In this document: one piece after another, positions 1-64,000 of the stretch
Numbering within the stretch: position 1 is the first letter of the stretch
How the letters are laid out: every line of letters starts with the position of its first letter
NCBI GenBank assembly: GCA_016214985.1
Contig: JACRMM010000044.1
Span: 1 to 64,000 of the forward strand
Length of the DNA: 64,000 bases
Reading direction: 5' to 3'
DNA from: Deltaproteobacteria bacterium
GTDB taxonomy: Bacteria > Desulfobacterota > Deferrisomatia > Deferrisomatales > JACRMM01
The notes under the pieces: generated by a model
Told to the model about the DNA's origin: nothing
Databases searched by the model: none
What the model saw: only the letters and a program-made list of their open reading frames with translations
Made by a program: the position numbers and the translations under genes

Positions 1-420
1 GCGGGGCCGGCGTGTGGGAATGAGGAGGAGAGGTATGACCGATGGTGTGCGATCGGATCAATGACTCTGACGAGGACGGACCGGAAAGGCGGGACGCCGG
101 CGAAGTTGATCTACCCTGCCGCGCAGCGGCTTACTTGAACCCCTCGCTGCACTGTTGAGAGCCTTGGGCTGGAGCCCCTCTGTCCCCGTGGTCCAAGACG
201 TCCCTTTGGCCCCGCTTCGTGAGGCCGGTGCTTCCTGGCGATGTCTCAGCGACGCGGCCCACCACATAGGGCAATTCTGTTAGATATGACGGACGCCGCT
301 TGCAGTTGCCTCTTTGCCCCCACGTTCTGTTCCCATTTTCCCCTGTACAACCAAACCCTTGCGCTGTCGGGATCCGCATATCCGTAACGGCACGTTAGTT
401 GCTGTTAATGGGGACAAGCA

Positions 421-648
421 ATGGGCGACATCAGCGACAAGGCGAACGACAAGATCGGGCAAACCGTGGGCAGCGTGGCCACGAACAAAGGACTCAGACT
501 GGAGGGACGCCTGCAGAGCCGAGTGGAAGGCGCGATAAAGAGGAAGAGGCGCCTAGTCAACGGAGAAACCAGCACTGACATGGATGTCCAACGAAGTAAG
601 TTGAGGAGGTTGTTATGGATACTACAACTCTTATCATCCTCATCGTAG
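421..648 (+). CDS. CsbD-like small stress protein (C-terminus uncertain)
   Basis: ORF MGDISDKANDKIGQTVGSVATNKGLRLEGRLQSRVEGAIK resembles the CsbD repeat pattern; C-terminal tail is atypical and overlaps the next small ORF. Confidence 0.4.
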   Translation: MGDISDKANDKIGQTVGSVATNKGLRLEGRLQSRVEGAIKRKRRLVNGETSTDMDVQRSKLRRLLWILQLLSSSS

Positions 649-704
649 TATTCTTAATAGTATTCGGCGGGGGCGGTGGTTACTATTGGACTAGACCACG
701 GTAG
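615..704 (+). CDS. 29-aa hydrophobic small protein (MDTTTLIILIVVFLIVFGGGGGYYWTRPR)
   Basis: Translated by eye; GGAGG Shine-Dalgarno about 7 nt upstream; TM segment followed by GGGGGYY. Confidence 0.5.
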   Translation: MDTTTLIILIVVFLIVFGGGGGYYWTRPR

Positions 705-823
705 GTGTTGCTCCTCGCTCAATAAGTTCAGCTCGCCCGCGGAAGTGGAGGGGAGGTGCGCTGCCGACGGGGGTGACGTTTGTCGGATGCCGCTGTCTCA
801 CATATAAGCTATGAGAGTGACTC

Positions 824-997
824 ATGTCGTTTGTGCTTTATGTCATCGGGTTTGCAGTTTTGATCGGCGGCGTGGCGTGGGCCCTCATCACAGCCGGGGT
901 GTGCGTCCAGTACGTGGTCATCGCGTGTGTCATCATGCTCGGCATCGGAATCTTGACCGAGGTGACCCGGACGCGGTCCAAGGACCGTTCGTCTTGA
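824..997 (+). CDS. 57-aa small membrane protein
   Basis: Translated by eye: MSFVLYVIGFAVLIGGVAWALITAGVCVQYVVIACVIMLGIGILTEVTRTRSKDRSS; two hydrophobic segments. Confidence 0.45.
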   Translation: MSFVLYVIGFAVLIGGVAWALITAGVCVQYVVIACVIMLGIGILTEVTRTRSKDRSS

Positions 998-1099
998 TCC
1001 GGCGCCGAACCGTTCTACCCCCTCGCTGTTCCTGGGAGCGTCAGGCCGGAGCCCCTCATGTTCCCGTTGTTCAACCCGCCATTCACGGAGGTACTCAAA

Positions 1100-1285
1100 A
1101 TGAAACCTGGCAAGATTCTGGCGACAGTCTTGACGGTGATGCCCTTGCTCCTTTGCCTGCCAGCTTGTCAAAAGGCAGAGGGCCCTGCCGAGCGTTCGGG
1201 CAAGGCGGTCGACAACGCGCTCGACAAGGCGGGCCAGCAGGTCGAGAAGGCAGGAGATACGATCAAGGACGCCGCCAAGCGGTAG
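1100..1285 (+). CDS. Small putative lipoprotein
   Basis: MKPGKILATVLTVMPLLLCLPACQKAEG: lipobox LPAC; GGAG upstream; coiled-coil-like C-terminus. Confidence 0.55.
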   Translation: MKPGKILATVLTVMPLLLCLPACQKAEGPAERSGKAVDNALDKAGQQVEKAGDTIKDAAKR

Positions 1286-1388
1286 GCCTTGCGGACCACC
1301 CAAAGTCGCGGCTTCGGGTGACGTCCGGGGTGCCACCCACCGCAACGCACGATGGCACTCTCGTCCGACCAGGCCTACCGCTCCGTTT

Positions 1389-2009
1389 CTACTTCTTCGC
1401 CCACTGCCCGCCGTCGGCCTGGACCCACCAGCCGGGCTGCGCCTTGTCCCGCCACTGCTTCGCGAAGATCTCCTCCACCTGGCGCGTCTGCTCGGGCTTC
1501 AGGTTCAGGGCTCTCGCGACCTCCTGGTAGAGTTGTCGCCGGGCACCGTTGTCCGCGTCCACGAGCCTCCGGAGGGCCGCCACCTGCGGCAGGGGCAGGC
1601 CGGCCGTATCGCGCGCCTCCAGATACCCGTCCTTGGTGATCCCGAGCTGGCCCTGCTGGTAGTAGGGCAGGAGTTCTCGATGGCGCTGCGCGATCTGGTC
1701 CTTGAGGGCCCGGATCGCGGCGTTGCTCACGCTGGTCGCCTCTTCGGCCTGGGCCTCGGCCGGCCCGAGCCAGTTCCACGCCCACCTCTCGCGGGCGGCC
1801 GGTTCGAGGGAGGAGTGAGGCTTCTCTGCCGGGGGCTGCGGCGGCGGCGCGGGTTCTCCTTGACCCTCCTTGTAGACGTCTCCGACGATCTTCTCTGCCG
1901 TCTTCTCCACCTGCGCCGCCGGGAAGTAGATGTTGACCGTCACGCACGCGGCGATCGCGAGCAGGCCTGCCGGAACCCACCATCGGCTTCGTGAAGGGAT
2001 TCGTGTCAT
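1389..2009 (-). CDS. YdbL-like DUF1318 family protein
   Basis: Signal peptide followed by VNIYFPAAQVEKTAEKIVGDVYKE; lies directly downstream of a YdbH-like gene, as in ydbH-ynbE-ydbL. Confidence 0.75.
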   Translation of the reverse strand: MTRIPSRSRWWVPAGLLAIAACVTVNIYFPAAQVEKTAEKIVGDVYKEGQGEPAPPPQPPAEKPHSSLEPAARERWAWNWLGPAEAQAEEATSVSNAAIRALKDQIAQRHRELLPYYQQGQLGITKDGYLEARDTAGLPLPQVAALRRLVDADNGARRQLYQEVARALNLKPEQTRQVEEIFAKQWRDKAQPGWWVQADGGQWAKK

Positions 2010-2031
2010 GGAAGCTCCTTTCCGTGCTGAG

Positions 2032-5000
2032 CTAATGAGCGAGGTCAGGGGAGGCGCCCTTGTCGGTCACCCGTTTCAGACGGTCGATCATGTCCGAGAA
2101 GCTGATCCGGTTGTCCGGGTTGCTGTTGACCACGTTGATGCCGGAAAAGGCGGGCCGCTTGACGAGGTACTCCACGCCGTTCTCGCGGATGAGCCCCCGG
2201 ACCGTGAAGACGTCGTTTCGCAAGTCGCACTCGAACCCCATCCGGTCGTACGGGAACTCCCGGAAGAACCTCGTCATGATCGAGAGACCGAGCCCCCCGA
2301 GCGCTGAGCCGGTCCCCAGAAGCGAGATGGAGTTGACGGCTTTCAGGCTGACGAGCTGCCCGACACCCTTGACGGGCACCGACTCCATCCGCAGGTGAAA
2401 CGCGACCGGTTGCCCGTAGGCGACCCGCAACCCCCGGGCTGAGCCGGTCACGCGGCCCGTGATCCGCCCCAAGTCGAGCGCCGCCGACAGCTGCTCGAGG
2501 TCGAGGAGGGCCAGGTTCACGTCGGCGCCGATCTCCCGCCCGGGGCTCAAGGGCCGGGCCACCGAAGGATCTCGGATCTCCAGCCGCCCCCCCAGGAAGT
2601 CCCCGGCCAGCGTGCCCGACGTCGTCAGCTCGTCCCGGGTGAGACGCAAGGGGTCGAGCACTCCCCCCAGATGGCCCCGGCGCAGCGCGCTCTTCGTGGG
2701 AAGCCGTCCGAGGTCGAGGTCGTCCAACGCGGCACGGGCCTCGAGCCGGAACTTCGAGGAGAGCGGCTCGCCGACGCCGATCCGGTGCAGGGAGAGTCTA
2801 CCCCCAAACAAGGGGAGGTCGATGCTGCCCCCCAGCACCAGGCGATTGGGGACCAGGGCGGCAGGGAGGTCGATCGGGCCTGCCTCCTGGCCCGCCGCGG
2901 CGAACTGCCGGACGCGAAGCCGTCCCCAGGAGGTGCCCGCCGCCGGCCCGGCGCGACCGGGATCCGGTTTGCCGAAGGCGTAGGCGACCGGGAGGTCGAG
3001 CTCCAGGCCCGAGACGAAGGGGGGCGCACCTTTGCGGCGGAGCGCCCCAGAACGAAGCGAGACCCGCCCGCTGAGATCCGCCGTCCGTCCGAGCCCCGAG
3101 AAGGCGAGGTTCGCAGCGGCGGTGCCCTCCGCCTCGAGGCCGGTCAGGCCGGGGTGCGAAGGCGCGAGGGGATCCCTCACGAAGGTGGAGAAGAGTCGCC
3201 CCAGGTTGGCCTCGCTCACGACGATCCTGCCCCGATGCGCCCATCCCCGTGCACCGCGCGAGGCCTCGGCCCGGACCGCGACGCTGCCGAAGCCGCCGAG
3301 CCTGCCCTCAAAACGCAGGTCTCGGTACCGTTCGGGGCCCGTCCGGGTCAGGCCGAAGCGCACCCGCAGCGGAGCCTGGGCCAGGTCCGCGTAGGTCGTG
3401 CCCCAGAGCGCCTCACCGTGCGCCGAGGCGAGGTCGCCGCTCAATCGGAGAGGGGAACCGAGCCGAGCCTCGAGCGCGAGTCGGCCTCCCAGATGTTGTC
3501 CCATCTGGTCGCCCGCGGGCGAACTGAAGCCCACCTGTTCCGCGGTGGCGGAAGCGACCACGGCCGTCTCCCCGCCGGCCGGCTCGACCCTGACGTCGAG
3601 CCCCACCTCCCCCGTCGAGTTCCACCGGCTCCAGTCGGCGCCGACGAGAGCTCCCGCGACGGCCAGGGCCGAAGGAAATCGGAGCCTCTGACCCCTCAGA
3701 CCGCCCCGGCTTCCCCCGCGGCCGAAGGCGAGCCGGCCGGTGAGTCGCCCGAGGGTCTCGGACGTGAGGTCGAGCCCTTCCACGCGGAACCCCCCGGGCT
3801 CCGTGGCAGCGCTCCCCCGGAGTTCCAGCCTTCCGAGGGGTATCGGCCGGCCCTCGTACACGACTCCTCCGGCCGGCGCGGACACCGACGCGGACGCCAA
3901 CGTCGGCGCGGAGAGGTTCCCGGAAACGGGGGCGACCAGACGAAACGTTCCGAGTTCCAGCGCTCCCCGCCTCCAACGTCCCACGGCGTCAAGGTGTCCC
4001 CCCAGGGCCACTCGAGCCGTGGACCAATCCTCGAGCGGACCTCCGGCCCGAAACCACCCGGACAGGCGCGCGCTCACCCCCCACTGCGGCACTCCCAAGG
4101 CCAGAGACCGGGGGAAGAGTTCGAGAGCGAGCGCACGCGTTCCACGACGGCCCGCATCGAGCCGGCACCGAAACGGGAGCCCCCCCGCCGCTTCGACCGC
4201 GGGGACGTTCGAGGGCAGGAGCGGGGACAGGAGAGCCCACAGACGCGAGGTGTCCGGCAGGGCACCCTCGAGGGTCCCGACCACATCGAAGGTGGAACGC
4301 CCGGAGCGCCGGCCCCGGGCCCGAACCACGCGGGGCACGTCGAGCAGACGAACCTCCAGCCGAGGGTCCCTTCCGTCCAGCGTCGCGCTCCCCGCGGCGC
4401 TCAGGTGCGCCCGCCCCAGGTCCACGGGCTCCCGGCCTTCGGCGTGCCATCGGGCGCCCGGGAGATCCAGGGTCACGTCGCGGGCCTCGACCACCTTCGG
4501 TGTGAGCCGAAAGGCGCCGTGCCCCAGAACGTCCGTGGAGAGCCGAGGGAGATCCAGCCGCCCGCGGGTGAGCGACAACGCGGCCTCGAGGGCCGGACCG
4601 GGGACGGCCAGCCCCACGCTCTCGACGTTTCCCACGGCGAGCGTGGAAGCGCCCCGGGAAAGGCTCACCGTCGCCTCCCCGCGGAAGCGACGGTTCACGC
4701 CCCGATCCGGTGCGAGGCTCACCCGGAGCCCCTCGACCTTGACGATGCCCTGCGGTACGGCGAACAGGACGCGGGCGTCCGAGACCGAGAGCTCGCGCAT
4801 GCGGAAGACCCATCGGAGCGCGGTCAGATCCGGGGGCCTCTCGGTCGGCCGGGGGCGCGTTCGTTCGAACCGAAGCCCCCGCGTCTCCACGCGGGCAAGC
4901 CAGGGGCCGCCATCGAGGAGCCGGCGCGGAGCGAACTCTACACCGAGGTGGTCGATCGTCAGGCGATCGTCGTCGGGCCGCGGACCCGCGAGCGAGAGGT

Positions 5001-5280
5001 CATCCAAGACCAGCGCCGGCGGGTTTAGGGTCAAGGAGAGGCGGGACGCCGAGGCGTGGCCCCCGGCAGGTGCGAGCGCCCGCAAGAGCAGGGACCGGAA
5101 CAGGTCCGGCCGAGCGACCAGCACGGCACCGGCGAGAAGAACGAACGCCGACGCCGCGGCGAGAGCGACGGCGAACCAGAGGAGGGCGCACCGGAGGATC
5201 CGGGCCAGCCCCCGGTGCGGCGCAAGTCTCGGGAAACGGACCACCAGCGGGCCTTTCCTGCCTTCGTGACGGAACCGCAC
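2032..5280 (-). CDS. YdbH/AsmA-like intermembrane transport protein (1082 aa)
   Basis: N-terminal TM, long beta-rich AsmA-like body, C-terminal region GLSIMTRFFREFPYDRMGFECDLRNDVFTVRGLI; paired with YdbL-like gene. Confidence 0.7.
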   Translation of the reverse strand: MRFRHEGRKGPLVVRFPRLAPHRGLARILRCALLWFAVALAAASAFVLLAGAVLVARPDLFRSLLLRALAPAGGHASASRLSLTLNPPALVLDDLSLAGPRPDDDRLTIDHLGVEFAPRRLLDGGPWLARVETRGLRFERTRPRPTERPPDLTALRWVFRMRELSVSDARVLFAVPQGIVKVEGLRVSLAPDRGVNRRFRGEATVSLSRGASTLAVGNVESVGLAVPGPALEAALSLTRGRLDLPRLSTDVLGHGAFRLTPKVVEARDVTLDLPGARWHAEGREPVDLGRAHLSAAGSATLDGRDPRLEVRLLDVPRVVRARGRRSGRSTFDVVGTLEGALPDTSRLWALLSPLLPSNVPAVEAAGGLPFRCRLDAGRRGTRALALELFPRSLALGVPQWGVSARLSGWFRAGGPLEDWSTARVALGGHLDAVGRWRRGALELGTFRLVAPVSGNLSAPTLASASVSAPAGGVVYEGRPIPLGRLELRGSAATEPGGFRVEGLDLTSETLGRLTGRLAFGRGGSRGGLRGQRLRFPSALAVAGALVGADWSRWNSTGEVGLDVRVEPAGGETAVVASATAEQVGFSSPAGDQMGQHLGGRLALEARLGSPLRLSGDLASAHGEALWGTTYADLAQAPLRVRFGLTRTGPERYRDLRFEGRLGGFGSVAVRAEASRGARGWAHRGRIVVSEANLGRLFSTFVRDPLAPSHPGLTGLEAEGTAAANLAFSGLGRTADLSGRVSLRSGALRRKGAPPFVSGLELDLPVAYAFGKPDPGRAGPAAGTSWGRLRVRQFAAAGQEAGPIDLPAALVPNRLVLGGSIDLPLFGGRLSLHRIGVGEPLSSKFRLEARAALDDLDLGRLPTKSALRRGHLGGVLDPLRLTRDELTTSGTLAGDFLGGRLEIRDPSVARPLSPGREIGADVNLALLDLEQLSAALDLGRITGRVTGSARGLRVAYGQPVAFHLRMESVPVKGVGQLVSLKAVNSISLLGTGSALGGLGLSIMTRFFREFPYDRMGFECDLRNDVFTVRGLIRENGVEYLVKRPAFSGINVVNSNPDNRISFSDMIDRLKRVTDKGASPDLAH

Positions 5281-5388
5281 CCGAGTGTAGGAGCCCGGGC
5301 GGGGCTGTCAACGCCAAGCGCTTGAGAACAGCCCTTGAGGACAGGCGGACTTCAGGGCCTGAGACCTGCGGACCGGGTCGCCTCCCCT

Positions 5389-7473
5389 TCACCCCACCGT
5401 GAGGCTCCCCAGGTACTGTTCGAGCTCCCGCTGCTGGCCGTCGCGCTTTTTCTGAAGCTCCTCGCGCTCGGCCTGGAGCTTCTCGATGGCCGTCTCCTGC
5501 TCGTTGAGCTTGGCGACGAGGCGGCCGTGGTACTGGGTGTCGGCCGAGACGGCGGCGAGGTTCTGGCGGATCCTCTCCTGCTCTCTCCCGATGTCGTCGA
5601 CGGCGGTCGCGCGCCGCGCGATCTCCCGGTCGGTCTCGGCCACCGCCTGTCGCAGCTGGGCGGCCTTGGCCAGCGCGTCCCGGACGGCCTTGGGAAGCTC
5701 TCCCGTGCGCCCGTAGAAGGCGAGCTGGCCGGGGTCGGAGGCGAGCAAGGCGAAGCTCTCGTCCCGCACCAGCTCCTCGCGAACCGTGAGCTTCGTGGTC
5801 TTGCCGGCCGCGACCTTGCCCTCGAAGCGGTAGAGCGCGTCGGTCGTTTCGTCGGCCTTGGCGGGTTCCACGAGCTTCCAGCCCGGCCGCAGCACATGCT
5901 CGATCACGAGGGTCTTGTCCCGGTCTCCCTTGTTCTCGGCCCGATACTCCCTCACCGCGACGTTCTTGCGGGTAATCCAGAGCACGCCCTTCACGATCTT
6001 CCCCGTCTGGACCGCGCTCTCCTCCCGCCCCTGGGTCGCGTCGACGAGCACCTCCTGGTCGATCCCGTAGCTCAGGAGGCGCTGCTGACCCGGCGGCACG
6101 TCGTCCAGTCGCGCGTCGCCCGCGTAAGCGCCCCCGTCGAACACCGTGACCGGCCCCTGGAGGAGGTGCTTGCCCGTGGTGTTCTTGAGGCGGGCGCCGG
6201 AGAGCGGGTTTCGGGGGACAACGGCCGGGTTGTAGATCGCGAGCCGCTCGGCCTCGACCGGGTCGGCCACGATGGGGAGCATGGCCGACTGCTGGCGGGG
6301 CAGGGAGACCTCCTCCACCGTGTACTGGAAGAGCGCGCCGACCTTGGCCGTGGCGGCGAGGGACGCGACGGAGCTCGCGGCGTCGAGCGGCGTGTCGGCG
6401 ACCGCGCCGGGCCCGGGGGCCATCATGGATTGGTACCCTGCTGACGGAAGCGCGAGCGCCTTCCTGGCCCTTCCGCCCTCGGCCCGTTTGGCGGCGAACG
6501 CCTGGACGTCTTTCTCCTCGGCCTCCAGCCCGGCGTCGTACGCCTGGGGCTTCAGGTTGGCGTAGAGCTCGGTCTGGACCACCGGCCTCGGGGCATAGAG
6601 GGGCCGGTAGAGATCCTGGACGAAGGAGAGTGGGCGGCCGCTCACGAGCGTCAGACGCACGCCGCTCCAGTCGCTGTCCGTCTGGTTCTCGACGATGGCC
6701 CATCCCTGGAGGAGTGGCTTGCCCTCGGCCTGCGGCGGTAAGAGCAGGCGATAGCTGGTCTTCCAGACGGGCGTCTCCACCACGTAACCCACTCGCACGC
6801 GCCGCTCTCCCGAGCCGCTGAGCTCCAAGCGCACGGGCTTCTTGTCCTGGTCGCGCGCCTGGGAGAGGGCGTCGAGAGCCCGGCCGAGCTCGTCCCGGAG
6901 CTTCGGGTCGTCGATCCGGAGCTCTCGCACCTGGTCCAGGGCGAGGGAGCGAAGGGACGGTCCGGTGAGGAGGTTCAGGAACGCCATCGGGGCGAGCTCT
7001 CCTTTGTCCCCGGCCGGGCGCTGGCGGACCTCCACGCCCACGACCGTGCCCGACAGGGTCTCGCTCGACTCGGACACGGTAACCCGGGCTCCCCGCAGCT
7101 GGTTCAAGACGTCCGCCAGGGGCGGGTTGCCGGTGAGGTCGAGCTGGAAGCTCTTCAAGATACGGGCGATCGGGTCCTGGGAAGGGTAGACGACGGCGCG
7201 CACGGTCCCGCCGCCGAGGTCCTGGAGGACGAGGGACTTCAAAACGTCGTTGATCTGGCCCGAGCGGAACTGAAGCTCCGCTGCGCCGTCGCCGACCACG
7301 GCTCCGGCGTGTTCGAAGTAGCCGACGCCGGAGGAGAAGAGTGCGACCGACCGCACCGGAAGGTCGGTGGATGTGGGCGGCGCCCCCGCGGGCTCCACGC
7401 CGAGGGCGGCGCTCGAGACCACCGCGAGGGCCAGGGACGCGGTGAGGAGGAGGCGCCGGAGGGGGAGGATCAT
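5389..7473 (-). CDS. DUF4139 domain-containing protein
   Basis: 694-aa ORF with signal peptide, SVALFSSGVGYFEHAG N-terminus, DUF4139-type body and C-terminal coiled coil. Confidence 0.8.
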   Translation of the reverse strand: MILPLRRLLLTASLALAVVSSAALGVEPAGAPPTSTDLPVRSVALFSSGVGYFEHAGAVVGDGAAELQFRSGQINDVLKSLVLQDLGGGTVRAVVYPSQDPIARILKSFQLDLTGNPPLADVLNQLRGARVTVSESSETLSGTVVGVEVRQRPAGDKGELAPMAFLNLLTGPSLRSLALDQVRELRIDDPKLRDELGRALDALSQARDQDKKPVRLELSGSGERRVRVGYVVETPVWKTSYRLLLPPQAEGKPLLQGWAIVENQTDSDWSGVRLTLVSGRPLSFVQDLYRPLYAPRPVVQTELYANLKPQAYDAGLEAEEKDVQAFAAKRAEGGRARKALALPSAGYQSMMAPGPGAVADTPLDAASSVASLAATAKVGALFQYTVEEVSLPRQQSAMLPIVADPVEAERLAIYNPAVVPRNPLSGARLKNTTGKHLLQGPVTVFDGGAYAGDARLDDVPPGQQRLLSYGIDQEVLVDATQGREESAVQTGKIVKGVLWITRKNVAVREYRAENKGDRDKTLVIEHVLRPGWKLVEPAKADETTDALYRFEGKVAAGKTTKLTVREELVRDESFALLASDPGQLAFYGRTGELPKAVRDALAKAAQLRQAVAETDREIARRATAVDDIGREQERIRQNLAAVSADTQYHGRLVAKLNEQETAIEKLQAEREELQKKRDGQQRELEQYLGSLTVG

Positions 7474-8239
7474 GATCGGTCTCCTTGGAAGACGGCGAGG
7501 TGGCGTGTTGTGGCCAGGACCTGACCGAAGGCCCGGGTGGCGGTGATCCTACCGCCGTTGCGCGCCTCCGTCACGCGGGGCGTCGGGCGCGGGCCCTCTT
7601 CTTGGTCTCATCCGGGATGTGACGGGTTGAGGGGCGTCGGAAACGGTATCCAACGATCGGGGTTCTTCGAGACAGACGAGACGCTCTCAGTCTCTGCGAA
7701 AAGGTGTGCCCAATCTCTCGACTTTGGCAATTGGATTTCGGGATCGCCATCGGAAGATGGTTGCCAGCCCCCTGCACCTCTCGGATTCCAACGTTTTCGA
7801 GGGAGCCTCGGCCCCGACATCGAGAACCGAGCAGAGCTGGATCCAAAGGGCTGAGGGGGCCTGTGAAGGGCCTCCTCGGCCACCGTGCAAGAGGCATTCA
7901 AGATGGAGGGAACGCCCTTGGGGCGGCCTCGTTGCACCCCACGAACCCTTGTGTACGAACCCCCGACCGGCAGGTTCGTTGCGATGGGCCGAACGGCTTC
8001 GAATCAAGGGATCGTCGCAAGGGGGCGTCCCGTTCCGAGGATTCGGTCGCAGAGGGAGCCCTGGCACTTCACCCACCTAGCTGGTCAGTTATTGTTTTCA
8101 CAATAGTTGACGCAATAGATATCACCTGATCTACTACCAAGACATGCAGACTTCTCAACAAATGGAGGTCAAGTCTCGGCAGGCCCCTTGAGGATTCTAA
8201 CGGCAAGTGCCGCCATCCTTCCGCCAGGAGGTCTCGACC

Positions 8240-9892
8240 ATGTCCCTCGACACCCCCCTTACCGATGCGGACCGGGCAAACTACAACTTCATCACCAAGG
8301 AGTCGGTCGAGTACCTGGTTAACCGCTACAACAAGGTAAACCGGTGGGTCATTGCCGATATGACCCGCCGCACGGCCTACCGCTACCCGGATAAGCCCGC
8401 CGTCGTCTTCCGGGACACGACATTGACGTACGCCCAGTTGGAGGGGGCGTGCAATCGTGTGGCAAACGCACTCGTCGATCTTGGTGTCCAGAAGTACGAC
8501 CGCGTGGCCATTCTGGCCCACAACACGATCGATCACGTCCTCACCTGGTTCGGCTGCTGCAAAGCCGGAGCCGTGTACCTCGGCCTGAACTACATGCTGC
8601 GCGGCAAGGATATCGCCTATTGTATCAACCACTCCGAGAGCAATGTCTTCATTGTGGAGGATGCCCTCTACGATCTGGTGAAGGATGTTCTCGACGAGAT
8701 GCCTTCCGTGAAGGCGTGGATCTGGTCCAGGCAGGGCGCACGAACCGAGGCCGCGAGCGACAGGTTTCGCGACTTCGAAACCTGGTACCAGGGGTACCCG
8801 GAAAACGAACTTGAGACGCTCCTACGGATCGAAGACCCCGTTCAGATGTCCTACACGAGCGGCACCGAATCGCTGCCGAAGGGGGTCATCCTCTCCAATC
8901 AGGCTCTCCTCTCCCAATACATGAGCTGCATCGTCGATGGGCAGTACAGCGAAGAGGACGTCCAAGTGAACGCGCTGCCCCTCTACCACTGCGCGCAGCG
9001 CGACGTCTTCATGACCCCCCTCTTCTGGTTGGGTGGAACCAACATCCTGATCGGGCCTGAGGTGGGTCAGATCCTGAAGAGCATCGCCCACCATAAGGCG
9101 ACGATGTTCTTCGCCCCGCCCACGGTCTGGATCGGCATGCTCCGGCACCCGGACTTCGCCGCCTACGATCTGACGAGCCTCAGGAAGTGCTACTACGGCG
9201 CTTCGATCATGCCCGTCGAAATTCTGAAGGAACTCCTGGAAAAGCTCCCTGCCGCGGCGGTCTGGAACCTGTACGGCCAGACGGAACTTGCGCCGCTCCA
9301 CACGGTTCTGAAGGCCAAGGACGCAATGCGCAAGCTCGGTTCGGCAGGGATGGCGGGCATCAATATGGAAACGAGGCTTGAGGACGCAAACCTTCAAGCG
9401 ATCTGCCGGCCCGGCGCTCCCGGGGAGATCTGCGGCAAGGGGCCCCACGCTCTGACGATGTACTTCAAGGACCCTGACAAGACCGAAGAGGCGATGAAGG
9501 GGGGCTGGTTCCACTCAGGCGATGTGGGAATCATGGACGAGGACCGCTACATCACGGTCGCCGACCGTAAGAAGGACATGGTGAAGACGGGTGGCGAGAA
9601 CGTCTCCACGCGGGAGGTCGAGGAGGCGATCTACCGGGACCCGCGGGTCCAGGAGGTCGCGGTGATCGGCGTACCGCACCCGAAGTGGATCGAGGCCGTG
9701 ACGGCTATCGTCGTGCCGAAGTCCGGGTGTGCGATGACCGAGCAGGAACTCGTCAAGCTCTGCCAGGAGTACCTCGCCGGGTTCAAGGTCCCAAAGCGCG
9801 TCGTCTTTGTCTCCGCGCTGCCCAAGACGCCCACAGGCAAGATCCTCAAGCGGGACCTGCGCGTCACGTACGGGGCACTGTTCGACGGATAG
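8240..9892 (+). CDS. AMP-dependent acyl-CoA synthetase/ligase
   Basis: MSYTSGTESLPKGVILSN, GWFHSGDVGIMDEDRYITVADRKKDMVKTGGENVSTREVE and PKTPTGKILKRDLR motifs of the ANL superfamily. Confidence 0.93.
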   Translation: MSLDTPLTDADRANYNFITKESVEYLVNRYNKVNRWVIADMTRRTAYRYPDKPAVVFRDTTLTYAQLEGACNRVANALVDLGVQKYDRVAILAHNTIDHVLTWFGCCKAGAVYLGLNYMLRGKDIAYCINHSESNVFIVEDALYDLVKDVLDEMPSVKAWIWSRQGARTEAASDRFRDFETWYQGYPENELETLLRIEDPVQMSYTSGTESLPKGVILSNQALLSQYMSCIVDGQYSEEDVQVNALPLYHCAQRDVFMTPLFWLGGTNILIGPEVGQILKSIAHHKATMFFAPPTVWIGMLRHPDFAAYDLTSLRKCYYGASIMPVEILKELLEKLPAAAVWNLYGQTELAPLHTVLKAKDAMRKLGSAGMAGINMETRLEDANLQAICRPGAPGEICGKGPHALTMYFKDPDKTEEAMKGGWFHSGDVGIMDEDRYITVADRKKDMVKTGGENVSTREVEEAIYRDPRVQEVAVIGVPHPKWIEAVTAIVVPKSGCAMTEQELVKLCQEYLAGFKVPKRVVFVSALPKTPTGKILKRDLRVTYGALFDG

Positions 9893-9906
9893 GGCTGAAG
9901 CCGGGC

Positions 9907-9948
9907 AGACTCGTCCCGGTTGTGGACCGGACGCCACAGGACGAGTCT
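9907..9948. repeat. Inverted repeat/hairpin, possible terminator
   Basis: AGACTCGTCC(9907-9916)...GGACGAGTCT(9939-9948), with additional inner TGTGG/CCACA pairing. Confidence 0.5.
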
Positions 9949-9970
9949 TCCCTTGCAGAAGGCTCGAACG

Positions 9971-10007
9971 AGTCATAGACCCGCGCCTTGGGCAGCGGTC
10001 TATGACT
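9971..10007. repeat. Perfect 11-bp inverted repeat
   Basis: AGTCATAGACC(9971-9981) and GGTCTATGACT(9997-10007). Confidence 0.55.
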
Positions 10008-10086
10008 GCGCATCCCACTTGGCCTTTACATTCGACAGACGCGTCAATCTTGGGCGCCGATTAGACCTCGTTGGGGTACGCTGGTA

Positions 10087-10132
10087 GTTTCGTAGGTTCT
10101 TAGGACCGCTGAACCAGGCCGCCCTACGAAAC
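10087..10132. repeat. Perfect 10-bp inverted repeat
   Basis: GTTTCGTAGG(10087-10096) and CCTACGAAAC(10123-10132). Confidence 0.5.
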
Positions 10133-10296
10133 GGTCCCGTTTTCGAAGACCCCTCGTGACCGGACCGAGGCATGTTGGTAATGGTGCGGGTCGGGAACGT
10201 CAGCGAGCAGAGGTGTTGCGGAAGGCTCCGGACGAATTCCTAAAGAACTCTCGCGGACGGTTGAAGAATCGGTCCTTTGGGGGATCGGATGCCGAC

Positions 10297-10710
10297 TCAG
10301 ATGTCCAAGGACCTCAGAAAGTCTGCCACAGACTGGATCGAAACTCCGGCCGTGCGTTCCGGCGTGTTCATGTAAGGACCGAAATGCTTGCGGTCGCCGG
10401 TTAGCAGGTGTGTGGCTCCGGACGAGATCGCGGCAGACAAAATCGGTCGATCCTTTTCCGGAAGCGGGATAGGACAGTCATACGAGGGTGCAGGGGAGTG
10501 TCGCTTGATCATCCGCAGAATCGAGTCGAACCTCGGGAGGCAGTCGGGGAATTTCCTATCAAGGTTTCGACGAGCCTCTTCGACAGCCAGTTCGGAGGTG
10601 ACAAGTTCCCACCCACTCTCTCCAGCCATTTCTATGACGAAGGCCGCCTTTCCTTGAGGATTGTGCGCGGCCGTGAACAACACGTTCGCATCCAGGAAAA
10701 GCCGCATCAC
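10297..10710 (-). CDS. PIN-domain toxin (putative endoribonuclease)
   Basis: LFLDANVLFTAA...E...EKDRPILSAAISSGATHLLTGDRKHFG; 4-nt overlap with upstream AbrB-type antitoxin. Confidence 0.82.
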   Translation of the reverse strand: MMRLFLDANVLFTAAHNPQGKAAFVIEMAGESGWELVTSELAVEEARRNLDRKFPDCLPRFDSILRMIKRHSPAPSYDCPIPLPEKDRPILSAAISSGATHLLTGDRKHFGPYMNTPERTAGVSIQSVADFLRSLDI

Positions 10711-10958
10711 CGTGCGCGTGTCAGTTTGGCGGCAAGCCGCTCTCGATCGGCGGGCTCAAGGCGATCTTCCGCATCCCACTCGGCGATCTGTTCGTCGGAG
10801 TACATGTCCACCTCAACGACGGCAGCCGGCCGCAAGACGATCTCACTTTCACGATCGTCCAAGATCAGCACATCTCCGGTCTTGATCCTAAGACGCTTGC
10901 GCACCGAGGCGGGCAACGTGATCTGCCCTCGTCCCGACACGATCAGATGCTCCCGCAT
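10707..10958 (-). CDS. AbrB/MazE/SpoVT-family antitoxin
   Basis: MREHLIVSGRGQITLPASVRKRLRIKTGDVLILDDRESEIVLRP swapped-hairpin AbrB domain. Confidence 0.82.
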   Translation of the reverse strand: MREHLIVSGRGQITLPASVRKRLRIKTGDVLILDDRESEIVLRPAAVVEVDMYSDEQIAEWDAEDRLEPADRERLAAKLTRAR

Positions 10959-11170
10959 TCGAACCTCCTTCAGGACCCGTGGAGGTAAGTCTACTGCATG
11001 TAGATTATCCGCAATTCTGAAAATCGGCAAGCAGTCGACGACCGTCACGACCGGGTCTCGTTACACATGGACACCATTTTGACGTTCGGACGGTGCACGA
11101 CGCTGGGGCCTCATCCCCTGTCGCCGAAAGCGTCCTTCCTGCTGAGGACTGCCTCGCAACCCGACACCCT

Positions 11171-12544
11171 TCACCGGAGTACGTCGAGAACGGCCCCCGG
11201 CGTGATCACCTCCACGCCTTCACCCGCGTCCAAGGACTTCTTGAGCCACAGAGCCGGAATTACGTTGCGGCCCTTGAGGAACGGGGCTCTTGCAATCCGG
11301 GCGCGCAGCTGTTCCGCCCAGCGTTGTCCCTCAGATTCCTTCTGGGACCACTTCACCTCGCCGATCAGGACGCTCCTCTGGTCCAACGACTCGGCCACCA
11401 CGTCGAACTCTACGGGACCGTCCGCTCCGGCGCCCCACCAGCGTGAGGCCACGCCCCACCGCGTTTCCGCCAGTCTCAGAAACGGCACCGACCGACGGGC
11501 CAAGGTCTCCCAGACGGCTCCAACGTGACTTGCGAAGTCGTCCTTCAGACGGTCCTCCACGGGCTCCATGAGCCCCAGCTCCAGTAGGGAGCGGTTTGGC
11601 TGCAGGAAGCGGAAGTAGAAGGAGAGGAAGGGGTCGCTGAGCCGATACAGCGTGCGCTTCGTCGAACGTTCGTCGTCGCCGAAGGGCGCCTCTCTGCACA
11701 CATAGCCGAGCTCGATGAGGTTGGAGAGCGGCCGCGTGAGGCTCCCCGCCGGCTTCCCCATCCGGCCGGCGATCTCGGAGAGCCGATTGCAGCCCGCGCC
11801 GATGAGCGACAAGAGCGAATATGCTTGACCGGCTGTGCGCAGGTCATCCAAGAGGAGAGTGGCAGGCTCGTCGTGGAGGACCCCGCGTCGATCGAGCACT
11901 AGCTCCCGCACCGCTTCCCCCATCGAACCAAACCCTTGCGCCAGTTCCCAATAACGGGGTACGCCACCCCATATGGCGTATGCCTCGACGGCCGCTTGGC
12001 CGGTCACGCCCAGCGCCTCGGCAATCCATCCTGGCCCGAGGGGTTCGACCTTCAAGATCTCCTCGGCCCGCCCATAGAGAGGGGCTGTCCGGTCCAGCAC
12101 GAGGCCCTGCATCATTCGTTGCGAGGAGCCACAGAGGAGAAAGCTGATCTTCTTCTCCCCGGGGCGGTCGAGATACCGCTGGAGCAGGCTCGGCAGCTCC
12201 GGGGACGTACCCACGAGGTAGGGGAACTCGTCGAGCAGAACGTTCAGGGGCCTGTCGAGGCGGGCTTCGAGCGTGGAGAGCAAGGCGTCCCACGAGCCGT
12301 ATCGGGCCGCGGCGAACTCGGGAAGGATCCGTCCGGCCTCGACCGCCAGGGCGTCGATCTGGAGAGGGGCGTCGCGTTGGTCGGCCAAGAAATACAGTGC
12401 GTGGTCTCCGGCGACCCGCTGGATGAGCGTCGACTTTCCACAGCGGCGGCGTCCATAGAGGACGGCGAGACGGCCGCCCTTCCCACCGAGGAAACGCCGC
12501 AGTCGCCGCTGCTCTTCGTCGCGATTCAGGAACGGGAGCTTCAT
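11171..12544 (-). CDS. Archaeal-type AAA ATPase with C-terminal DUF234 domain
   Basis: FLNRDEEQRRLRRFL, Walker A YGRRRCGKSTLIQ, DUF234-like VEFDVVAESLDQRSVLIGEVKWS. Confidence 0.85.
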   Translation of the reverse strand: MKLPFLNRDEEQRRLRRFLGGKGGRLAVLYGRRRCGKSTLIQRVAGDHALYFLADQRDAPLQIDALAVEAGRILPEFAAARYGSWDALLSTLEARLDRPLNVLLDEFPYLVGTSPELPSLLQRYLDRPGEKKISFLLCGSSQRMMQGLVLDRTAPLYGRAEEILKVEPLGPGWIAEALGVTGQAAVEAYAIWGGVPRYWELAQGFGSMGEAVRELVLDRRGVLHDEPATLLLDDLRTAGQAYSLLSLIGAGCNRLSEIAGRMGKPAGSLTRPLSNLIELGYVCREAPFGDDERSTKRTLYRLSDPFLSFYFRFLQPNRSLLELGLMEPVEDRLKDDFASHVGAVWETLARRSVPFLRLAETRWGVASRWWGAGADGPVEFDVVAESLDQRSVLIGEVKWSQKESEGQRWAEQLRARIARAPFLKGRNVIPALWLKKSLDAGEGVEVITPGAVLDVLR

Positions 12545-13002
12545 GGCGACAAGCATGTCTCAGGAGCATCATGTTTGTAAAGCATATTCTCCTCTGGCCG
12601 CTCGTCCCAACTCTCCCGCTCAACGGATCTACTCTTGTCTCCAACTGCTTCTACCTGGTCTTGGAGCGCGCCGGAAGACGCGTCCTAGATCGCCTTTGCT
12701 ATTCGGCACTCTCAGTTGCTTCTTTCAAACGCCGCATCCGAGCAGTCTCGTATACTTGCCTCAAGAATCAGCGCCAAGAGAGCCCTACCGATCAAGGCTT
12801 AGGAGGCTCATCGCTGGAATGACCGTGTAAGGACATCTTGGAGGAGAGAGACTCGGTGGGTGGTTCGTCACCCCCTGCCTCTTCCCTCTCACCCGGTCAT
12901 TCCCCGGATGAACCTCTTTTTGCCGTGTGCCTTCGACCGAGAACGAGTATCGTTTGGAACGGCTGGGCAGGGGACTGGCCTCGAGACGAGAGGGGGAACG
13001 CC

Positions 13003-13545
13003 ATGGGGATGGCTGTCCTGGTCGGCGCGTCCGCCGCGCTTCAGTTCGCGGCGGGCGTGCTGGCTCTTCGACTGATCCGTGTCACCGGGGCCACGAATTC
13101 GTGGGCGCTGATCGCCTGCGGGCTCTGGGGCATGGCTGCGCGCCGCGGCCTGAGCCTCATGCACGTCCTCCAGCCCGCCCACCAGCTCGCCCTCGATCTC
13201 GGGTTTGAGGTGCTCGGCCTCGTGACCTCGGCCGCCATGCTCGCCGGGGTCCTGCTCATCGGCCCCCTCTTCCGGGGGCTCCGGACCGCTCGGGAGCGGG
13301 CGGAGCAGGTCGCCCGCGAAAAGGAGGAGCTGGCGGTCGGGCTCGAACAGGCGATGGCGAGCCTCAAGATCCTCTCCGGGATCCTCCCGATCTGTGCATC
13401 GTGCAAGAGCATCCGGGACGAGCAGGGCCGCTGGAACCCGATCGAGACGTACGTGAGGGATCGGACCGACGCCGAGTTCACCCACGGCCTGTGCCCCGAG
13501 TGCCGCGTCCGCCTGTACCCGGGGCTCGGTCGTCGCGAGCCGTAG
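13003..13545 (+). CDS. Membrane protein with C-terminal CASCK...GLCPEC motif
   Basis: Several TM segments and a coiled coil, then LKILSGILPICASCKSIRDEQGRWNPIETYVRDRTDAEFTHGLCPECRVRLYP, a tail usually found on PAS/response-regulator proteins. Confidence 0.6.
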   Translation: MGMAVLVGASAALQFAAGVLALRLIRVTGATNSWALIACGLWGMAARRGLSLMHVLQPAHQLALDLGFEVLGLVTSAAMLAGVLLIGPLFRGLRTARERAEQVAREKEELAVGLEQAMASLKILSGILPICASCKSIRDEQGRWNPIETYVRDRTDAEFTHGLCPECRVRLYPGLGRREP

Positions 13546-13553
13546 GGAGCCCC

Positions 13554-14231
13554 TCACCGCTCCAGCAGGCGGCGGAGGGGCGGCACCAGGTTCTTGGCCA
13601 CGATCCGGTGCCCCGCCGCGTTGGGGTGCATCCCGTCCTGCAACGTCAGTTCGGCCCGCCCCGCCACGCCCTCCAGCAGGAACGGGACGAACGCCACCTT
13701 GAGCTCGTTCGCAACCCTCGGGTACACGGCCTCGAACTGGCGCACGTAGAGGGGCCCGTAGCTCGGGGGGAGCCGCATGCCCAGGAGCAGCACCTTTGCC
13801 CCGGCGGCACGCGCCTTCTCGACCACCTCCCGAAGGTTCTCTTCCAGCTGCGTGACCGGCTGTCCCCTCAGACCATCGTTCGCCCCGAGCTCCACGACCA
13901 CGGCGTCGGGGTGCTGGGTCAGGAGCCAGTCGAGCCGGCGCAGCCCCCCGGCCGAGGTGTCGCCGCTCACCCCGGCGTTGATCACCCGGATCGGGATTCC
14001 ATCCTCGGCCAACCGCTCTCCGAGCAGCGCGGGGAACGCCTGTGCCTCCGGGAGGTCGTAGCCGGCCGTGAGGCTGTCGCCCAGGAAGGCCACGACCGGC
14101 CCCTGGGGCGTCGTCCGCGCGGCGCGCGGGGAGCCGGCTTGCCCGGACGGGGGCTCCGGCGTAGCCTGCTGGCACGCGGCCAAGGCGGCGGCGACGAAGA
14201 GGGTGGCGATGGCGCGGACGCGGTGGCGCAT
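13554..14231 (-). CDS. tesA: GDSL-family arylesterase/lysophospholipase (TesA-like lipoprotein)
   Basis: FLGDSLTAGYDL, INAGVSGDTSAGG, GANDGLRG, DGMHPNAAGH; divergent from ybbA-like gene as in E. coli. Confidence 0.88.
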   Translation of the reverse strand: MRHRVRAIATLFVAAALAACQQATPEPPSGQAGSPRAARTTPQGPVVAFLGDSLTAGYDLPEAQAFPALLGERLAEDGIPIRVINAGVSGDTSAGGLRRLDWLLTQHPDAVVVELGANDGLRGQPVTQLEENLREVVEKARAAGAKVLLLGMRLPPSYGPLYVRQFEAVYPRVANELKVAFVPFLLEGVAGRAELTLQDGMHPNAAGHRIVAKNLVPPLRRLLER

Positions 14232-14294
14232 GGAGGACTCTCGAAGCCGGGGGGATGGGCCGAGGTCCGAGGATAACACGGGACCGGGGGGACC

Positions 14295-14996
14295 GTGAGC
14301 GTTCCTCCGGCGATCGAGCTCCGGGGTCTGACCAAGCGACTCCCGTCGGGGGGACGGCTCCTGACGATCCTGGACCGGATCGACCTGACGGTCGCCGCGG
14401 GGGAGTTCGTGGCGGTGCTGGGGCCCTCCGGGAGCGGCAAGTCCACCCTGCTCGCCTTGATGGCCGGCCTCGACCGGCCGACCGAGGGCGAGGTCCTCCT
14501 GGACGGGGAGCCCATCCAGGACCTGTCGGAGGACGCGCTGGCGCAGCTTCGGCGCCGCCGGATCGGTTTTGTGTTCCAGTCCTTCCAGCTCCTGGGAAAT
14601 CTCACGGCCCGGGAGAACGTACTCCTGCCGCTGGAGCTCGCGGGCCGCCCGGACGCCGGGCACCGGGCCGGGGAGCTTCTGGGCAAGGTGGGGCTGGCGG
14701 AGCGGGGCCACCACTACCCGTCGCAGCTCTCGGGGGGCGAGCAGCAGCGGGTGGCCCTGGCCCGGGCCTTTGCGGCCGACCCTGCCCTTCTCCTGGCGGA
14801 CGAGCCCACGGGCAACCTCGACAGCGCGACCGGCGAGCGCGTGTTGGGGCTCCTCGCAGATCTCCGAATGCGCCTGGGCACCACGGTTGTGCTCGTCACC
14901 CACAGTCCCTCCGTGGCGGGCCTCGCGGGCCGGCGCATCGAGCTGCGCGACGGGAGGGTCGAGCGCGACGAGCGGCAGTCCGAGGCGCCGGCGTGA
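14295..14996 (+). CDS. ABC transporter ATP-binding protein (YbbA/LolD-like)
   Basis: Walker A GPSGSGKST, signature LSGGEQQRVALARAFA, Walker B LLLADEPTGNLD. Confidence 0.93.
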   Translation: MSVPPAIELRGLTKRLPSGGRLLTILDRIDLTVAAGEFVAVLGPSGSGKSTLLALMAGLDRPTEGEVLLDGEPIQDLSEDALAQLRRRRIGFVFQSFQLLGNLTARENVLLPLELAGRPDAGHRAGELLGKVGLAERGHHYPSQLSGGEQQRVALARAFAADPALLLADEPTGNLDSATGERVLGLLADLRMRLGTTVVLVTHSPSVAGLAGRRIELRDGRVERDERQSEAPA

Positions 14997-17548
14997 GGCT
15001 CTCCCTCTATTCCCGAGCCTGGGTCTGGGAGTCACGCGGTGCCTTCGGACGGCTGGCCTTCTTCGGCGCATGCCTCGCGGTGGGCGTGGCCGCTGTGGTG
15101 GCGGTCGCGGGCCTTTCGGACGGGGTCGAGCAGGCGCTGCGGGCCGAGGCGCGAAATCTCCTGGCCGCCGACCTCCAGGTCGAGGGCCATCGACCGCTGC
15201 CGACGAGCCTCTCGGCCGCTGTCGCGGCCGTCCCCGGCGCCCGGTGGGTTGAGGTGCGCCAGCTTCCGACGGTGGCCGCCGCGCCGGGGCGAGCAGGCGC
15301 CGCGGGCCCCAGCGAGCTCGTGGAGCTCAAGGCCGTGGGGCCTGGCTACCCCTTCTACGGGACCCTCCAACTCGAGCCGCGCCGAGCCCTGTCGGACCTC
15401 CTGACCCCCGACGCTGCCGTGGTTGCGCCGGAGCTCCTGGAACGCCTGGGGCTGCGGGTCGGAGGCCACCTTCTGCTCGGCGGCGCGGCGTTTCGGGTGG
15501 TCGGTACGGTCGACGCCGAGCCCGACCGGATCGCATTTTCCCTCACGCTCGGACCGCGCGTCTTCGTGTCGCTCGAGGGGCTCCGGCGCACGGGCCTCGA
15601 GACGCTCGGCAGCCGCATCGAGTACAGGGCGCTCGTGGCGCTCCCGGCCGGTGTCTCCTCGGCCCGGGCGGAAGCGGTCGCGAACCGGCTGCGGGCTGCG
15701 CTGCCGGACCCCTCGGCGTTTCGAGTGCAGACTTACACCCAGGCCCAACCCAACCTGCGCCGGGCCCTGGACCGCGGCACGCGGTTCCTAGGCCTGGTCG
15801 CCCTGCTCTCGCTCCTGATTGGCGGCATCGGGGTCGCGCAGACCGTGCGCGCATGGCTCGCCGAGAGGATCGACTCCATCGCCGTCCTCCAGTGCCTAGG
15901 CGTTCGCCCCCGGGAGATCCTGGCCCTGTACCTCGGCCACACCGCGCTCGTGGCCATGGTGGGAAGCGCAGTTGGCGCCGCGGCAGGAGTGGCGGTTCAG
16001 GCGGCCGCGGGCCGCCTTGCGCAGGGGCTTCTCCCCGCTTCGGCGCTTCGACTCTGGCAGCCCGCGGCGCTGCTGCGGGGCATGAGCCTGGGGGTGGGGG
16101 TTGCGCTTCTCTTCAGTCTGCCGCTCTTGATGGCGTTGCGCCGCGTGCCGCCCGTTCGCGTGTTACGGCACGATGCCGAGCCTCTGCCGCCGAGCCGTTG
16201 GGCCCAGGCCGCCACAGTGCTCGCCCTGGCCGGGGGGGTGCTGGGCACGGCGTGGGCCCAGTCCGGGTCGGCCGCGATGGGGGCCGAGTTTACGGCAGGG
16301 CTGGCCGGTGCCGTGCTGATCCTGGGCCTCGCGGCGCGCGCGGCCGCTCGGCTGGCCGCCGCCGTGCCGGAGCGCTGGGTCGCCGGCCGGGTGTCGTTGC
16401 GCCACGGGCTCGGAGCCCTCGCTCGCCCCGGCGCCGGCACCCTGGGGGCCGTCGTGGGTCTCGGGCTCGGAGTGCTGCTCGTGCTCGCCATGTACCTCGT
16501 GCAGGCCCGGCTGGGGGCCGAGCTCGGGGGCGAGCTGCCCCGCGACGCACCCACGGCGTTCCTGCTCGACGTCCAGCCCGATCAGTGGGCCGGGGTTCGC
16601 ACGATCTTGGAGGCGAAGGGCGCGACCCGGATCGATTCGGTGCCCGTGGTCATGGCCCGGCTCAAGGCCGTGGACGGACGCTCGGTCGCGGAGCTCGCGT
16701 CCAAGGCATCCACGCAGGACGGCGAGCGGGGCCGGCGCCGGTGGGTCTTCACAAGAGAGCAGCGCCTGACGTACCTGCGCGCGCTTCCGCCGGGCAACGA
16801 GGTGGTGGAAGGGCGGCTCTGGAGCGACCCGCGCCGACCGGAGGTGAGCGTGGAGGACGACTTCGCCCGCGACCTCGGCGCCCGCCTGGGTTCGACGCTG
16901 ACCTTCGACGTGCAGGGTGTTCCCCTCGACCTCGAGGTCACGAGCCTGCGCAGGGTGGAGTGGCGCACCTTCGGGATCAACTTCTTTCTCGTCGTCGAGC
17001 CCGGCGTGCTGGAGTCGGCGCCCCAGTTCCGGCTCGTCTCTGCCCGCCTTCCCCCGGGAGGGGAGCAGCGTGCCCAGGACCTGCTGGCCGCGCGTTACCC
17101 GAATGTGACCCTGCTTAAGGTCCGGGCAATCCTGGAGAAGATCCTGGCCGTCCTCAATCGAGTGGCGCTCGGCGTCCAGTTTCTGGGGGGGTTCACGGTG
17201 GTGGCGGGGATCGCGATCCTGGCGGGTGCCGTGTCCGCGGGCTCGGTGCGGCGGGGCCGGGAGGTGGCTCTCCTGAAGACCCTGGGTATGACTCGCCGGG
17301 GCGTCGCTGCGGCCTTCGCCCTCGAGTACGCCCTCGTGGGCGCGGTGGCCGGCCTCATCGGGTCGGCCGGGGCCGGTGTTGCGGCCTGGGCCGTGCTCAC
17401 CCGCGGCATGGAGATCCCCTTCCGCCTCGACGCCCTGCCGTACGCCGCGGCCGTGGCCGCCAGCGTCCTGCTGGCCGTTACCGCAGGCCTCGCTGCGAGC
17501 GGCCGGGCGCTGGGGCGGCGGCCCGTGGACGTGCTCCGCGCGGAGTGA
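14993..17548 (+). CDS. FtsX-like ABC transporter permease (YbbP-like)
   Basis: GTG start overlaps the upstream TGA; multiple TMs, FtsX-type C-terminus REVALLKTLGMTRRGVAAAFALEYALVG. Confidence 0.85.
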   Translation: MRLSLYSRAWVWESRGAFGRLAFFGACLAVGVAAVVAVAGLSDGVEQALRAEARNLLAADLQVEGHRPLPTSLSAAVAAVPGARWVEVRQLPTVAAAPGRAGAAGPSELVELKAVGPGYPFYGTLQLEPRRALSDLLTPDAAVVAPELLERLGLRVGGHLLLGGAAFRVVGTVDAEPDRIAFSLTLGPRVFVSLEGLRRTGLETLGSRIEYRALVALPAGVSSARAEAVANRLRAALPDPSAFRVQTYTQAQPNLRRALDRGTRFLGLVALLSLLIGGIGVAQTVRAWLAERIDSIAVLQCLGVRPREILALYLGHTALVAMVGSAVGAAAGVAVQAAAGRLAQGLLPASALRLWQPAALLRGMSLGVGVALLFSLPLLMALRRVPPVRVLRHDAEPLPPSRWAQAATVLALAGGVLGTAWAQSGSAAMGAEFTAGLAGAVLILGLAARAAARLAAAVPERWVAGRVSLRHGLGALARPGAGTLGAVVGLGLGVLLVLAMYLVQARLGAELGGELPRDAPTAFLLDVQPDQWAGVRTILEAKGATRIDSVPVVMARLKAVDGRSVAELASKASTQDGERGRRRWVFTREQRLTYLRALPPGNEVVEGRLWSDPRRPEVSVEDDFARDLGARLGSTLTFDVQGVPLDLEVTSLRRVEWRTFGINFFLVVEPGVLESAPQFRLVSARLPPGGEQRAQDLLAARYPNVTLLKVRAILEKILAVLNRVALGVQFLGGFTVVAGIAILAGAVSAGSVRRGREVALLKTLGMTRRGVAAAFALEYALVGAVAGLIGSAGAGVAAWAVLTRGMEIPFRLDALPYAAAVAASVLLAVTAGLAASGRALGRRPVDVLRAE

Positions 17549-17603
17549 TGGCGGGGTCCTGCCGTTTCCGGGCCCCCTCGGAGGCGTCGGGGCCCGCGAC
17601 GAC

Positions 17604-17632
17604 GAACCCTTCGGACCTCGGCCGAAGGGTTC
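17604..17632. terminator. Putative bidirectional terminator hairpin between convergent genes
   Basis: GAACCCTTCGG-acctcgg-CCGAAGGGTTC, 11-bp perfect stem; no U tract. Confidence 0.5.
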
Positions 17633-17653
17633 TGCCAGCCCGCGGGGTCGGGG

Positions 17654-18007
17654 CTACCAGACCGTTACCCGGTCGCCGAAGCGGTCGAGGTCGGCCTTCC
17701 CGATCCCCCTGACGTTGAGCAGCTGGTCGACCCTGGAGAGGGGCCCGTTGGCGTCGCGGTACTCCACGATGGACCCCGCCATCTCGGGGCTGATCCCCGG
17801 CACCTTGGCGAGCTCATCGGCGCTGGCCGCGTTGAGGTCCACTTTCTCCGTCCCCCTCCGCGTCGTCGCGGGCTGCTCCATGGAGTGGGAGGCACCGGCT
17901 CGGTACGGCGGGCCCGAGGTGTACGCCGGCGCGGCGGCGACGACGGTCGTCAGGGAGCCGACCGCGAGCGCGGCGAGGAACAGGGTGGTTCTTCTGTGCG
18001 TGTTCAT
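17654..18007 (-). CDS. ComEA-like helix-hairpin-helix protein
   Basis: VDLNAASADELAKVPGISPEMAGSIVEYRDANGPLSRVDQLLNVRGIGKADLDRF. Confidence 0.87.
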   Translation of the reverse strand: MNTHRRTTLFLAALAVGSLTTVVAAAPAYTSGPPYRAGASHSMEQPATTRRGTEKVDLNAASADELAKVPGISPEMAGSIVEYRDANGPLSRVDQLLNVRGIGKADLDRFGDRVTVW

Positions 18008-18095
18008 GACTGCACCTCCTCTCCCCCCGACGTCTCCGAATGCCCCTCTACGGTAGCCACGGCTCCGGCGCTTGGGAACGCCGCACTCGCCGAGA

Positions 18096-18863
18096 TCACC
18101 GGTACCCGTCGTAGAAGAGCTTCGCGGTGACCGCCAGGACCATGGTCAGGAACAGGGGCCGGACGAAGCGGGCGCCGCGGGTGACGACCAGCCCCGCACC
18201 GATGCGGGCGCCGATCATCTGACCCGAGCCCATGAGGAGGCCCGCGGTGAGCACCACGTGGCCCCCGGCGAGGAAGACCCCCAGGGAGATCAGGTTGCTC
18301 GTGCAGTTCATGAGCTTGGCGTAGCCGGTGGCACGGACGAGGTCGAGGCCGAGGCCGGCGACGAGTGCCACGACCCAGAAGGAGCCGGTGCCGGGCCCGA
18401 AGAAGCCGTCGTAGAATCCGAGGCCGAGCCCGAAGACGCTGTAGAAGGGGCCGGGCTGGACCCGGGGGCGCCGGTCTTCGAACCCGAAGTGCGGGGTCAC
18501 CAGGGTGTAGAGCGCGATGGTGGCGAGCAGGAAGGGGATCGCCTGGCGCAGGAGCGCGGGGTCGAGCCGCTGGACCGCCCAGGCGCCGAGGGCAGCGCCC
18601 GCTGCGGTGAAGGCGACACCCGCGGCGCCGTCGCCGAGGCGGATGGTCCCGGAGCGGGCGAAGTGTCGCACGGCGCTGGTGGACCCGAAGGACGACTGGA
18701 GCTTGTTGGTTCCGAGGGCATAGGGGGGCGGGAGGCCGAGGCCCAGGAGCACGGGCAGGGTGATCAGGCCGCCGCCGCCGGCCACGGCGTCGACGAGGCC
18801 CGCGACGAGGCCCGTCAGAAAGAGGATCGGGACGCCCCACAGGGGGATCGAGAGGTGATCCAT
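18096..18863 (-). CDS. TSUP family (TauE/SafE) permease
   Basis: GLVAGLVDAVAGGGGLITLPVLL...GTNKLQSSFGS...FYDGFFGPGTGSF...ATGYAKLMNCTSN. Confidence 0.9.
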   Translation of the reverse strand: MDHLSIPLWGVPILFLTGLVAGLVDAVAGGGGLITLPVLLGLGLPPPYALGTNKLQSSFGSTSAVRHFARSGTIRLGDGAAGVAFTAAGAALGAWAVQRLDPALLRQAIPFLLATIALYTLVTPHFGFEDRRPRVQPGPFYSVFGLGLGFYDGFFGPGTGSFWVVALVAGLGLDLVRATGYAKLMNCTSNLISLGVFLAGGHVVLTAGLLMGSGQMIGARIGAGLVVTRGARFVRPLFLTMVLAVTAKLFYDGYR

Positions 18864-19365
18864 GGTCTCCTCGGCACCCGCGGCAGGGCCGGCGCCGACT
18901 CTTCCCTGTTCGGGTCGGCCGGGGCAACGCGGCACGTCCGGTTTCCCGAGGTCCCGCCAACGTCCGCTGCGTTGGGGTTTGGCGGGTCGCTGGGCTCCGG
19001 CCGACGATCCCGCGTTGACCTGATTCCTGGGAACCTATAAAGAAAGTCCCGTGCTCCAAGAGCGGCCGGACGCCCCGCCGCTCCACGGGACGATCCCTGG
19101 GCGCCTGGGGCATCTCTCGGCCGAACGAAGGGGCCATCGCCGCCGCGCCGTTGCAAGCAACCTGCCAAGACCGCGTCCCGCTCCGCTCTGGGGCATCCGA
19201 CCGCTCCCGGTTGATGCGTCGGGGTGACCGAAAGTCATGGGCAACTCAGTCGTCTCTCAAGCATTCAGACCGGTCGTTGAGCCCTCGGGGTCCAGGCTGG
19301 CGTTGAGCGGGCGTCGTCCGTCGCGACCGGCCCGCCGAACCCTTCGCCGATCCGGTCCTGTGCGG

Positions 19366-19746
<381 letters not shown>

Positions 19747-19923
19747 TTACCCTTCGGCGCCGAGGTCGAGGCACCGCTCGGCGATCCTCTCCTCGAGCTC
19801 CTCCAGCGCGAGGAGTTGGTGAGGCCGCACGGAGTGAGCGGGAAGGCTCGCGCGGCGCTCGGCGAGCTCCCGGCGCAGCGCCGCCAGCTCCGCCTGGAGC
19901 CGACTGCGCTCGGCGTCGGTCAC
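19747..19923 (-). CDS. Small conserved coiled-coil protein
   Basis: VTDAERSRLQAELAALRRELAERRASLPAHSVRPHQLLALEELEERIAER; GTGA overlap with the upstream gene. Confidence 0.55.
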   Translation of the reverse strand: MTDAERSRLQAELAALRRELAERRASLPAHSVRPHQLLALEELEERIAERCLDLGAEG

Positions 19924-20237
19924 GGCGCCTCCTCCAGCACCTGATCGATCCACTCCGCTGCGGCGATCATGGCCGGGAAGCCGGCGGTGGGCAGGGCGAG
20001 CAGCGCCGCGTGGCGCAGCTCGTCGGGCGTGAAGCCCTCCTGGAGAGCCTGGCGGGCCTGGGACTTGACGCCGCCCTGGCTCTGGGTCCCGATCGCGACG
20101 CCGAGCCGGACGAGGCGGCGGCCGCGCTCCTCGAGGGGGCCCTGGCGGTTGACCGCGAGGGAGAGCTCCATGTGGGCCTTCTCGACGTCGGGGTAACGGT
20201 TCAGAAACCGGCGGAACGGCTCGGGCAGCTGGGGCAT
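19920..20237 (-). CDS. Carboxymuconolactone decarboxylase family protein
   Basis: AIGTQSQGGVKSQARQALQEGFTPDELRHAALLALPTAGFPA. Confidence 0.83.
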   Translation of the reverse strand: MPQLPEPFRRFLNRYPDVEKAHMELSLAVNRQGPLEERGRRLVRLGVAIGTQSQGGVKSQARQALQEGFTPDELRHAALLALPTAGFPAMIAAAEWIDQVLEEAP

Positions 20238-20473
20238 GGTTTCTCCTCGGGGGGTGCGCGGGTGGGGGCGTCCCGGGCAGAGTAGCGGAAGGAGAAGGCG
20301 ACGCAAGGAAGCGCCGCGTCCCGATCCTCGGGTCGTCCGCCGTCGGTGCCGCTCTCCTTGACCCCCGTCCCTATCCTGGAGTACCAACCGGTCATGGAAT
20401 CGACCTCCGTGCTGGCGCCGACGGCGCCCGAGATCTCAACCTGAGCGTCGACGCTGCCCTCGTCCAGGTTCCC

Positions 20474-22102
20474 TTGGCCAAGGCCTGCGAGCCTTCCCCT
20501 GGGATTCTCGTGCTCGCCGGCAGCCTGCGGGCGGCCGGCGCCCGGGTGTCCGTGTTCGACGCCAACCTGGAGGTCCAGGAGGCGCTCTTCGCGCCCGGGC
20601 GCCTCGGCCACGAGGCAGCCGTCCTCGCCCAGAGCGGCGCGCCCGCGGCGCGGGTCACCTCGGCTCGGCGCGCTGCGCTCGGGACCACGCGCGCGGTGGA
20701 ATGCCTGCGAGACGTCCGGACCTACCGGGATCTCGGCGCCTACCGGGCGGCTGTGAACCGCCTGGAGGAGGCCTGCCGCGTCCTCTCCCGGGCCGGGTCT
20801 TCCCGGCTCTCGCTCTCGGACCTGACCGTCGAGGGGCTCTCACCCCTCTCCTCGTCGGACCTGGGCGCCGTGGCGCGGGACCCCTCGGCCCTCCCCTTCG
20901 CCGACGAGCTCGCCGCGCTCGTTCCCCGCATCCTCGAGGGGGCGCCCCGCCTGATCGGGGTGTCTGCGGTCTACCTCTCCCAGGCGCTGCCTGCCTTCGC
21001 CCTGGCCGGGCTCCTCCGGAGGGCCGGCTACGGCGGGCGGCTCGTGCTCGGCGGCGGGGTGGTCTCCTCCTGGGCGCCGCGCCTCGGGCCCCAGTCCGTG
21101 CTCTTCGAGGCGTGGGACGCCCTGGTGGCCGGGCCGGGGGAGGAGGCTCTCGGTGCGCTCCTGGGGCACGGCGACCCCCGGGACGCCTCCGGGGTTCTCG
21201 CCCCTGCCCTCGGTGTCTGGAACGCGCCGGCCACGGGCGGCCGTGCTCCGGTCTGGTTCGAGCCTGACCCCAAGGGTCTCCCCTGGGACCGCTACCTCTC
21301 GCCCGGGCCGGTCCTGCCCCTGGCGACGTCGCGGGGTTGCTACTGGGGCCGGTGCGCCTTCTGCCCCGAAGCAACGGAGGGCCGACAGGGGTTCCAGACC
21401 ATGCGGGCCGGCGCGCTGCGCGACGCCGTGCTCAGGGCCCGCGACACGCACGGGTTTCGCTGGGTCCACCTGACCGATGACGCGGTTCCGCCCGGCACGC
21501 TGCGCACCCTGGCCCGTGGGCTTCAGGGCGAGGGGGTCCGCTGGTACGGCTTCGCGCGCTTGGAGGCGGCACTCCTCGACCCGGCCTTTTCAGAGGAGCT
21601 GGCGGCCGGCGGTTGCGCCATGCTCCAGCTGGGTGTCGAGACAGCCTCCCAGCGCCTCCTGGATGGGCTCGGCAAGGGGACCCGGATCGCCGACGTGGGC
21701 GCGATGCTCCGAAACGTCGCCCGAGCGGGCATCCGGACCTACGTCTACCTGCTCTTCGGGATCCCCACCGAGACGGCCGAGGAGGCGCGCACCACAGGGG
21801 ATTGGGCCGTGCGGCACGCCGATGCCGTCACCTTCTTGAACCTCGCGCTCCTGAACCTCCCGCGGGGGAGCGAGCTCGAACGCGACCCGGCGCGGTATGG
21901 CCTCACCGAGCTCCACGCGTCGTCCGGCTCCCGCGATCTCTCCCTGTACCGGTCCTACGCCAGCGAGGGAGGGGGGAGTCGCCGCGACCTGCGCCGCGTC
22001 CTCGCCGCGGTGCGCGCTCGCCCCGAGATCCGCCGGATCCTCGCCCGCACGCCGCCGGGGTTCACCTCCAATCACGCGGCCTTCGCTCCGCTTGATGGAT
22101 AG
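20474..22102 (+). CDS. B12-binding-domain radical SAM protein
   Basis: LATSRGCYWGRCAFCPEA (CX4-5CX2C-type), LGVETASQRLLDGLGKGTR, YLLFGIPTET; start codon uncertain (TTG or upstream). Confidence 0.85.
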   Translation: MAKACEPSPGILVLAGSLRAAGARVSVFDANLEVQEALFAPGRLGHEAAVLAQSGAPAARVTSARRAALGTTRAVECLRDVRTYRDLGAYRAAVNRLEEACRVLSRAGSSRLSLSDLTVEGLSPLSSSDLGAVARDPSALPFADELAALVPRILEGAPRLIGVSAVYLSQALPAFALAGLLRRAGYGGRLVLGGGVVSSWAPRLGPQSVLFEAWDALVAGPGEEALGALLGHGDPRDASGVLAPALGVWNAPATGGRAPVWFEPDPKGLPWDRYLSPGPVLPLATSRGCYWGRCAFCPEATEGRQGFQTMRAGALRDAVLRARDTHGFRWVHLTDDAVPPGTLRTLARGLQGEGVRWYGFARLEAALLDPAFSEELAAGGCAMLQLGVETASQRLLDGLGKGTRIADVGAMLRNVARAGIRTYVYLLFGIPTETAEEARTTGDWAVRHADAVTFLNLALLNLPRGSELERDPARYGLTELHASSGSRDLSLYRSYASEGGGSRRDLRRVLAAVRARPEIRRILARTPPGFTSNHAAFAPLDG

Positions 22103-22277
22103 GGCCGGAGAGTCGTACCTCGCCCCCGATAGGTGCCGTGGCGGCGAGCACTGCGGTGCCGAGGGAGTCTCCGGTCCGCCCGGAGCGGATGCGTCGCGGG
22201 CGCCGGCCCGTCTTGCATTCGGCAGGTCGACCGTTTAAGGTAAGCCGTCCGGCGGCCGGGGGGTGGGAGGGGACAGG

Positions 22278-23405
22278 ATGCCGGAGAGCTGGATCGACGG
22301 GCTGGTCTTGTCGCGGGTGGCCGGGGTGGGCGACCGCCTGTTCCGAAGCCTCGTTGACGCCTTCGGGAGCGCCGGGGCGGTGCTCGCGTCGAGCCCGGAG
22401 CGGCTCCGCGAGGTCGGCGGGGTGGGGCCGGCCGTCGCTGCCGCGATCGCGGCAGCCCGCGACCGCCGGGCGGCCGAGCAGGAGGCCCGCCGGGTCCGCG
22501 ACGCCGGGTTCTTCCTCGTCCCTTACGGGGATCCGACCTACCCGACGCCCCTCTCCCGGATCCACGACCCGCCCGCAGTGCTCTACGGAGCCGGTGCGCT
22601 GCGGCCCCGCGACGCCGTGGCCGTGGCGATCGTGGGTAGCCGCCGGGCGACGACCCAGGGGGCCCGCTTCGCGCGCTGGCTCGCTCGTGACCTGGCGGCA
22701 GAAGGAGTGACCGTGGTGAGCGGGCTCGCCGAGGGGATCGACGCAGCCGCCCACGCGGGCGCCCTGGAGGGCGGTGGGCGCACGTTCGCGGTGTTCGGCT
22801 CGGGGCTGGATGTTCTGTACCCGGCGCGAAACGCCGCGTTGGCCGGGGCTGTCCGGGAGAGCGGTGCGTGGCTGAGCGAGCTGCCCCTAGGGAGCGAGCC
22901 GCTGGGTCACCACTTCCCGCGCCGCAATCGGATCATCAGCGGGCTGACGCTCGGGGTCGTCGTAGTCGAGGCGGCGGAGAAGAGTGGGTCCCTGATCACG
23001 GCCCTCGCCGCCCTGGATCAGAACCGCGAGGTGTTCGCGGTGCCGGGGCCGCCGGGCTCCTTCAACTCCCGAGGCGCACACCGACTGCTGCGGATGGGGG
23101 CGAAGCTGGTCGAGACCGCGGCGGACGTGCTCGAGGAGTTGTCGCTCGGCCGCCGCGGAGCCGTTCCCCCTCCTGCGGCGCCGGAGGCCGAGGTCGAGCC
23201 GCTTCCGTTGCCGCTCCGAGCGGTATGGGCGGCCCTGGAGGAGAGCCCGCTGCACATCGACGAGGTGTCGCGGCGCGCAGGCGTGACGGCGGCCGAAGCC
23301 TCTGTGGCGCTGATGGAGCTGTGCCTGCGGGGCGCGGTGGACGAGATGCCCGGAAAGCTCTACGCGCGGTGCTCCGCAGCGTTCGGGAAGGTGGAGGATC
23401 GATGA
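22278..23405 (+). CDS. dprA: DNA-processing protein DprA
   Basis: YGDPTYPTPLSRIHDPPAVLYGAG, VAIVGSRRATTQG, VVSGLAEGIDAAAHAGAL, FPRRNRIISGL. Confidence 0.95.
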   Translation: MPESWIDGLVLSRVAGVGDRLFRSLVDAFGSAGAVLASSPERLREVGGVGPAVAAAIAAARDRRAAEQEARRVRDAGFFLVPYGDPTYPTPLSRIHDPPAVLYGAGALRPRDAVAVAIVGSRRATTQGARFARWLARDLAAEGVTVVSGLAEGIDAAAHAGALEGGGRTFAVFGSGLDVLYPARNAALAGAVRESGAWLSELPLGSEPLGHHFPRRNRIISGLTLGVVVVEAAEKSGSLITALAALDQNREVFAVPGPPGSFNSRGAHRLLRMGAKLVETAADVLEELSLGRRGAVPPPAAPEAEVEPLPLPLRAVWAALEESPLHIDEVSRRAGVTAAEASVALMELCLRGAVDEMPGKLYARCSAAFGKVEDR

Positions 23406-23872
23406 AGGGCACCATGTTCGACGTGGTCGACTACATCGCGCGCCGGTACGGTGCGGTGCGGGAGGCCTTCCAGGACCTCGGCTCGCTTCGCGACGAGCTG
23501 TTCGACGTCGGCTTCCAGGAGGAGGAGGTCGAGCGCGCCCTGGCATGGCTGCAGCGGCTTCGGGCCGCCGGCGCCCCCGCGTCCCCGTGGGAGGAGCCGC
23601 GACGGGACGCGACGCGGGTGCCGAGTGTGGCGGAGACGCACAAGATCACAGCCGCGGCGCGCGGCTACGTGCTTCGCCTGGAGCGGGCGGGCGTGCTCGA
23701 CGCGGCGCTCCGGGAGGCGGTCTACGAGCGAGCCGCCGGCCTCGAGGTGCCGGCGGTGGGGCTTCGAGAGGTGCGGGTACTGGTGGCGGTCCTGCTCGAG
23801 GCGTCGTCGCGGGGGACCGTGGGCATGGCCGGCGGGGCGCTGCGCGCGGGGAATCGGAAGTTCTATCACTGA
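23402..23872 (+). CDS. DUF494/Smg family protein
   Basis: MFDVVDYIARRYGAVREAFQDLGSLRDELFDVGFQEEEVERALAWL; ATGA overlap with dprA. Confidence 0.8.
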   Translation: MKGTMFDVVDYIARRYGAVREAFQDLGSLRDELFDVGFQEEEVERALAWLQRLRAAGAPASPWEEPRRDATRVPSVAETHKITAAARGYVLRLERAGVLDAALREAVYERAAGLEVPAVGLREVRVLVAVLLEASSRGTVGMAGGALRAGNRKFYH

Positions 23873-23914
23873 CCAACAGGCGCCGGCCGTGCCGGCAGGG
23901 AATGTCGTAAAACG

Positions 23915-26173
23915 ATGTCAAAGTCACTGTTGATCGTCGAGAGCCCGGCCAAGGCGAGGACTCTCAAGGGGTACCTGGGCGAGGACTTCCAGGTGGAGGC
24001 CTCGGTGGGCCACGTGAAGGATCTGCCGAAGAGCGAGCTCGGAGTCGACGTGGATCGCGACTTCGCGCCCCACTACAGCGTCATTCGAGGCAAGGGAAAG
24101 GTCCTCCAGCAGCTCAAGAAGGCGGCCCACGAGGCGGACGTTATCTACCTGGCTCCGGACCCGGATCGGGAGGGCGAGGCCATCGCGTGGCACATTGCCG
24201 ATGAGATCTGCCCCCGAAAGGGCAAGGCGGACAAGCCGGTCTACCGCGTGATGATCCACGAGATCACGAAGAAGGGGATCAAGGAGGCTCTCGAACACCC
24301 GGGCGCCCTGAACGAGGACCGGTACAACGCCCAGCAGGCGCGGCGGATCCTGGACCGCCTGGTGGGGTACCAGATCAGCCCCATCCTCTGGGACAAGGTG
24401 CGCCGAGGGCTCTCCGCCGGGCGGGTGCAGTCCGTGGCACTTCGGCTCGTGGTGGACCGGGAGAGTGAGGTCCAGGCCTTCGTGCCGCAAGAGTATTGGA
24501 CGCTCGACGCCCGGTTGGAGGGGAACGCCCCGCCGCCGTTCGGGGTCCGGCTGCGCCGCCTCAGGGGCAAGGCCGTGGAGATGAAGTCGAGGGAGGCGGC
24601 GGAGGTCGCCCGCGCCGCCGCCGGGCAGGAGGTGTTTCGCCTCGCCAAGGTGGAGCGCAAGGAAAAGCGCCGAAACCCCGCCCCGCCCTTTATCACTTCG
24701 ACGCTGCAGCGCGACGCCTTCCGCAAGCACCGCTTCTCGGCCAAGAAGACCATGATGCTGGCGCAGCGCCTCTACGAGGGGGTCGACGTCGAAGGCGAGC
24801 CCGTGGGCCTGATCACGTACATGCGCACCGACTCGCCGCGCCTGTCGGCCGACGCGGTGGCCGAGTGCCGCGAGCATATCCGCCAGGCGTACGGCGACGC
24901 GTACGTGCCGGCGAAGGCCGTGGAGTACCGCGCCAAGAAGGGGGCGCAGGAGGCCCACGAGGCCATCCGACCGACCTCCCTGGAGCGCACGCCCGAGCGC
25001 GTGCGCCCGTTCCTTGACCCGGATCAGTTCCGCCTCTACAAGCTCGTCTGGGACCGGTTCGTGGCGTGCCAGATGGTTCCGGCGCTCTACGATCAGACGA
25101 CCTTCGACGTGGAGGCCGGCCCCTACCTGTTCCGCGCCGTGGGCTCCATCCTCAAGTTCAAGGGGTTCACCGCGGTGTACGTGGAGGGCCTCGACGACCC
25201 CGAGGAGGAGGGCTCCGAAGAGGACCGGCCGCTCCCCGACCTCCGGGAGGGCGATGTGCTCCGACTGCTCGGCCTGTCGGCCGATCAGCACTTCACGCAG
25301 CCCCCGGCCCGCTTCACCGAGTCGACCCTGGTCAAGGAGCTCGAGGACAAGGAGATCGGTCGCCCGTCGACGTACGCCCAGATCCTCTCGACCCTGCGGG
25401 ACAAAGGGTACGTCAAGATGGTGGACCGGCGGTTCGCGCCCACCGACCTCGGCACGCTCGTCACCGGGCTCCTGGTGGACAACTTCCCGAACATTCTCGA
25501 CGTGGGGTTCACCGCCCAGATGGAAGCCGAGCTGGACCACGTCGAGGACGGCAAGCGGGAGTGGCACGACCTGCTGCGCGGCTTCTACCGGCCCTTCGCC
25601 CAGACCTTGGAGCGGGCGAGTCGCGAGATGGTCAACGTGAAGACCCGGGAGGAGCCCACGGACCTCCTGTGCGAGCGATGCAGCCAGCCCATGGTCATCC
25701 GGTGGGGCCGAAACGGCTTCTTCCTCGCCTGCTCCGGGTACCCGACGTGCAAGACGACGAAGGAGATCCAGCGGCGGCCCGACGGGACCGTTGAAGTGGT
25801 GGAGGGGGAGAGCACGGGTGAGGCCTGCCCCGAGTGCAGCTCCGACCTGCTCATCAAGAAGGGCCGCTTCGGCCGGTTCGTGGCGTGCTCCCGCTACCCC
25901 GACTGCAAGTACACGCGGGCGGTGGGCACGGGGGTCTCCTGCCCCCGCCCGGGGTGCAGCGGCGAGCTCGTGGAGAAGCGCAGCAAGGCCGGCCGCACCT
26001 TTTACGCCTGCAACCGCTACCCCGAGTGCGACCAGGCCCTCTGGGACCGGCCGATCCCCCGAGAGTGTCCCGACTGTGGCAACCCCTACCTGGTGGAGAA
26101 GTTCACGAAGCAGGGGACCGTGATCCGGTGCCCCAAGCGGGGGTGCGGGTACAAGGAGGAGACGGAGGGGTAG
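23915..26173 (+). CDS. topA: DNA topoisomerase I
   Basis: LLIVESPAKARTLKGYLG, DPDREGEAIAWH, GRVQSVALRLVVDRE, C-terminal Zn ribbons CERCSQPM...CSGYPTCK. Confidence 0.97.
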   Translation: MSKSLLIVESPAKARTLKGYLGEDFQVEASVGHVKDLPKSELGVDVDRDFAPHYSVIRGKGKVLQQLKKAAHEADVIYLAPDPDREGEAIAWHIADEICPRKGKADKPVYRVMIHEITKKGIKEALEHPGALNEDRYNAQQARRILDRLVGYQISPILWDKVRRGLSAGRVQSVALRLVVDRESEVQAFVPQEYWTLDARLEGNAPPPFGVRLRRLRGKAVEMKSREAAEVARAAAGQEVFRLAKVERKEKRRNPAPPFITSTLQRDAFRKHRFSAKKTMMLAQRLYEGVDVEGEPVGLITYMRTDSPRLSADAVAECREHIRQAYGDAYVPAKAVEYRAKKGAQEAHEAIRPTSLERTPERVRPFLDPDQFRLYKLVWDRFVACQMVPALYDQTTFDVEAGPYLFRAVGSILKFKGFTAVYVEGLDDPEEEGSEEDRPLPDLREGDVLRLLGLSADQHFTQPPARFTESTLVKELEDKEIGRPSTYAQILSTLRDKGYVKMVDRRFAPTDLGTLVTGLLVDNFPNILDVGFTAQMEAELDHVEDGKREWHDLLRGFYRPFAQTLERASREMVNVKTREEPTDLLCERCSQPMVIRWGRNGFFLACSGYPTCKTTKEIQRRPDGTVEVVEGESTGEACPECSSDLLIKKGRFGRFVACSRYPDCKYTRAVGTGVSCPRPGCSGELVEKRSKAGRTFYACNRYPECDQALWDRPIPRECPDCGNPYLVEKFTKQGTVIRCPKRGCGYKEETEG

Positions 26174-26186
26174 GGGTCAGGGGTTC

Positions 26187-26214
26187 GGCGTCGAGCGTCA
26201 GGCGTCGAGCGTCA
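26187..26214. repeat. Two tandem copies of GGCGTCGAGCGTCA
   Basis: Direct reading; the second copy encodes the end of the DUF167 protein. Confidence 0.6.
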
Positions 26215-26506
26215 AGCGCTGAAGAACTTCGGCCGCGCTGAGGCCGGCCACGAAGATCGACTTTCGGCGCCCCGTCTCGCCCCGCAGGATCGTCACGCGA
26301 GACCTCGGTACGCCGAGGCTCTTGGCCAGGTACCGGATCAGGGCCTCGTTGGCCTCCCCGTCGACCGGCGGTGCCGCGACCTGAACCTTCAGGGCGCCGG
26401 AGTGGATGCCCGCGATCCGGTCTTTCGACGCCCGCGGCTGCACCCACACCTCCACCGTCGCACCGCCCACCACGTCGCGCACCGGCATCGCCGACGCCTG
26501 GTTCAA
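26198..26506 (-). CDS. DUF167 (YggU) family protein
   Basis: VWVQPRASKDRIAGIHSGALKVQVAAPPVDGEANEALIRYLAKSLGVPRSRVTILRGETGRRK. Confidence 0.92.
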   Translation of the reverse strand: MNQASAMPVRDVVGGATVEVWVQPRASKDRIAGIHSGALKVQVAAPPVDGEANEALIRYLAKSLGVPRSRVTILRGETGRRKSIFVAGLSAAEVLQRLTLDA

Positions 26507-26802
26507 TGCAGGCGCGTGGCCAGATCGAACAGGCTCGCCACGGCGAACGACTTGAGGAAGTAGATTACGAGGATGACCAGGAGCGGCGAGAAGTCGATGC
26601 CCCCGTACACGACCGGGATCTTTCGCCGGATCCAGGACAGCACCGGGTCCGTGGACCGGCGAAGGAAGCGGACGATCGGGTTGTAGGGGTCCGGGTTGAC
26701 CCAGGAGAGAATCGCCCGGGCCACGACGAGCCAGAGGCAGAGGCTCAGCGCTACGTTGAGGACCTGGGCCACGCCCATCAGGAAGTTCGCGACGACGAAC
26801 AC
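26503..26802 (-). CDS. YggT family membrane protein
   Basis: ILSWVNPDPYNPIVRFLRRSTDPVLSWIRRKIPVVYGGIDFSPLLVILVIYFL. Confidence 0.92.
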   Translation of the reverse strand: MFVVANFLMGVAQVLNVALSLCLWLVVARAILSWVNPDPYNPIVRFLRRSTDPVLSWIRRKIPVVYGGIDFSPLLVILVIYFLKSFAVASLFDLATRLH

Positions 26803-26806
26803 GGTC

Positions 26807-27616
26807 CTACCCTCCCAGTTCCTTGGAGCGGAGCGCCGCTGCGCGCACCGCTTCGATCACGGCCCCCCGAAAGCCTCGAAGCTCCAGCTCGCGAAGCCCG
26901 GCGATCGTCGTGCCGCCGGGGGAGGCGACCCGATCCTTGAGCTCTGCGGTGTGGGCCCCGGCGTCCCGAGCCATGCAGGCGGCGCCGAGGAGGGTCTGGC
27001 GAGCCAGCGCCCGCGAGAGCTCCCGGGGGAGTCCCATCAGCACCCCCGCGTCGGCCAGGGCCTCCAGGAAGACGTAGGCGTACGCCGGCCCGCTTCCCGA
27101 GAGCCCGGTCACGGCGTCGAGCAGAGACTCCTTCTCCACCGCGTGGGCCTCGCCCACCGCCGACAGGAGCGTTGCGACCACGTCTCGCTGCGCCGGCGTC
27201 ACGTGTTCGTTGGCGCAGTAGACGCTCGCCGCGCAGCCGGCGAGCGCTGGGGCGTTGGGCATGACCCGCACCACGGCGGCCCCCGCAGGCAGCCCCCGAG
27301 CGAGCCGCTCCAGGGTCACGCCCGCGCAGATCGAGATGAGGAGAGCGGTGGGCTCCCAGTCGCTCAGCTCGGCCAAGGCAGGGTCCACGTCCTGAGGCTT
27401 CACGGCGAGCAGGACGAGGCCCGCTCCCCGGCACGCGTCCCGGACGGACGCGACGACCGAGATCCCATAGCGCCGGGCCACGTCGGCGGCGCGGCTGGGC
27501 ACCTTCTCGGCGGCGGCCACCTGCTGCGGGGTCGTCACGCCGTGGTCCAGGAGCCCCTTGAGCAGCGCTTCTCCCATGTTTCCTGCGCCCACCAGAGCCA
27601 GCCGTGGAAGTGTCAT
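26807..27616 (-). CDS. proC: Pyrroline-5-carboxylate reductase
   Basis: LALVGAGNMGEALLKGLL, VRVMPNAPALAG, AVTGLSGSGPAYAYVFLEALADAGVLMGLPR. Confidence 0.95.
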   Translation of the reverse strand: MTLPRLALVGAGNMGEALLKGLLDHGVTTPQQVAAAEKVPSRAADVARRYGISVVASVRDACRGAGLVLLAVKPQDVDPALAELSDWEPTALLISICAGVTLERLARGLPAGAAVVRVMPNAPALAGCAASVYCANEHVTPAQRDVVATLLSAVGEAHAVEKESLLDAVTGLSGSGPAYAYVFLEALADAGVLMGLPRELSRALARQTLLGAACMARDAGAHTAELKDRVASPGGTTIAGLRELELRGFRGAVIEAVRAAALRSKELGG

Positions 27617-27676
27617 CTCGTGCCTCCCGAAGCGATCGTGTTCGTGGGTGCGATGAGCCGGGCGAGCGGCGGAGGG

Positions 27677-28384
27677 TCAGGCGTCCCGGGCGGGCCGATC
27701 GCCGAACAGGGCGCTGCCGACGCGGACCAAGGTCGCGCCCTCCTCCACCGCTACCTCATAGTCGGCGCTCATCCCGAGGGACAGCTCCCCCATCTCGACC
27801 TCCGGCAGGCCGAGCGCAGCGATCCGGTCGCGCAGCACGCGCACCGCGCGAAAGTGGGGCCGCGCCTGCTCAGGGTCCTCCGTGAACGGCGGAATCGCCA
27901 TCAACCCCCGGATCCGAAGGCTCGGCCACTCCGGGGCCCGGCGGACCAGGGCGACGGCACCGTCGAAGCTCGCCCCCGATTTCGTCACTTCGTCGCCCAC
28001 CTTGACCTGCAAGAGCACGTCGACCCGGATCCCCCGTCGAGACGCCTCTCGTTCGAGCGCGTCGGCCAGCGATGCCCGGTCGACAGACTGGATCATCGAG
28101 AACACCTCGACCGCCTGCCGGGCCTTGTTGGACTGGAGGTGGCCGATGAAGTGCCACTCCGCCTCCGGCGGTAGACGGTCGATCTTGCCCAGCGCCTCCT
28201 GCACGTAACTCTCGCCGAAGGTGTGCAGTCCGGCCCGCCAGGCGTCGGCGACGTGCTCGGCCGAAACGGTCTTGGTCACGGCCACGAGGCGCACGCAGCC
28301 GGCGGGGCGTCCTGCGCGTGCCTCTGCGGCCCTCAGGGCCCCGAGCACGGCGGCCGCGGCGCGGGCGATCGGTGTCTCACCCAC
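27677..28384 (-). CDS. YggS family pyridoxal phosphate homeostasis protein
   Basis: LVAVTKTVSAEHV, FGESYVQEA, WHFIGHLQSNKAR, LSLGMSADYEVAVEEGATLVRVGSALFG. Confidence 0.95.
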   Translation of the reverse strand: MGETPIARAAAAVLGALRAAEARAGRPAGCVRLVAVTKTVSAEHVADAWRAGLHTFGESYVQEALGKIDRLPPEAEWHFIGHLQSNKARQAVEVFSMIQSVDRASLADALEREASRRGIRVDVLLQVKVGDEVTKSGASFDGAVALVRRAPEWPSLRIRGLMAIPPFTEDPEQARPHFRAVRVLRDRIAALGLPEVEMGELSLGMSADYEVAVEEGATLVRVGSALFGDRPARDA

Positions 28385-28973
28385 GATCGGCCTCCCCTCG
28401 CGGCCAGGGCGCGAAGCCCGCGCCCTCCAGCAAGCTCACCGTTTCGGTCATGGGAAGGCCCACGACATTGGTGTACGAGCCCCGGATCGAGGAGACGAGG
28501 AATGCGCCCCGGCCCTGGATCGCGTAGGCGCCCGCCTTGTCGTAGGGCTCGTCGAGGTCCGCGTACCAGGCGATCTGGGCGGGGGTCAGGGGCGCGAACG
28601 TCACCGCGGTCTCCACGCGCAGACTGCGGGAGCCGGTGGGCCCGACGAGCGCGACGGCCGTGATGACGCGATGGGTGCGGGCCGAGAGGGCCTCCAGCAT
28701 CGAGACGGCGTCGCCGCGGTCTCGGGGCTTGCCCAGGGCTTCGTCGCCCACGACCACCGCCGTGTCGGCCCCCAAGACCCACGACGGCGCCGGAGTGGAC
28801 GCGGCGACCTCTCGGGCCTTGCGCAGCGCCACGGCCTCCAGGGCCGGGCCCAGGGGGAGATCCACCGGGAGGGCCTCGTCAGCGTGGCTGGGGACCACGT
28901 CGAAGGGGATGCCCAGGGCCTCGAGCAGGTCTCGGCGACGGGGGGATTGAGACGCGAGAATCAGGCGAGGCAT
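28377..28973 (-). CDS. maf: Maf-like nucleoside triphosphate pyrophosphatase
   Basis: LILASQSPRRRDLLEALGIPF, VLGADTAVVVGDEALGKPRD, YAIQGRGAFLVSSIRGSYTNVVGLPMTET. Confidence 0.95.
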   Translation of the reverse strand: MPRLILASQSPRRRDLLEALGIPFDVVPSHADEALPVDLPLGPALEAVALRKAREVAASTPAPSWVLGADTAVVVGDEALGKPRDRGDAVSMLEALSARTHRVITAVALVGPTGSRSLRVETAVTFAPLTPAQIAWYADLDEPYDKAGAYAIQGRGAFLVSSIRGSYTNVVGLPMTETVSLLEGAGFAPWPRGEADRG

Positions 28974-29150
28974 GGTCTCCTGCGGAGGCTGAGGGGATCG
29001 CCGCCGGGGCCGGGGATCGCTGGAAGCGTACGGTAGACGATGGGCGACAGGGGTGTCAAGGAACCGCGGCCCTGTGGTACCGTCGCCCCCAAGAAGGTTT
29101 CCGGGGGTTCGGCGGGGTGCCGGGGCGGGGCTCCGGCGTGGGAGGATCGC

Positions 29151-30521
29151 ATGGGACAGTCGGTTCGAGTGGTCATGGCGCTGGTCGCACTGTTGGGAGC
29201 GGGGGAGGCGTCGTCGCAGTCGCCGACGCTGGACCTCGTCTACACCTCCGATCTGCGCGGGACGGTCGGGATCTGCGGCTGAGTGAAGAACCCGCTTGGC
29301 GGTCTCGCCAAGAAGTCCTACCTCGTCCGGGAGCTGCAGCGCAAGGGCCAGGCCGTCGTGCTCCTGGACGGGGGAAACCTCCTCTTCGGAAAGACCCTGC
29401 TCAAGGACCTTGAACGGCCGCAGTTGACGCTCAAGGCGAGCAAGATCGTCGAGGCCTACAATGCCATGGGCCTCGACGCCGCGGGCGTGGGTCCGATGGA
29501 CTTCGCCGACGGCCTCGAGTCGCTCCTGCGCCTGCTCAAGGACGCGCAGTTTCCGGTTGTGTGCTCGAATCTGGTGTGGAAGGACACCGGGTCTCCGGTG
29601 TTCCGCCCCCAGATCCTGGTCCAGCGGGGAGGGCTGAGCATCGGCCTGGTCGGCGCCCTGGATCCGGCCGTCAAGATCGAAGGCCTCGGGCGCGACGCTG
29701 CCAAGGTCCGCGTCCAGCCCATCTACCAGTCGGTCCGCAAGGCCGCGCGCCTGCTGCGCGGGGAGGGGGCGGACGTCGTGGTCCTGCTCTCGGCCATCGA
29801 TCCGAAGAAGATCCGGGTGCTCGCCACGAACGGGGGGGACGTGGACCTCTTTCTCGGCGGGGATCCCAAGGACAAGCTGATGATCCCCTACCGCGTCAAG
29901 AACGCTCTGGTGGCGGGTTCGAGCCAGCTCGGCAAGTACGTGGGCCACGTGGAGCTTTCCCGGGGGGCCGACGGCTCGCTGGACCTGAAGCACGCCTTCG
30001 TGCCCATGAAGCTCAATCGACCGGAGGAGCCGAAGGTCAAGCGGATCGTGGACTCGTACTACCGCGCCGTGGCGAAGTTTCGGACCGAGGGATCGCGGAT
30101 GTACGTGAAGGAGAACGAGGAGGCGGTCAACCTGGCCCACGACAAGCCGGTCTATGCGTCGGCGGAGGAGTGCAAGGCGTGCCACCGCGCCCAGTACGAC
30201 CGGTGGAGGGCGAGCCGCCACGCCCGGGCCTACGCCGCGCTTCCGGACGCAGCGCGCCGGCAGATGGAGTGCGTCGAGTGCCACGTCACTGGGTTCGGAA
30301 AGTGGGGAGGCTTCGACGGCGTGACGAAGGCTCCGGACCTGACCGGCGTTCAATGTGAGGAGTGCCACGGCCCGGGAAGCTCCCACCCGGCGACCGCAAG
30401 CGTCCGGGCCGGAGAGGCGGCCCGGTCCGTGTGCCGCAAGTGTCACACGCGTTCACGCAGCCCTGACTTCAACGCCAGGGAGTACCTCAGCCGGCTGGGG
30501 TGCGGCGGAGCCGCGCGCTGA
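29151..30521 (+). CDS. Candidate selenoprotein: UshA-like domain plus four CXXCH heme motifs; Sec encoded by TGA at 29280-29282
   Basis: ORFs ending at 29282 and starting at 29283 share one frame: signal peptide MGQSVRVVMALVALLGAGEASSQ, TLDLVYTSDLRGTVGICG-[TGA]-VKNPLGGLAKKSYLVRELQ, then CKACH, CVECH, CEECH, CRKCH. SD GGAGG at 29141-29145. Confidence 0.75.
29295..29312 (+). promoter_or_regulatory. Putative bacterial SECIS hairpin
   Basis: CTTGGCG-GTCT-CGCCAAG, 7-bp perfect stem; GGTCT begins 18 nt after the TGA. Confidence 0.65.
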
Positions 30522-30881
30522 CGCCCTCAGGAGCCACTGCCCTGTTCGCCGTCCCTGCCCGCGGCCCTCCTAAGTAGGGGTCCGTGCCGTTGCGGCGGGG
30601 GTGGATCGCCGGCTGACGTGTCCCTCGGTAATGAAGCACTTGCATCGGGTGTATAAAAGAAATATTCTCCCGCCGCGCCGCGGGTTCTGTGCGGTTGGTC
30701 GTGAAGAACATCACGAGTCGCCCCGAGACCGGGGAGGAGGTGTGAAAGGAGCAGGACCGGGTGGACCTCCCGATCGGAGGAGGAGGGAGGAGTCCCCCGG
30801 AGACGGAGCCTCAGGGTGATGGGATCTCGGTGATCGAACTGTCGATCGTGTGACCATTCCTTATTTGAATCGGGGAGCGCC

Positions 30882-32720
30882 ATGAAGTGCAGAGCCAAAG
30901 GTCTTTCGTTTGTGTTGTGTCTCGCCACACTGCTTCTGTCTCTGGTTGTAGCAGTAGGTCCAGCGGGCGCGAGCGTCGACGACAGCAAGTGTCTCGAGTG
31001 TCATGATCAGATCGATGCCGAGGCCTTCTCGAAGTCCGTTCACGGCAAGAACGCGTGCAATAGCTGTCATTTCGACGTTGTCGACCTGGAGGAGCATCAG
31101 AACTGCGGATCCAAGACGCAGCAGAAGGTCGAAACCTGCCATCGGTGTCACCCCGTCGAGGGCAAGGAGCACTTCTCGTCCGTGCACATGCTCAACGATA
31201 TCAAGTGCGCTGACTGCCACTCGGACATTCATGCTGTCAAGAAGTGGGACGGCAACAAGAAGAGCGTGGTCGACAAGTGCCTGGGGTGCCATGACGGCGA
31301 GGCCTATCTGGCGAGCATCCACGGGAAGGCCGTAGAAGCCGGCAACAACGACTCCGCCTCGTGTGCCGACTGCCATAACCTCCACAAGGTCAACGAAGTC
31401 GGAGACCCCAAGACGCACGCCTATCGGGAGTTCCACACCGAGATCTGCCACAAGTGCCACGCCAACACCGCGATGATGGCCAAGAACAAGGTGCCGACGA
31501 TCTCGGTGAAGACGTACGAGGAGAGCTACCACGGAAAGGTGGAGTCGCTCGGGTCGGCGTTGGCCGCCGGCTGCGCCGATTGCCACACGGCCCACTCCGT
31601 GCTGCCCGCCGCGGACCCCAAGTCGAGCGTCAACCCGGCGAACCTCGCGAAGACCTGCGGCACCTGCCACAAGGACTCCACCATCGGGTTCGCGCAGTTC
31701 CTCCCGCACGCCGACCACAAGGACAAGAAGGAGTACCCGGTCCTCTACTACACCTTCATCGCCATGACGAGCCTTCTGGTCGGCACGTTCAGCGTATTCT
31801 GGTTCCACACCCTGCTCTGGTGGCGGCGGGCCTACTGGGCCCAGACCGAGAAGCTGCGCTCCGGACACTTCGAGCTCTGCGAGGTTCAGGAGCCGCTTCG
31901 GCCCTACCGGCGGTTCACGGCCTTCGACCGCACGCTCCACGTCCTGATGATGCTGAGCTTCCTGGGCCTCGTGGTCACCGGGCTGCCGCTCAAGTTCGCG
32001 TCGGCGCCGTGGGCTCCTGCGGTCATGCACCTGCTCGGCGGCCCCCACCTCGCGGGCTTCATCCACCGGATCTGTGCGGGCATCACCTTCCTCTACTTCG
32101 GCCTGTGCGTCGGCTACGTGGTCTACTTCCTCCTCTTCAAGCCGACCGGTCAGGGGGTGCTCCAAAAACTGTTCGGCCCCGACTCCCTCTTCCCGAACCT
32201 GCGGGACCTGGAAGACATCAAGGGGATGATCGCGTGGTTCCTGGGCCGGGGGAAGGAGCCCCACTTCGACCGCTGGACCTACTGGGAGAAGTTCGACTTC
32301 CTCGCGGTCTTCTGGGGCATGTTCGCCATCGGCGGCTCGGGCGTGATGCTCTGGTTCCCGGAGCTCTTCGGGAGGTTCCTCCCAGGCTGGGTGTTCAACG
32401 TGGCCATCATCGTCCACAGCGACGAGGCGCTGCTGGCTTCGGGCTTCATCTTCACCGTGCACTTCTTCAACACGCACTTCCGACCGGGCAAGTTCCCCAT
32501 GGACATGGTGATCTTCACCGGCACGCTGCCCAAGCAGGAGCTCTGTGAGGAGCGCAAGGACTGGTGCGATCGACTGGAGAAGGCGGGCGTACTGGACGAG
32601 TATGTGGCGAAGCCGAGCCACCCCCTCTGGGACCTCGGCAGCCAGATCCTCGGCTTCACGGCGCTGAGCGTCGGGCTGATCTGTATCGGACTGGTGGCCT
32701 GGGGCTTCCTGGCCCACTGA
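30882..32720 (+). CDS. CbcL-like inner-membrane cytochrome: nine c-heme motifs fused to a b-type cytochrome domain
   Basis: Signal peptide; CLECH, CNSCH, CHRCH, CADCH, CLGCH, CADCH, CHKCH, CADCH, CGTCH; then several TMs with His residues. Confidence 0.85.
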   Translation: MKCRAKGLSFVLCLATLLLSLVVAVGPAGASVDDSKCLECHDQIDAEAFSKSVHGKNACNSCHFDVVDLEEHQNCGSKTQQKVETCHRCHPVEGKEHFSSVHMLNDIKCADCHSDIHAVKKWDGNKKSVVDKCLGCHDGEAYLASIHGKAVEAGNNDSASCADCHNLHKVNEVGDPKTHAYREFHTEICHKCHANTAMMAKNKVPTISVKTYEESYHGKVESLGSALAAGCADCHTAHSVLPAADPKSSVNPANLAKTCGTCHKDSTIGFAQFLPHADHKDKKEYPVLYYTFIAMTSLLVGTFSVFWFHTLLWWRRAYWAQTEKLRSGHFELCEVQEPLRPYRRFTAFDRTLHVLMMLSFLGLVVTGLPLKFASAPWAPAVMHLLGGPHLAGFIHRICAGITFLYFGLCVGYVVYFLLFKPTGQGVLQKLFGPDSLFPNLRDLEDIKGMIAWFLGRGKEPHFDRWTYWEKFDFLAVFWGMFAIGGSGVMLWFPELFGRFLPGWVFNVAIIVHSDEALLASGFIFTVHFFNTHFRPGKFPMDMVIFTGTLPKQELCEERKDWCDRLEKAGVLDEYVAKPSHPLWDLGSQILGFTALSVGLICIGLVAWGFLAH

Positions 32721-32784
32721 TCGCGGGTCTTCCCCGTCGCAGGGGGATCGGACCGCCCTCGCGAGCCGGCGACACGACGACCCG

Positions 32785-32825
32785 GGGCCCCGTGGGCAGC
32801 ATCGCTGCCCACGGGGCCCTTTCTT
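32785..32825 (+). terminator. Rho-independent terminator
   Basis: GGGCCCCGTGGGCAGC-ATC-GCTGCCCACGGGGCCC then TTTCTT; 16-bp perfect stem. Confidence 0.85.
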
Positions 32826-33322
32826 GAGCGAGCCGACTTCCCCCCTCTGCCAAACCGAAGTTGACGGGTTCCCGGCCAATCCGGAGCTCTTCTAGCCTTG
32901 GTTTGGCTCCTGGTCGGGGGTCGCTCGCAGGGCACAGCGGAAGTCGGCGCCCTGCGAGCTGATTTTCTTCTCCACCCGGCCCTTGCGCGAGAGCTTCGAC
33001 CGATTGTATCATCATCCTCCGTCTCGAAGCTCCACCGTTGGGGTCAGGGCGATGGCGGCTGGCGGGCCGCTCTCAGGGAGTGAGGCGACCAACGGGGCGC
33101 GTAGAGGACGGGAAGGCGCGAATCGAGCACAGGCATCCCTTCTGCCAGCAACCGCGGCGAATCCCACCGGAACCGTTCCGACACACAGCGAGGGGCTCGA
33201 TGGACCGCGGGCGAGGCGCCCCGCCGGGAGCCTCACCGCCGTCGCACGACACGACGTTAGATCACGGCTGAGGCTGGGGTGGGCCCCCAGAGACGGTCGT
33301 TCAAGACAACGGGAGAGATCTC

Positions 33323-35404
33323 ATGGGTATGGCCAGTCTGATCAGCAACTTCCTCCGCCAGTTCTTCGGTGAGCTGCGCCGCATCGTGGCGAGCCACAAG
33401 AGGGCCGTCGTATCGATCTGCGTGATCTCGGCCGTCGGTTTCTGCGCATTCGTGATCGTCGGCTACAAGGTGGCAGAGACACCGTGGTTCTGCGGCAGCT
33501 GCCACAACATGGCGCCCTACATTCAGTCCTGGAAGGAGTCCAAGCACCACACCGTCTCGTGCGTGGAGTGCCACTACAAACCAGGGCTGCTCAACCACTT
33601 GAAGGGCAAGTTCACCGACGGGCAACTCTCTCTCGTCTATTTCATCACGGGCAAGGGGCCCTCGAGTCCCCATGCCGAGATTTCGGACGAGTCTTGCATT
33701 GAGTGCCACAGCAAGAAAGACATCACCAGCAGCCCACTGGACTTCAAGGGTGTCTACTTCGACCACAAGCATCACCTCGGGTCGTTGCGCAACGGCATGC
33801 AGCTGCGCTGCACGACGTGCCACTCGCAGATCGTCCAGGGCGAGCACCTCACGGTGACCGAGTCGGTGTGCTTCCAATGTCACTTCTACAAGACGGCCGA
33901 GAACGATCCGCAGCGGCTGTGCAAGACGTGCCACACCGAGGTGAAGGAGGTTCTCACCGTCAACGGCATCAAGTTCAAGCACGGCGAGTACATCGCTCGC
34001 GGGCTGGATTGCGCGGCGTGCCACCGGTTCGTCATCAAGGGCGACGGCCACGTGCCGCCCGAAAAGTGCGTCCAGTGCCACAACCAGCGCGAGATCCTCG
34101 AGACCAAGTACACGCATCGGAGCCTGCACCAGAACCACGTGACCCTCCACAAGGTGGAGTGCTACGTGTGCCACGCGACCTTCGAGCACCGCATCATCAA
34201 CGAGACGGTGGGAAATCCCCAGACCTGCGACAAGTGCCACCCCGACTCGATGCACTCTCCCCAGCAGGACCTCTACCTGGGCAAGGGCGGCATCGGCGTC
34301 GAGGGGAACCCGTTCCGGATGTTCCAGAGCCACATCGACTGCAGTGGGTGCCACGCGCGCGGCGCGCACGAGAAGGGAACCGCCCTCTCGTCCGGGTTCG
34401 ACATCAAGATCATCGAGGCCGGCTGCATCGACTGCCACGGGCAGGGCTTCGACCAGATGCTGATGAACTGGAAGCGCATCCTCGCGAAGGCTCAGGCCAG
34501 CGCGGAGGCGCTGGTCCTTCGGGCTGAGAAGGCGGTGGCCGGGGCCACGGGCGAGAAGGGGCGAAAGGCGCAGGCGCTGGTGGGCGAGGCCCGGTACAAC
34601 TACGCCTTCGTGGTGATGGCGAAGGGGATCCACAACATCGAGTACGCGCTTCGCCTGCTCAACGTCGCGGAGAAGAAGTCGGTGGACGCCATGGCCTTGG
34701 CGACCGGACAGAAGCTGCAACCCGTGCCGGATCTCAAGGTTGGGTGCGCCGAGATGTGTCACGCCAATGTCAACCAGATCAAGGTGAAGCTGGTCGACGC
34801 TGTCTTCCCGCACTCGGTGCACGTGGCTGACCAGGGGCTGGACTGCCTGGAGTGCCACACGCCCCGGTGGAACCACGGCAAGACCGTGATGAAGAACTGC
34901 AACCAGTGTCACCACGGGGAGAAGCAGCCTGCCTGCGTGAACTGCCACAAGTCGGAGACCGACCTGTACACCGGTGTGGGCGGTCTCGGCGTGCCCGATA
35001 CGCCGAGCTTCAAGATCGAGGCCGAGGTGGGGTGCAAGGACTGCCACGCCGAGGTGTTGAAAGGCGACACGTCGGACCTGGCCAAGGTCAAGGCCCGTTG
35101 TGTCGAGTGCCACGACGACAAGATGGCCGCCAAGGCCGACGAGTGGAAGGCACAAGCAGGCGTCCTGCTCAAGGGGATGGCGGAGAAGATCGCAAAGGCC
35201 CGCGACCTCGTCGAGAAGGCGGACCGGCGCGGGATCAACGTCGACCTGCTCGACAAGAAGGTCGTCACGGCCGAGAAGAACGTAACCCTCGTGCGCCAGG
35301 GCAACCCGATCCACAACCTCAAGTACGCGGGCCTCTTGATCAAGCAGGCGAACCTGCTCTTGGACGAGGTGATCGAACGCCTCAACAACAAGCTGTATGG
35401 CTGA
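33323..35404 (+). CDS. NapC/NirT-anchored multiheme cytochrome (17 CXXCH plus one CX3CH)
   Basis: N-terminal TM followed by WFCGSCHNMAPYIQSWKESKHHTVSCVECH; heme motifs counted by eye along 693 aa. Confidence 0.88.
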   Translation: MGMASLISNFLRQFFGELRRIVASHKRAVVSICVISAVGFCAFVIVGYKVAETPWFCGSCHNMAPYIQSWKESKHHTVSCVECHYKPGLLNHLKGKFTDGQLSLVYFITGKGPSSPHAEISDESCIECHSKKDITSSPLDFKGVYFDHKHHLGSLRNGMQLRCTTCHSQIVQGEHLTVTESVCFQCHFYKTAENDPQRLCKTCHTEVKEVLTVNGIKFKHGEYIARGLDCAACHRFVIKGDGHVPPEKCVQCHNQREILETKYTHRSLHQNHVTLHKVECYVCHATFEHRIINETVGNPQTCDKCHPDSMHSPQQDLYLGKGGIGVEGNPFRMFQSHIDCSGCHARGAHEKGTALSSGFDIKIIEAGCIDCHGQGFDQMLMNWKRILAKAQASAEALVLRAEKAVAGATGEKGRKAQALVGEARYNYAFVVMAKGIHNIEYALRLLNVAEKKSVDAMALATGQKLQPVPDLKVGCAEMCHANVNQIKVKLVDAVFPHSVHVADQGLDCLECHTPRWNHGKTVMKNCNQCHHGEKQPACVNCHKSETDLYTGVGGLGVPDTPSFKIEAEVGCKDCHAEVLKGDTSDLAKVKARCVECHDDKMAAKADEWKAQAGVLLKGMAEKIAKARDLVEKADRRGINVDLLDKKVVTAEKNVTLVRQGNPIHNLKYAGLLIKQANLLLDEVIERLNNKLYG

Positions 35405-35434
35405 CGCCCGAGGTGGCGCAGCGGAGTCTCAGAT

Positions 35435-35468
35435 GCGCGGGCCGCCTTCGGGCGGCCCGCGCGTTTCC
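35435..35468 (+). terminator. Rho-independent-type terminator
   Basis: GCGCGGGCCGCC-TTCG-GGCGGCCCGCGC then GTTTCCC. Confidence 0.75.
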
Positions 35469-35497
35469 CTCCCCGGGGCGCCGCCGGGTCGCTCGGC

Positions 35498-35526
35498 TTG
35501 ATCGGCGTGTCGGGCTTGGGTACACT
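35498..35526 (+). promoter_or_regulatory. Putative sigma70 promoter for def-fmt
   Basis: TTGATC-N17-TACACT between a terminator and def. Confidence 0.5.
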
Positions 35527-35587
35527 CCGACCGTCCATACTGTGAGGCCTTCCGGGGGCGCGGGCCCTCGGCGGTACAGGGAAGCGC

Positions 35588-36097
35588 ATGGCCGTTCTCG
35601 AGATCCTGCAGTTCCCCGACCTCACCTTGCGGCGGCGCGCGGCGACGATCCCCCAGATCGACGAGGCGATTCACCGCCTGGCCCAGGACATGGCGGAGAC
35701 CATGTACGTGGCCCCGGGAATCGGCCTGGCCGCCCCGCAGGTCGGGGTGCCCCAGCGGCTGATCGTGGTGGATCTCTCCGCGGGCGAGCGGCCCGGGGAG
35801 CTCATCACCCTCATCAACCCCGAGATCGTGTGCAAGGAGGGAGAGTTGCGCATGGAAGAGGGGTGCCTGTCGGTGCCGGACCTCCGGGAAACGGTCGCCC
35901 GCTGCCGCCGGGTCGTGGTGAAGGGCATGGACCTCGAGGGCCGGGCGGTCGAGTTGGAGGGGGAGGATCTCCTGGCCGTGGCGCTCCAGCACGAGATCGA
36001 TCACCTCGACGGCATTCTCTTCCTCGACCACCTGAGCCAGCTCAAGCGAAGCCGCTACGCTGCGAAGGTCCGGAAAGCCGGCTCTGCTGGTTCCTGA
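35588..36097 (+). CDS. def: Peptide deformylase
   Basis: GIGLAAPQVG, EEGCLSVPDLRE, LQHEIDHLDGILFLD. Confidence 0.97.
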   Translation: MAVLEILQFPDLTLRRRAATIPQIDEAIHRLAQDMAETMYVAPGIGLAAPQVGVPQRLIVVDLSAGERPGELITLINPEIVCKEGELRMEEGCLSVPDLRETVARCRRVVVKGMDLEGRAVELEGEDLLAVALQHEIDHLDGILFLDHLSQLKRSRYAAKVRKAGSAGS

Positions 36098-36102
36098 CGC
36101 GC

Positions 36103-37065
36103 ATGGGTGAGGTGCGTGACCCCGTGGGACCGCTCGTCTTCCTGGGGACGTCCGAGTTCGCCGTTCCGTCTCTGGAGGCGCTGGTCGCCTCGGGGGAGAC
36201 CGTTTCGTGCGCCGTGACCCAGCCGGATCGTCCCCGCGGGCGGGGACGCCGGCTCGAGCGCTCCCCGGTTGCCGCGGCGGCCGAGGCGCTGGGGGTTGCC
36301 GTCTGCAAACCCGAGCGCGTCAATTTTCCTTCCGTGGTCGCCGACCTCTCCGGCTTCGGGCCGGAGTTCCTCGTCGTCGTGGCGTATGGTCAGCTCCTCA
36401 AGGCGCCCCTGCTCGCCGTCCCGAGGGGCGGGACGGTCAACCTCCACGCGAGTCTCCTGCCCCGCCACCGTGGGCCGTCGCCCGTGGCGGCGACGATCTG
36501 GGAGGGCGACTCCCACGCTGGCAACACGACCATGCTGGTCGACGAGGGCCTCGATACGGGCCCGATCCTGCGCCAGGAGGCCTTTCCCCTGGACCCACGC
36601 GCGACGCGCGGGGACCTCGAGGGGCGCCTGGCGAGAGAAGGGGCGGACTTGCTCGTGCAGACGCTCGGGGCGTTGCGAGAGGGCCGGGTGGTGCCCCGAC
36701 GCCAGGACGACGCGCTCGCCACCTGGAGCCGAAAGCTCGGCCGCGAGATGCGGCCGGTGGACTGGGGCCGGTCCGCGGATGAGGTCCGGCGGCAGATCCA
36801 CGCCCTCTCTCCGGTGCCGGGGGCGCTCACGAGCCTCGGCGGGCGCCGGCTCAAGGTCCTCCGGGTCGCCCCGGTCGAGGGCTCGGGGGAGCCAGGCCGG
36901 GTCGTGCGCACCGAGCGAGAGGGTCCGATCGTCGCCTGTGGACGGGGCGCCGTCGCCCTCGTGGAAGTGCAGCCGGAGGGCAGGCGCGCCATGGGAGGCG
37001 GGGACTTCGTGCGCGGAGGCGGCGCCCGAGTCGGTGACCTCCTGGAGGCACCGGCGGATGACTGA
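36103..37065 (+). CDS. fmt: Methionyl-tRNA formyltransferase
   Basis: VFLGTSEFAVPSLEAL, VTQPDRPRGRG, NLHASLLPRHRGPSPV, TTMLVDEGLDTGPIL. Confidence 0.96.
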   Translation: MGEVRDPVGPLVFLGTSEFAVPSLEALVASGETVSCAVTQPDRPRGRGRRLERSPVAAAAEALGVAVCKPERVNFPSVVADLSGFGPEFLVVVAYGQLLKAPLLAVPRGGTVNLHASLLPRHRGPSPVAATIWEGDSHAGNTTMLVDEGLDTGPILRQEAFPLDPRATRGDLEGRLAREGADLLVQTLGALREGRVVPRRQDDALATWSRKLGREMRPVDWGRSADEVRRQIHALSPVPGALTSLGGRRLKVLRVAPVEGSGEPGRVVRTEREGPIVACGRGAVALVEVQPEGRRAMGGGDFVRGGGARVGDLLEAPADD

Positions 37066-37861
37066 AGCCCCCACCGGCAAACGGCTCTTCCTGGGGCTGC
37101 TGGTCTTGACGGGCTCCCTTCTCGGGGGAGGAGGGCTGGTCCTGTGGATCCTGTCGCGCGGGTCCGAAGGCATTCATACCTGGTTTCCCGCGGTCGTAGC
37201 GGCGCTCCTCACCGGCTTGTCCGGTGCTGTGCTGGCCGGCATCGCCATCCTCGTCTTCGCGATCCTCTTCGAGCGCGACCTTCCGGGGACCCGCCGCCTT
37301 CGCGGTGTACTGATCCGGGGCCTCCTTCCCCCCATGGTGGCGGTGGCCCGCCTGCTTGGCATCCCGAAGGATCGGGTCGAGCGGTCCTTCGTGGCCGTCA
37401 ACAATCAGCTGGTCCTGCGCTCCGGCGCCGTAGCGCCGGCGTCAAGGGTGCTGATCCTGCTTCCCCACTGCCTCCAGGTCGACACGTGCGACGTTCGGAT
37501 CACGGGTGACATCGAGAACTGCCGCGGGTGTGGGCGGTGTCCCATCGCGGGGTTGTTGGAGCTGGGGCGGCGCTACGGTGTCCACCTGAGCGTTGCGACG
37601 GGCGGCACGCTGGCCCGGCGGATCATCGTGGAGCAGCGGCCCCGGCTCATCGTGGCCGTGGCGTGCGAGCGCGACCTGACCAGCGGGATCCAAGACGCCC
37701 ATCCGCTGCCCGTGTTCGGTGTGCTCAACGAGCGCCCCCACGGGCCGTGCCGCAACACCATCGTCGATCTGGAGCGTGTCGCGGAGGCCCTGGAACTGCT
37801 GGTCACGCGGGGCAAGAGGCTTCCCGAGGAGCGGGGAGCGGCGGCGGGAGAAAGGTTTTGA
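37058..37861 (+). CDS. DUF116 domain-containing membrane protein
   Basis: LILLPHCLQVDTCDVRITGDIENCRGCGRCPIAGLLEL...VAVACERDLTSGIQD. Confidence 0.88.
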   Translation: MTEAPTGKRLFLGLLVLTGSLLGGGGLVLWILSRGSEGIHTWFPAVVAALLTGLSGAVLAGIAILVFAILFERDLPGTRRLRGVLIRGLLPPMVAVARLLGIPKDRVERSFVAVNNQLVLRSGAVAPASRVLILLPHCLQVDTCDVRITGDIENCRGCGRCPIAGLLELGRRYGVHLSVATGGTLARRIIVEQRPRLIVAVACERDLTSGIQDAHPLPVFGVLNERPHGPCRNTIVDLERVAEALELLVTRGKRLPEERGAAAGERF

Positions 37862-37887
37862 CACGGCCGCGAGCGCTCGGATAGAGT
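37858..37887 (+). promoter_or_regulatory. Putative sigma70 promoter for the polyprenyl synthetase gene
   Basis: TTGACA-N18-TAGAGT; the -35 overlaps the DUF116 stop codon. Confidence 0.4.
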
Positions 37888-37928
37888 CCGCCGGCCGGGG
37901 CCCTGGGAGGCCCCCATCGGGAGAACCC

Positions 37929-38903
37929 ATGGACATGACTTCGGTGTTTCAGTTGATCGAGGAGGATCTCAAGAAGGTCGAGGCGCAGTTCGAGGAGAAC
38001 CTGCGCTCGGAGGTGCCGCTCATCCCCACGATCGGCCGGTACATCCTGGCGAGCGGCGGGAAGCGGATCCGGCCTCTGCTGCTCCTCCTGTCGGCGCGAT
38101 TGTGCGGGTACCGAGGAGACCGCTCGATTCCCCTGGCGTCGATCGTCGAGTTCGTCCATACCGCGACGCTGCTTCACGACGACGTGGTGGACAACGCCAA
38201 CCTGCGGCGGGGGCAGAAGTCGGCCAACATCGTGTGGGGCAACGAGGCGAGCGTGCTCGTCGGGGACTTCCTCTTCACGAAGTCCTTCTCGCTGATGGTG
38301 GCCGACGGAGACCTGGCGGTCCTGAAGGCCCTGAGCGACGCGACGACCCGCATGGCCGAGGGGGAGGTGCTCCAGTTGCTGAAGACCTGTGACCTCGGGA
38401 TCTCCGAGGACCAGTACCTGGAGGTGGTGGTCAACAAGACCGCGGTGTTGATCGCGGCGGCGTGCCAGATCGGTGCAATCCTCGGGGGGGCGGCGCCGGT
38501 GCAGGTCCAGGCGCTGCGGGACTTCGGGATGGACGTCGGGATCGCCTTCCAGCTGATGGACGACTGCCTCGACTACGTGGCGGACCGGGAGGAGTTCGGC
38601 AAGGCCGTGGGTGCGGACCTCTCCGAGGGCAAGATCACTCTCCCGTTGATCCATACGATGAGGGAGTGCTCCGACGCGGAGCGCGCCCGTGTTGCGGCGA
38701 TCGTGGCCAACGAGGGGCTCGAAGCCGTGGACCTGGAGTGGGTGCTGGCGCTCATCGCTCGGTACCAGGGCATCGAGTTCACTCGCGAGTGCGCGCGGCG
38801 CCGGATCGAGGCGGCCAAGGAGCGGCTCGGCGCTCTGCCGGTGGGCCTGGAGCGCGAGGCCTTGGAGACCGTGGCCGACTACGTCGTCACGCGCGGGCGG
38901 TAG
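37929..38903 (+). CDS. Polyprenyl synthetase (octaprenyl diphosphate synthase-like)
   Basis: GGKRIRPLLLLLSA, LLHDDVVDNANLRRG, GIAFQLMDDCLDY. Confidence 0.94.
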   Translation: MDMTSVFQLIEEDLKKVEAQFEENLRSEVPLIPTIGRYILASGGKRIRPLLLLLSARLCGYRGDRSIPLASIVEFVHTATLLHDDVVDNANLRRGQKSANIVWGNEASVLVGDFLFTKSFSLMVADGDLAVLKALSDATTRMAEGEVLQLLKTCDLGISEDQYLEVVVNKTAVLIAAACQIGAILGGAAPVQVQALRDFGMDVGIAFQLMDDCLDYVADREEFGKAVGADLSEGKITLPLIHTMRECSDAERARVAAIVANEGLEAVDLEWVLALIARYQGIEFTRECARRRIEAAKERLGALPVGLEREALETVADYVVTRGR

Positions 38904-38940
38904 CTCGGCCCCGCAAGAAGGCCGTGAGGTCCCGACCCCC

Positions 38941-39154
38941 CTAGTACTACAACGAGGGATGCGGAATCGCTGGGGAGGGCCGGGCGGGGGCGTTCTCTCC
39001 GGCGGGCAGGATCCCTGAGTCCTGGAGTCCGAGGTCAGCTTTTCTGAGAGGATTCAGCCTTCGGATTCTCTTGACGGGGTCGTGCCGAAACCGCCTACCC
39101 GCGCTCCGAAAACGCCCCCGCCCGGCCCGGGGGCAAGTCTCGTTGTCGTACTAG
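38941..39154. repeat. Nested inverted-repeat element, MITE-like or large terminator structure
   Basis: Outer ends CTAGTACTACAACGAG / CTCGTTGTCGTACTAG (15/16); inner arms GGGCCGGGCGGGGGCGTT (38977-38994) / reverse complement (39111-39128), 18/18. Confidence 0.7.
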
Positions 39155-40305
39155 AACCCCAAGTCTCCCTGACCCGGGATGGGCTTGCGGGGCTTCGGTT
39201 GCCCGCCCGGCCGTGCTGTCTCGTCCCCCGCTGCCTGCGCCTCGGCTCGTAGGAAGTGCGCGGCGATGTCGTCCTCGTCGGGCGCGACCGGGCCCCCCGC
39301 GCCGAACTCGGGGGCCCCGAGGCTCGGCAGGAAGAGCTGGCGACCCAGCCCCTTCCAATAGGTGGTCCAGCGATTCCCCCCGGGGCGGTCCTTCTCCATC
39401 CACTCCCACGCGCCGCAGAGCTTCGCGTCCACGTTGTCCAGATAGTGGAGGAGAAGCGCCTCGAGCGTCTGGGGCACGGTGGGCGCGCCCCACTCCTTCT
39501 CCCCGTGATGGGACAAGATCAGGTGCTCGAGTTGCAGGAGCAACGGCTCCGGAAATCCTGGCACCTGAGCTGCCTTCTCCCGCAACAGCCGGGCCCCGAG
39601 CACGATATGACCCACCAGTCGGCCGGCGTCGGTGTAGTCGAAGCCCGCCCTGCAGCTGAGCTCCTGGACCTTCCCGGCGTCGTGGAGGAAGGCGCCGGCG
39701 AGCAGTGCGTCGGCATCGATCCGGTCCGCGTACAGCGGGGCCACGGCCCGCGCGAGGCGCACGACCCCCAGGGTGTGCTCGAGCAAGCCGCCGATGTACG
39801 CGTGGTGAAACCCCGTAGCGGCAGGTGCGCGCCGGAATGCCTCGCAGAACGCCGGATCGACGAAGAAGGCGTCGAGGAGGAGGCGGACGAAGGGGTTGGC
39901 GGGCGCCAAGAGGATCTCCCGAAGCTCCGCCCACATCTCGTCCCTGGGCCGCCTCGACGCCGGCAGGAAGTCGCCCGCCTCGAGGCCGGCCAGGTCGTCG
40001 TCGGTGAGCCGATGCAGGGACTCCACCACGATCTGCGGCGTGCCCTGGAACACCTTGAGCGCGCCCCGCACCTCGACGATGTCGCCGTCGGAGAACCGCT
40101 GGTCCAGCTCTGCGGCCCCCTCCCACACGAACGCCTCGATGGAGTCGCTGCTGTCGCCGAGAGTGATGCGCAGATAGGGCCGGCCCGTGGACGCGGTGGT
40201 GAGGTTCTTGCGGAGGACCAGGAACAGGTCCGTGAATCGGCGACCCTCTCGGCTTTCCCGCTTGATGGTTCGGATGGAGAGGTTCTTGCGCGCTCTCATC
40301 GACAT
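39151..40305 (-). CDS. HD-domain OB-fold nuclease-like protein (YhaM-like)
   Basis: Nucleic-acid-binding N-terminus; HHAYIGGLLEHTLGVVRLAR, AGAFLHDAGKV, LEHLILSHHGEKEWGAP. Confidence 0.85.
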   Translation of the reverse strand: MSMRARKNLSIRTIKRESREGRRFTDLFLVLRKNLTTASTGRPYLRITLGDSSDSIEAFVWEGAAELDQRFSDGDIVEVRGALKVFQGTPQIVVESLHRLTDDDLAGLEAGDFLPASRRPRDEMWAELREILLAPANPFVRLLLDAFFVDPAFCEAFRRAPAATGFHHAYIGGLLEHTLGVVRLARAVAPLYADRIDADALLAGAFLHDAGKVQELSCRAGFDYTDAGRLVGHIVLGARLLREKAAQVPGFPEPLLLQLEHLILSHHGEKEWGAPTVPQTLEALLLHYLDNVDAKLCGAWEWMEKDRPGGNRWTTYWKGLGRQLFLPSLGAPEFGAGGPVAPDEDDIAAHFLRAEAQAAGDETARPGGQPKPRKPIPGQGDLGF

Positions 40306-40453
40306 CGATCTCTCCCATCGGGACGGGCGCCGCGGACGCGCAGCAAGGCTGTTGGCTGGTGGAGTGGGTGGGGCGCAGTGAGGCGAGCCTGCATACGAAC
40401 GAAAACGAGGAGGGCCGAAGCCCTCCTCGCCGGGTGCTAGGGCCTGGAAAGCC

Positions 40454-40969
40454 TCACTTCTTGGCGGGTGCCGCGGCCGGTGCCTTGGGAGCGGCCACCT
40501 TGCCGAAGGAACTCTGGTCCACCTGCTCGGAGTGGCACAGGGAGCAGAACTTGCCGAGCTCCGAACCCTTGGCCACCTGACCCTGAAGGTACTTGTAGTT
40601 CGGATTCGAGGGGTGCGGGTTGTGGCAGCTCATGCAGCCCAGCGTGCCGTCGGCCTTGAGGAGCTCGGCCGGCACCTTCACCTTGTTGGGTTTCATCCCG
40701 ACCGGATGGGTCGCCATCAGGCTGATCGGCATGATGCCCTGGTCGTCATTGTGGCAGCCGAGGCAGAGGGCCACGTCGCCGGCCGCCTGGTTGCCGGTCG
40801 ACGGGTTCTTCTCCTTGGTCAGGGGGGCCACCGCCAGGATTCCCTTCCCTTTCGCCTTGTGGATGGAGTGACATTCCACGCAGTTCGGGTCGTGGGGGCC
40901 GTACGCGAAGGCGCCGGAAGCGGCGACTCCGAAGGCCAGGGCGGCGGCAGCAACGGCGAGCTTCCTCAT
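40454..40969 (-). CDS. Periplasmic tetraheme cytochrome c
   Basis: Signal peptide; CVECH, CLGCH, CMSCH, CSLCH. Confidence 0.9.
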   Translation of the reverse strand: MRKLAVAAAALAFGVAASGAFAYGPHDPNCVECHSIHKAKGKGILAVAPLTKEKNPSTGNQAAGDVALCLGCHNDDQGIMPISLMATHPVGMKPNKVKVPAELLKADGTLGCMSCHNPHPSNPNYKYLQGQVAKGSELGKFCSLCHSEQVDQSSFGKVAAPKAPAAAPAKK

Positions 40970-41118
40970 CTTTCTCTCCTCCTTTTAACAACGCCCGGCG
41001 CGTTTCGGACACCATGCCCGAGAAGGCCGTGCCATTCGACGAAAAGCGCGGCTACGCTAACCGAAAGCCCGAAGTCGTGTCAAGGGACCCGGATCTCCGC
41101 TTCGCCGTTTCCGGCAGC

Positions 41119-41988
41119 TCACCGCGGACCGAGATCGCCCTGCCGCTGCGCGAGCAGCTGACGGTACGCTTCCTTGGCCGAAATGCGGAGCGTGCCGGCG
41201 AGCTCTTTCGCCGCTTCCTTGAGCGGAATTCCTGCCGCGAGTGCCCGAGCGACCGCGTCGGCGACATCCTCTTCGCCGGCTGGGCAGGGTCCAGGGCAGC
41301 CGCGCACGCCCCAGCACACTTCGCCGAGCACCTTGGGCCTTTCGGCCAGTGTCGCGCGAACGGATGTGAGCGTTCCGAAGAAGAACTCTTCGTGGGTCTT
41401 CGTCATCTCCCGGGCCAGCGCGCACTCCCGCTCCCCCAGGGCGAGCAGCGCGTCCGAGAGCGACGCCAGGATGCGGCGGGGCGACTCGTAGAAGACCAGG
41501 GTCTCGCCCCGCTCGGCGAGGCGGGCGAAGAAGGTCCGGCGGGCCGAAGAGCGGGACGGGGGGAAGCCGTGAAACGAGAAGGCATCCGTCGGCAACCCTG
41601 CCACGCTCAGGAACGCTGTGACAGCGCTCGGCCCCGGCACCGGGAAGACGGCGAGCCCCTGCCGGCGCGCCGCCCGGACGACGTCGAAGCCGGGGTCGGA
41701 GAGACCGGGGGTGCCGGCCTCCGAGATCAGTGCCACTCGCTCTCCCCGGGCGAGCCGATCCACCAGGGACGAGGCGCGCTCGGTTTCGTTCCAGTCGTGG
41801 TAGGAGACGAGCGGCCGACGGATGCCGTGGTGGCTCAGCAGTCGTCGCGCGGTCCGAGTGTCCTCGGCGGCGATCACGTCGGCTTGGGCGAGCACGTCGA
41901 GCGCTCGCAGCGTGATGTCGCCCGGGTGGCCGATGGGAACGGAAACGACCGCGAGAGACCCTGCGGGGAAGACGGGAGGGTTCTGCAT
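41119..41988 (-). CDS. rsmI: 16S rRNA (cytidine(1402)-2'-O)-methyltransferase
   Basis: GSLAVVSVPIGHPGDITLRALDVLAQADVIAAEDTRTARRLLSHHGI, SEAGTPGLSDPG. Confidence 0.95.
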   Translation of the reverse strand: MQNPPVFPAGSLAVVSVPIGHPGDITLRALDVLAQADVIAAEDTRTARRLLSHHGIRRPLVSYHDWNETERASSLVDRLARGERVALISEAGTPGLSDPGFDVVRAARRQGLAVFPVPGPSAVTAFLSVAGLPTDAFSFHGFPPSRSSARRTFFARLAERGETLVFYESPRRILASLSDALLALGERECALAREMTKTHEEFFFGTLTSVRATLAERPKVLGEVCWGVRGCPGPCPAGEEDVADAVARALAAGIPLKEAAKELAGTLRISAKEAYRQLLAQRQGDLGPR

Positions 41989-42134
41989 GGCAGCGGACTG
42001 TAGCAGGGCGGGCGGGACGGAGTAAAGGCGCGCGCGGTTCGCCGCGTTTCCTACCTTGCGGCCGCGGGTCCCTTGGGTACAGTAGCCGCGGCCGGCCCGT
42101 CAGGGCCCCACTTTGCCGCGAGGAGGCCTAGGGC

Positions 42135-43667
42135 ATGCTTTCCAAGGTTGTCTCGGCTGCGGTGCTCGGCGTGGACGCCTACCGGGTTGACGTGGAGGTG
42201 GACGTCGCGCGCGCTCTTCCGTCGTTCACGGTCGTCGGCCTGCCGGACAACGCCGTCAAGGAGAGCAAGGACCGAGTTCGGGCTGCCATCAAGAACTCGG
42301 GATATCCCTTTCCGCCCCACCGCCTGACCGTGAATCTCGCCCCCGCGGACGTAAAGAAAGAAGGTGCGTCCTTCGACCTCCCCATGGCCCTGGCGATCCT
42401 GGCCTCGGATGCCACCCTGGGGCTGCGCGGGCTTGACGATCTCCTCGTCCTCGGCGAGCTGTCCCTCGACGGTTCGGTGCGGGCAGTGAGGGGCGCGTTG
42501 CCCATCGCAGCCGAGGCGCGCCGGCTGGGAGCGTCGTCGGTGCTGGTTCCCCGCGAGAATGTGGCCGAGGCGTCGGTGGTTCCGGACATCGGAGTCTTCG
42601 CCGCGGACACGCTCGCGCAGGTCGTCGAGGGCTTGCGGGGCGACGGCCTGGCCCCGGCCCGGGTGGTGGCGAACCGGCTCGAGGAGGGACCCGTCGAGCC
42701 CGACGCCGACTTCCGGGACGTCCGCGGGCAGGCCCACGCCAAGAGGGCGTTGGAGATTGCAGCCGCTGGAGGACACAACGTGCTGATGGTGGGGCCGCCG
42801 GGCTCCGGAAAGACCATGCTCGCGGGCCGGCTTTCCACGATCCTTCCCGAGATGACCTGGGAGGAGACGCTCGAGACCAGCCGGATCTACAGTGTCATGG
42901 GTCTTCGCGACGGCGCGGGCCCGATCGTCACGCGCCGGCCCTTCCGGGCGCCCCACCACACGATCTCCGACGCGGGTTTGATTGGAGGGGGCACCGTCCC
43001 GCGGTGCGGCGAGATCAGCCTCGCCCACAATGGGGTGCTGTTCTTGGACGAGCTCCCGGAGTTCAAGAAGCACGTCCTGGAGGTGCTTCGCCAACCCCTG
43101 GAGGAGGGGGCGGTCACGATCGCGCGGGCAGCCTCAAGCCTCACGTTTCCGGCGCGCTTCACCCTGATCGCTGCCATGAACCCCTGTCCTTGCGGCTACT
43201 ACGGGGACCCCCACCACGCGTGCCTGTGCACGCCGCCGGCGCTGCGGAAGTATCGGTCGCGGGTGTCCGGCCCACTGCTCGACCGCCTCGACCTCCACGT
43301 GGACGTGCCCGCGCTTCGCTACCGGGAGATGGAGGCCGGAGGCGACGAGGAACCGTCGGCCGCCGTGCGGGAGCGCGTGGCCCGGGCCCGGCGTCGTCAG
43401 GCGGAGCGCTACCGCGGCGAGCCCTACCGGTGCAACGGGCAGCTCACGGCTCGGGGCGTGCGCAGGCACTGTCGGCCGTCGACCGAGGCCGGGGCGCTGC
43501 TCGAACACGCCATGGACCGCCTGGGACTCTCGGGCCGTGCCTACGCGCGAGTCCTCAAGGTGGCGCGCACGATCGCCGATCTGGACGGTTCCGAGGGGCC
43601 TTCGAGGGCCCATGTGCTGGAAGCGCTGCAGTATCGCCGATCGCCCCCGTCGGATCGCGCTCCGTAG
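42135..43667 (+). CDS. comM: YifB/ComM family Mg chelatase-like AAA ATPase
   Basis: VDVARALPSFTVVGLPDNAVKESKDRVRAAIKNSGYPFPPHRLTVNLAPADVKKEG, Walker A GPPGSGKTML, AAMNPCPCGYYGDP. Confidence 0.96.
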   Translation: MLSKVVSAAVLGVDAYRVDVEVDVARALPSFTVVGLPDNAVKESKDRVRAAIKNSGYPFPPHRLTVNLAPADVKKEGASFDLPMALAILASDATLGLRGLDDLLVLGELSLDGSVRAVRGALPIAAEARRLGASSVLVPRENVAEASVVPDIGVFAADTLAQVVEGLRGDGLAPARVVANRLEEGPVEPDADFRDVRGQAHAKRALEIAAAGGHNVLMVGPPGSGKTMLAGRLSTILPEMTWEETLETSRIYSVMGLRDGAGPIVTRRPFRAPHHTISDAGLIGGGTVPRCGEISLAHNGVLFLDELPEFKKHVLEVLRQPLEEGAVTIARAASSLTFPARFTLIAAMNPCPCGYYGDPHHACLCTPPALRKYRSRVSGPLLDRLDLHVDVPALRYREMEAGGDEEPSAAVRERVARARRRQAERYRGEPYRCNGQLTARGVRRHCRPSTEAGALLEHAMDRLGLSGRAYARVLKVARTIADLDGSEGPSRAHVLEALQYRRSPPSDRAP

Positions 43668-43816
43668 CGCCGACCGTGGGTCGACCCTGCCCGGGCCCGG
43701 TCGCGCCGTTGGGTCCGGGCAGCGCATTCCCGGGCCCACGATCTCCTCGGCTCGGCCCCGGCGAGGAAGGCGGTTGCCCCTTCGGCTTGCGGCCGGTTCG
43801 GTGGCTTCTCGAAGGG

Positions 43817-43845
43817 TTGTCAACGCTTCGGCACGGTGTTATCGT
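43817..43845 (+). promoter_or_regulatory. Putative sigma70 promoter
   Basis: TTGTCA-N17-TATCGT upstream of the 43896 gene; followed by a GGCTCC-TTCA-GGAGCC hairpin at 43848-43863. Confidence 0.4.
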
Positions 43846-43895
43846 CCGGCTCCTTCAGGAGCCCTGAGGGGTTGTGTGGAAAACAAGGAGGACAC

Positions 43896-44216
43896 ATGCC
43901 GAAAAAGAGCATCCTGCCGACGATCGATGCCGTCTACGACGGAGACGGCCTCTCCTTCTACTGCGACGGGGAGCCCATCGAAGACATGGAGTTCACTTGG
44001 GAGGATCTCGCCGATCCGGAGCTCCTCACCGAGGTCGCCGAGGAACTGGTCGAGTACATCGATAGTGACGAGCTCGAGGATATCGACAACCCCGTGGCTG
44101 CCGTCCGCAAAGCCATCACCCAGCTCCGAAAAGGCCGCGTCGTCCGGAAGTCCGAGGTGGAGGAGGAGGACGAGGAGGAGCTGGACGAGGAGTTCGACGA
44201 GGATGAGGAAGACTGA
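43896..44216 (+). CDS. Small acidic protein with Glu/Asp-rich tail
   Basis: AAGGAGG SD before ATG; C-terminus EVEEEDEEELDEEFDEDEED. Confidence 0.7.
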   Translation: MPKKSILPTIDAVYDGDGLSFYCDGEPIEDMEFTWEDLADPELLTEVAEELVEYIDSDELEDIDNPVAAVRKAITQLRKGRVVRKSEVEEEDEEELDEEFDEDEED

Positions 44217-44263
44217 GCCGGTCCTCATCGCGGGAAGGCCCAGAACGGACGGAGGAGAGATCG

Positions 44264-46207
44264 ATGCAGATTGCCAAGGGTTTCAAGGAGGAGGAGCTGT
44301 CGGCAGAAGAGATCCGGCACCTCCGGAACCTCTCCCGGCTCGTGCGCGGCGACGTCCTGCGCATGACGCAGCTCGCGGGGGGAGGGCATCCCGGCGGTAG
44401 CTTCTCCTCCGTGGACCTCTTCGTGACGCTGCTGGCCTCGGTGAACGTCTCCCCAGAGCTGCGCGATAACCCCCGCCGGGACCGCGTCGTCGTGAGTCAC
44501 GGTCACACCGCCTCCGCCTACTACGCGACCCTGGGCCGCTTCGACTTCTTCGACCTCGACGACGCGGTGAGCCTGTTCCGCAAGGCCGGCAGCATCTTCG
44601 GGGGACACGTGGAGCGCACGGTTCCCGGGGTGGAGTGGACCACCGGGTGTGCCGGCCAGGGGCTCGCAGCGGGCTGTGGGTTCGCCCTGGCCGCGCGCAT
44701 GAAGGGGCTCAAGCCCAACGTTTTCGTCGTCATGAGCGACGGAGAGCAGCAGAAGGGACAGGTGGCGGAGGCTCGTCGAGTCGCCAAGAAGTACCGACTC
44801 AACGGGATCACCGTCCTGGTCGACGCCAACAACGCCCAGTACGCGGGCCGCACCTCGGACATCCTTCCCCAGAACGTGAAGTACGAGTACATCGCCGACG
44901 GATGGGACGTGATCGAGATCAACGGCCACGACCACAACGACGTGTACAAGGCGCTCCGGCGCGCGATTCAGATCCAGAGCGCTCCCGTCCTCGTGTTGGC
45001 TCACACGGTGGCGGGCCATGGGGTTTCGTTCATGGAGAACCAGACCGAGTATCACTCCCGGTGCCTCTCGGACGAGGAGTACCAGGAGGCGATGCGCGAG
45101 CTGCGCATCGACGCGGACCTCGCGGAGTCGGCGGACTATCGCAGTGCCTTCGACGACTTCGACCTGGACGTCTCCGAGGAGGCCACGGGCCATCCGGTGC
45201 CGGAGGTGGGCGGTCCCTTCTCCTATGGAGCCGGCGAGAAGGTCGAGAACCGCTCCGCGGTGGGTCGGGCCCTGGCCGACGTCGCGGATCGCAACCGGGG
45301 AGGGGATCGCTGCCCGATCGCCGTGGTGGATTGCGGTCTGGCCGCGGCGGTCCGAACGGTGGAGTTTGCCCAGAAGAACCGTGGCGCCTTCTTCCAGCTG
45401 GGACTCCAAGAGCACGCAGCGGCCGTGGTGGCTGGGGCGATGAGCGTCGAAGGGGTGCTCACGATCTGGGCCGATTACGGCGCCTTCGGCCTGAGCGGAG
45501 CCTATGACCAGCTGCGCATGGACGACATCAACCGGACGCACCTGAAGGTCTTCGCGACGCACCTCGGCCTCGACGGCGGAGGCGACGGGAGGAGCCACCA
45601 GTGCGTGGATTATCTGGGGCTCATCAGCAGCCTGTTCGGGGTCCGCGCGATCTTCCCGGCGGACCCCAACCAGGCGGACCGCGCGTTCCGGTTCATGGTG
45701 CAGCAGCCCGGCAACTGGGTCCTGGGCGTGGGGCGATCGCCGCTGTCAGTGGTGCTCGGCGACGCCGGTGAGCCGTTCTTCGGTGGCGAATACGAGTTCG
45801 CTTACGGCCGATCGGATCTGGTGCGCCGCGGCGAGCATGGGGTCATCCTGACGACCGGCGAGATGCTCGGTCGCGCTGTGGAGGCATGGGACGCGCTGCG
45901 CGGCGAAGGGTTGGAGCCCGCGGTCCTCCACGTGGCGTGCCCCAAGGCGCTGGAGGAATCCGAAGACCCGGTGCTTCTCCAGGCTCTGCGCAAGGGACGA
46001 GTGGTCACCTACGAGGATCACAGCGTTCACTCGGGTCTGGGTGCCCAGGTTGCCAATTACATCGCGCGTCGGGGGATCTCGTGCCGCTTGCTCAAGATCG
46101 GAGTCGAGCGCTACGGGTGCTCCGGGGCGCCGGACGAGGTCTACCGCGCGATGGGGTTGGGGGTCGAGCGGCTCGTGGAGCGAGCGCGCAAGTTCCTGAA
46201 GAGGTGA
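44264..46207 (+). CDS. tkt: Transketolase
   Basis: GGGHPGGSFSSVDLFVTLL, VSHGHTASAYYATLG, MSDGEQQKGQVAEARRVAKKY; pyrimidine-binding and C-terminal domains present. Confidence 0.88.
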   Translation: MQIAKGFKEEELSAEEIRHLRNLSRLVRGDVLRMTQLAGGGHPGGSFSSVDLFVTLLASVNVSPELRDNPRRDRVVVSHGHTASAYYATLGRFDFFDLDDAVSLFRKAGSIFGGHVERTVPGVEWTTGCAGQGLAAGCGFALAARMKGLKPNVFVVMSDGEQQKGQVAEARRVAKKYRLNGITVLVDANNAQYAGRTSDILPQNVKYEYIADGWDVIEINGHDHNDVYKALRRAIQIQSAPVLVLAHTVAGHGVSFMENQTEYHSRCLSDEEYQEAMRELRIDADLAESADYRSAFDDFDLDVSEEATGHPVPEVGGPFSYGAGEKVENRSAVGRALADVADRNRGGDRCPIAVVDCGLAAAVRTVEFAQKNRGAFFQLGLQEHAAAVVAGAMSVEGVLTIWADYGAFGLSGAYDQLRMDDINRTHLKVFATHLGLDGGGDGRSHQCVDYLGLISSLFGVRAIFPADPNQADRAFRFMVQQPGNWVLGVGRSPLSVVLGDAGEPFFGGEYEFAYGRSDLVRRGEHGVILTTGEMLGRAVEAWDALRGEGLEPAVLHVACPKALEESEDPVLLQALRKGRVVTYEDHSVHSGLGAQVANYIARRGISCRLLKIGVERYGCSGAPDEVYRAMGLGVERLVERARKFLKR

Positions 46208-46211
46208 TCCA

Positions 46212-46748
46212 GTGCATCCGCCCAGCCCGGAGGTGTGCCGGGCTCTCCTGGACACCTACGCCGTGCCCGGTCACATTCGGCGCCACAGCGAAGAGGTGGC
46301 GCGCCTGGCGCGGGACCTGGCTGAGGGGCTGAGGCGCTTCGCCGGCGAGGAGCTCGACGCCGCTCTCGTGGAGGCGGGGGGCCTCCTGCACGACATCGCC
46401 AAGGCCACGTGCCTGGACAGCCGCAGTGACCATGCCCGGGAGGGCGGTCGGCTGCTGAGGGGGCTCGGCTACGAGGAGGTTGCGGCGCTGGTGGAGCGGC
46501 ACGTGGCGATCGGCGCCTGGAACGCGGAAGCGGCGGTGACCGAAGCGGAGGTTCTCAATTACAGCGACAAGCGCGTGCGGCACGAGGAGGTCGTAACACT
46601 CGCCGAGCGTTTCGAGGACCTGCTCGCACGCTACGGTGGAACGAACGGGGAGGCCCGCGCCCGCATCCGGCACAACTGGCGGGTGACGGCTGACCTGGAG
46701 AAGAAGATCTTCCGCCGGCTGCCGTTCGGTCCGGAGGACCTCCGCTAG
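46212..46748 (+). CDS. HD-domain phosphohydrolase
   Basis: VPGHIRRHSEEVARLARDLAEGL...LVEAGGLLHDIAKATCL. Confidence 0.82.
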   Translation: MHPPSPEVCRALLDTYAVPGHIRRHSEEVARLARDLAEGLRRFAGEELDAALVEAGGLLHDIAKATCLDSRSDHAREGGRLLRGLGYEEVAALVERHVAIGAWNAEAAVTEAEVLNYSDKRVRHEEVVTLAERFEDLLARYGGTNGEARARIRHNWRVTADLEKKIFRRLPFGPEDLR

Positions 46749-46786
46749 GACGCTCCAGCGTCCCAGCCTCCTCGCCGCCAGCCGAT

Positions 46787-47362
46787 CTACTCCGCAGCCA
46801 GCGCCTTCTTGAGCTCAGCTTCGATCTTCGGCGCCTCGGCGCGGCCCACGTGGGCCCAGGAGACCTTCCCGCCCTTGCCCACCATCACGAGGGTCGGCGT
46901 TCCCGCCACGCCGTAGGCGTCGGCCGTGATGTAGTGGACCCCCTCGATCTTCTCCCACAGAACCCGGAAGCCGAAGCCGTTCGAGGTCATGTACTTTCGG
47001 ACGGCCTTCTCCATCTTGGGCCCGTCGAGATTGACGGCAAGCATCTCGGCGCCGTCCTTCGCATACTTCTTGACGACCTCGTCGAGGAGAGGGATCTCTT
47101 CCCGGCAGGGTCCGCAGAAGAAGGACCAGAAGACGAGAATCACGGCCTTCTTGCCCTTGAACGACTCGAGGGTCACGCTCTTGCCGTCCAGGTCCTGGAG
47201 GTCGAAGGCGATCGCCGGAACGCCCTCGGAGATCAGCGCGCCGGCGGGCTCCACCTTGCCCTTGAGCGCGGTGGACGGCTCGGCGGCGAGGCTCGATGCG
47301 GTGGTGGCGGCGAGGAGCAAGCTCGCGGCCAGGGTGGCGAAGGCGCGCGGATACGGTTTCAT
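46787..47362 (-). CDS. TlpA-like thioredoxin-fold protein
   Basis: Signal peptide, VFWSFFCGPCREEIPLLDEV, GVAGTPTLVMVGKGGKV. Confidence 0.9.
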   Translation of the reverse strand: MKPYPRAFATLAASLLLAATTASSLAAEPSTALKGKVEPAGALISEGVPAIAFDLQDLDGKSVTLESFKGKKAVILVFWSFFCGPCREEIPLLDEVVKKYAKDGAEMLAVNLDGPKMEKAVRKYMTSNGFGFRVLWEKIEGVHYITADAYGVAGTPTLVMVGKGGKVSWAHVGRAEAPKIEAELKKALAAE

Positions 47363-47438
47363 GCCTCAGGACTCCTCTCGGGGTATCTCGTTGTCTCGTG
47401 CGTCGCTTCAGAGGTCTCGGCAGAAGGCGGCTCCGGTG

Positions 47439-48032
47439 CTACTTGGCGCCGACGGCGCTGGTGACCTTCTCCTCGATCTCCTTTTCGTCGCCGGGTGCGT
47501 AGCCCACGTGGTAGTAATGGATCCTTCCTTGCCGGTCGATCACTATGGTGGTCGGCAGGACACTGACGCCGTACCGGGCCGCCACCTGACGACTCTTGTC
47601 GATGACGATGGGGTACGGGACCTTGAAGGCGAGGCCCTTGACGAACTGGGCTACCCGCTTGGTGCCGAAGCTGTCGAGGTCGATGCCCACGACCGCCAGC
47701 TGGCTGCCCCAACGGTTGGAGATCTCGGCGAGCTTGGGCATCTCCTGCACGCACGAGACGCAGTAGATCGACCAGAAGTCCAGCAGGATGGCCTTCTGCC
47801 CGATCAGAGGTCCCAGGTCGAAGTCCCCCCCGTCGAGCAGGGGAGCGGTGAACCGCGGCGCGTCTCCCCCCACGCGGGGCCTCTCGGCCGCCGCTCCGAA
47901 CAGCGCCCAGGAGGACGCCGGCAGCGTGAGGGCACCGAGGAGCGCAAGACAGACGGCGAGACAGCGCAAGTCGCTCCTCCTGGGGGCTGAGCAGAGTGTC
48001 CGGTTGCCGGGCAGAGGCGTCTGCGTAAGCAA
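47439..48032 (-). CDS. TlpA-like thioredoxin-fold protein (start uncertain)
   Basis: DFWSIYCVSCVQEMPKLAEI, YGVSVLPTTIVIDRQGRI. Confidence 0.85.
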   Translation of the reverse strand: MLTQTPLPGNRTLCSAPRRSDLRCLAVCLALLGALTLPASSWALFGAAAERPRVGGDAPRFTAPLLDGGDFDLGPLIGQKAILLDFWSIYCVSCVQEMPKLAEISNRWGSQLAVVGIDLDSFGTKRVAQFVKGLAFKVPYPIVIDKSRQVAARYGVSVLPTTIVIDRQGRIHYYHVGYAPGDEKEIEEKVTSAVGAK

Positions 48033-48326
48033 GTCTCATGCCTCGAGAAGAGCGTGCATAGCTTGGCGAAGGCGCGCCGGAAAGTCAAACGCTAACCGGG
48101 GCGTGCCCCCTCGTATCGTCGCCTGGGCCGGGAACCTTGACCCCTCGGCGTCTGCAGCGTTCGGGGAACGAGTCTTGCTAGCCGGTACCGGGGGGACCGC
48201 AGCCGTCGCCGGCTCCAGGAGCGACGCCCGCAGGGAACGCATCCCCGCGCAGGGCGTGACGTGGGGTCTGCGTGCTTTCACCCACGGCGCCCAGCGAATC
48301 TCCTCAGCGTCCCTCAAGGCGGCAGC

Positions 48327-48905
48327 TTGACGACTCGGAAACCCTTCGACGAAGACTCCATCCTGGCCGAGCGGGCGAGCAGGGGCGACCGCGCGGCCTT
48401 CGCGGTGCTCGTCGAGAAGTATCAGGGCCCGATCCATGGGTATGCCCTGCACTTCTTCCGAAACTCGGAGTCAGCCGCAGACGTAGCACAAGACACGTTC
48501 CTGCGGGCGTTCCGGTTTCTGCACACCTACGACGCCTCCCGGCGCTTCGCGACCTGGCTCTACACCATCGCCCGAAACCTCTGCATCGACCGCCACCGCG
48601 ACGACCGACGCCGCGAGCAGTTGGGTGCCGAAGCCGGGGGCGCGGCGATCGGGGCTGGGACGAACTTCTCCGAGGGCCCCCTGGCGATTCTGGAGGGCAG
48701 GGAGGATCGGGCGCGCCTCGCCGCAGCGATTCGGGAGTTGCCGGAGAAGTACCGCACGCCGCTCGTGCTCTGCTATGCGCAGGGTTTGCCCTATCAGGAG
48801 ATCAGCGAGATCCTGGGGATCTCGCTGAACAACACGAAGATCCGGATCTTTCGCGCCAAGAAGCTGCTTCTCCGGGAGCTTGGCCTGGTCGAGGATGCCC
48901 CATGA
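48327..48905 (+). CDS. ECF RNA polymerase sigma factor (start uncertain)
   Basis: Sigma region 2 VAQDTFLRAFRFLHTYDASRRFATWLYTIARNLCIDRHR; region 4 LVLCYAQGLPYQEISEILGISLNNTKIRIFRAKKLL. Confidence 0.92.
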   Translation: MTTRKPFDEDSILAERASRGDRAAFAVLVEKYQGPIHGYALHFFRNSESAADVAQDTFLRAFRFLHTYDASRRFATWLYTIARNLCIDRHRDDRRREQLGAEAGGAAIGAGTNFSEGPLAILEGREDRARLAAAIRELPEKYRTPLVLCYAQGLPYQEISEILGISLNNTKIRIFRAKKLLLRELGLVEDAP

Positions 48906-49474
48906 ACCGCGTGGCACTTCTGGCGGCCGTCTGGATGCTCGGGGCGGTGCCCTCCGGGGCGCGAGTCTGGCAACCCGATCCCGGACCGGCCACGCGGTCT
49001 GCTCCCTCGGTGCTCGACGACGAGGAGTCCCGGCGGATCTTTCGTCAATCGGTCGCCCTGGGGATTCCCGAAGCGGACCTCACGGACCTGGTCGCGCGGT
49101 GTCGCGGCGCGGGGTTCACCGCCCTCGAGTTGCGCCGCGTGCTGAGCCTCATGGTCCGGGCCAAGCTGGCCGGCCTTCCCCACGACGACCTGCTCAACAA
49201 GCTTCGAGAGGGTCTGGCCAAGCGTGCCCCTCCCGACGCGATCGAGCGGGCCGTGGAGTCCAAGGCCCAGAGCCTTCGAAGGGCCAAGTCCCTGGTGGAC
49301 GCCCTGCTCACCGACGGGCGCGCGACGCCCGACTACGGGTACGCGTTGAAGGTCGTCGCCGACGCCCTGGAAGCCGGGGTGGCGCCGGTGGACGTGCTGC
49401 GTGCGGTGCGGGAGGGCCAGTCGCCGCAGGAAGGCCTGCCCGATCTTCGCAGGCTCTTTCGCGAGGTCCGGTGA
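48902..49474 (+). CDS. Exported hypothetical protein in sigma-factor operon
   Basis: ATGA-type overlap with sigma gene; signal peptide then helical domain. Confidence 0.65.
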   Translation: MNRVALLAAVWMLGAVPSGARVWQPDPGPATRSAPSVLDDEESRRIFRQSVALGIPEADLTDLVARCRGAGFTALELRRVLSLMVRAKLAGLPHDDLLNKLREGLAKRAPPDAIERAVESKAQSLRRAKSLVDALLTDGRATPDYGYALKVVADALEAGVAPVDVLRAVREGQSPQEGLPDLRRLFREVR

Positions 49475-49506
49475 CCGAGTAACCATCGGCGCACAGGCCC
49501 GTATCT

Positions 49507-50202
49507 GTGTCGACCCTGAGATCCGCGAGGAGCCGCAGGAGGAGACCGGTGGTGTCGTGTAGAGACGCGGAAGCCCTCTGGGTGGCCCGTGCTGACGGAA
49601 CGCTCACAGCCGACGACGAGGAGCGGCTTCGAGCGCACTCGGCCTCCTGCGCCTCGTGCGCAGGGGTCGAGCGCGGGCTGACGCTGCTCGAGTACGCCCT
49701 GGACGGGTTCGCTGACGAAGCGCCGGAGCCGCCCCCGTACCTGAAGACCCGGATTCTCGCCCGACTGGACGAGGCGTCGACGCCTCGGCGCTGGGCCCTC
49801 GGCAGGTTTCTGACGAGCCGGCGGCTGCTCGCCGTGAGCACGGCGTGCCTGGCTTTCTTCGCGGGGCTCCTCGTGCGGGAGATCCACCGGGTCAACGAGT
49901 GGGCGCTCGGCAGCGGGTCCCGGGAGGTCGTGCTTCAGTATCAGTCCCCGACCGCGGGCCTCGTCACCCTGGCCGGAGACTTCAACGGCTGGGGGCGCGA
50001 CGGCCGCAGCGTCCGGGTCGAGCGGGAGGGAGATCGCTGGCTCTTCCGGGTGCGCGTGGAGCCCGGTCGATACCAGTATGCCTTTGTTGTGGATGGGAAA
50101 AAGTGGTTGCCCGACCCCCAGGCGCCGGGTATCATCCCGGACGGTTTCGGGGGGGTGAACTCCCTGCTGTATGTCCCAGGTCCGGACGCGGCCCGGCTGT
50201 GA
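49507..50202 (+). CDS. zf-HC2-type anti-sigma protein with TM and glycogen-binding (AMPK1-CBM/CBM48-like) C-terminus
   Basis: LRAHSASCASC zinc motif; TM LLAVSTACLAFFAGLLV; VTLAGDFNGWGRDGRSVRVEREGDRWLFRVRVEPGRYQYAFVVDGKKWLPDP. Confidence 0.8.
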   Translation: MSTLRSARSRRRRPVVSCRDAEALWVARADGTLTADDEERLRAHSASCASCAGVERGLTLLEYALDGFADEAPEPPPYLKTRILARLDEASTPRRWALGRFLTSRRLLAVSTACLAFFAGLLVREIHRVNEWALGSGSREVVLQYQSPTAGLVTLAGDFNGWGRDGRSVRVEREGDRWLFRVRVEPGRYQYAFVVDGKKWLPDPQAPGIIPDGFGGVNSLLYVPGPDAARL

Positions 50203-50257
50203 TGGATCTGAGTCCAGAGGCGTGTCTGGTTCGATCACCGCGGACGAGGACGTCGGA

Positions 50258-51841
50258 ATGCTAGGGTTGCTCCGGTTCGGTACCGACGGGAGGGGGGGCA
50301 GGTCTCTGCATCGGGCCGGCCTTTCGTTCGTTATGGCGCTCGCCCTGGCGCTGCCGGCGCGCGCCGCGATCATCAACAGCAAGCACGACTTCGTCAACGA
50401 CGGGTTCACAGGCGGAGGCGCCTGCGCGGCGTGCCACGTGCCCCACAATGCCAACACCGCGGCCGGCTACCTCTATCCGCGGCCGGGCAACACGGTCGAT
50501 TTCTCCACCGCCCCGGCCCGGCTGTGCATGGACTGTCACAAGTGGCCGGCCCCCACCACGGCGCCCACGCCGCCCGCCAACGCTGGCTTCCCCGCGACCT
50601 GGCCGGTCGGCCACGAGCCTCCCAACCCGACGGCCAAACACGCCCTCGCCTCGGGCTATGCGGAGTGCGGCCGGTGCCACAAGCACAAGGACAGCTTCAA
50701 GCCGGACACCAACCCCTGCCTGGACTGCCATCAGGTCGTGGCCGGGTTTACGTGGAGCGGTGGCGAGGTGGCCAACTACGACGACGGCTATGATCCGGAG
50801 GTGGCGAAGTTTTTCGCCGATCTCGGAGGCGCCCGGGGTGCTACCCCACCGACCATTCGGAGCCAGCACAACCTCCGGTACAACCCGGCCGGTGACTTGA
50901 GAACCGCTGCGGAAAACGAGTGCCGCAAGTGCCACGGCCTCCAGCACCCCAACGACACGGTGTTCCTCGTAGACGCTCGCAAGGTGGCCTACTCCAAGGA
51001 GTCGACGACCACGGGCGACTTCTCGGCCTACGAGCCCCTCTGTCTGTCGTGCCACGACGGGGTGGCGACGACGACCCCGTCGGATCAGAGGTTCAACGTG
51101 GCCGGGTACACGATCCCGGCAAACCAGGTGGCGCCGACGTCGGTGACGAACCCGGCGGTCCTGCAGGCGAGCGCGCCGTGGGTGGTGCCGGCCGTGCCTC
51201 CGTGGTCGCCCCTCCCGACTCCGGCGGTTCCGTACTTCGCCAATTACAAATTGAACGGCCACGGCGCGCCTCTCTCGCTCATCTCCGGTGGCCAGATGGC
51301 CAAGACGTGCCTGGCGGGCGGGCCCCAGGAGGGCTGCCACACGGCGCACGGCTCGACCTCGCGGTTCCTGCTCGCCCAGGGGCCCTTCTCCGCGGATCTC
51401 GTCACGGCCTCCCAGGTCGCGGTGGGGGTCTGCTACGGGTGCCACCCCGTCGCGGACTTGAGCACGACGCTGATGGCGTCGCGGTTTCACGCGTGGATGG
51501 GCGACAACACGGTGCTCCACGACGACGGCCGCCACGGTGACACGGCCGGCGACGGCGTGGCGCCGTGGTCGGCGTACGGCGTGGCCAACATGAACATCAC
51601 GGCCGCGAGGACTCCGTCGGCGGTCTTGCCCTTCTACGGTGACCCTGCCGTGTCGCCGGGCAACGAGATCCACCGGCGCACGTACCTGACGACCCCCCTG
51701 ACGACGAACCACTGGCTGCACTGCCTGACCTGCCACGATCCCCACGGCACCGGGCCGATCACGGAGCCCGGGATGCTCCGCCTGTTCGACAGCGTGATGG
51801 ACTACACCTCGCCCTTGTGCGGGCAGTGCCACGTGAAGTGA
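50258..51841 (+). CDS. Secreted multiheme cytochrome c (nine CXXCH plus one CX8CH)
   Basis: Signal peptide; CAACH, CMDCH, CGRCH, CLDCH, CRKCH, CLSCH, CYGCH, CLTCH, CGQCH. Confidence 0.87.
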   Translation: MLGLLRFGTDGRGGRSLHRAGLSFVMALALALPARAAIINSKHDFVNDGFTGGGACAACHVPHNANTAAGYLYPRPGNTVDFSTAPARLCMDCHKWPAPTTAPTPPANAGFPATWPVGHEPPNPTAKHALASGYAECGRCHKHKDSFKPDTNPCLDCHQVVAGFTWSGGEVANYDDGYDPEVAKFFADLGGARGATPPTIRSQHNLRYNPAGDLRTAAENECRKCHGLQHPNDTVFLVDARKVAYSKESTTTGDFSAYEPLCLSCHDGVATTTPSDQRFNVAGYTIPANQVAPTSVTNPAVLQASAPWVVPAVPPWSPLPTPAVPYFANYKLNGHGAPLSLISGGQMAKTCLAGGPQEGCHTAHGSTSRFLLAQGPFSADLVTASQVAVGVCYGCHPVADLSTTLMASRFHAWMGDNTVLHDDGRHGDTAGDGVAPWSAYGVANMNITAARTPSAVLPFYGDPAVSPGNEIHRRTYLTTPLTTNHWLHCLTCHDPHGTGPITEPGMLRLFDSVMDYTSPLCGQCHVK

Positions 51842-51867
51842 GCGATCGCCACCCGAAGGAGCTCAGA

Positions 51868-52392
51868 ATGACTGTTCGATTCCGCCGCACTTCCCTGTTC
51901 CTCGGCCTGCTGGCCCTCCTTGCCGTCGGCTCCGCCCCGGGGACGGGGATCGCAGCGGCCGCCGGGGTCGGTGACCCTCTTCCCGCCATCTCCCTCGTGG
52001 ACGCGTCCACCGAGAAGCCCGTGCAGGTGGCGGAGGCGCTGAAAGGGGCGGTGGGGGTCCTCGTGTACATGCAGACCTCCTGCGCCGCCTGCCGCAAGGA
52101 GCTGACCGCGCTCAAGGACCTGCAGGGAAAGTACCCGAAGCTCAAGGTCGTGGCGGTCAGCGTCGACGCGGGCGGGCCGGAGCGGGCCGTAAGCTACAAG
52201 AAGAACTTCGGCTTCGAGTTCCCGTTTCTCCAGGACCCGGAGTTCAAGACGCCCGAGCTCTTCGGGTTCTCCTTCACCCCCGGCATGGTCCTGGTGGGCA
52301 AGGACGGCAACGTGGCCTTTATCAAGGGGGGCTTCCGGCCGGGGGACGAGGCGGAGATCGAGGCGAAGATCATGGCGCTGACCGCCCAGTGA
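51868..52392 (+). CDS. Redoxin/TlpA-like exported thioredoxin-fold protein
   Basis: VYMQTSCAACRKELTALKDLQGKYPKLKVVAVSVD...FSFTPGMVLVGKDG. Confidence 0.87.
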   Translation: MTVRFRRTSLFLGLLALLAVGSAPGTGIAAAAGVGDPLPAISLVDASTEKPVQVAEALKGAVGVLVYMQTSCAACRKELTALKDLQGKYPKLKVVAVSVDAGGPERAVSYKKNFGFEFPFLQDPEFKTPELFGFSFTPGMVLVGKDGNVAFIKGGFRPGDEAEIEAKIMALTAQ

Positions 52393-52423
52393 CACGGGAA
52401 CCGCGGGGAAGGGGCCAAGGCCG

Positions 52424-53272
52424 ATGAACAGTGCTGTTGCGCGAAACCATGCTCTTCGTGGCGCTGCCCTCGCCGTCGGCTTGGCCCTTGCCGCCGCGGC
52501 CTGGGGGGCGTCCGAACCGCCCGTGCCCGACGATCGCCTCCTCTACCGGGACCTCTCGGGCACGGTCCTGGACGAGTCCGGAAAGCCCCTGGCCGGAGTG
52601 CCGGTCAGCCTCCTCTACGAGACCGCGGTCACGGACGACAAGGGCGCGTTTCGCTTCTCCAAGGTCCCGATCAACCACACGGCGCAGGTGAGCCTGCGGG
52701 TGCGCAGCCGGGAGGGCTTCATCATCGGCTGCATCGTCGTCGACGTCCCGGTCCGGTTCTACCCCCTGGCGACCGCGGTCGAGGGCCGGGTCGACGTGCA
52801 GATCGTCGACCCGGGGAGCGACGAGGTCGCCACCCTTCGGCCGAGACCCGTGGCCGCGAGCCAACTGAACCTGTACTGCGGCGAGTGCCACGGCAAGAAC
52901 CCCTGCCTCGAGACTACCTCCTACCGCGACGTGATCGAGAGCGGCAAGGACCTGCGCGGCATCGTCGTCGCCGAGGACCAGATCGAAAGCTTCAAGAAGA
53001 AGTTGGTCCAGCAGGGGCTCCGCAAGGAGACCTATCAGAAGATCCGGTACCAGGACAGTCACCCCGACGGGATGAACATGGAGGTCATGCCGAAGCTCCA
53101 ATTGCCCGAGTACCAGGGGCGCTACCGGAAGCCGACGGATCTCCGCCTCCTCGATCAGAAGGTCGTGAGCTGCGACACCTGTCACACGCGGCACATGCCG
53201 ACCGAGCAGCGCCAGTACGTCGTGATGCCGTTTGAGCGAACGAACGCCCTCTGTTACCAATGTCACCTCTGA
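52424..53272 (+). CDS. Triheme cytochrome with N-terminal carboxypeptidase-regulatory-like domain
   Basis: GTVLDESGKPLAGVPVSLLYETAVTDDKGAFRFSKVP, then CGECH, CDTCH, CYQCH. Confidence 0.82.
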   Translation: MNSAVARNHALRGAALAVGLALAAAAWGASEPPVPDDRLLYRDLSGTVLDESGKPLAGVPVSLLYETAVTDDKGAFRFSKVPINHTAQVSLRVRSREGFIIGCIVVDVPVRFYPLATAVEGRVDVQIVDPGSDEVATLRPRPVAASQLNLYCGECHGKNPCLETTSYRDVIESGKDLRGIVVAEDQIESFKKKLVQQGLRKETYQKIRYQDSHPDGMNMEVMPKLQLPEYQGRYRKPTDLRLLDQKVVSCDTCHTRHMPTEQRQYVVMPFERTNALCYQCHL

Positions 53273-53306
53273 CCGGCGGCCGAGCCGCCCGATCGAAAGA
53301 GCGCGG

Positions 53307-54632
53307 ATGAGAGAGATCGCCTCGACCCGGAGGGCCAGCGCCGTCGTGATTCTGGCTGCTGTGGCCCTCCTCAGTTCCTGCGCCGGGACCGTTCCGCCTC
53401 CGGCACTGCCCGCGGCCGCGTCGGCCACGTCGACCCCGAGCAAACCGGACCTCACGCTTCCTCCCGCGCCGAGCCGCACGGAGGACGAGGTGTGGAAAGA
53501 CGCCGCCCGGCGGGCCGATGCCCTGGCGCCCCTGGTCCAGGCGGACGTGGCTGCGGTCAGTCCGGGGCCCCTGCCGCTTTCCAAGGTGCCGGCCGCGCCC
53601 CCCCCGGCGCCGGCTGCCGTGAAGCCGAGCCTACCGGCGCCCGCCGCTTCCGCCCCCGCGTCGCCCGCGTCGCCCGCGTCGGCGGCAGAGGCGCCGAGGC
53701 CGGCGCGGGAACCGGCGGCGAAGACGGGCGGGCCGGCCGCTCGGCCCGCCATCCCGAGCGTTCAGGTCGCCCAGCGCTTCACGACCGAGAACGGCCTTCC
53801 CTCGGGCCGCATCACCGCCCTCTACGTGGACGACGACGACGCCTGGGTCGGCACGGCCGACGCGGGGGTGGCGCGCTTCAACTTCCAGGAAGGCAACTGG
53901 ATCATTACGAAGGTCGAGGACGGGATCGCTTCGAACCGGATCACCGACATCACCCGGTACAAAGGGCGCGTGTTCGTCGCCACGCAGGACGGCCTCAGCA
54001 TCTGGGACGGCGTGTCGTGGACGAATCAAGACACCGAGGGCAAGGTAAAGCTCCTGAATGCCGTCTTCCGGACCCACGATGGCGTGCTCTGGGTCGCGGC
54101 CCGCACCATGTTCGGGGGCCTCGTCACCTTTGACGGCGAGCGCTGGAAGGATCGCAGCACGATCAAGCCGGGCGCCGTCCTGAACAACGTCTCCGACTTC
54201 TCGTTCTCCGGAAACACGCTGTGGATCGGCACCACCAACCGCGGGTTGTTCCGCTTCGATGGCAAGGACTGGACTGGGTTCACGGTGGCGGATGGGATCG
54301 CGAGCAACTTCGTCTACACCTTGGGGGTAAAAGGCGATGCGTGCTACGTCGGCGGGTGCTGCGGGTTGAGCGCCTATGAGGAGGGGACCTGGAAGATCTA
54401 CGACATCGCCGAGGGTCTCCCCCATTCCACCGTCAACACGATCGCCGTGGACGGGGACCTGGTCTGGCTCGGGTCCAAGAAGGGGCTGGCCCTGTTCGAC
54501 GGCTTCACGTTTACGAACTTCTACACTGAGAACGGCCTGACAGACGACCGGATCACGGCGCTCTTCGTCAAGGGCACCGAGGTCTGGGTCGGAACGGCAA
54601 ACGGTCTGAACCGGTTGGCCAAGAGCTACTGA
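53307..54632 (+). CDS. Lipoprotein with two-component-regulator-type beta-propeller
   Basis: Lipobox LLSSC; repeated ITALYVDDDDAWVGT, ITRYKGRVFVATQDGLSIWDG, ITALFVKGTEVWVGTANGLNRL. Confidence 0.83.
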   Translation: MREIASTRRASAVVILAAVALLSSCAGTVPPPALPAAASATSTPSKPDLTLPPAPSRTEDEVWKDAARRADALAPLVQADVAAVSPGPLPLSKVPAAPPPAPAAVKPSLPAPAASAPASPASPASAAEAPRPAREPAAKTGGPAARPAIPSVQVAQRFTTENGLPSGRITALYVDDDDAWVGTADAGVARFNFQEGNWIITKVEDGIASNRITDITRYKGRVFVATQDGLSIWDGVSWTNQDTEGKVKLLNAVFRTHDGVLWVAARTMFGGLVTFDGERWKDRSTIKPGAVLNNVSDFSFSGNTLWIGTTNRGLFRFDGKDWTGFTVADGIASNFVYTLGVKGDACYVGGCCGLSAYEEGTWKIYDIAEGLPHSTVNTIAVDGDLVWLGSKKGLALFDGFTFTNFYTENGLTDDRITALFVKGTEVWVGTANGLNRLAKSY

Positions 54633-54713
54633 GCAGGAGGCGAAGCCCCGCGCAGGCCAGGGAGGACCGACCTGGTTGCGCAGGGGCACGAGCCGTCGCG
54701 GAGAGCGCAACGT

Positions 54714-57700
54714 ATGACTTCTCAGACCCGGTTGCAGAAGCGTCTGGCACGGGGTGCCGTCGTCGGGGCCAGTGTCGCTCTTGCCCTGTCGCTGGTCCTC
54801 GGCCCGGGAACCGCGCGGGCCGATCACTCCCTGAACCAGGGATGCATCATCTGCCACTCGCTGCGGTCGACCTCCGTCGTGCTGGGCACGCGCAACATCC
54901 TCCAGACCGAGATCGCCGCCAACCTGTACCAGAGCTACTGGTACTGCGCTGCTGTTACGTTCAACGGCACCACTGATCGCCTCGACTGCTCCTACTGCCA
55001 CGGCAAGCCCCTCGGTGACCCGGCGGGAGAGATCGCGCTCTTCAGTTCTGCGATGACGACGACCACGTGGCCGGTGACCGGCTCCGCGCACCCGGTCGAC
55101 GTGGAGGCTGCGACGGTGAGCTTCAAGGACGCCACCAAGGGTCCCATGAAGCGGATCCTGTGCAACGACTGCCACGGCCTCGATGTGGCCCCGAAGAACG
55201 CCTGCGATAAGACCCAGGTGGGCGGCGGCTACCCGAACCACGCCCCGAGCAGCGTGCCTGCCAACGCGGCGGGGACCGGGGCCAACCGGCGGCCGGGCCA
55301 CGTCGCCGAGACGTGGAAGTACCTTTCCGGCGGGCCGCTCCTCCCGGTGGACCTCGGTCCCACGGGGCCGGATGCCGACTGGACCGGCGGCGCCTTGAAC
55401 GACATGCTGTGCTTCAAGTGCCACAAGCCGCCGGCGGCGGGCGGCATCGCGTCGGACATCAAGACCGTGTACGACCGCCCCGGGGGCGGCCACAACCTCC
55501 AGGCGGTGGGCACGCTGGCGATGAAGAAGCTGCCCTGCTACGACTGTCACGACCCCCACGCCTCGGTGGACAAGGGGGGGTTTCCCGGCAACCGGGCGCT
55601 GATCATCAGCGGGGCCGACGAGGTCAACGGGTTCACGAACCCGCAGCGAAAGACGAAGTTCAAGCCGACGGCCGTCTTCACTGGAGCCACGAGCGGAGAC
55701 CGCGTGGTCTGCACCGGCTGCCACGGCCAGGCCGGCATCACGACCGAGGGGGTGGTGGCCACGACCCTCGATGCGGCCAACGTGAAGTTCGCCTTCCACG
55801 CCGGCGTGCACGACACCGCCCGGACCTCGGGCAACTGCCTCCAGGCCTACAACGGGTGCCACCAGAGCCCCCACAACACCGACATCTACCGTTGCCTCGA
55901 CTGCCACAGCCCCTCGGCTGGGGGCACGAACGCGAAGCTTCTCCCCGTGGAGCACGTGGGAGACGAGTTCGCGGCCCTGGCGCCCGCGGCCGACGGCTCC
56001 GTGAAGCTGGCCACGGTGCCCTCGGCGCCGCCGGGCCGGGTCGCCGGACAGATCAGCAGCCGCCACGACATCGTCTACGACGACACGAAGGACATGACAT
56101 CGGTCGCGAACAACGGCTGCCTGGGGTGTCACAACGTGCCGAAGGCGCAGACCGGGAAGATCCTGGCCGATCTGGACGGGGCTTTCTACGGGTCGACCTT
56201 CAGCTCCCGGGAGGCTCTCGTCGCGTACGATCCCTTCTGCCTCTCCTGCCACGACAACACCGGCACGTCCTTCGGCACGATGCCCGCGCCCGAGGTGTAC
56301 CGGTACTGGGACACGGCAGGGCACGGCCGGCCCTCGGGCAACTACCGGATCGCGGCCTATGGTGCCGCGACCGGCAACGTGGCGGCGAAGACCCCCTGCC
56401 TCGAGTGTCACGTCTACCACGGATCCACTGCGTACAAGCTCCTGCCGGGTGACCAGCAGACGACCCTCTACGGCTCGGATACGGTGAAGGGCGGCCGTGT
56501 GGTGAAGGGCTTCGGCTACCCGGCGCCCACGACGATCGGCACGGACTTCTCGATCGGCGGCGTGACCGACAGCACCTACATCGACTACGCCGACTACACC
56601 GATCCTCTGAGCAACTCCCGGCTCCCCACGGGGACGACCTACAAGTTCCGCTCGCGGTTCGTATCCAACTACACGGAGGCTTGGTCCACCTACTCCCAGA
56701 GCAGCCTCACGGCGCCCAAGGGGATTCCCACCTACTACGGGACCTCCGGCGACATGCGGTCGCCCAACACCAACTCGACGAAGGAGGTCGCCTGCGGCAA
56801 GACGGCGACGAACTCCCCGAGCATCGGCTTCTGCAACGTCTGCCACTTCTACAAGGACTCGACGAACGGCACAGCCGGCACGGCCGGTTGGGTCTACACC
56901 CACGAAGACAACTGCGGCGGCGATCCGGCGTGCGACGCGAAGAGCTTGAAGGCCCAGAAGAACTTCTTCAAAGACTGTGCGGAGTGCCACGACCCGCATG
57001 GCTCGGGAACCGACGGCGGAACGACCGAGACCTATGCCAACCTCGCCATGGTCCGAGGCAAATTGCTGGCCAGCGCGACGAACGACGACACGCAGGCCGC
57101 GGACAAGAACTACTGGCAGCCGGTGGTGTTCACGAGCCCCACCGGCACCACGGCCAGTTATGACCCCTCGAACAGCGGCAAGGACAGCTCCAAGGCGATC
57201 TGCGTGGTCTGCCACACCGGCCCGGGCACCAGCGGCACCAACTGCAGCACCGCGAACGCGCTCAACGTCGATCACAACTACCGGGCGGCGTCCGGGGTCC
57301 CGAACCATTACGAGGGGAAGAACTGCACCCTGTGCCACGCGCACGGGAAGAAGGGCAACCTCACGAACTCTTCCTACACGGGCTTCGGCCTCTGGGGCAC
57401 TTGCACGGGCTGCCACGGCCTGCCTCCGATAGCGCGGCGCGACCCGCCCCTCCTCGGTTTCGCAGACTGCGCTGCGCTCGCCGCTTCCCAGCGGGAGGAG
57501 CGGTGCGAGAACTACCCCGGCGGCGGTGGAGCCCACTGGGCGCACATGAGCGTCATCATGGACCCGGATCTGGCGGGCGTGGACGCGAACCTCGAGCAGA
57601 AGTGCTCGCCGTGCCACGGCCCCGATCCAGGAGCGGCCGAGTGGCATCTGGAGTCCACGTCGATCTCTGGCTACTCGACCTTCGACTTCGAGGCGAATTT

Positions 57701-58931
57701 CAGTGCTTGGCCCACGACACCCGGCAACTCGTTCCAAAACAAGGTCGACCTCGTGGACTCCTACGGGAACCTGCGGGCGGGCAGCACCGTGCAGACGGGC
57801 CGTTACACCGGCGGCGCGAGCGGCTCGGTCCAGACCATCCAGGACACGGCCCATGCGAGCGGGGCCGCCAACGCCAAGGGAGGCGCTCCGCAGGAGTGCT
57901 CGAACATCAACTGCCACGGCGCCGCGGCGCCTTACAACGCCACGCCTCCGAGCGGTACAGGGGCCGACGACGGCCGGTACTACCCGGGCGCTACCATGCC
58001 GACGGTCAGCAGCTATCCCAAGAAGATGCGCCTGATCTGGGAGTACGAAGCGACCAACACTGCCGCGCCTCTGCGCCCCTGGGTCAGCGACCTCGCCTGC
58101 GCGGGGTGCCACGGTTCGGCCCCAGCCATGACCATTCCGGGGACCTCCCACCCGGCCGACGTGAACCCGCTCGTCACGATCCGGAACCTCGCCAACAACG
58201 GCGACCTCTACACGAGCGCCTTGGGGGTGCAGGGGGTGACGGGGAGCTACTTCGGCACGGTGAGCGGGTACGGCCGGGGCGGCCACGGCGACCGGGCCAT
58301 CCAGTCCGAGGATCCGTTCGTCGACTCGGCGCCCGGCTACGTGACGCCCTCGCACTGCACCGACTGCCACGACGACGCGGCCAAGCACTTCGACCCCACG
58401 GTTCGGACCTCGACGAATCTCGTGACGCGGTACCGCCTCAAGGCGTCGCCGGGGGTTCTGGAGAGCACGTCGACGAACGGCGTGTGCAACACCTGCCACC
58501 CACGTGACGACTACCCGGGGGAAAACGCGAGCGGGAAGGCAAAGAACCACCACCGGTCCTACTACTACTACGATGGCGCGACGCGCAAAGACGTGATCCC
58601 GGCGGCCGGGACGAAGGTGATGCTCGCGCCGCCGGCCGGCTACTCAGCGACCGGGGCGGACTGGAACGTCGACTTCTTCGTGAACTTCTGGGAGAGTGGA
58701 ACCGATAACCCGACGCAGACGTTCGGTGCTCCCCAGGCCGTGCTCCCCCTCGAGCAGTACGTGGCCGGCGGCACGTCCACCAACAAGGTGCTGTGCGTCA
58801 CCTGTCACAACCCGCACGGCACAGACCTGTTCACCTACGATCTGGGCGGCACGCACCGATCGATTCCCGACAACAACATGCTGCGCTTGCGGGATCAGGA
58901 CAACACCCTGTGCGTGGCGTGCCATCCCTGA
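54714..58931 (+). CDS. Giant secreted multiheme cytochrome c (1405 aa; 21 CXXCH plus CX6CH and CX4CH)
   Basis: Signal peptide; heme motifs counted by eye; CX4CH...CXXCH arrangement as in Geobacter-type cytochromes; terminal CVTCHNPHG...MLRLRDQDNTLCVACHP. Confidence 0.88.
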   Translation: MTSQTRLQKRLARGAVVGASVALALSLVLGPGTARADHSLNQGCIICHSLRSTSVVLGTRNILQTEIAANLYQSYWYCAAVTFNGTTDRLDCSYCHGKPLGDPAGEIALFSSAMTTTTWPVTGSAHPVDVEAATVSFKDATKGPMKRILCNDCHGLDVAPKNACDKTQVGGGYPNHAPSSVPANAAGTGANRRPGHVAETWKYLSGGPLLPVDLGPTGPDADWTGGALNDMLCFKCHKPPAAGGIASDIKTVYDRPGGGHNLQAVGTLAMKKLPCYDCHDPHASVDKGGFPGNRALIISGADEVNGFTNPQRKTKFKPTAVFTGATSGDRVVCTGCHGQAGITTEGVVATTLDAANVKFAFHAGVHDTARTSGNCLQAYNGCHQSPHNTDIYRCLDCHSPSAGGTNAKLLPVEHVGDEFAALAPAADGSVKLATVPSAPPGRVAGQISSRHDIVYDDTKDMTSVANNGCLGCHNVPKAQTGKILADLDGAFYGSTFSSREALVAYDPFCLSCHDNTGTSFGTMPAPEVYRYWDTAGHGRPSGNYRIAAYGAATGNVAAKTPCLECHVYHGSTAYKLLPGDQQTTLYGSDTVKGGRVVKGFGYPAPTTIGTDFSIGGVTDSTYIDYADYTDPLSNSRLPTGTTYKFRSRFVSNYTEAWSTYSQSSLTAPKGIPTYYGTSGDMRSPNTNSTKEVACGKTATNSPSIGFCNVCHFYKDSTNGTAGTAGWVYTHEDNCGGDPACDAKSLKAQKNFFKDCAECHDPHGSGTDGGTTETYANLAMVRGKLLASATNDDTQAADKNYWQPVVFTSPTGTTASYDPSNSGKDSSKAICVVCHTGPGTSGTNCSTANALNVDHNYRAASGVPNHYEGKNCTLCHAHGKKGNLTNSSYTGFGLWGTCTGCHGLPPIARRDPPLLGFADCAALAASQREERCENYPGGGGAHWAHMSVIMDPDLAGVDANLEQKCSPCHGPDPGAAEWHLESTSISGYSTFDFEANFSAWPTTPGNSFQNKVDLVDSYGNLRAGSTVQTGRYTGGASGSVQTIQDTAHASGAANAKGGAPQECSNINCHGAAAPYNATPPSGTGADDGRYYPGATMPTVSSYPKKMRLIWEYEATNTAAPLRPWVSDLACAGCHGSAPAMTIPGTSHPADVNPLVTIRNLANNGDLYTSALGVQGVTGSYFGTVSGYGRGGHGDRAIQSEDPFVDSAPGYVTPSHCTDCHDDAAKHFDPTVRTSTNLVTRYRLKASPGVLESTSTNGVCNTCHPRDDYPGENASGKAKNHHRSYYYYDGATRKDVIPAAGTKVMLAPPAGYSATGADWNVDFFVNFWESGTDNPTQTFGAPQAVLPLEQYVAGGTSTNKVLCVTCHNPHGTDLFTYDLGGTHRSIPDNNMLRLRDQDNTLCVACHP

Positions 58932-58968
58932 GCGGGAACGCGGCGGCCGCGCCGCGCCCGGAGGATCC

Positions 58969-59733
58969 ATGACGAAAGTGCAGATGCTCCTGGCCGCGGC
59001 GGTGCTCGCCGCGGCTGCCCCTGCCGGTGCCCAAAATCATCCGGCCAGCACCTCGGAGTGCGAGAGCTGCCACACCTACGGCAAGGGCCCGGCCGACGCG
59101 CCCAAGGTGATCCCGCGGCCGCCCTCGTGGCTCGAACGCCTCACCGGCAAGAGGTCCTTCCAGGGGCACGCCTCGGTGTCGTGCGCCGGAACCGTCTCGC
59201 CCGAGGGCCGGCTGACCGGCTGCCACCGCATCGAGAACGGCGGGCGAAGCTTCCTCGTTCTGAACCTCTCGCAGCGCCCGGCCGACGAGCTCTGCGGTGC
59301 GTGCCACGCCGAGCAGCGAACGCCGGGCAGCCACCATCCGAGCTACAAGGCGGACAAGAACCGCGACGGCGTGCCCGAGACGATCGTGCGGCCCGCGCCG
59401 ACCCAACAGGTCTACTCGACCTACCTCCCGTCGCTCCGGCCGGAGCCCTTGAAGTCTCACCCGGACTCCTTGTCCTTCCTGGCCCGTGAAGACGGCAGCC
59501 GGATCCTCCAGTCGGTGCTGCCCCTCGAGACGGTGGTGGAGACCGTGGACGGGAAGCCGGTCACCGAGCCGAACGTCGTGACCTGCGACACGTGCCACAA
59601 CCCCCACTTCGGGTACCTCGTCGAAGTGGGAAAGGACGAGCCGCTCGATCCCGAGAAGGTGGCCCGCACCAAGGGAGACGCGCTGCTTCGCCTGCGCGAC
59701 GTCAACAACCAGCTGTGCGTGGCGTGCCACTGA
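58969..59733 (+). CDS. Secreted multiheme cytochrome c (four CXXCH plus one CX12CH)
   Basis: SD GGAGG, signal peptide; CESCH, CAGTVSPEGRLTGCH, CGACH, CDTCH, CVACH as the final residues. Confidence 0.85.
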   Translation: MTKVQMLLAAAVLAAAAPAGAQNHPASTSECESCHTYGKGPADAPKVIPRPPSWLERLTGKRSFQGHASVSCAGTVSPEGRLTGCHRIENGGRSFLVLNLSQRPADELCGACHAEQRTPGSHHPSYKADKNRDGVPETIVRPAPTQQVYSTYLPSLRPEPLKSHPDSLSFLAREDGSRILQSVLPLETVVETVDGKPVTEPNVVTCDTCHNPHFGYLVEVGKDEPLDPEKVARTKGDALLRLRDVNNQLCVACH

Positions 59734-59832
59734 GCTCGTTTCCAGACTGACCCGCTCGGGACCCCATCGGGTCTCGGTCCATCACCGGGCGCCGCGACGC
59801 CGGCTCTCACGGATCCGCCGGAGGATGCTACC

Positions 59833-62800
59833 GTGTCTTCTCGCCCCTTCTGCGCGCTCGCTGCGCTTCTGCTGTGCCTCCTGCTCGGGCCCCCGGCCGG
59901 AATGGCTGCGAGTGACCGGTGGGAGCCCTATCCGCCGGCGGATGCGGCGCGGGGCTTTCCGGGCGGCGGCCCCTGGGGCGGGTGGGTCCGACGCCTCACC
60001 AGCCCGGCTCCGGCCGCGGGAACGACCCTCTGGGCGGCCACGGCGGGAGGAGTCTTCGTTTCCACCGACGGCGGGGCCCACTGGACCGCGCGAAGCGAAG
60101 GGCTCGGGAGCCGCGACGTCAGCGACGTCGCGGTGTGCGCGGCGGCTCCGGCCGCGCTGATCGCCTCGACGCAGGGGGCAGGCCTTTATCTGTCGTCGAG
60201 CGCGGGGCGCACGTGGTCGCGGGTGCCCCCGTCCGCGTTGCCCTTCACCGGCCAGGCGCGCGACTTCTTCGCCGCAGTGGGCATCTCGCCTCGGACGCCT
60301 TCGCACCTCCTCGCGGGCACCTCGGACGGCGTCGGCGACCTCCTCCTCGTCTCCACCGACGGCGGCATCACCTGGACCGTGGCCCAGGCCAACACGCCCG
60401 TGTCCCGGATCGTGTTCGCGGCCGACGGCGATGCCTTCGTGGCGACCCTCAACGGGCGCCTCTTCCGCGTGGATTTCCCCGACCCGGCCGTTCCGTTGCC
60501 CCCGCTGCCCGGGGTGAGCCTGTTCGGTGCGTTGCCGACGAGCGCACCGGTCGTCGACCTCTCGCTGCCCGGAGGCGACGGAACGCGGGTCCTGGCCAGC
60601 CAGGGGGGAGCGGGCCTGTGGCGGAGCACCTTCGACGGCAGCAACTGGTCGGCGTGGGCCGACGTCGGCCGGCCGACCGCGCTTCAGTTGTGCCTCGGAT
60701 GCCCGGAGTGCGACAACTGCGCCGCGGACCCTTACGTGGCAGCGGCCCTCGAGATCGACGCGGTCGCCAGCCATCCCGCGCAGCCCGACCGGATCTGGTT
60801 TCACGTGTATGACCCGGCCCAGGGGAAGCAGTCCGGCCTCTACGAGAGCACCGATCTCGGCGCGACTTTCACTGCGTCGACGCTCCCGGAGCGAGGCCAG
60901 GAGGTGTGGAGCCTGCTCGCTGCGGGTTCCTCCCTGTGGCTCGGTGAGTCCAAGGCAGGGGCATTTCGCCTCGGCCTTCCGGCCGGGGGTTGGACCTGGG
61001 CGAGTGACGGGCTGGCCGCCTTCGACGCCTTCGACCTCGACTTCGACCCGGTGTCGCCGGGCGCCCTGGCCGTTTCGGGCGGGGGAAGCCCGACCCTCTC
61101 GGGCAACGGCGGAATGGTCCTATGGAGCCCGTCCGGAGGGAACTGGGTCCGCCGGCCCGGCGACCTGCACGACGAGCCCGGAACGTTCCCAGCGTCCACG
61201 ACGTCGCTCGTCCGGTACCGCGGCAGCGAGCTGTGGCTTTCGACCGTGCCGCGGGGCCTCTACAGCAGTGCGGACGGCGGGCTGACGTGGGCTCCTCACC
61301 GCGTGAGCATCTCCGGTTCCTCCGAGGGGATCCTCGCGGGGCTCGCCTTCGCTCCGGGCGACCCCGCCGCGGGGGTTGCGGGTACGATGAACGCGGTGTT
61401 CTCCACCGCGGACGGGGGGCTTACCTGGGTTTGGAACGACGCGCTCGGCGCGCCAACCTGGTCCCAGGGCTGGCTCGTGCGGGTCGACCCGCGCCTTCCG
61501 CGAGGGTTCGCCGTCGCGGGGAGCGAAGGGTTCGACGGCCGGGTCTACGCCACCGAGGACGGCGGCACGACGTGGAATGCGGCCGGCACGCTCCCGGGCC
61601 GGCAGATCGTGTCGTTCGCCACGGCGGAGCAGGATCCCGGCCGCTGGCTCGCGGGCACCGCGAGTGACGGCTTGTACGGCACGCTCCAGGGTGGCGACGA
61701 GTGGTCGCGCCTGACCGGCCTGCCCCAGCCCGGCACGGCGTCGGCGGTGGCGGCGGGGCGGACGGCCGATCCTGTCCTGGCCGTGGCGCTGAAGGATCGC
61801 GGCGTCTTCGTGACGGCCGACGGGGGAGCGCACTGGAAGGCCTCGCTCGGGGGATTGTCCGGCTCGGCGGGCGGGGTGCCCGTCGTCCGCGGGATCTTCT
61901 TCGAGCCCGGCACGGGTCGCCTCCTGGCCGCGGTGCAGAACCGGGGGCTATGGTCGCTGGACCCGCCGTTCCGGGTCGCCGACCTGAGCGTTGCCGGCGG
62001 GTCGGCGTTCACCGCCAGCCGGCAGGTCTCCCTCGGGCTCTCCGGCGCTGCTCCCGGAGTGGCCCGGGTTCGCTTCCGCAACGAGGGCGGCGAGTGGGAC
62101 GCCTGGCGGCCCTACGCCTCGACGGTCTCCTGGGTGTTGTCGGAAGGACAGGGGACGAAGACGGTCTTTGCCGAGTTCGGGACCACGGCCGAAACGGCGC
62201 TCGGTCAGGCGACCGCGCGGATCACTCTGGGCTCGATCCGCCTCGATTGGCCGAACGACGGCGCAGTGACCGGGTACGCGCCCCAGCTGGCCTATACGGT
62301 GAGTGACCCCTCGGCTGCGGTCGCAGTGTTCGTCGACGACAAACCCGTGGCCCAGCGCGCGGGCGAGCCCCTCGCGGCGCTGGGAGAGGGAACGCACCGC
62401 GTCCGGGTTGAGGTGAGCGGTGGCCCGGGTGGAACCGCCAGCGACCGGGTGGTCTTCACCGTGGTGGACCGTGTGCCGCCGACGATCACCATCCAGACCC
62501 CGTCCGACGGGGTACAGACCAGTGCGGCCCCCTCCCTGGAGTACACGGTGAGCGACGGGACGGCCCGCGTGATCGTGGACGATGGCCTGCCAGCGAGCCT
62601 GCCGTCCGGCAGCGTGCTCGGACCCCTCGCCGATGGCCTTCACACGGTGTGGATCGAGGCGGTCGACGCCGCGGGCAACGTGGGTCGGGCGTTTGTGACC
62701 TTCACGGTCGCCCTGACCCCTGCGGACGGAGGGGGCGGTGACAGTGGCGGTGGTGGGGGAGGTGGGGGCGGCGGAGGGTGCTTCCTGCTCGCCTGCGGCG

Positions 62801-64000
62801 GCGCCGGGGCCTGGGGCGGCTGGTTCGCCGCCGCCGTCATCGCCGTTCTGCTCCTTGGGCCCGCGCCCGTCCGGGCAGCCGGGCCCTTCGGGGGATCGGT
62901 CACGGGCCTCGCGCTCGACGCCGAACACAACACCCCCCGCTGGGCGGCCACCTGGAGAGGGCTCTTCCGCTTCGACGGGGGGCGGTGGTCTCGGGTGGAC
63001 GCGCTCAAGCTTATGTCCCTTTCGGCCGTTCTAGATCTGGGAGGGCGCGTCGGCGTGGTCGCGGTGCCGGGGACCGTGCTGTGGAGCGAGGACGACGGCG
63101 CCACGTGGAGCGCGAAGGTTCAGGGGCTCGAGGGGAGGTATGGCCGGCGGGTGGACGACGTGCTGACGGTCGAGGCCGACCCCCGGGACCCCTCGCACGT
63201 GGTGCTGGGAGCGGCGGGCCAGGGACCCTTCGAGAGCCGCGACAGCGGCCGCTCGTGGCACCTTCTCCTGCCCGGTCTCGAGGAGGCGCCGCCGCCCGCG
63301 TTCCACCCCGCGGCCCTGCTGACCGCGGAGGGTGAGCGCCCGCTGCTCATGGGCACCGACGGCGCTGGCTTGTACGCCTGGCGGTCGGGGCGCTGGGAGA
63401 GCACGGGAGAGGGTCTCCCACCGCGCCTGCGGGTGCAGCGCCTCGCCGGCGATCCGCGCGACCCGAAGAAGGTCGCCCTGGGTGCCCGGGGCGACGGCCT
63501 TTGGACGAGCCGTGATGGGGGACTTTCTTGGACCCTCGCGCGCAAAGGCACGTACGGCATCGTCGACGCGGTTGCCTTCGGTGCCGCCGGAGCGCTTCTG
63601 TCGCACTTTTCCGAGGACGGCGCGGTGGTGGTCTCCGAGGGTGGCCCGGGGCCGGTGGTGAAGGAGCTCCGCGAGGCCCAGGTGCTCGCCCTGGAGGCAC
63701 GGGCCGAGGGCGGTTGGTTCGCCGGTGTCGCCCACGACGGCATTGCCCGGCTCTCCTCCGACGGGACGCTCGCCGGTTCCGAGGTCGCGGGGCTCGACGC
63801 CACGCGGGTGGGGGCCCTGGTGGGAGGAGACCGCAAGGGGGCTCTCTGGTGCGGCGACTCGAACGGGGTCTTCTCCTCCTCGGACGAGGGCGCCACCTGG
63901 CAGGCGCGCGACAAGGGGCTCCTGGGCGCTTCGATCGACGCCTTGCTGTGGCACAAGGGCGCGCTCTTCGCCGGGTCCGGAGGACAAGGGGTGTACCGGT
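59833..64000 (+). CDS. Very large exported BNR/Asp-box beta-propeller protein, truncated by window end
   Basis: GTG start with GGAG upstream; frame read line by line has no stop to 64000; Asp-boxes STDGGAHWT, STDGGITWT, SADGGLTWA, TADGGLTWV, TEDGGTTWN, TADGGAHWK, SEDDGATWS, SRDGGLSWT, SSDEGATWQ. Not in supplied ORF track. Confidence 0.85.
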   Translation, partial: MSSRPFCALAALLLCLLLGPPAGMAASDRWEPYPPADAARGFPGGGPWGGWVRRLTSPAPAAGTTLWAATAGGVFVSTDGGAHWTARSEGLGSRDVSDVAVCAAAPAALIASTQGAGLYLSSSAGRTWSRVPPSALPFTGQARDFFAAVGISPRTPSHLLAGTSDGVGDLLLVSTDGGITWTVAQANTPVSRIVFAADGDAFVATLNGRLFRVDFPDPAVPLPPLPGVSLFGALPTSAPVVDLSLPGGDGTRVLASQGGAGLWRSTFDGSNWSAWADVGRPTALQLCLGCPECDNCAADPYVAAALEIDAVASHPAQPDRIWFHVYDPAQGKQSGLYESTDLGATFTASTLPERGQEVWSLLAAGSSLWLGESKAGAFRLGLPAGGWTWASDGLAAFDAFDLDFDPVSPGALAVSGGGSPTLSGNGGMVLWSPSGGNWVRRPGDLHDEPGTFPASTTSLVRYRGSELWLSTVPRGLYSSADGGLTWAPHRVSISGSSEGILAGLAFAPGDPAAGVAGTMNAVFSTADGGLTWVWNDALGAPTWSQGWLVRVDPRLPRGFAVAGSEGFDGRVYATEDGGTTWNAAGTLPGRQIVSFATAEQDPGRWLAGTASDGLYGTLQGGDEWSRLTGLPQPGTASAVAAGRTADPVLAVALKDRGVFVTADGGAHWKASLGGLSGSAGGVPVVRGIFFEPGTGRLLAAVQNRGLWSLDPPFRVADLSVAGGSAFTASRQVSLGLSGAAPGVARVRFRNEGGEWDAWRPYASTVSWVLSEGQGTKTVFAEFGTTAETALGQATARITLGSIRLDWPNDGAVTGYAPQLAYTVSDPSAAVAVFVDDKPVAQRAGEPLAALGEGTHRVRVEVSGGPGGTASDRVVFTVVDRVPPTITIQTPSDGVQTSAAPSLEYTVSDGTARVIVDDGLPASLPSGSVLGPLADGLHTVWIEAVDAAGNVGRAFVTFTVALTPADGGGGDSGGGGGGGGGGGCFLLACGGAGAWGGWFAAAVIAVLLLGPAPVRAAGPFGGSVTGLALDAEHNTPRWAATWRGLFRFDGGRWSRVDALKLMSLSAVLDLGGRVGVVAVPGTVLWSEDDGATWSAKVQGLEGRYGRRVDDVLTVEADPRDPSHVVLGAAGQGPFESRDSGRSWHLLLPGLEEAPPPAFHPAALLTAEGERPLLMGTDGAGLYAWRSGRWESTGEGLPPRLRVQRLAGDPRDPKKVALGARGDGLWTSRDGGLSWTLARKGTYGIVDAVAFGAAGALLSHFSEDGAVVVSEGGPGPVVKELREAQVLALEARAEGGWFAGVAHDGIARLSSDGTLAGSEVAGLDATRVGALVGGDRKGALWCGDSNGVFSSSDEGATWQARDKGLLGASIDALLWHKGALFAGSGGQGVYR

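Follow-up and report, generated by a model that had tools for sequence, protein, structure and literature searches.

The 64,000-nucleotide stretch of DNA analysed here (the window) encodes a 456-residue protein that we assign, with very high confidence in the combined claim, to the UshA-like selenoproteins, with an in-frame TGA at 29280-29282 read as selenocysteine (Sec). The Sec reading itself is nearly certain. The window gene is an additional member of a catalogued selenoprotein family, not a new kind. The protein combines an N-terminal domain related to 5'-nucleotidases and SoxB with a C-terminal tetrahaem part, and we suggest below that it may act in periplasmic redox chemistry.

Gene structure and family assignment

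The features of the gene and its two cytochrome neighbours, all on the + strand, are as follows.

29140-29145, + strand: Shine-Dalgarno-like GGGAGG, 5 nt 5' of the ATG at 29151 (from the sequence)
29151-30521, + strand: complete selenoprotein gene for a 456-residue product, the TGA at 29280-29282 encoding Sec (NF041198, 333.7 bits, cut-off 275)
29151-29219, + strand: probable signal peptide, about residues 1-23 (read by eye from the sequence)
29226-30080, + strand: UshA/SoxB-like domain with eroded metal ligands (profile comparison and ligand alignment; boundaries approximate)
29280-29282, + strand: TGA as Sec44 in Cys42-Gly43-Sec44 (column TGA in 29 of 30, Cys in one)
29295-29312, + strand: putative bSECIS hairpin CUUGGCG-GUCU-CGCCAAG, loop 19 nt after the UGA (codon conservation; model of PMC13188914)
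30171-30446, + strand: tetrahaem cytochrome c554-like part (Pfam PF13435, 59.7 bits; 1bvb)
30882-32720, + strand: neighbouring 612-residue membrane cytochrome with nine CXXCH motifs and a hydrophobic C-terminal half (homologue near a family member in genome G019)
33323-35404, + strand: neighbouring 693-residue NapC/NrfH-like cytochrome with 17 CXXCH motifs (homologues adjoin family members in 13 other genomes)

Positions 29151-30518 form a single frame whose sole internal stop is the TGA at 29280-29282, followed by a terminal TGA at 30519-30521. Re-reading of 29151-30521 agreed with the original prediction that the open reading frames on both sides of 29280-29282 are one frame split by a single TGA, and re-translation returned the proposed length and Sec44. 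The upstream Shine-Dalgarno sequence, the signal-peptide-like start and the four CXXCH motifs that had been described are all present in the sequence; the CXXCH sites start at 30171, 30270, 30354 and 30432, corresponding to residues 341, 374, 402 and 428. The TGA lies in the context YTSDLRGTVGICG-U-VKNPLGGLAKK, which contains a CxU motif (CGU at residues 42-44). Because standard gene calling breaks the gene at this TGA, its annotation depends on reading the codon correctly.

The protein matched the NCBIfam model NF041198 (UshA-like (seleno)protein, UshA_like_PCGU) well above its cut-off. UshA-like selenoproteins (COG0737, motif CxU) have been listed previously (PMC2398784 (2008), PMC9312934, PMC13188914), and these listings, together with the model match, substantiate the earlier suspicion that the family was already known. 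Like the NF041198 family, the window protein has Cys-Gly-Sec in its N-terminal domain, a haem part at its C-terminus and a score above the cut-off. It differs from the PCGU form in carrying ICGU, a variant also found in its closest relative (L028), while L029 has MCGU. The ExtKL multihaem selenoprotein (NF040886) and UshA-like selenoprotein family 2 (NF049981) are likewise selenoproteins with haem sites or a UshA-like domain, but the window protein scored far below the cut-off of either model (28.7 vs 250 and 22.3 vs 140, respectively).

The UshA-like selenoprotein family is common in this phylum. Matches above the NF041198 cut-off were found in 58 of the 297 genomes sampled, and most family members among the matches listed for this sample contain an in-frame TGA. 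The host genome itself carries a second UshA-like gene (L024/L060, G000:C49:21537-23012), which encodes 516 residues with four CXXCH motifs and has a PCGU motif with an in-frame TGA; its NF041198 score of 273.6 is slightly below the cut-off of 275.

Decoding of the TGA as selenocysteine

A search of 99 related genomes returned matches in 79 of them. We aligned 30 proteins, comprising the window protein, its same-genome paralogue L024 and 28 homologues from other genomes, 27 of them from this search and one (L022) from a separate contig scan, where it was the single relative found. Exactly one in-frame TGA, always in the same column, was present in 29 of the 30, which goes beyond what chance would give, and Cys42 was also conserved in 29. 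This alignment had been proposed as a check for a conserved Cys/Sec column, which it revealed. The accompanying expectation of Cys at the TGA position held in part: a Cys form (CGC) does exist, in L049 alone, but Sec predominates in this column among the related genomes that were compared.

The genome of L049 (G088:C29:3331-4584) has selA, and the gene lacks the GGC-GGT-CTN codon pattern described below. Two Sec-containing UshA-like relatives, L053 (G041:C1:956275-957078) and L054 (G061:C44:24785-25675), are without any CXXCH motif, and in L053 the first Cys is replaced by Ser (SGU).

These data bear on two other explanations of the TGA. It could be a genuine stop, which would make the gene a pseudogene, or an assembly error in a Cys gene that was misread; the frame is indeed broken in the standard code. 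We consider this very improbable: the same column holds TGA in many independent genomes, which excludes a sequencing error, and conservation at both the protein and the codon level continues downstream of the TGA. Equally remote is the possibility that the locus makes two products, one a short peptide that is exported and the other a downstream protein translated by reinitiation at GTG 29283. This GTG, immediately 3' of the TGA, does open a 412-residue frame, but it occurs at that position only in the window gene among the 30 aligned genes, which means that independent initiation at this site is no general property of the family, and the downstream product would have no signal peptide despite its four haem c sites.

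Decoding of the TGA as Sec calls on dedicated machinery, and a genome search for selA, selB, selC and selD had been suggested. It identified selA (581.1 bits), selB (323.7 bits), a tRNA-Sec (74.3 bits; reported by ARAGORN as tRNA-SeC, anticodon tca) and a pair of selD genes (374.6 and 354.7 bits), so that the genome is equipped for selenoprotein synthesis. Both selD genes (L018, G000:C2:83753-84679; L019, G000:C17:152925-153842) have an in-frame TGA in GUAAKI, the catalytic Cys/Sec position of SelD, which makes SelD a selenoprotein in its own right in this genome, in two copies. Among 34 chosen genomes, selA was present in 32, including the Cys-form genome, and missing from two TGA-form genomes (91% and 81% complete); its co-occurrence was not discriminating.

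The hairpin located 3' of the TGA has a perfect 7-bp stem and a predicted energy of -11.4 kcal/mol, and it agrees with the bacterial SECIS model (PMC13188914) in its loop (GUCU), stem length (7 bp) and distance (19 nt). Under the same rule, stems of 7 bp or more that contain no G-U pair were found 3' of 11 of the 1206 TGA triplets in the window, and the hairpin by itself is therefore an event of about 1%. Comparison with synonymous shuffles gave no signal, as the hairpin energy was not lower in the window gene. Codon choice was tested after this result, with each gene's own codon use as the expectation. In the Sec genes, the synonymous codons 3' of the TGA are fixed as GGC-GGT-CTN-GCC, the core of the bacterial SECIS hairpin. 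Gly50 is encoded by GGC in 26 of 29 Sec genes (9.6 expected) and Ala53 by GCC or GCT in 28 of 28 (16.4 expected). For Gly51, GGT was used in 25 of 29 Sec genes (4.9 expected, P 1e-17) and, after thinning of close relatives, in 17 of 20 (3.1 expected, P 6.5e-13), although these P values assume independent sequences and the sequences are not fully independent. It is codon choice that provides the strong evidence for the putative SECIS element. Taken together, the column (Sec in 29 of 30, Cys in one), the Sec machinery of the genome and a bSECIS with codon conservation uphold the central claim of the original prediction, that the TGA encodes Sec.

Eroded metal site, haem part and possible function

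In profile comparisons against solved structures, the N-terminal domain matched 5'-nucleotidases and SoxB; the C-terminal part matched cytochrome c554. This C-terminal part resembles cytochrome c554 (1bvb) and Pfam PF13435 in haem-site spacing and flanking residues, but here it is fused to a UshA-like selenoprotein domain. Although the N-terminal domain is related by sequence profile to UshA 5'-nucleotidases and SoxB, in the window protein the metal ligands are replaced, and Sec and four haems are added. We took eight ligand positions from the motifs NDxH, DAGD, GNHE, LSHLG and GGHSH, which supply the metal ligands in UshA. Only D34 is kept in the window protein, the others being R36, N76, P115, M116, A215, D238 and K240. 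Across the 30 aligned proteins the ligand residue is present, by position, in 22, 0, 3, 1, 1, 5, 6 and 0, compared with 29 each for Sec and Cys42; selection has preserved Cys-Gly-Sec rather than the metal site. A structure prediction of the window protein with L022 reached a mean pLDDT of 44 and was left unused.

The relationship to 5'-nucleotidases and SoxB would also accommodate a protein that contains Sec yet works as a metal-dependent phosphatase or SoxB-like hydrolase, with Sec and the haems merely tuning its activity. We regard this as unlikely, since the ligands match at one of eight positions and the SoxB score is 72.8 against a curated cut-off of 550; the UshA cut-off was not reached either (30.5 vs 600). 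The pseudogene, two-gene and nucleotidase readings were all rejected.

In 13 other genomes (G001, G002, G004, G005, G006, G007, G008, G009, G010, G019, G023, G060 and G091), a homologue of the NapC/NrfH-like neighbour was located at most 725 bp from a UshA-like gene, and in G019 homologues of both neighbouring cytochromes are in one cluster with a family member. The two closest orthologues (G001:C72 and G002:C135) have the ProC-YggS-Maf side in common with the window gene and are without a multihaem neighbour in the fetched stretches, which makes the association more a feature of the family at large than of the window gene's own branch. Further multihaem frames in the window are found on the + strand at 50159-51838 (nine CXXCH), 52382-53269 (three), 54633-58928 (21) and 58684-59730 (four), and on the - strand at 40457-40984 (four). 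The 1432-residue frame with 21 CXXCH motifs matched no NCBIfam model at E 1e-20.

In the mechanism that we propose, SelB and tRNA-Sec decode TGA 29280-29282 as selenocysteine, with the 29295-29312 hairpin as the guiding element. The signal peptide would direct export, and in the periplasm the protein would receive haem c at each of its four CXXCH motifs. The UshA-like domain, having lost the di-metal site of the phosphatases, presents the Cys-Gly-Sec pair instead. Quinol would supply electrons, by way of the NapC/NrfH-like multihaem cytochrome and the tetrahaem domain, to the Cys-Gly-Sec centre, which would reduce or bind a substrate. Our inference is that the protein works in periplasmic redox chemistry with electrons drawn from quinol, rather than as a nucleotidase. 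The family may be a quinol-linked periplasmic selenium reductase, in which a worn phosphatase fold holds Cys-Gly-Sec and is haem-wired to a dedicated NapC/NrfH-like partner; we consider both this electron flow and the reductase role possible rather than probable.

A limited literature search found no open-library paper combining selenocysteine, multiheme and nucleotidase, which agrees with the function of the family being unstudied. The eroded ligands with a kept Cys-Gly-Sec, together with the recurrent NapC/NrfH-like neighbour, hint at function and are the less documented clue. Sec and haems, occurring together with lost metal ligands and this recurrent neighbour, lead to a testable idea for an uncharacterised selenoprotein family.
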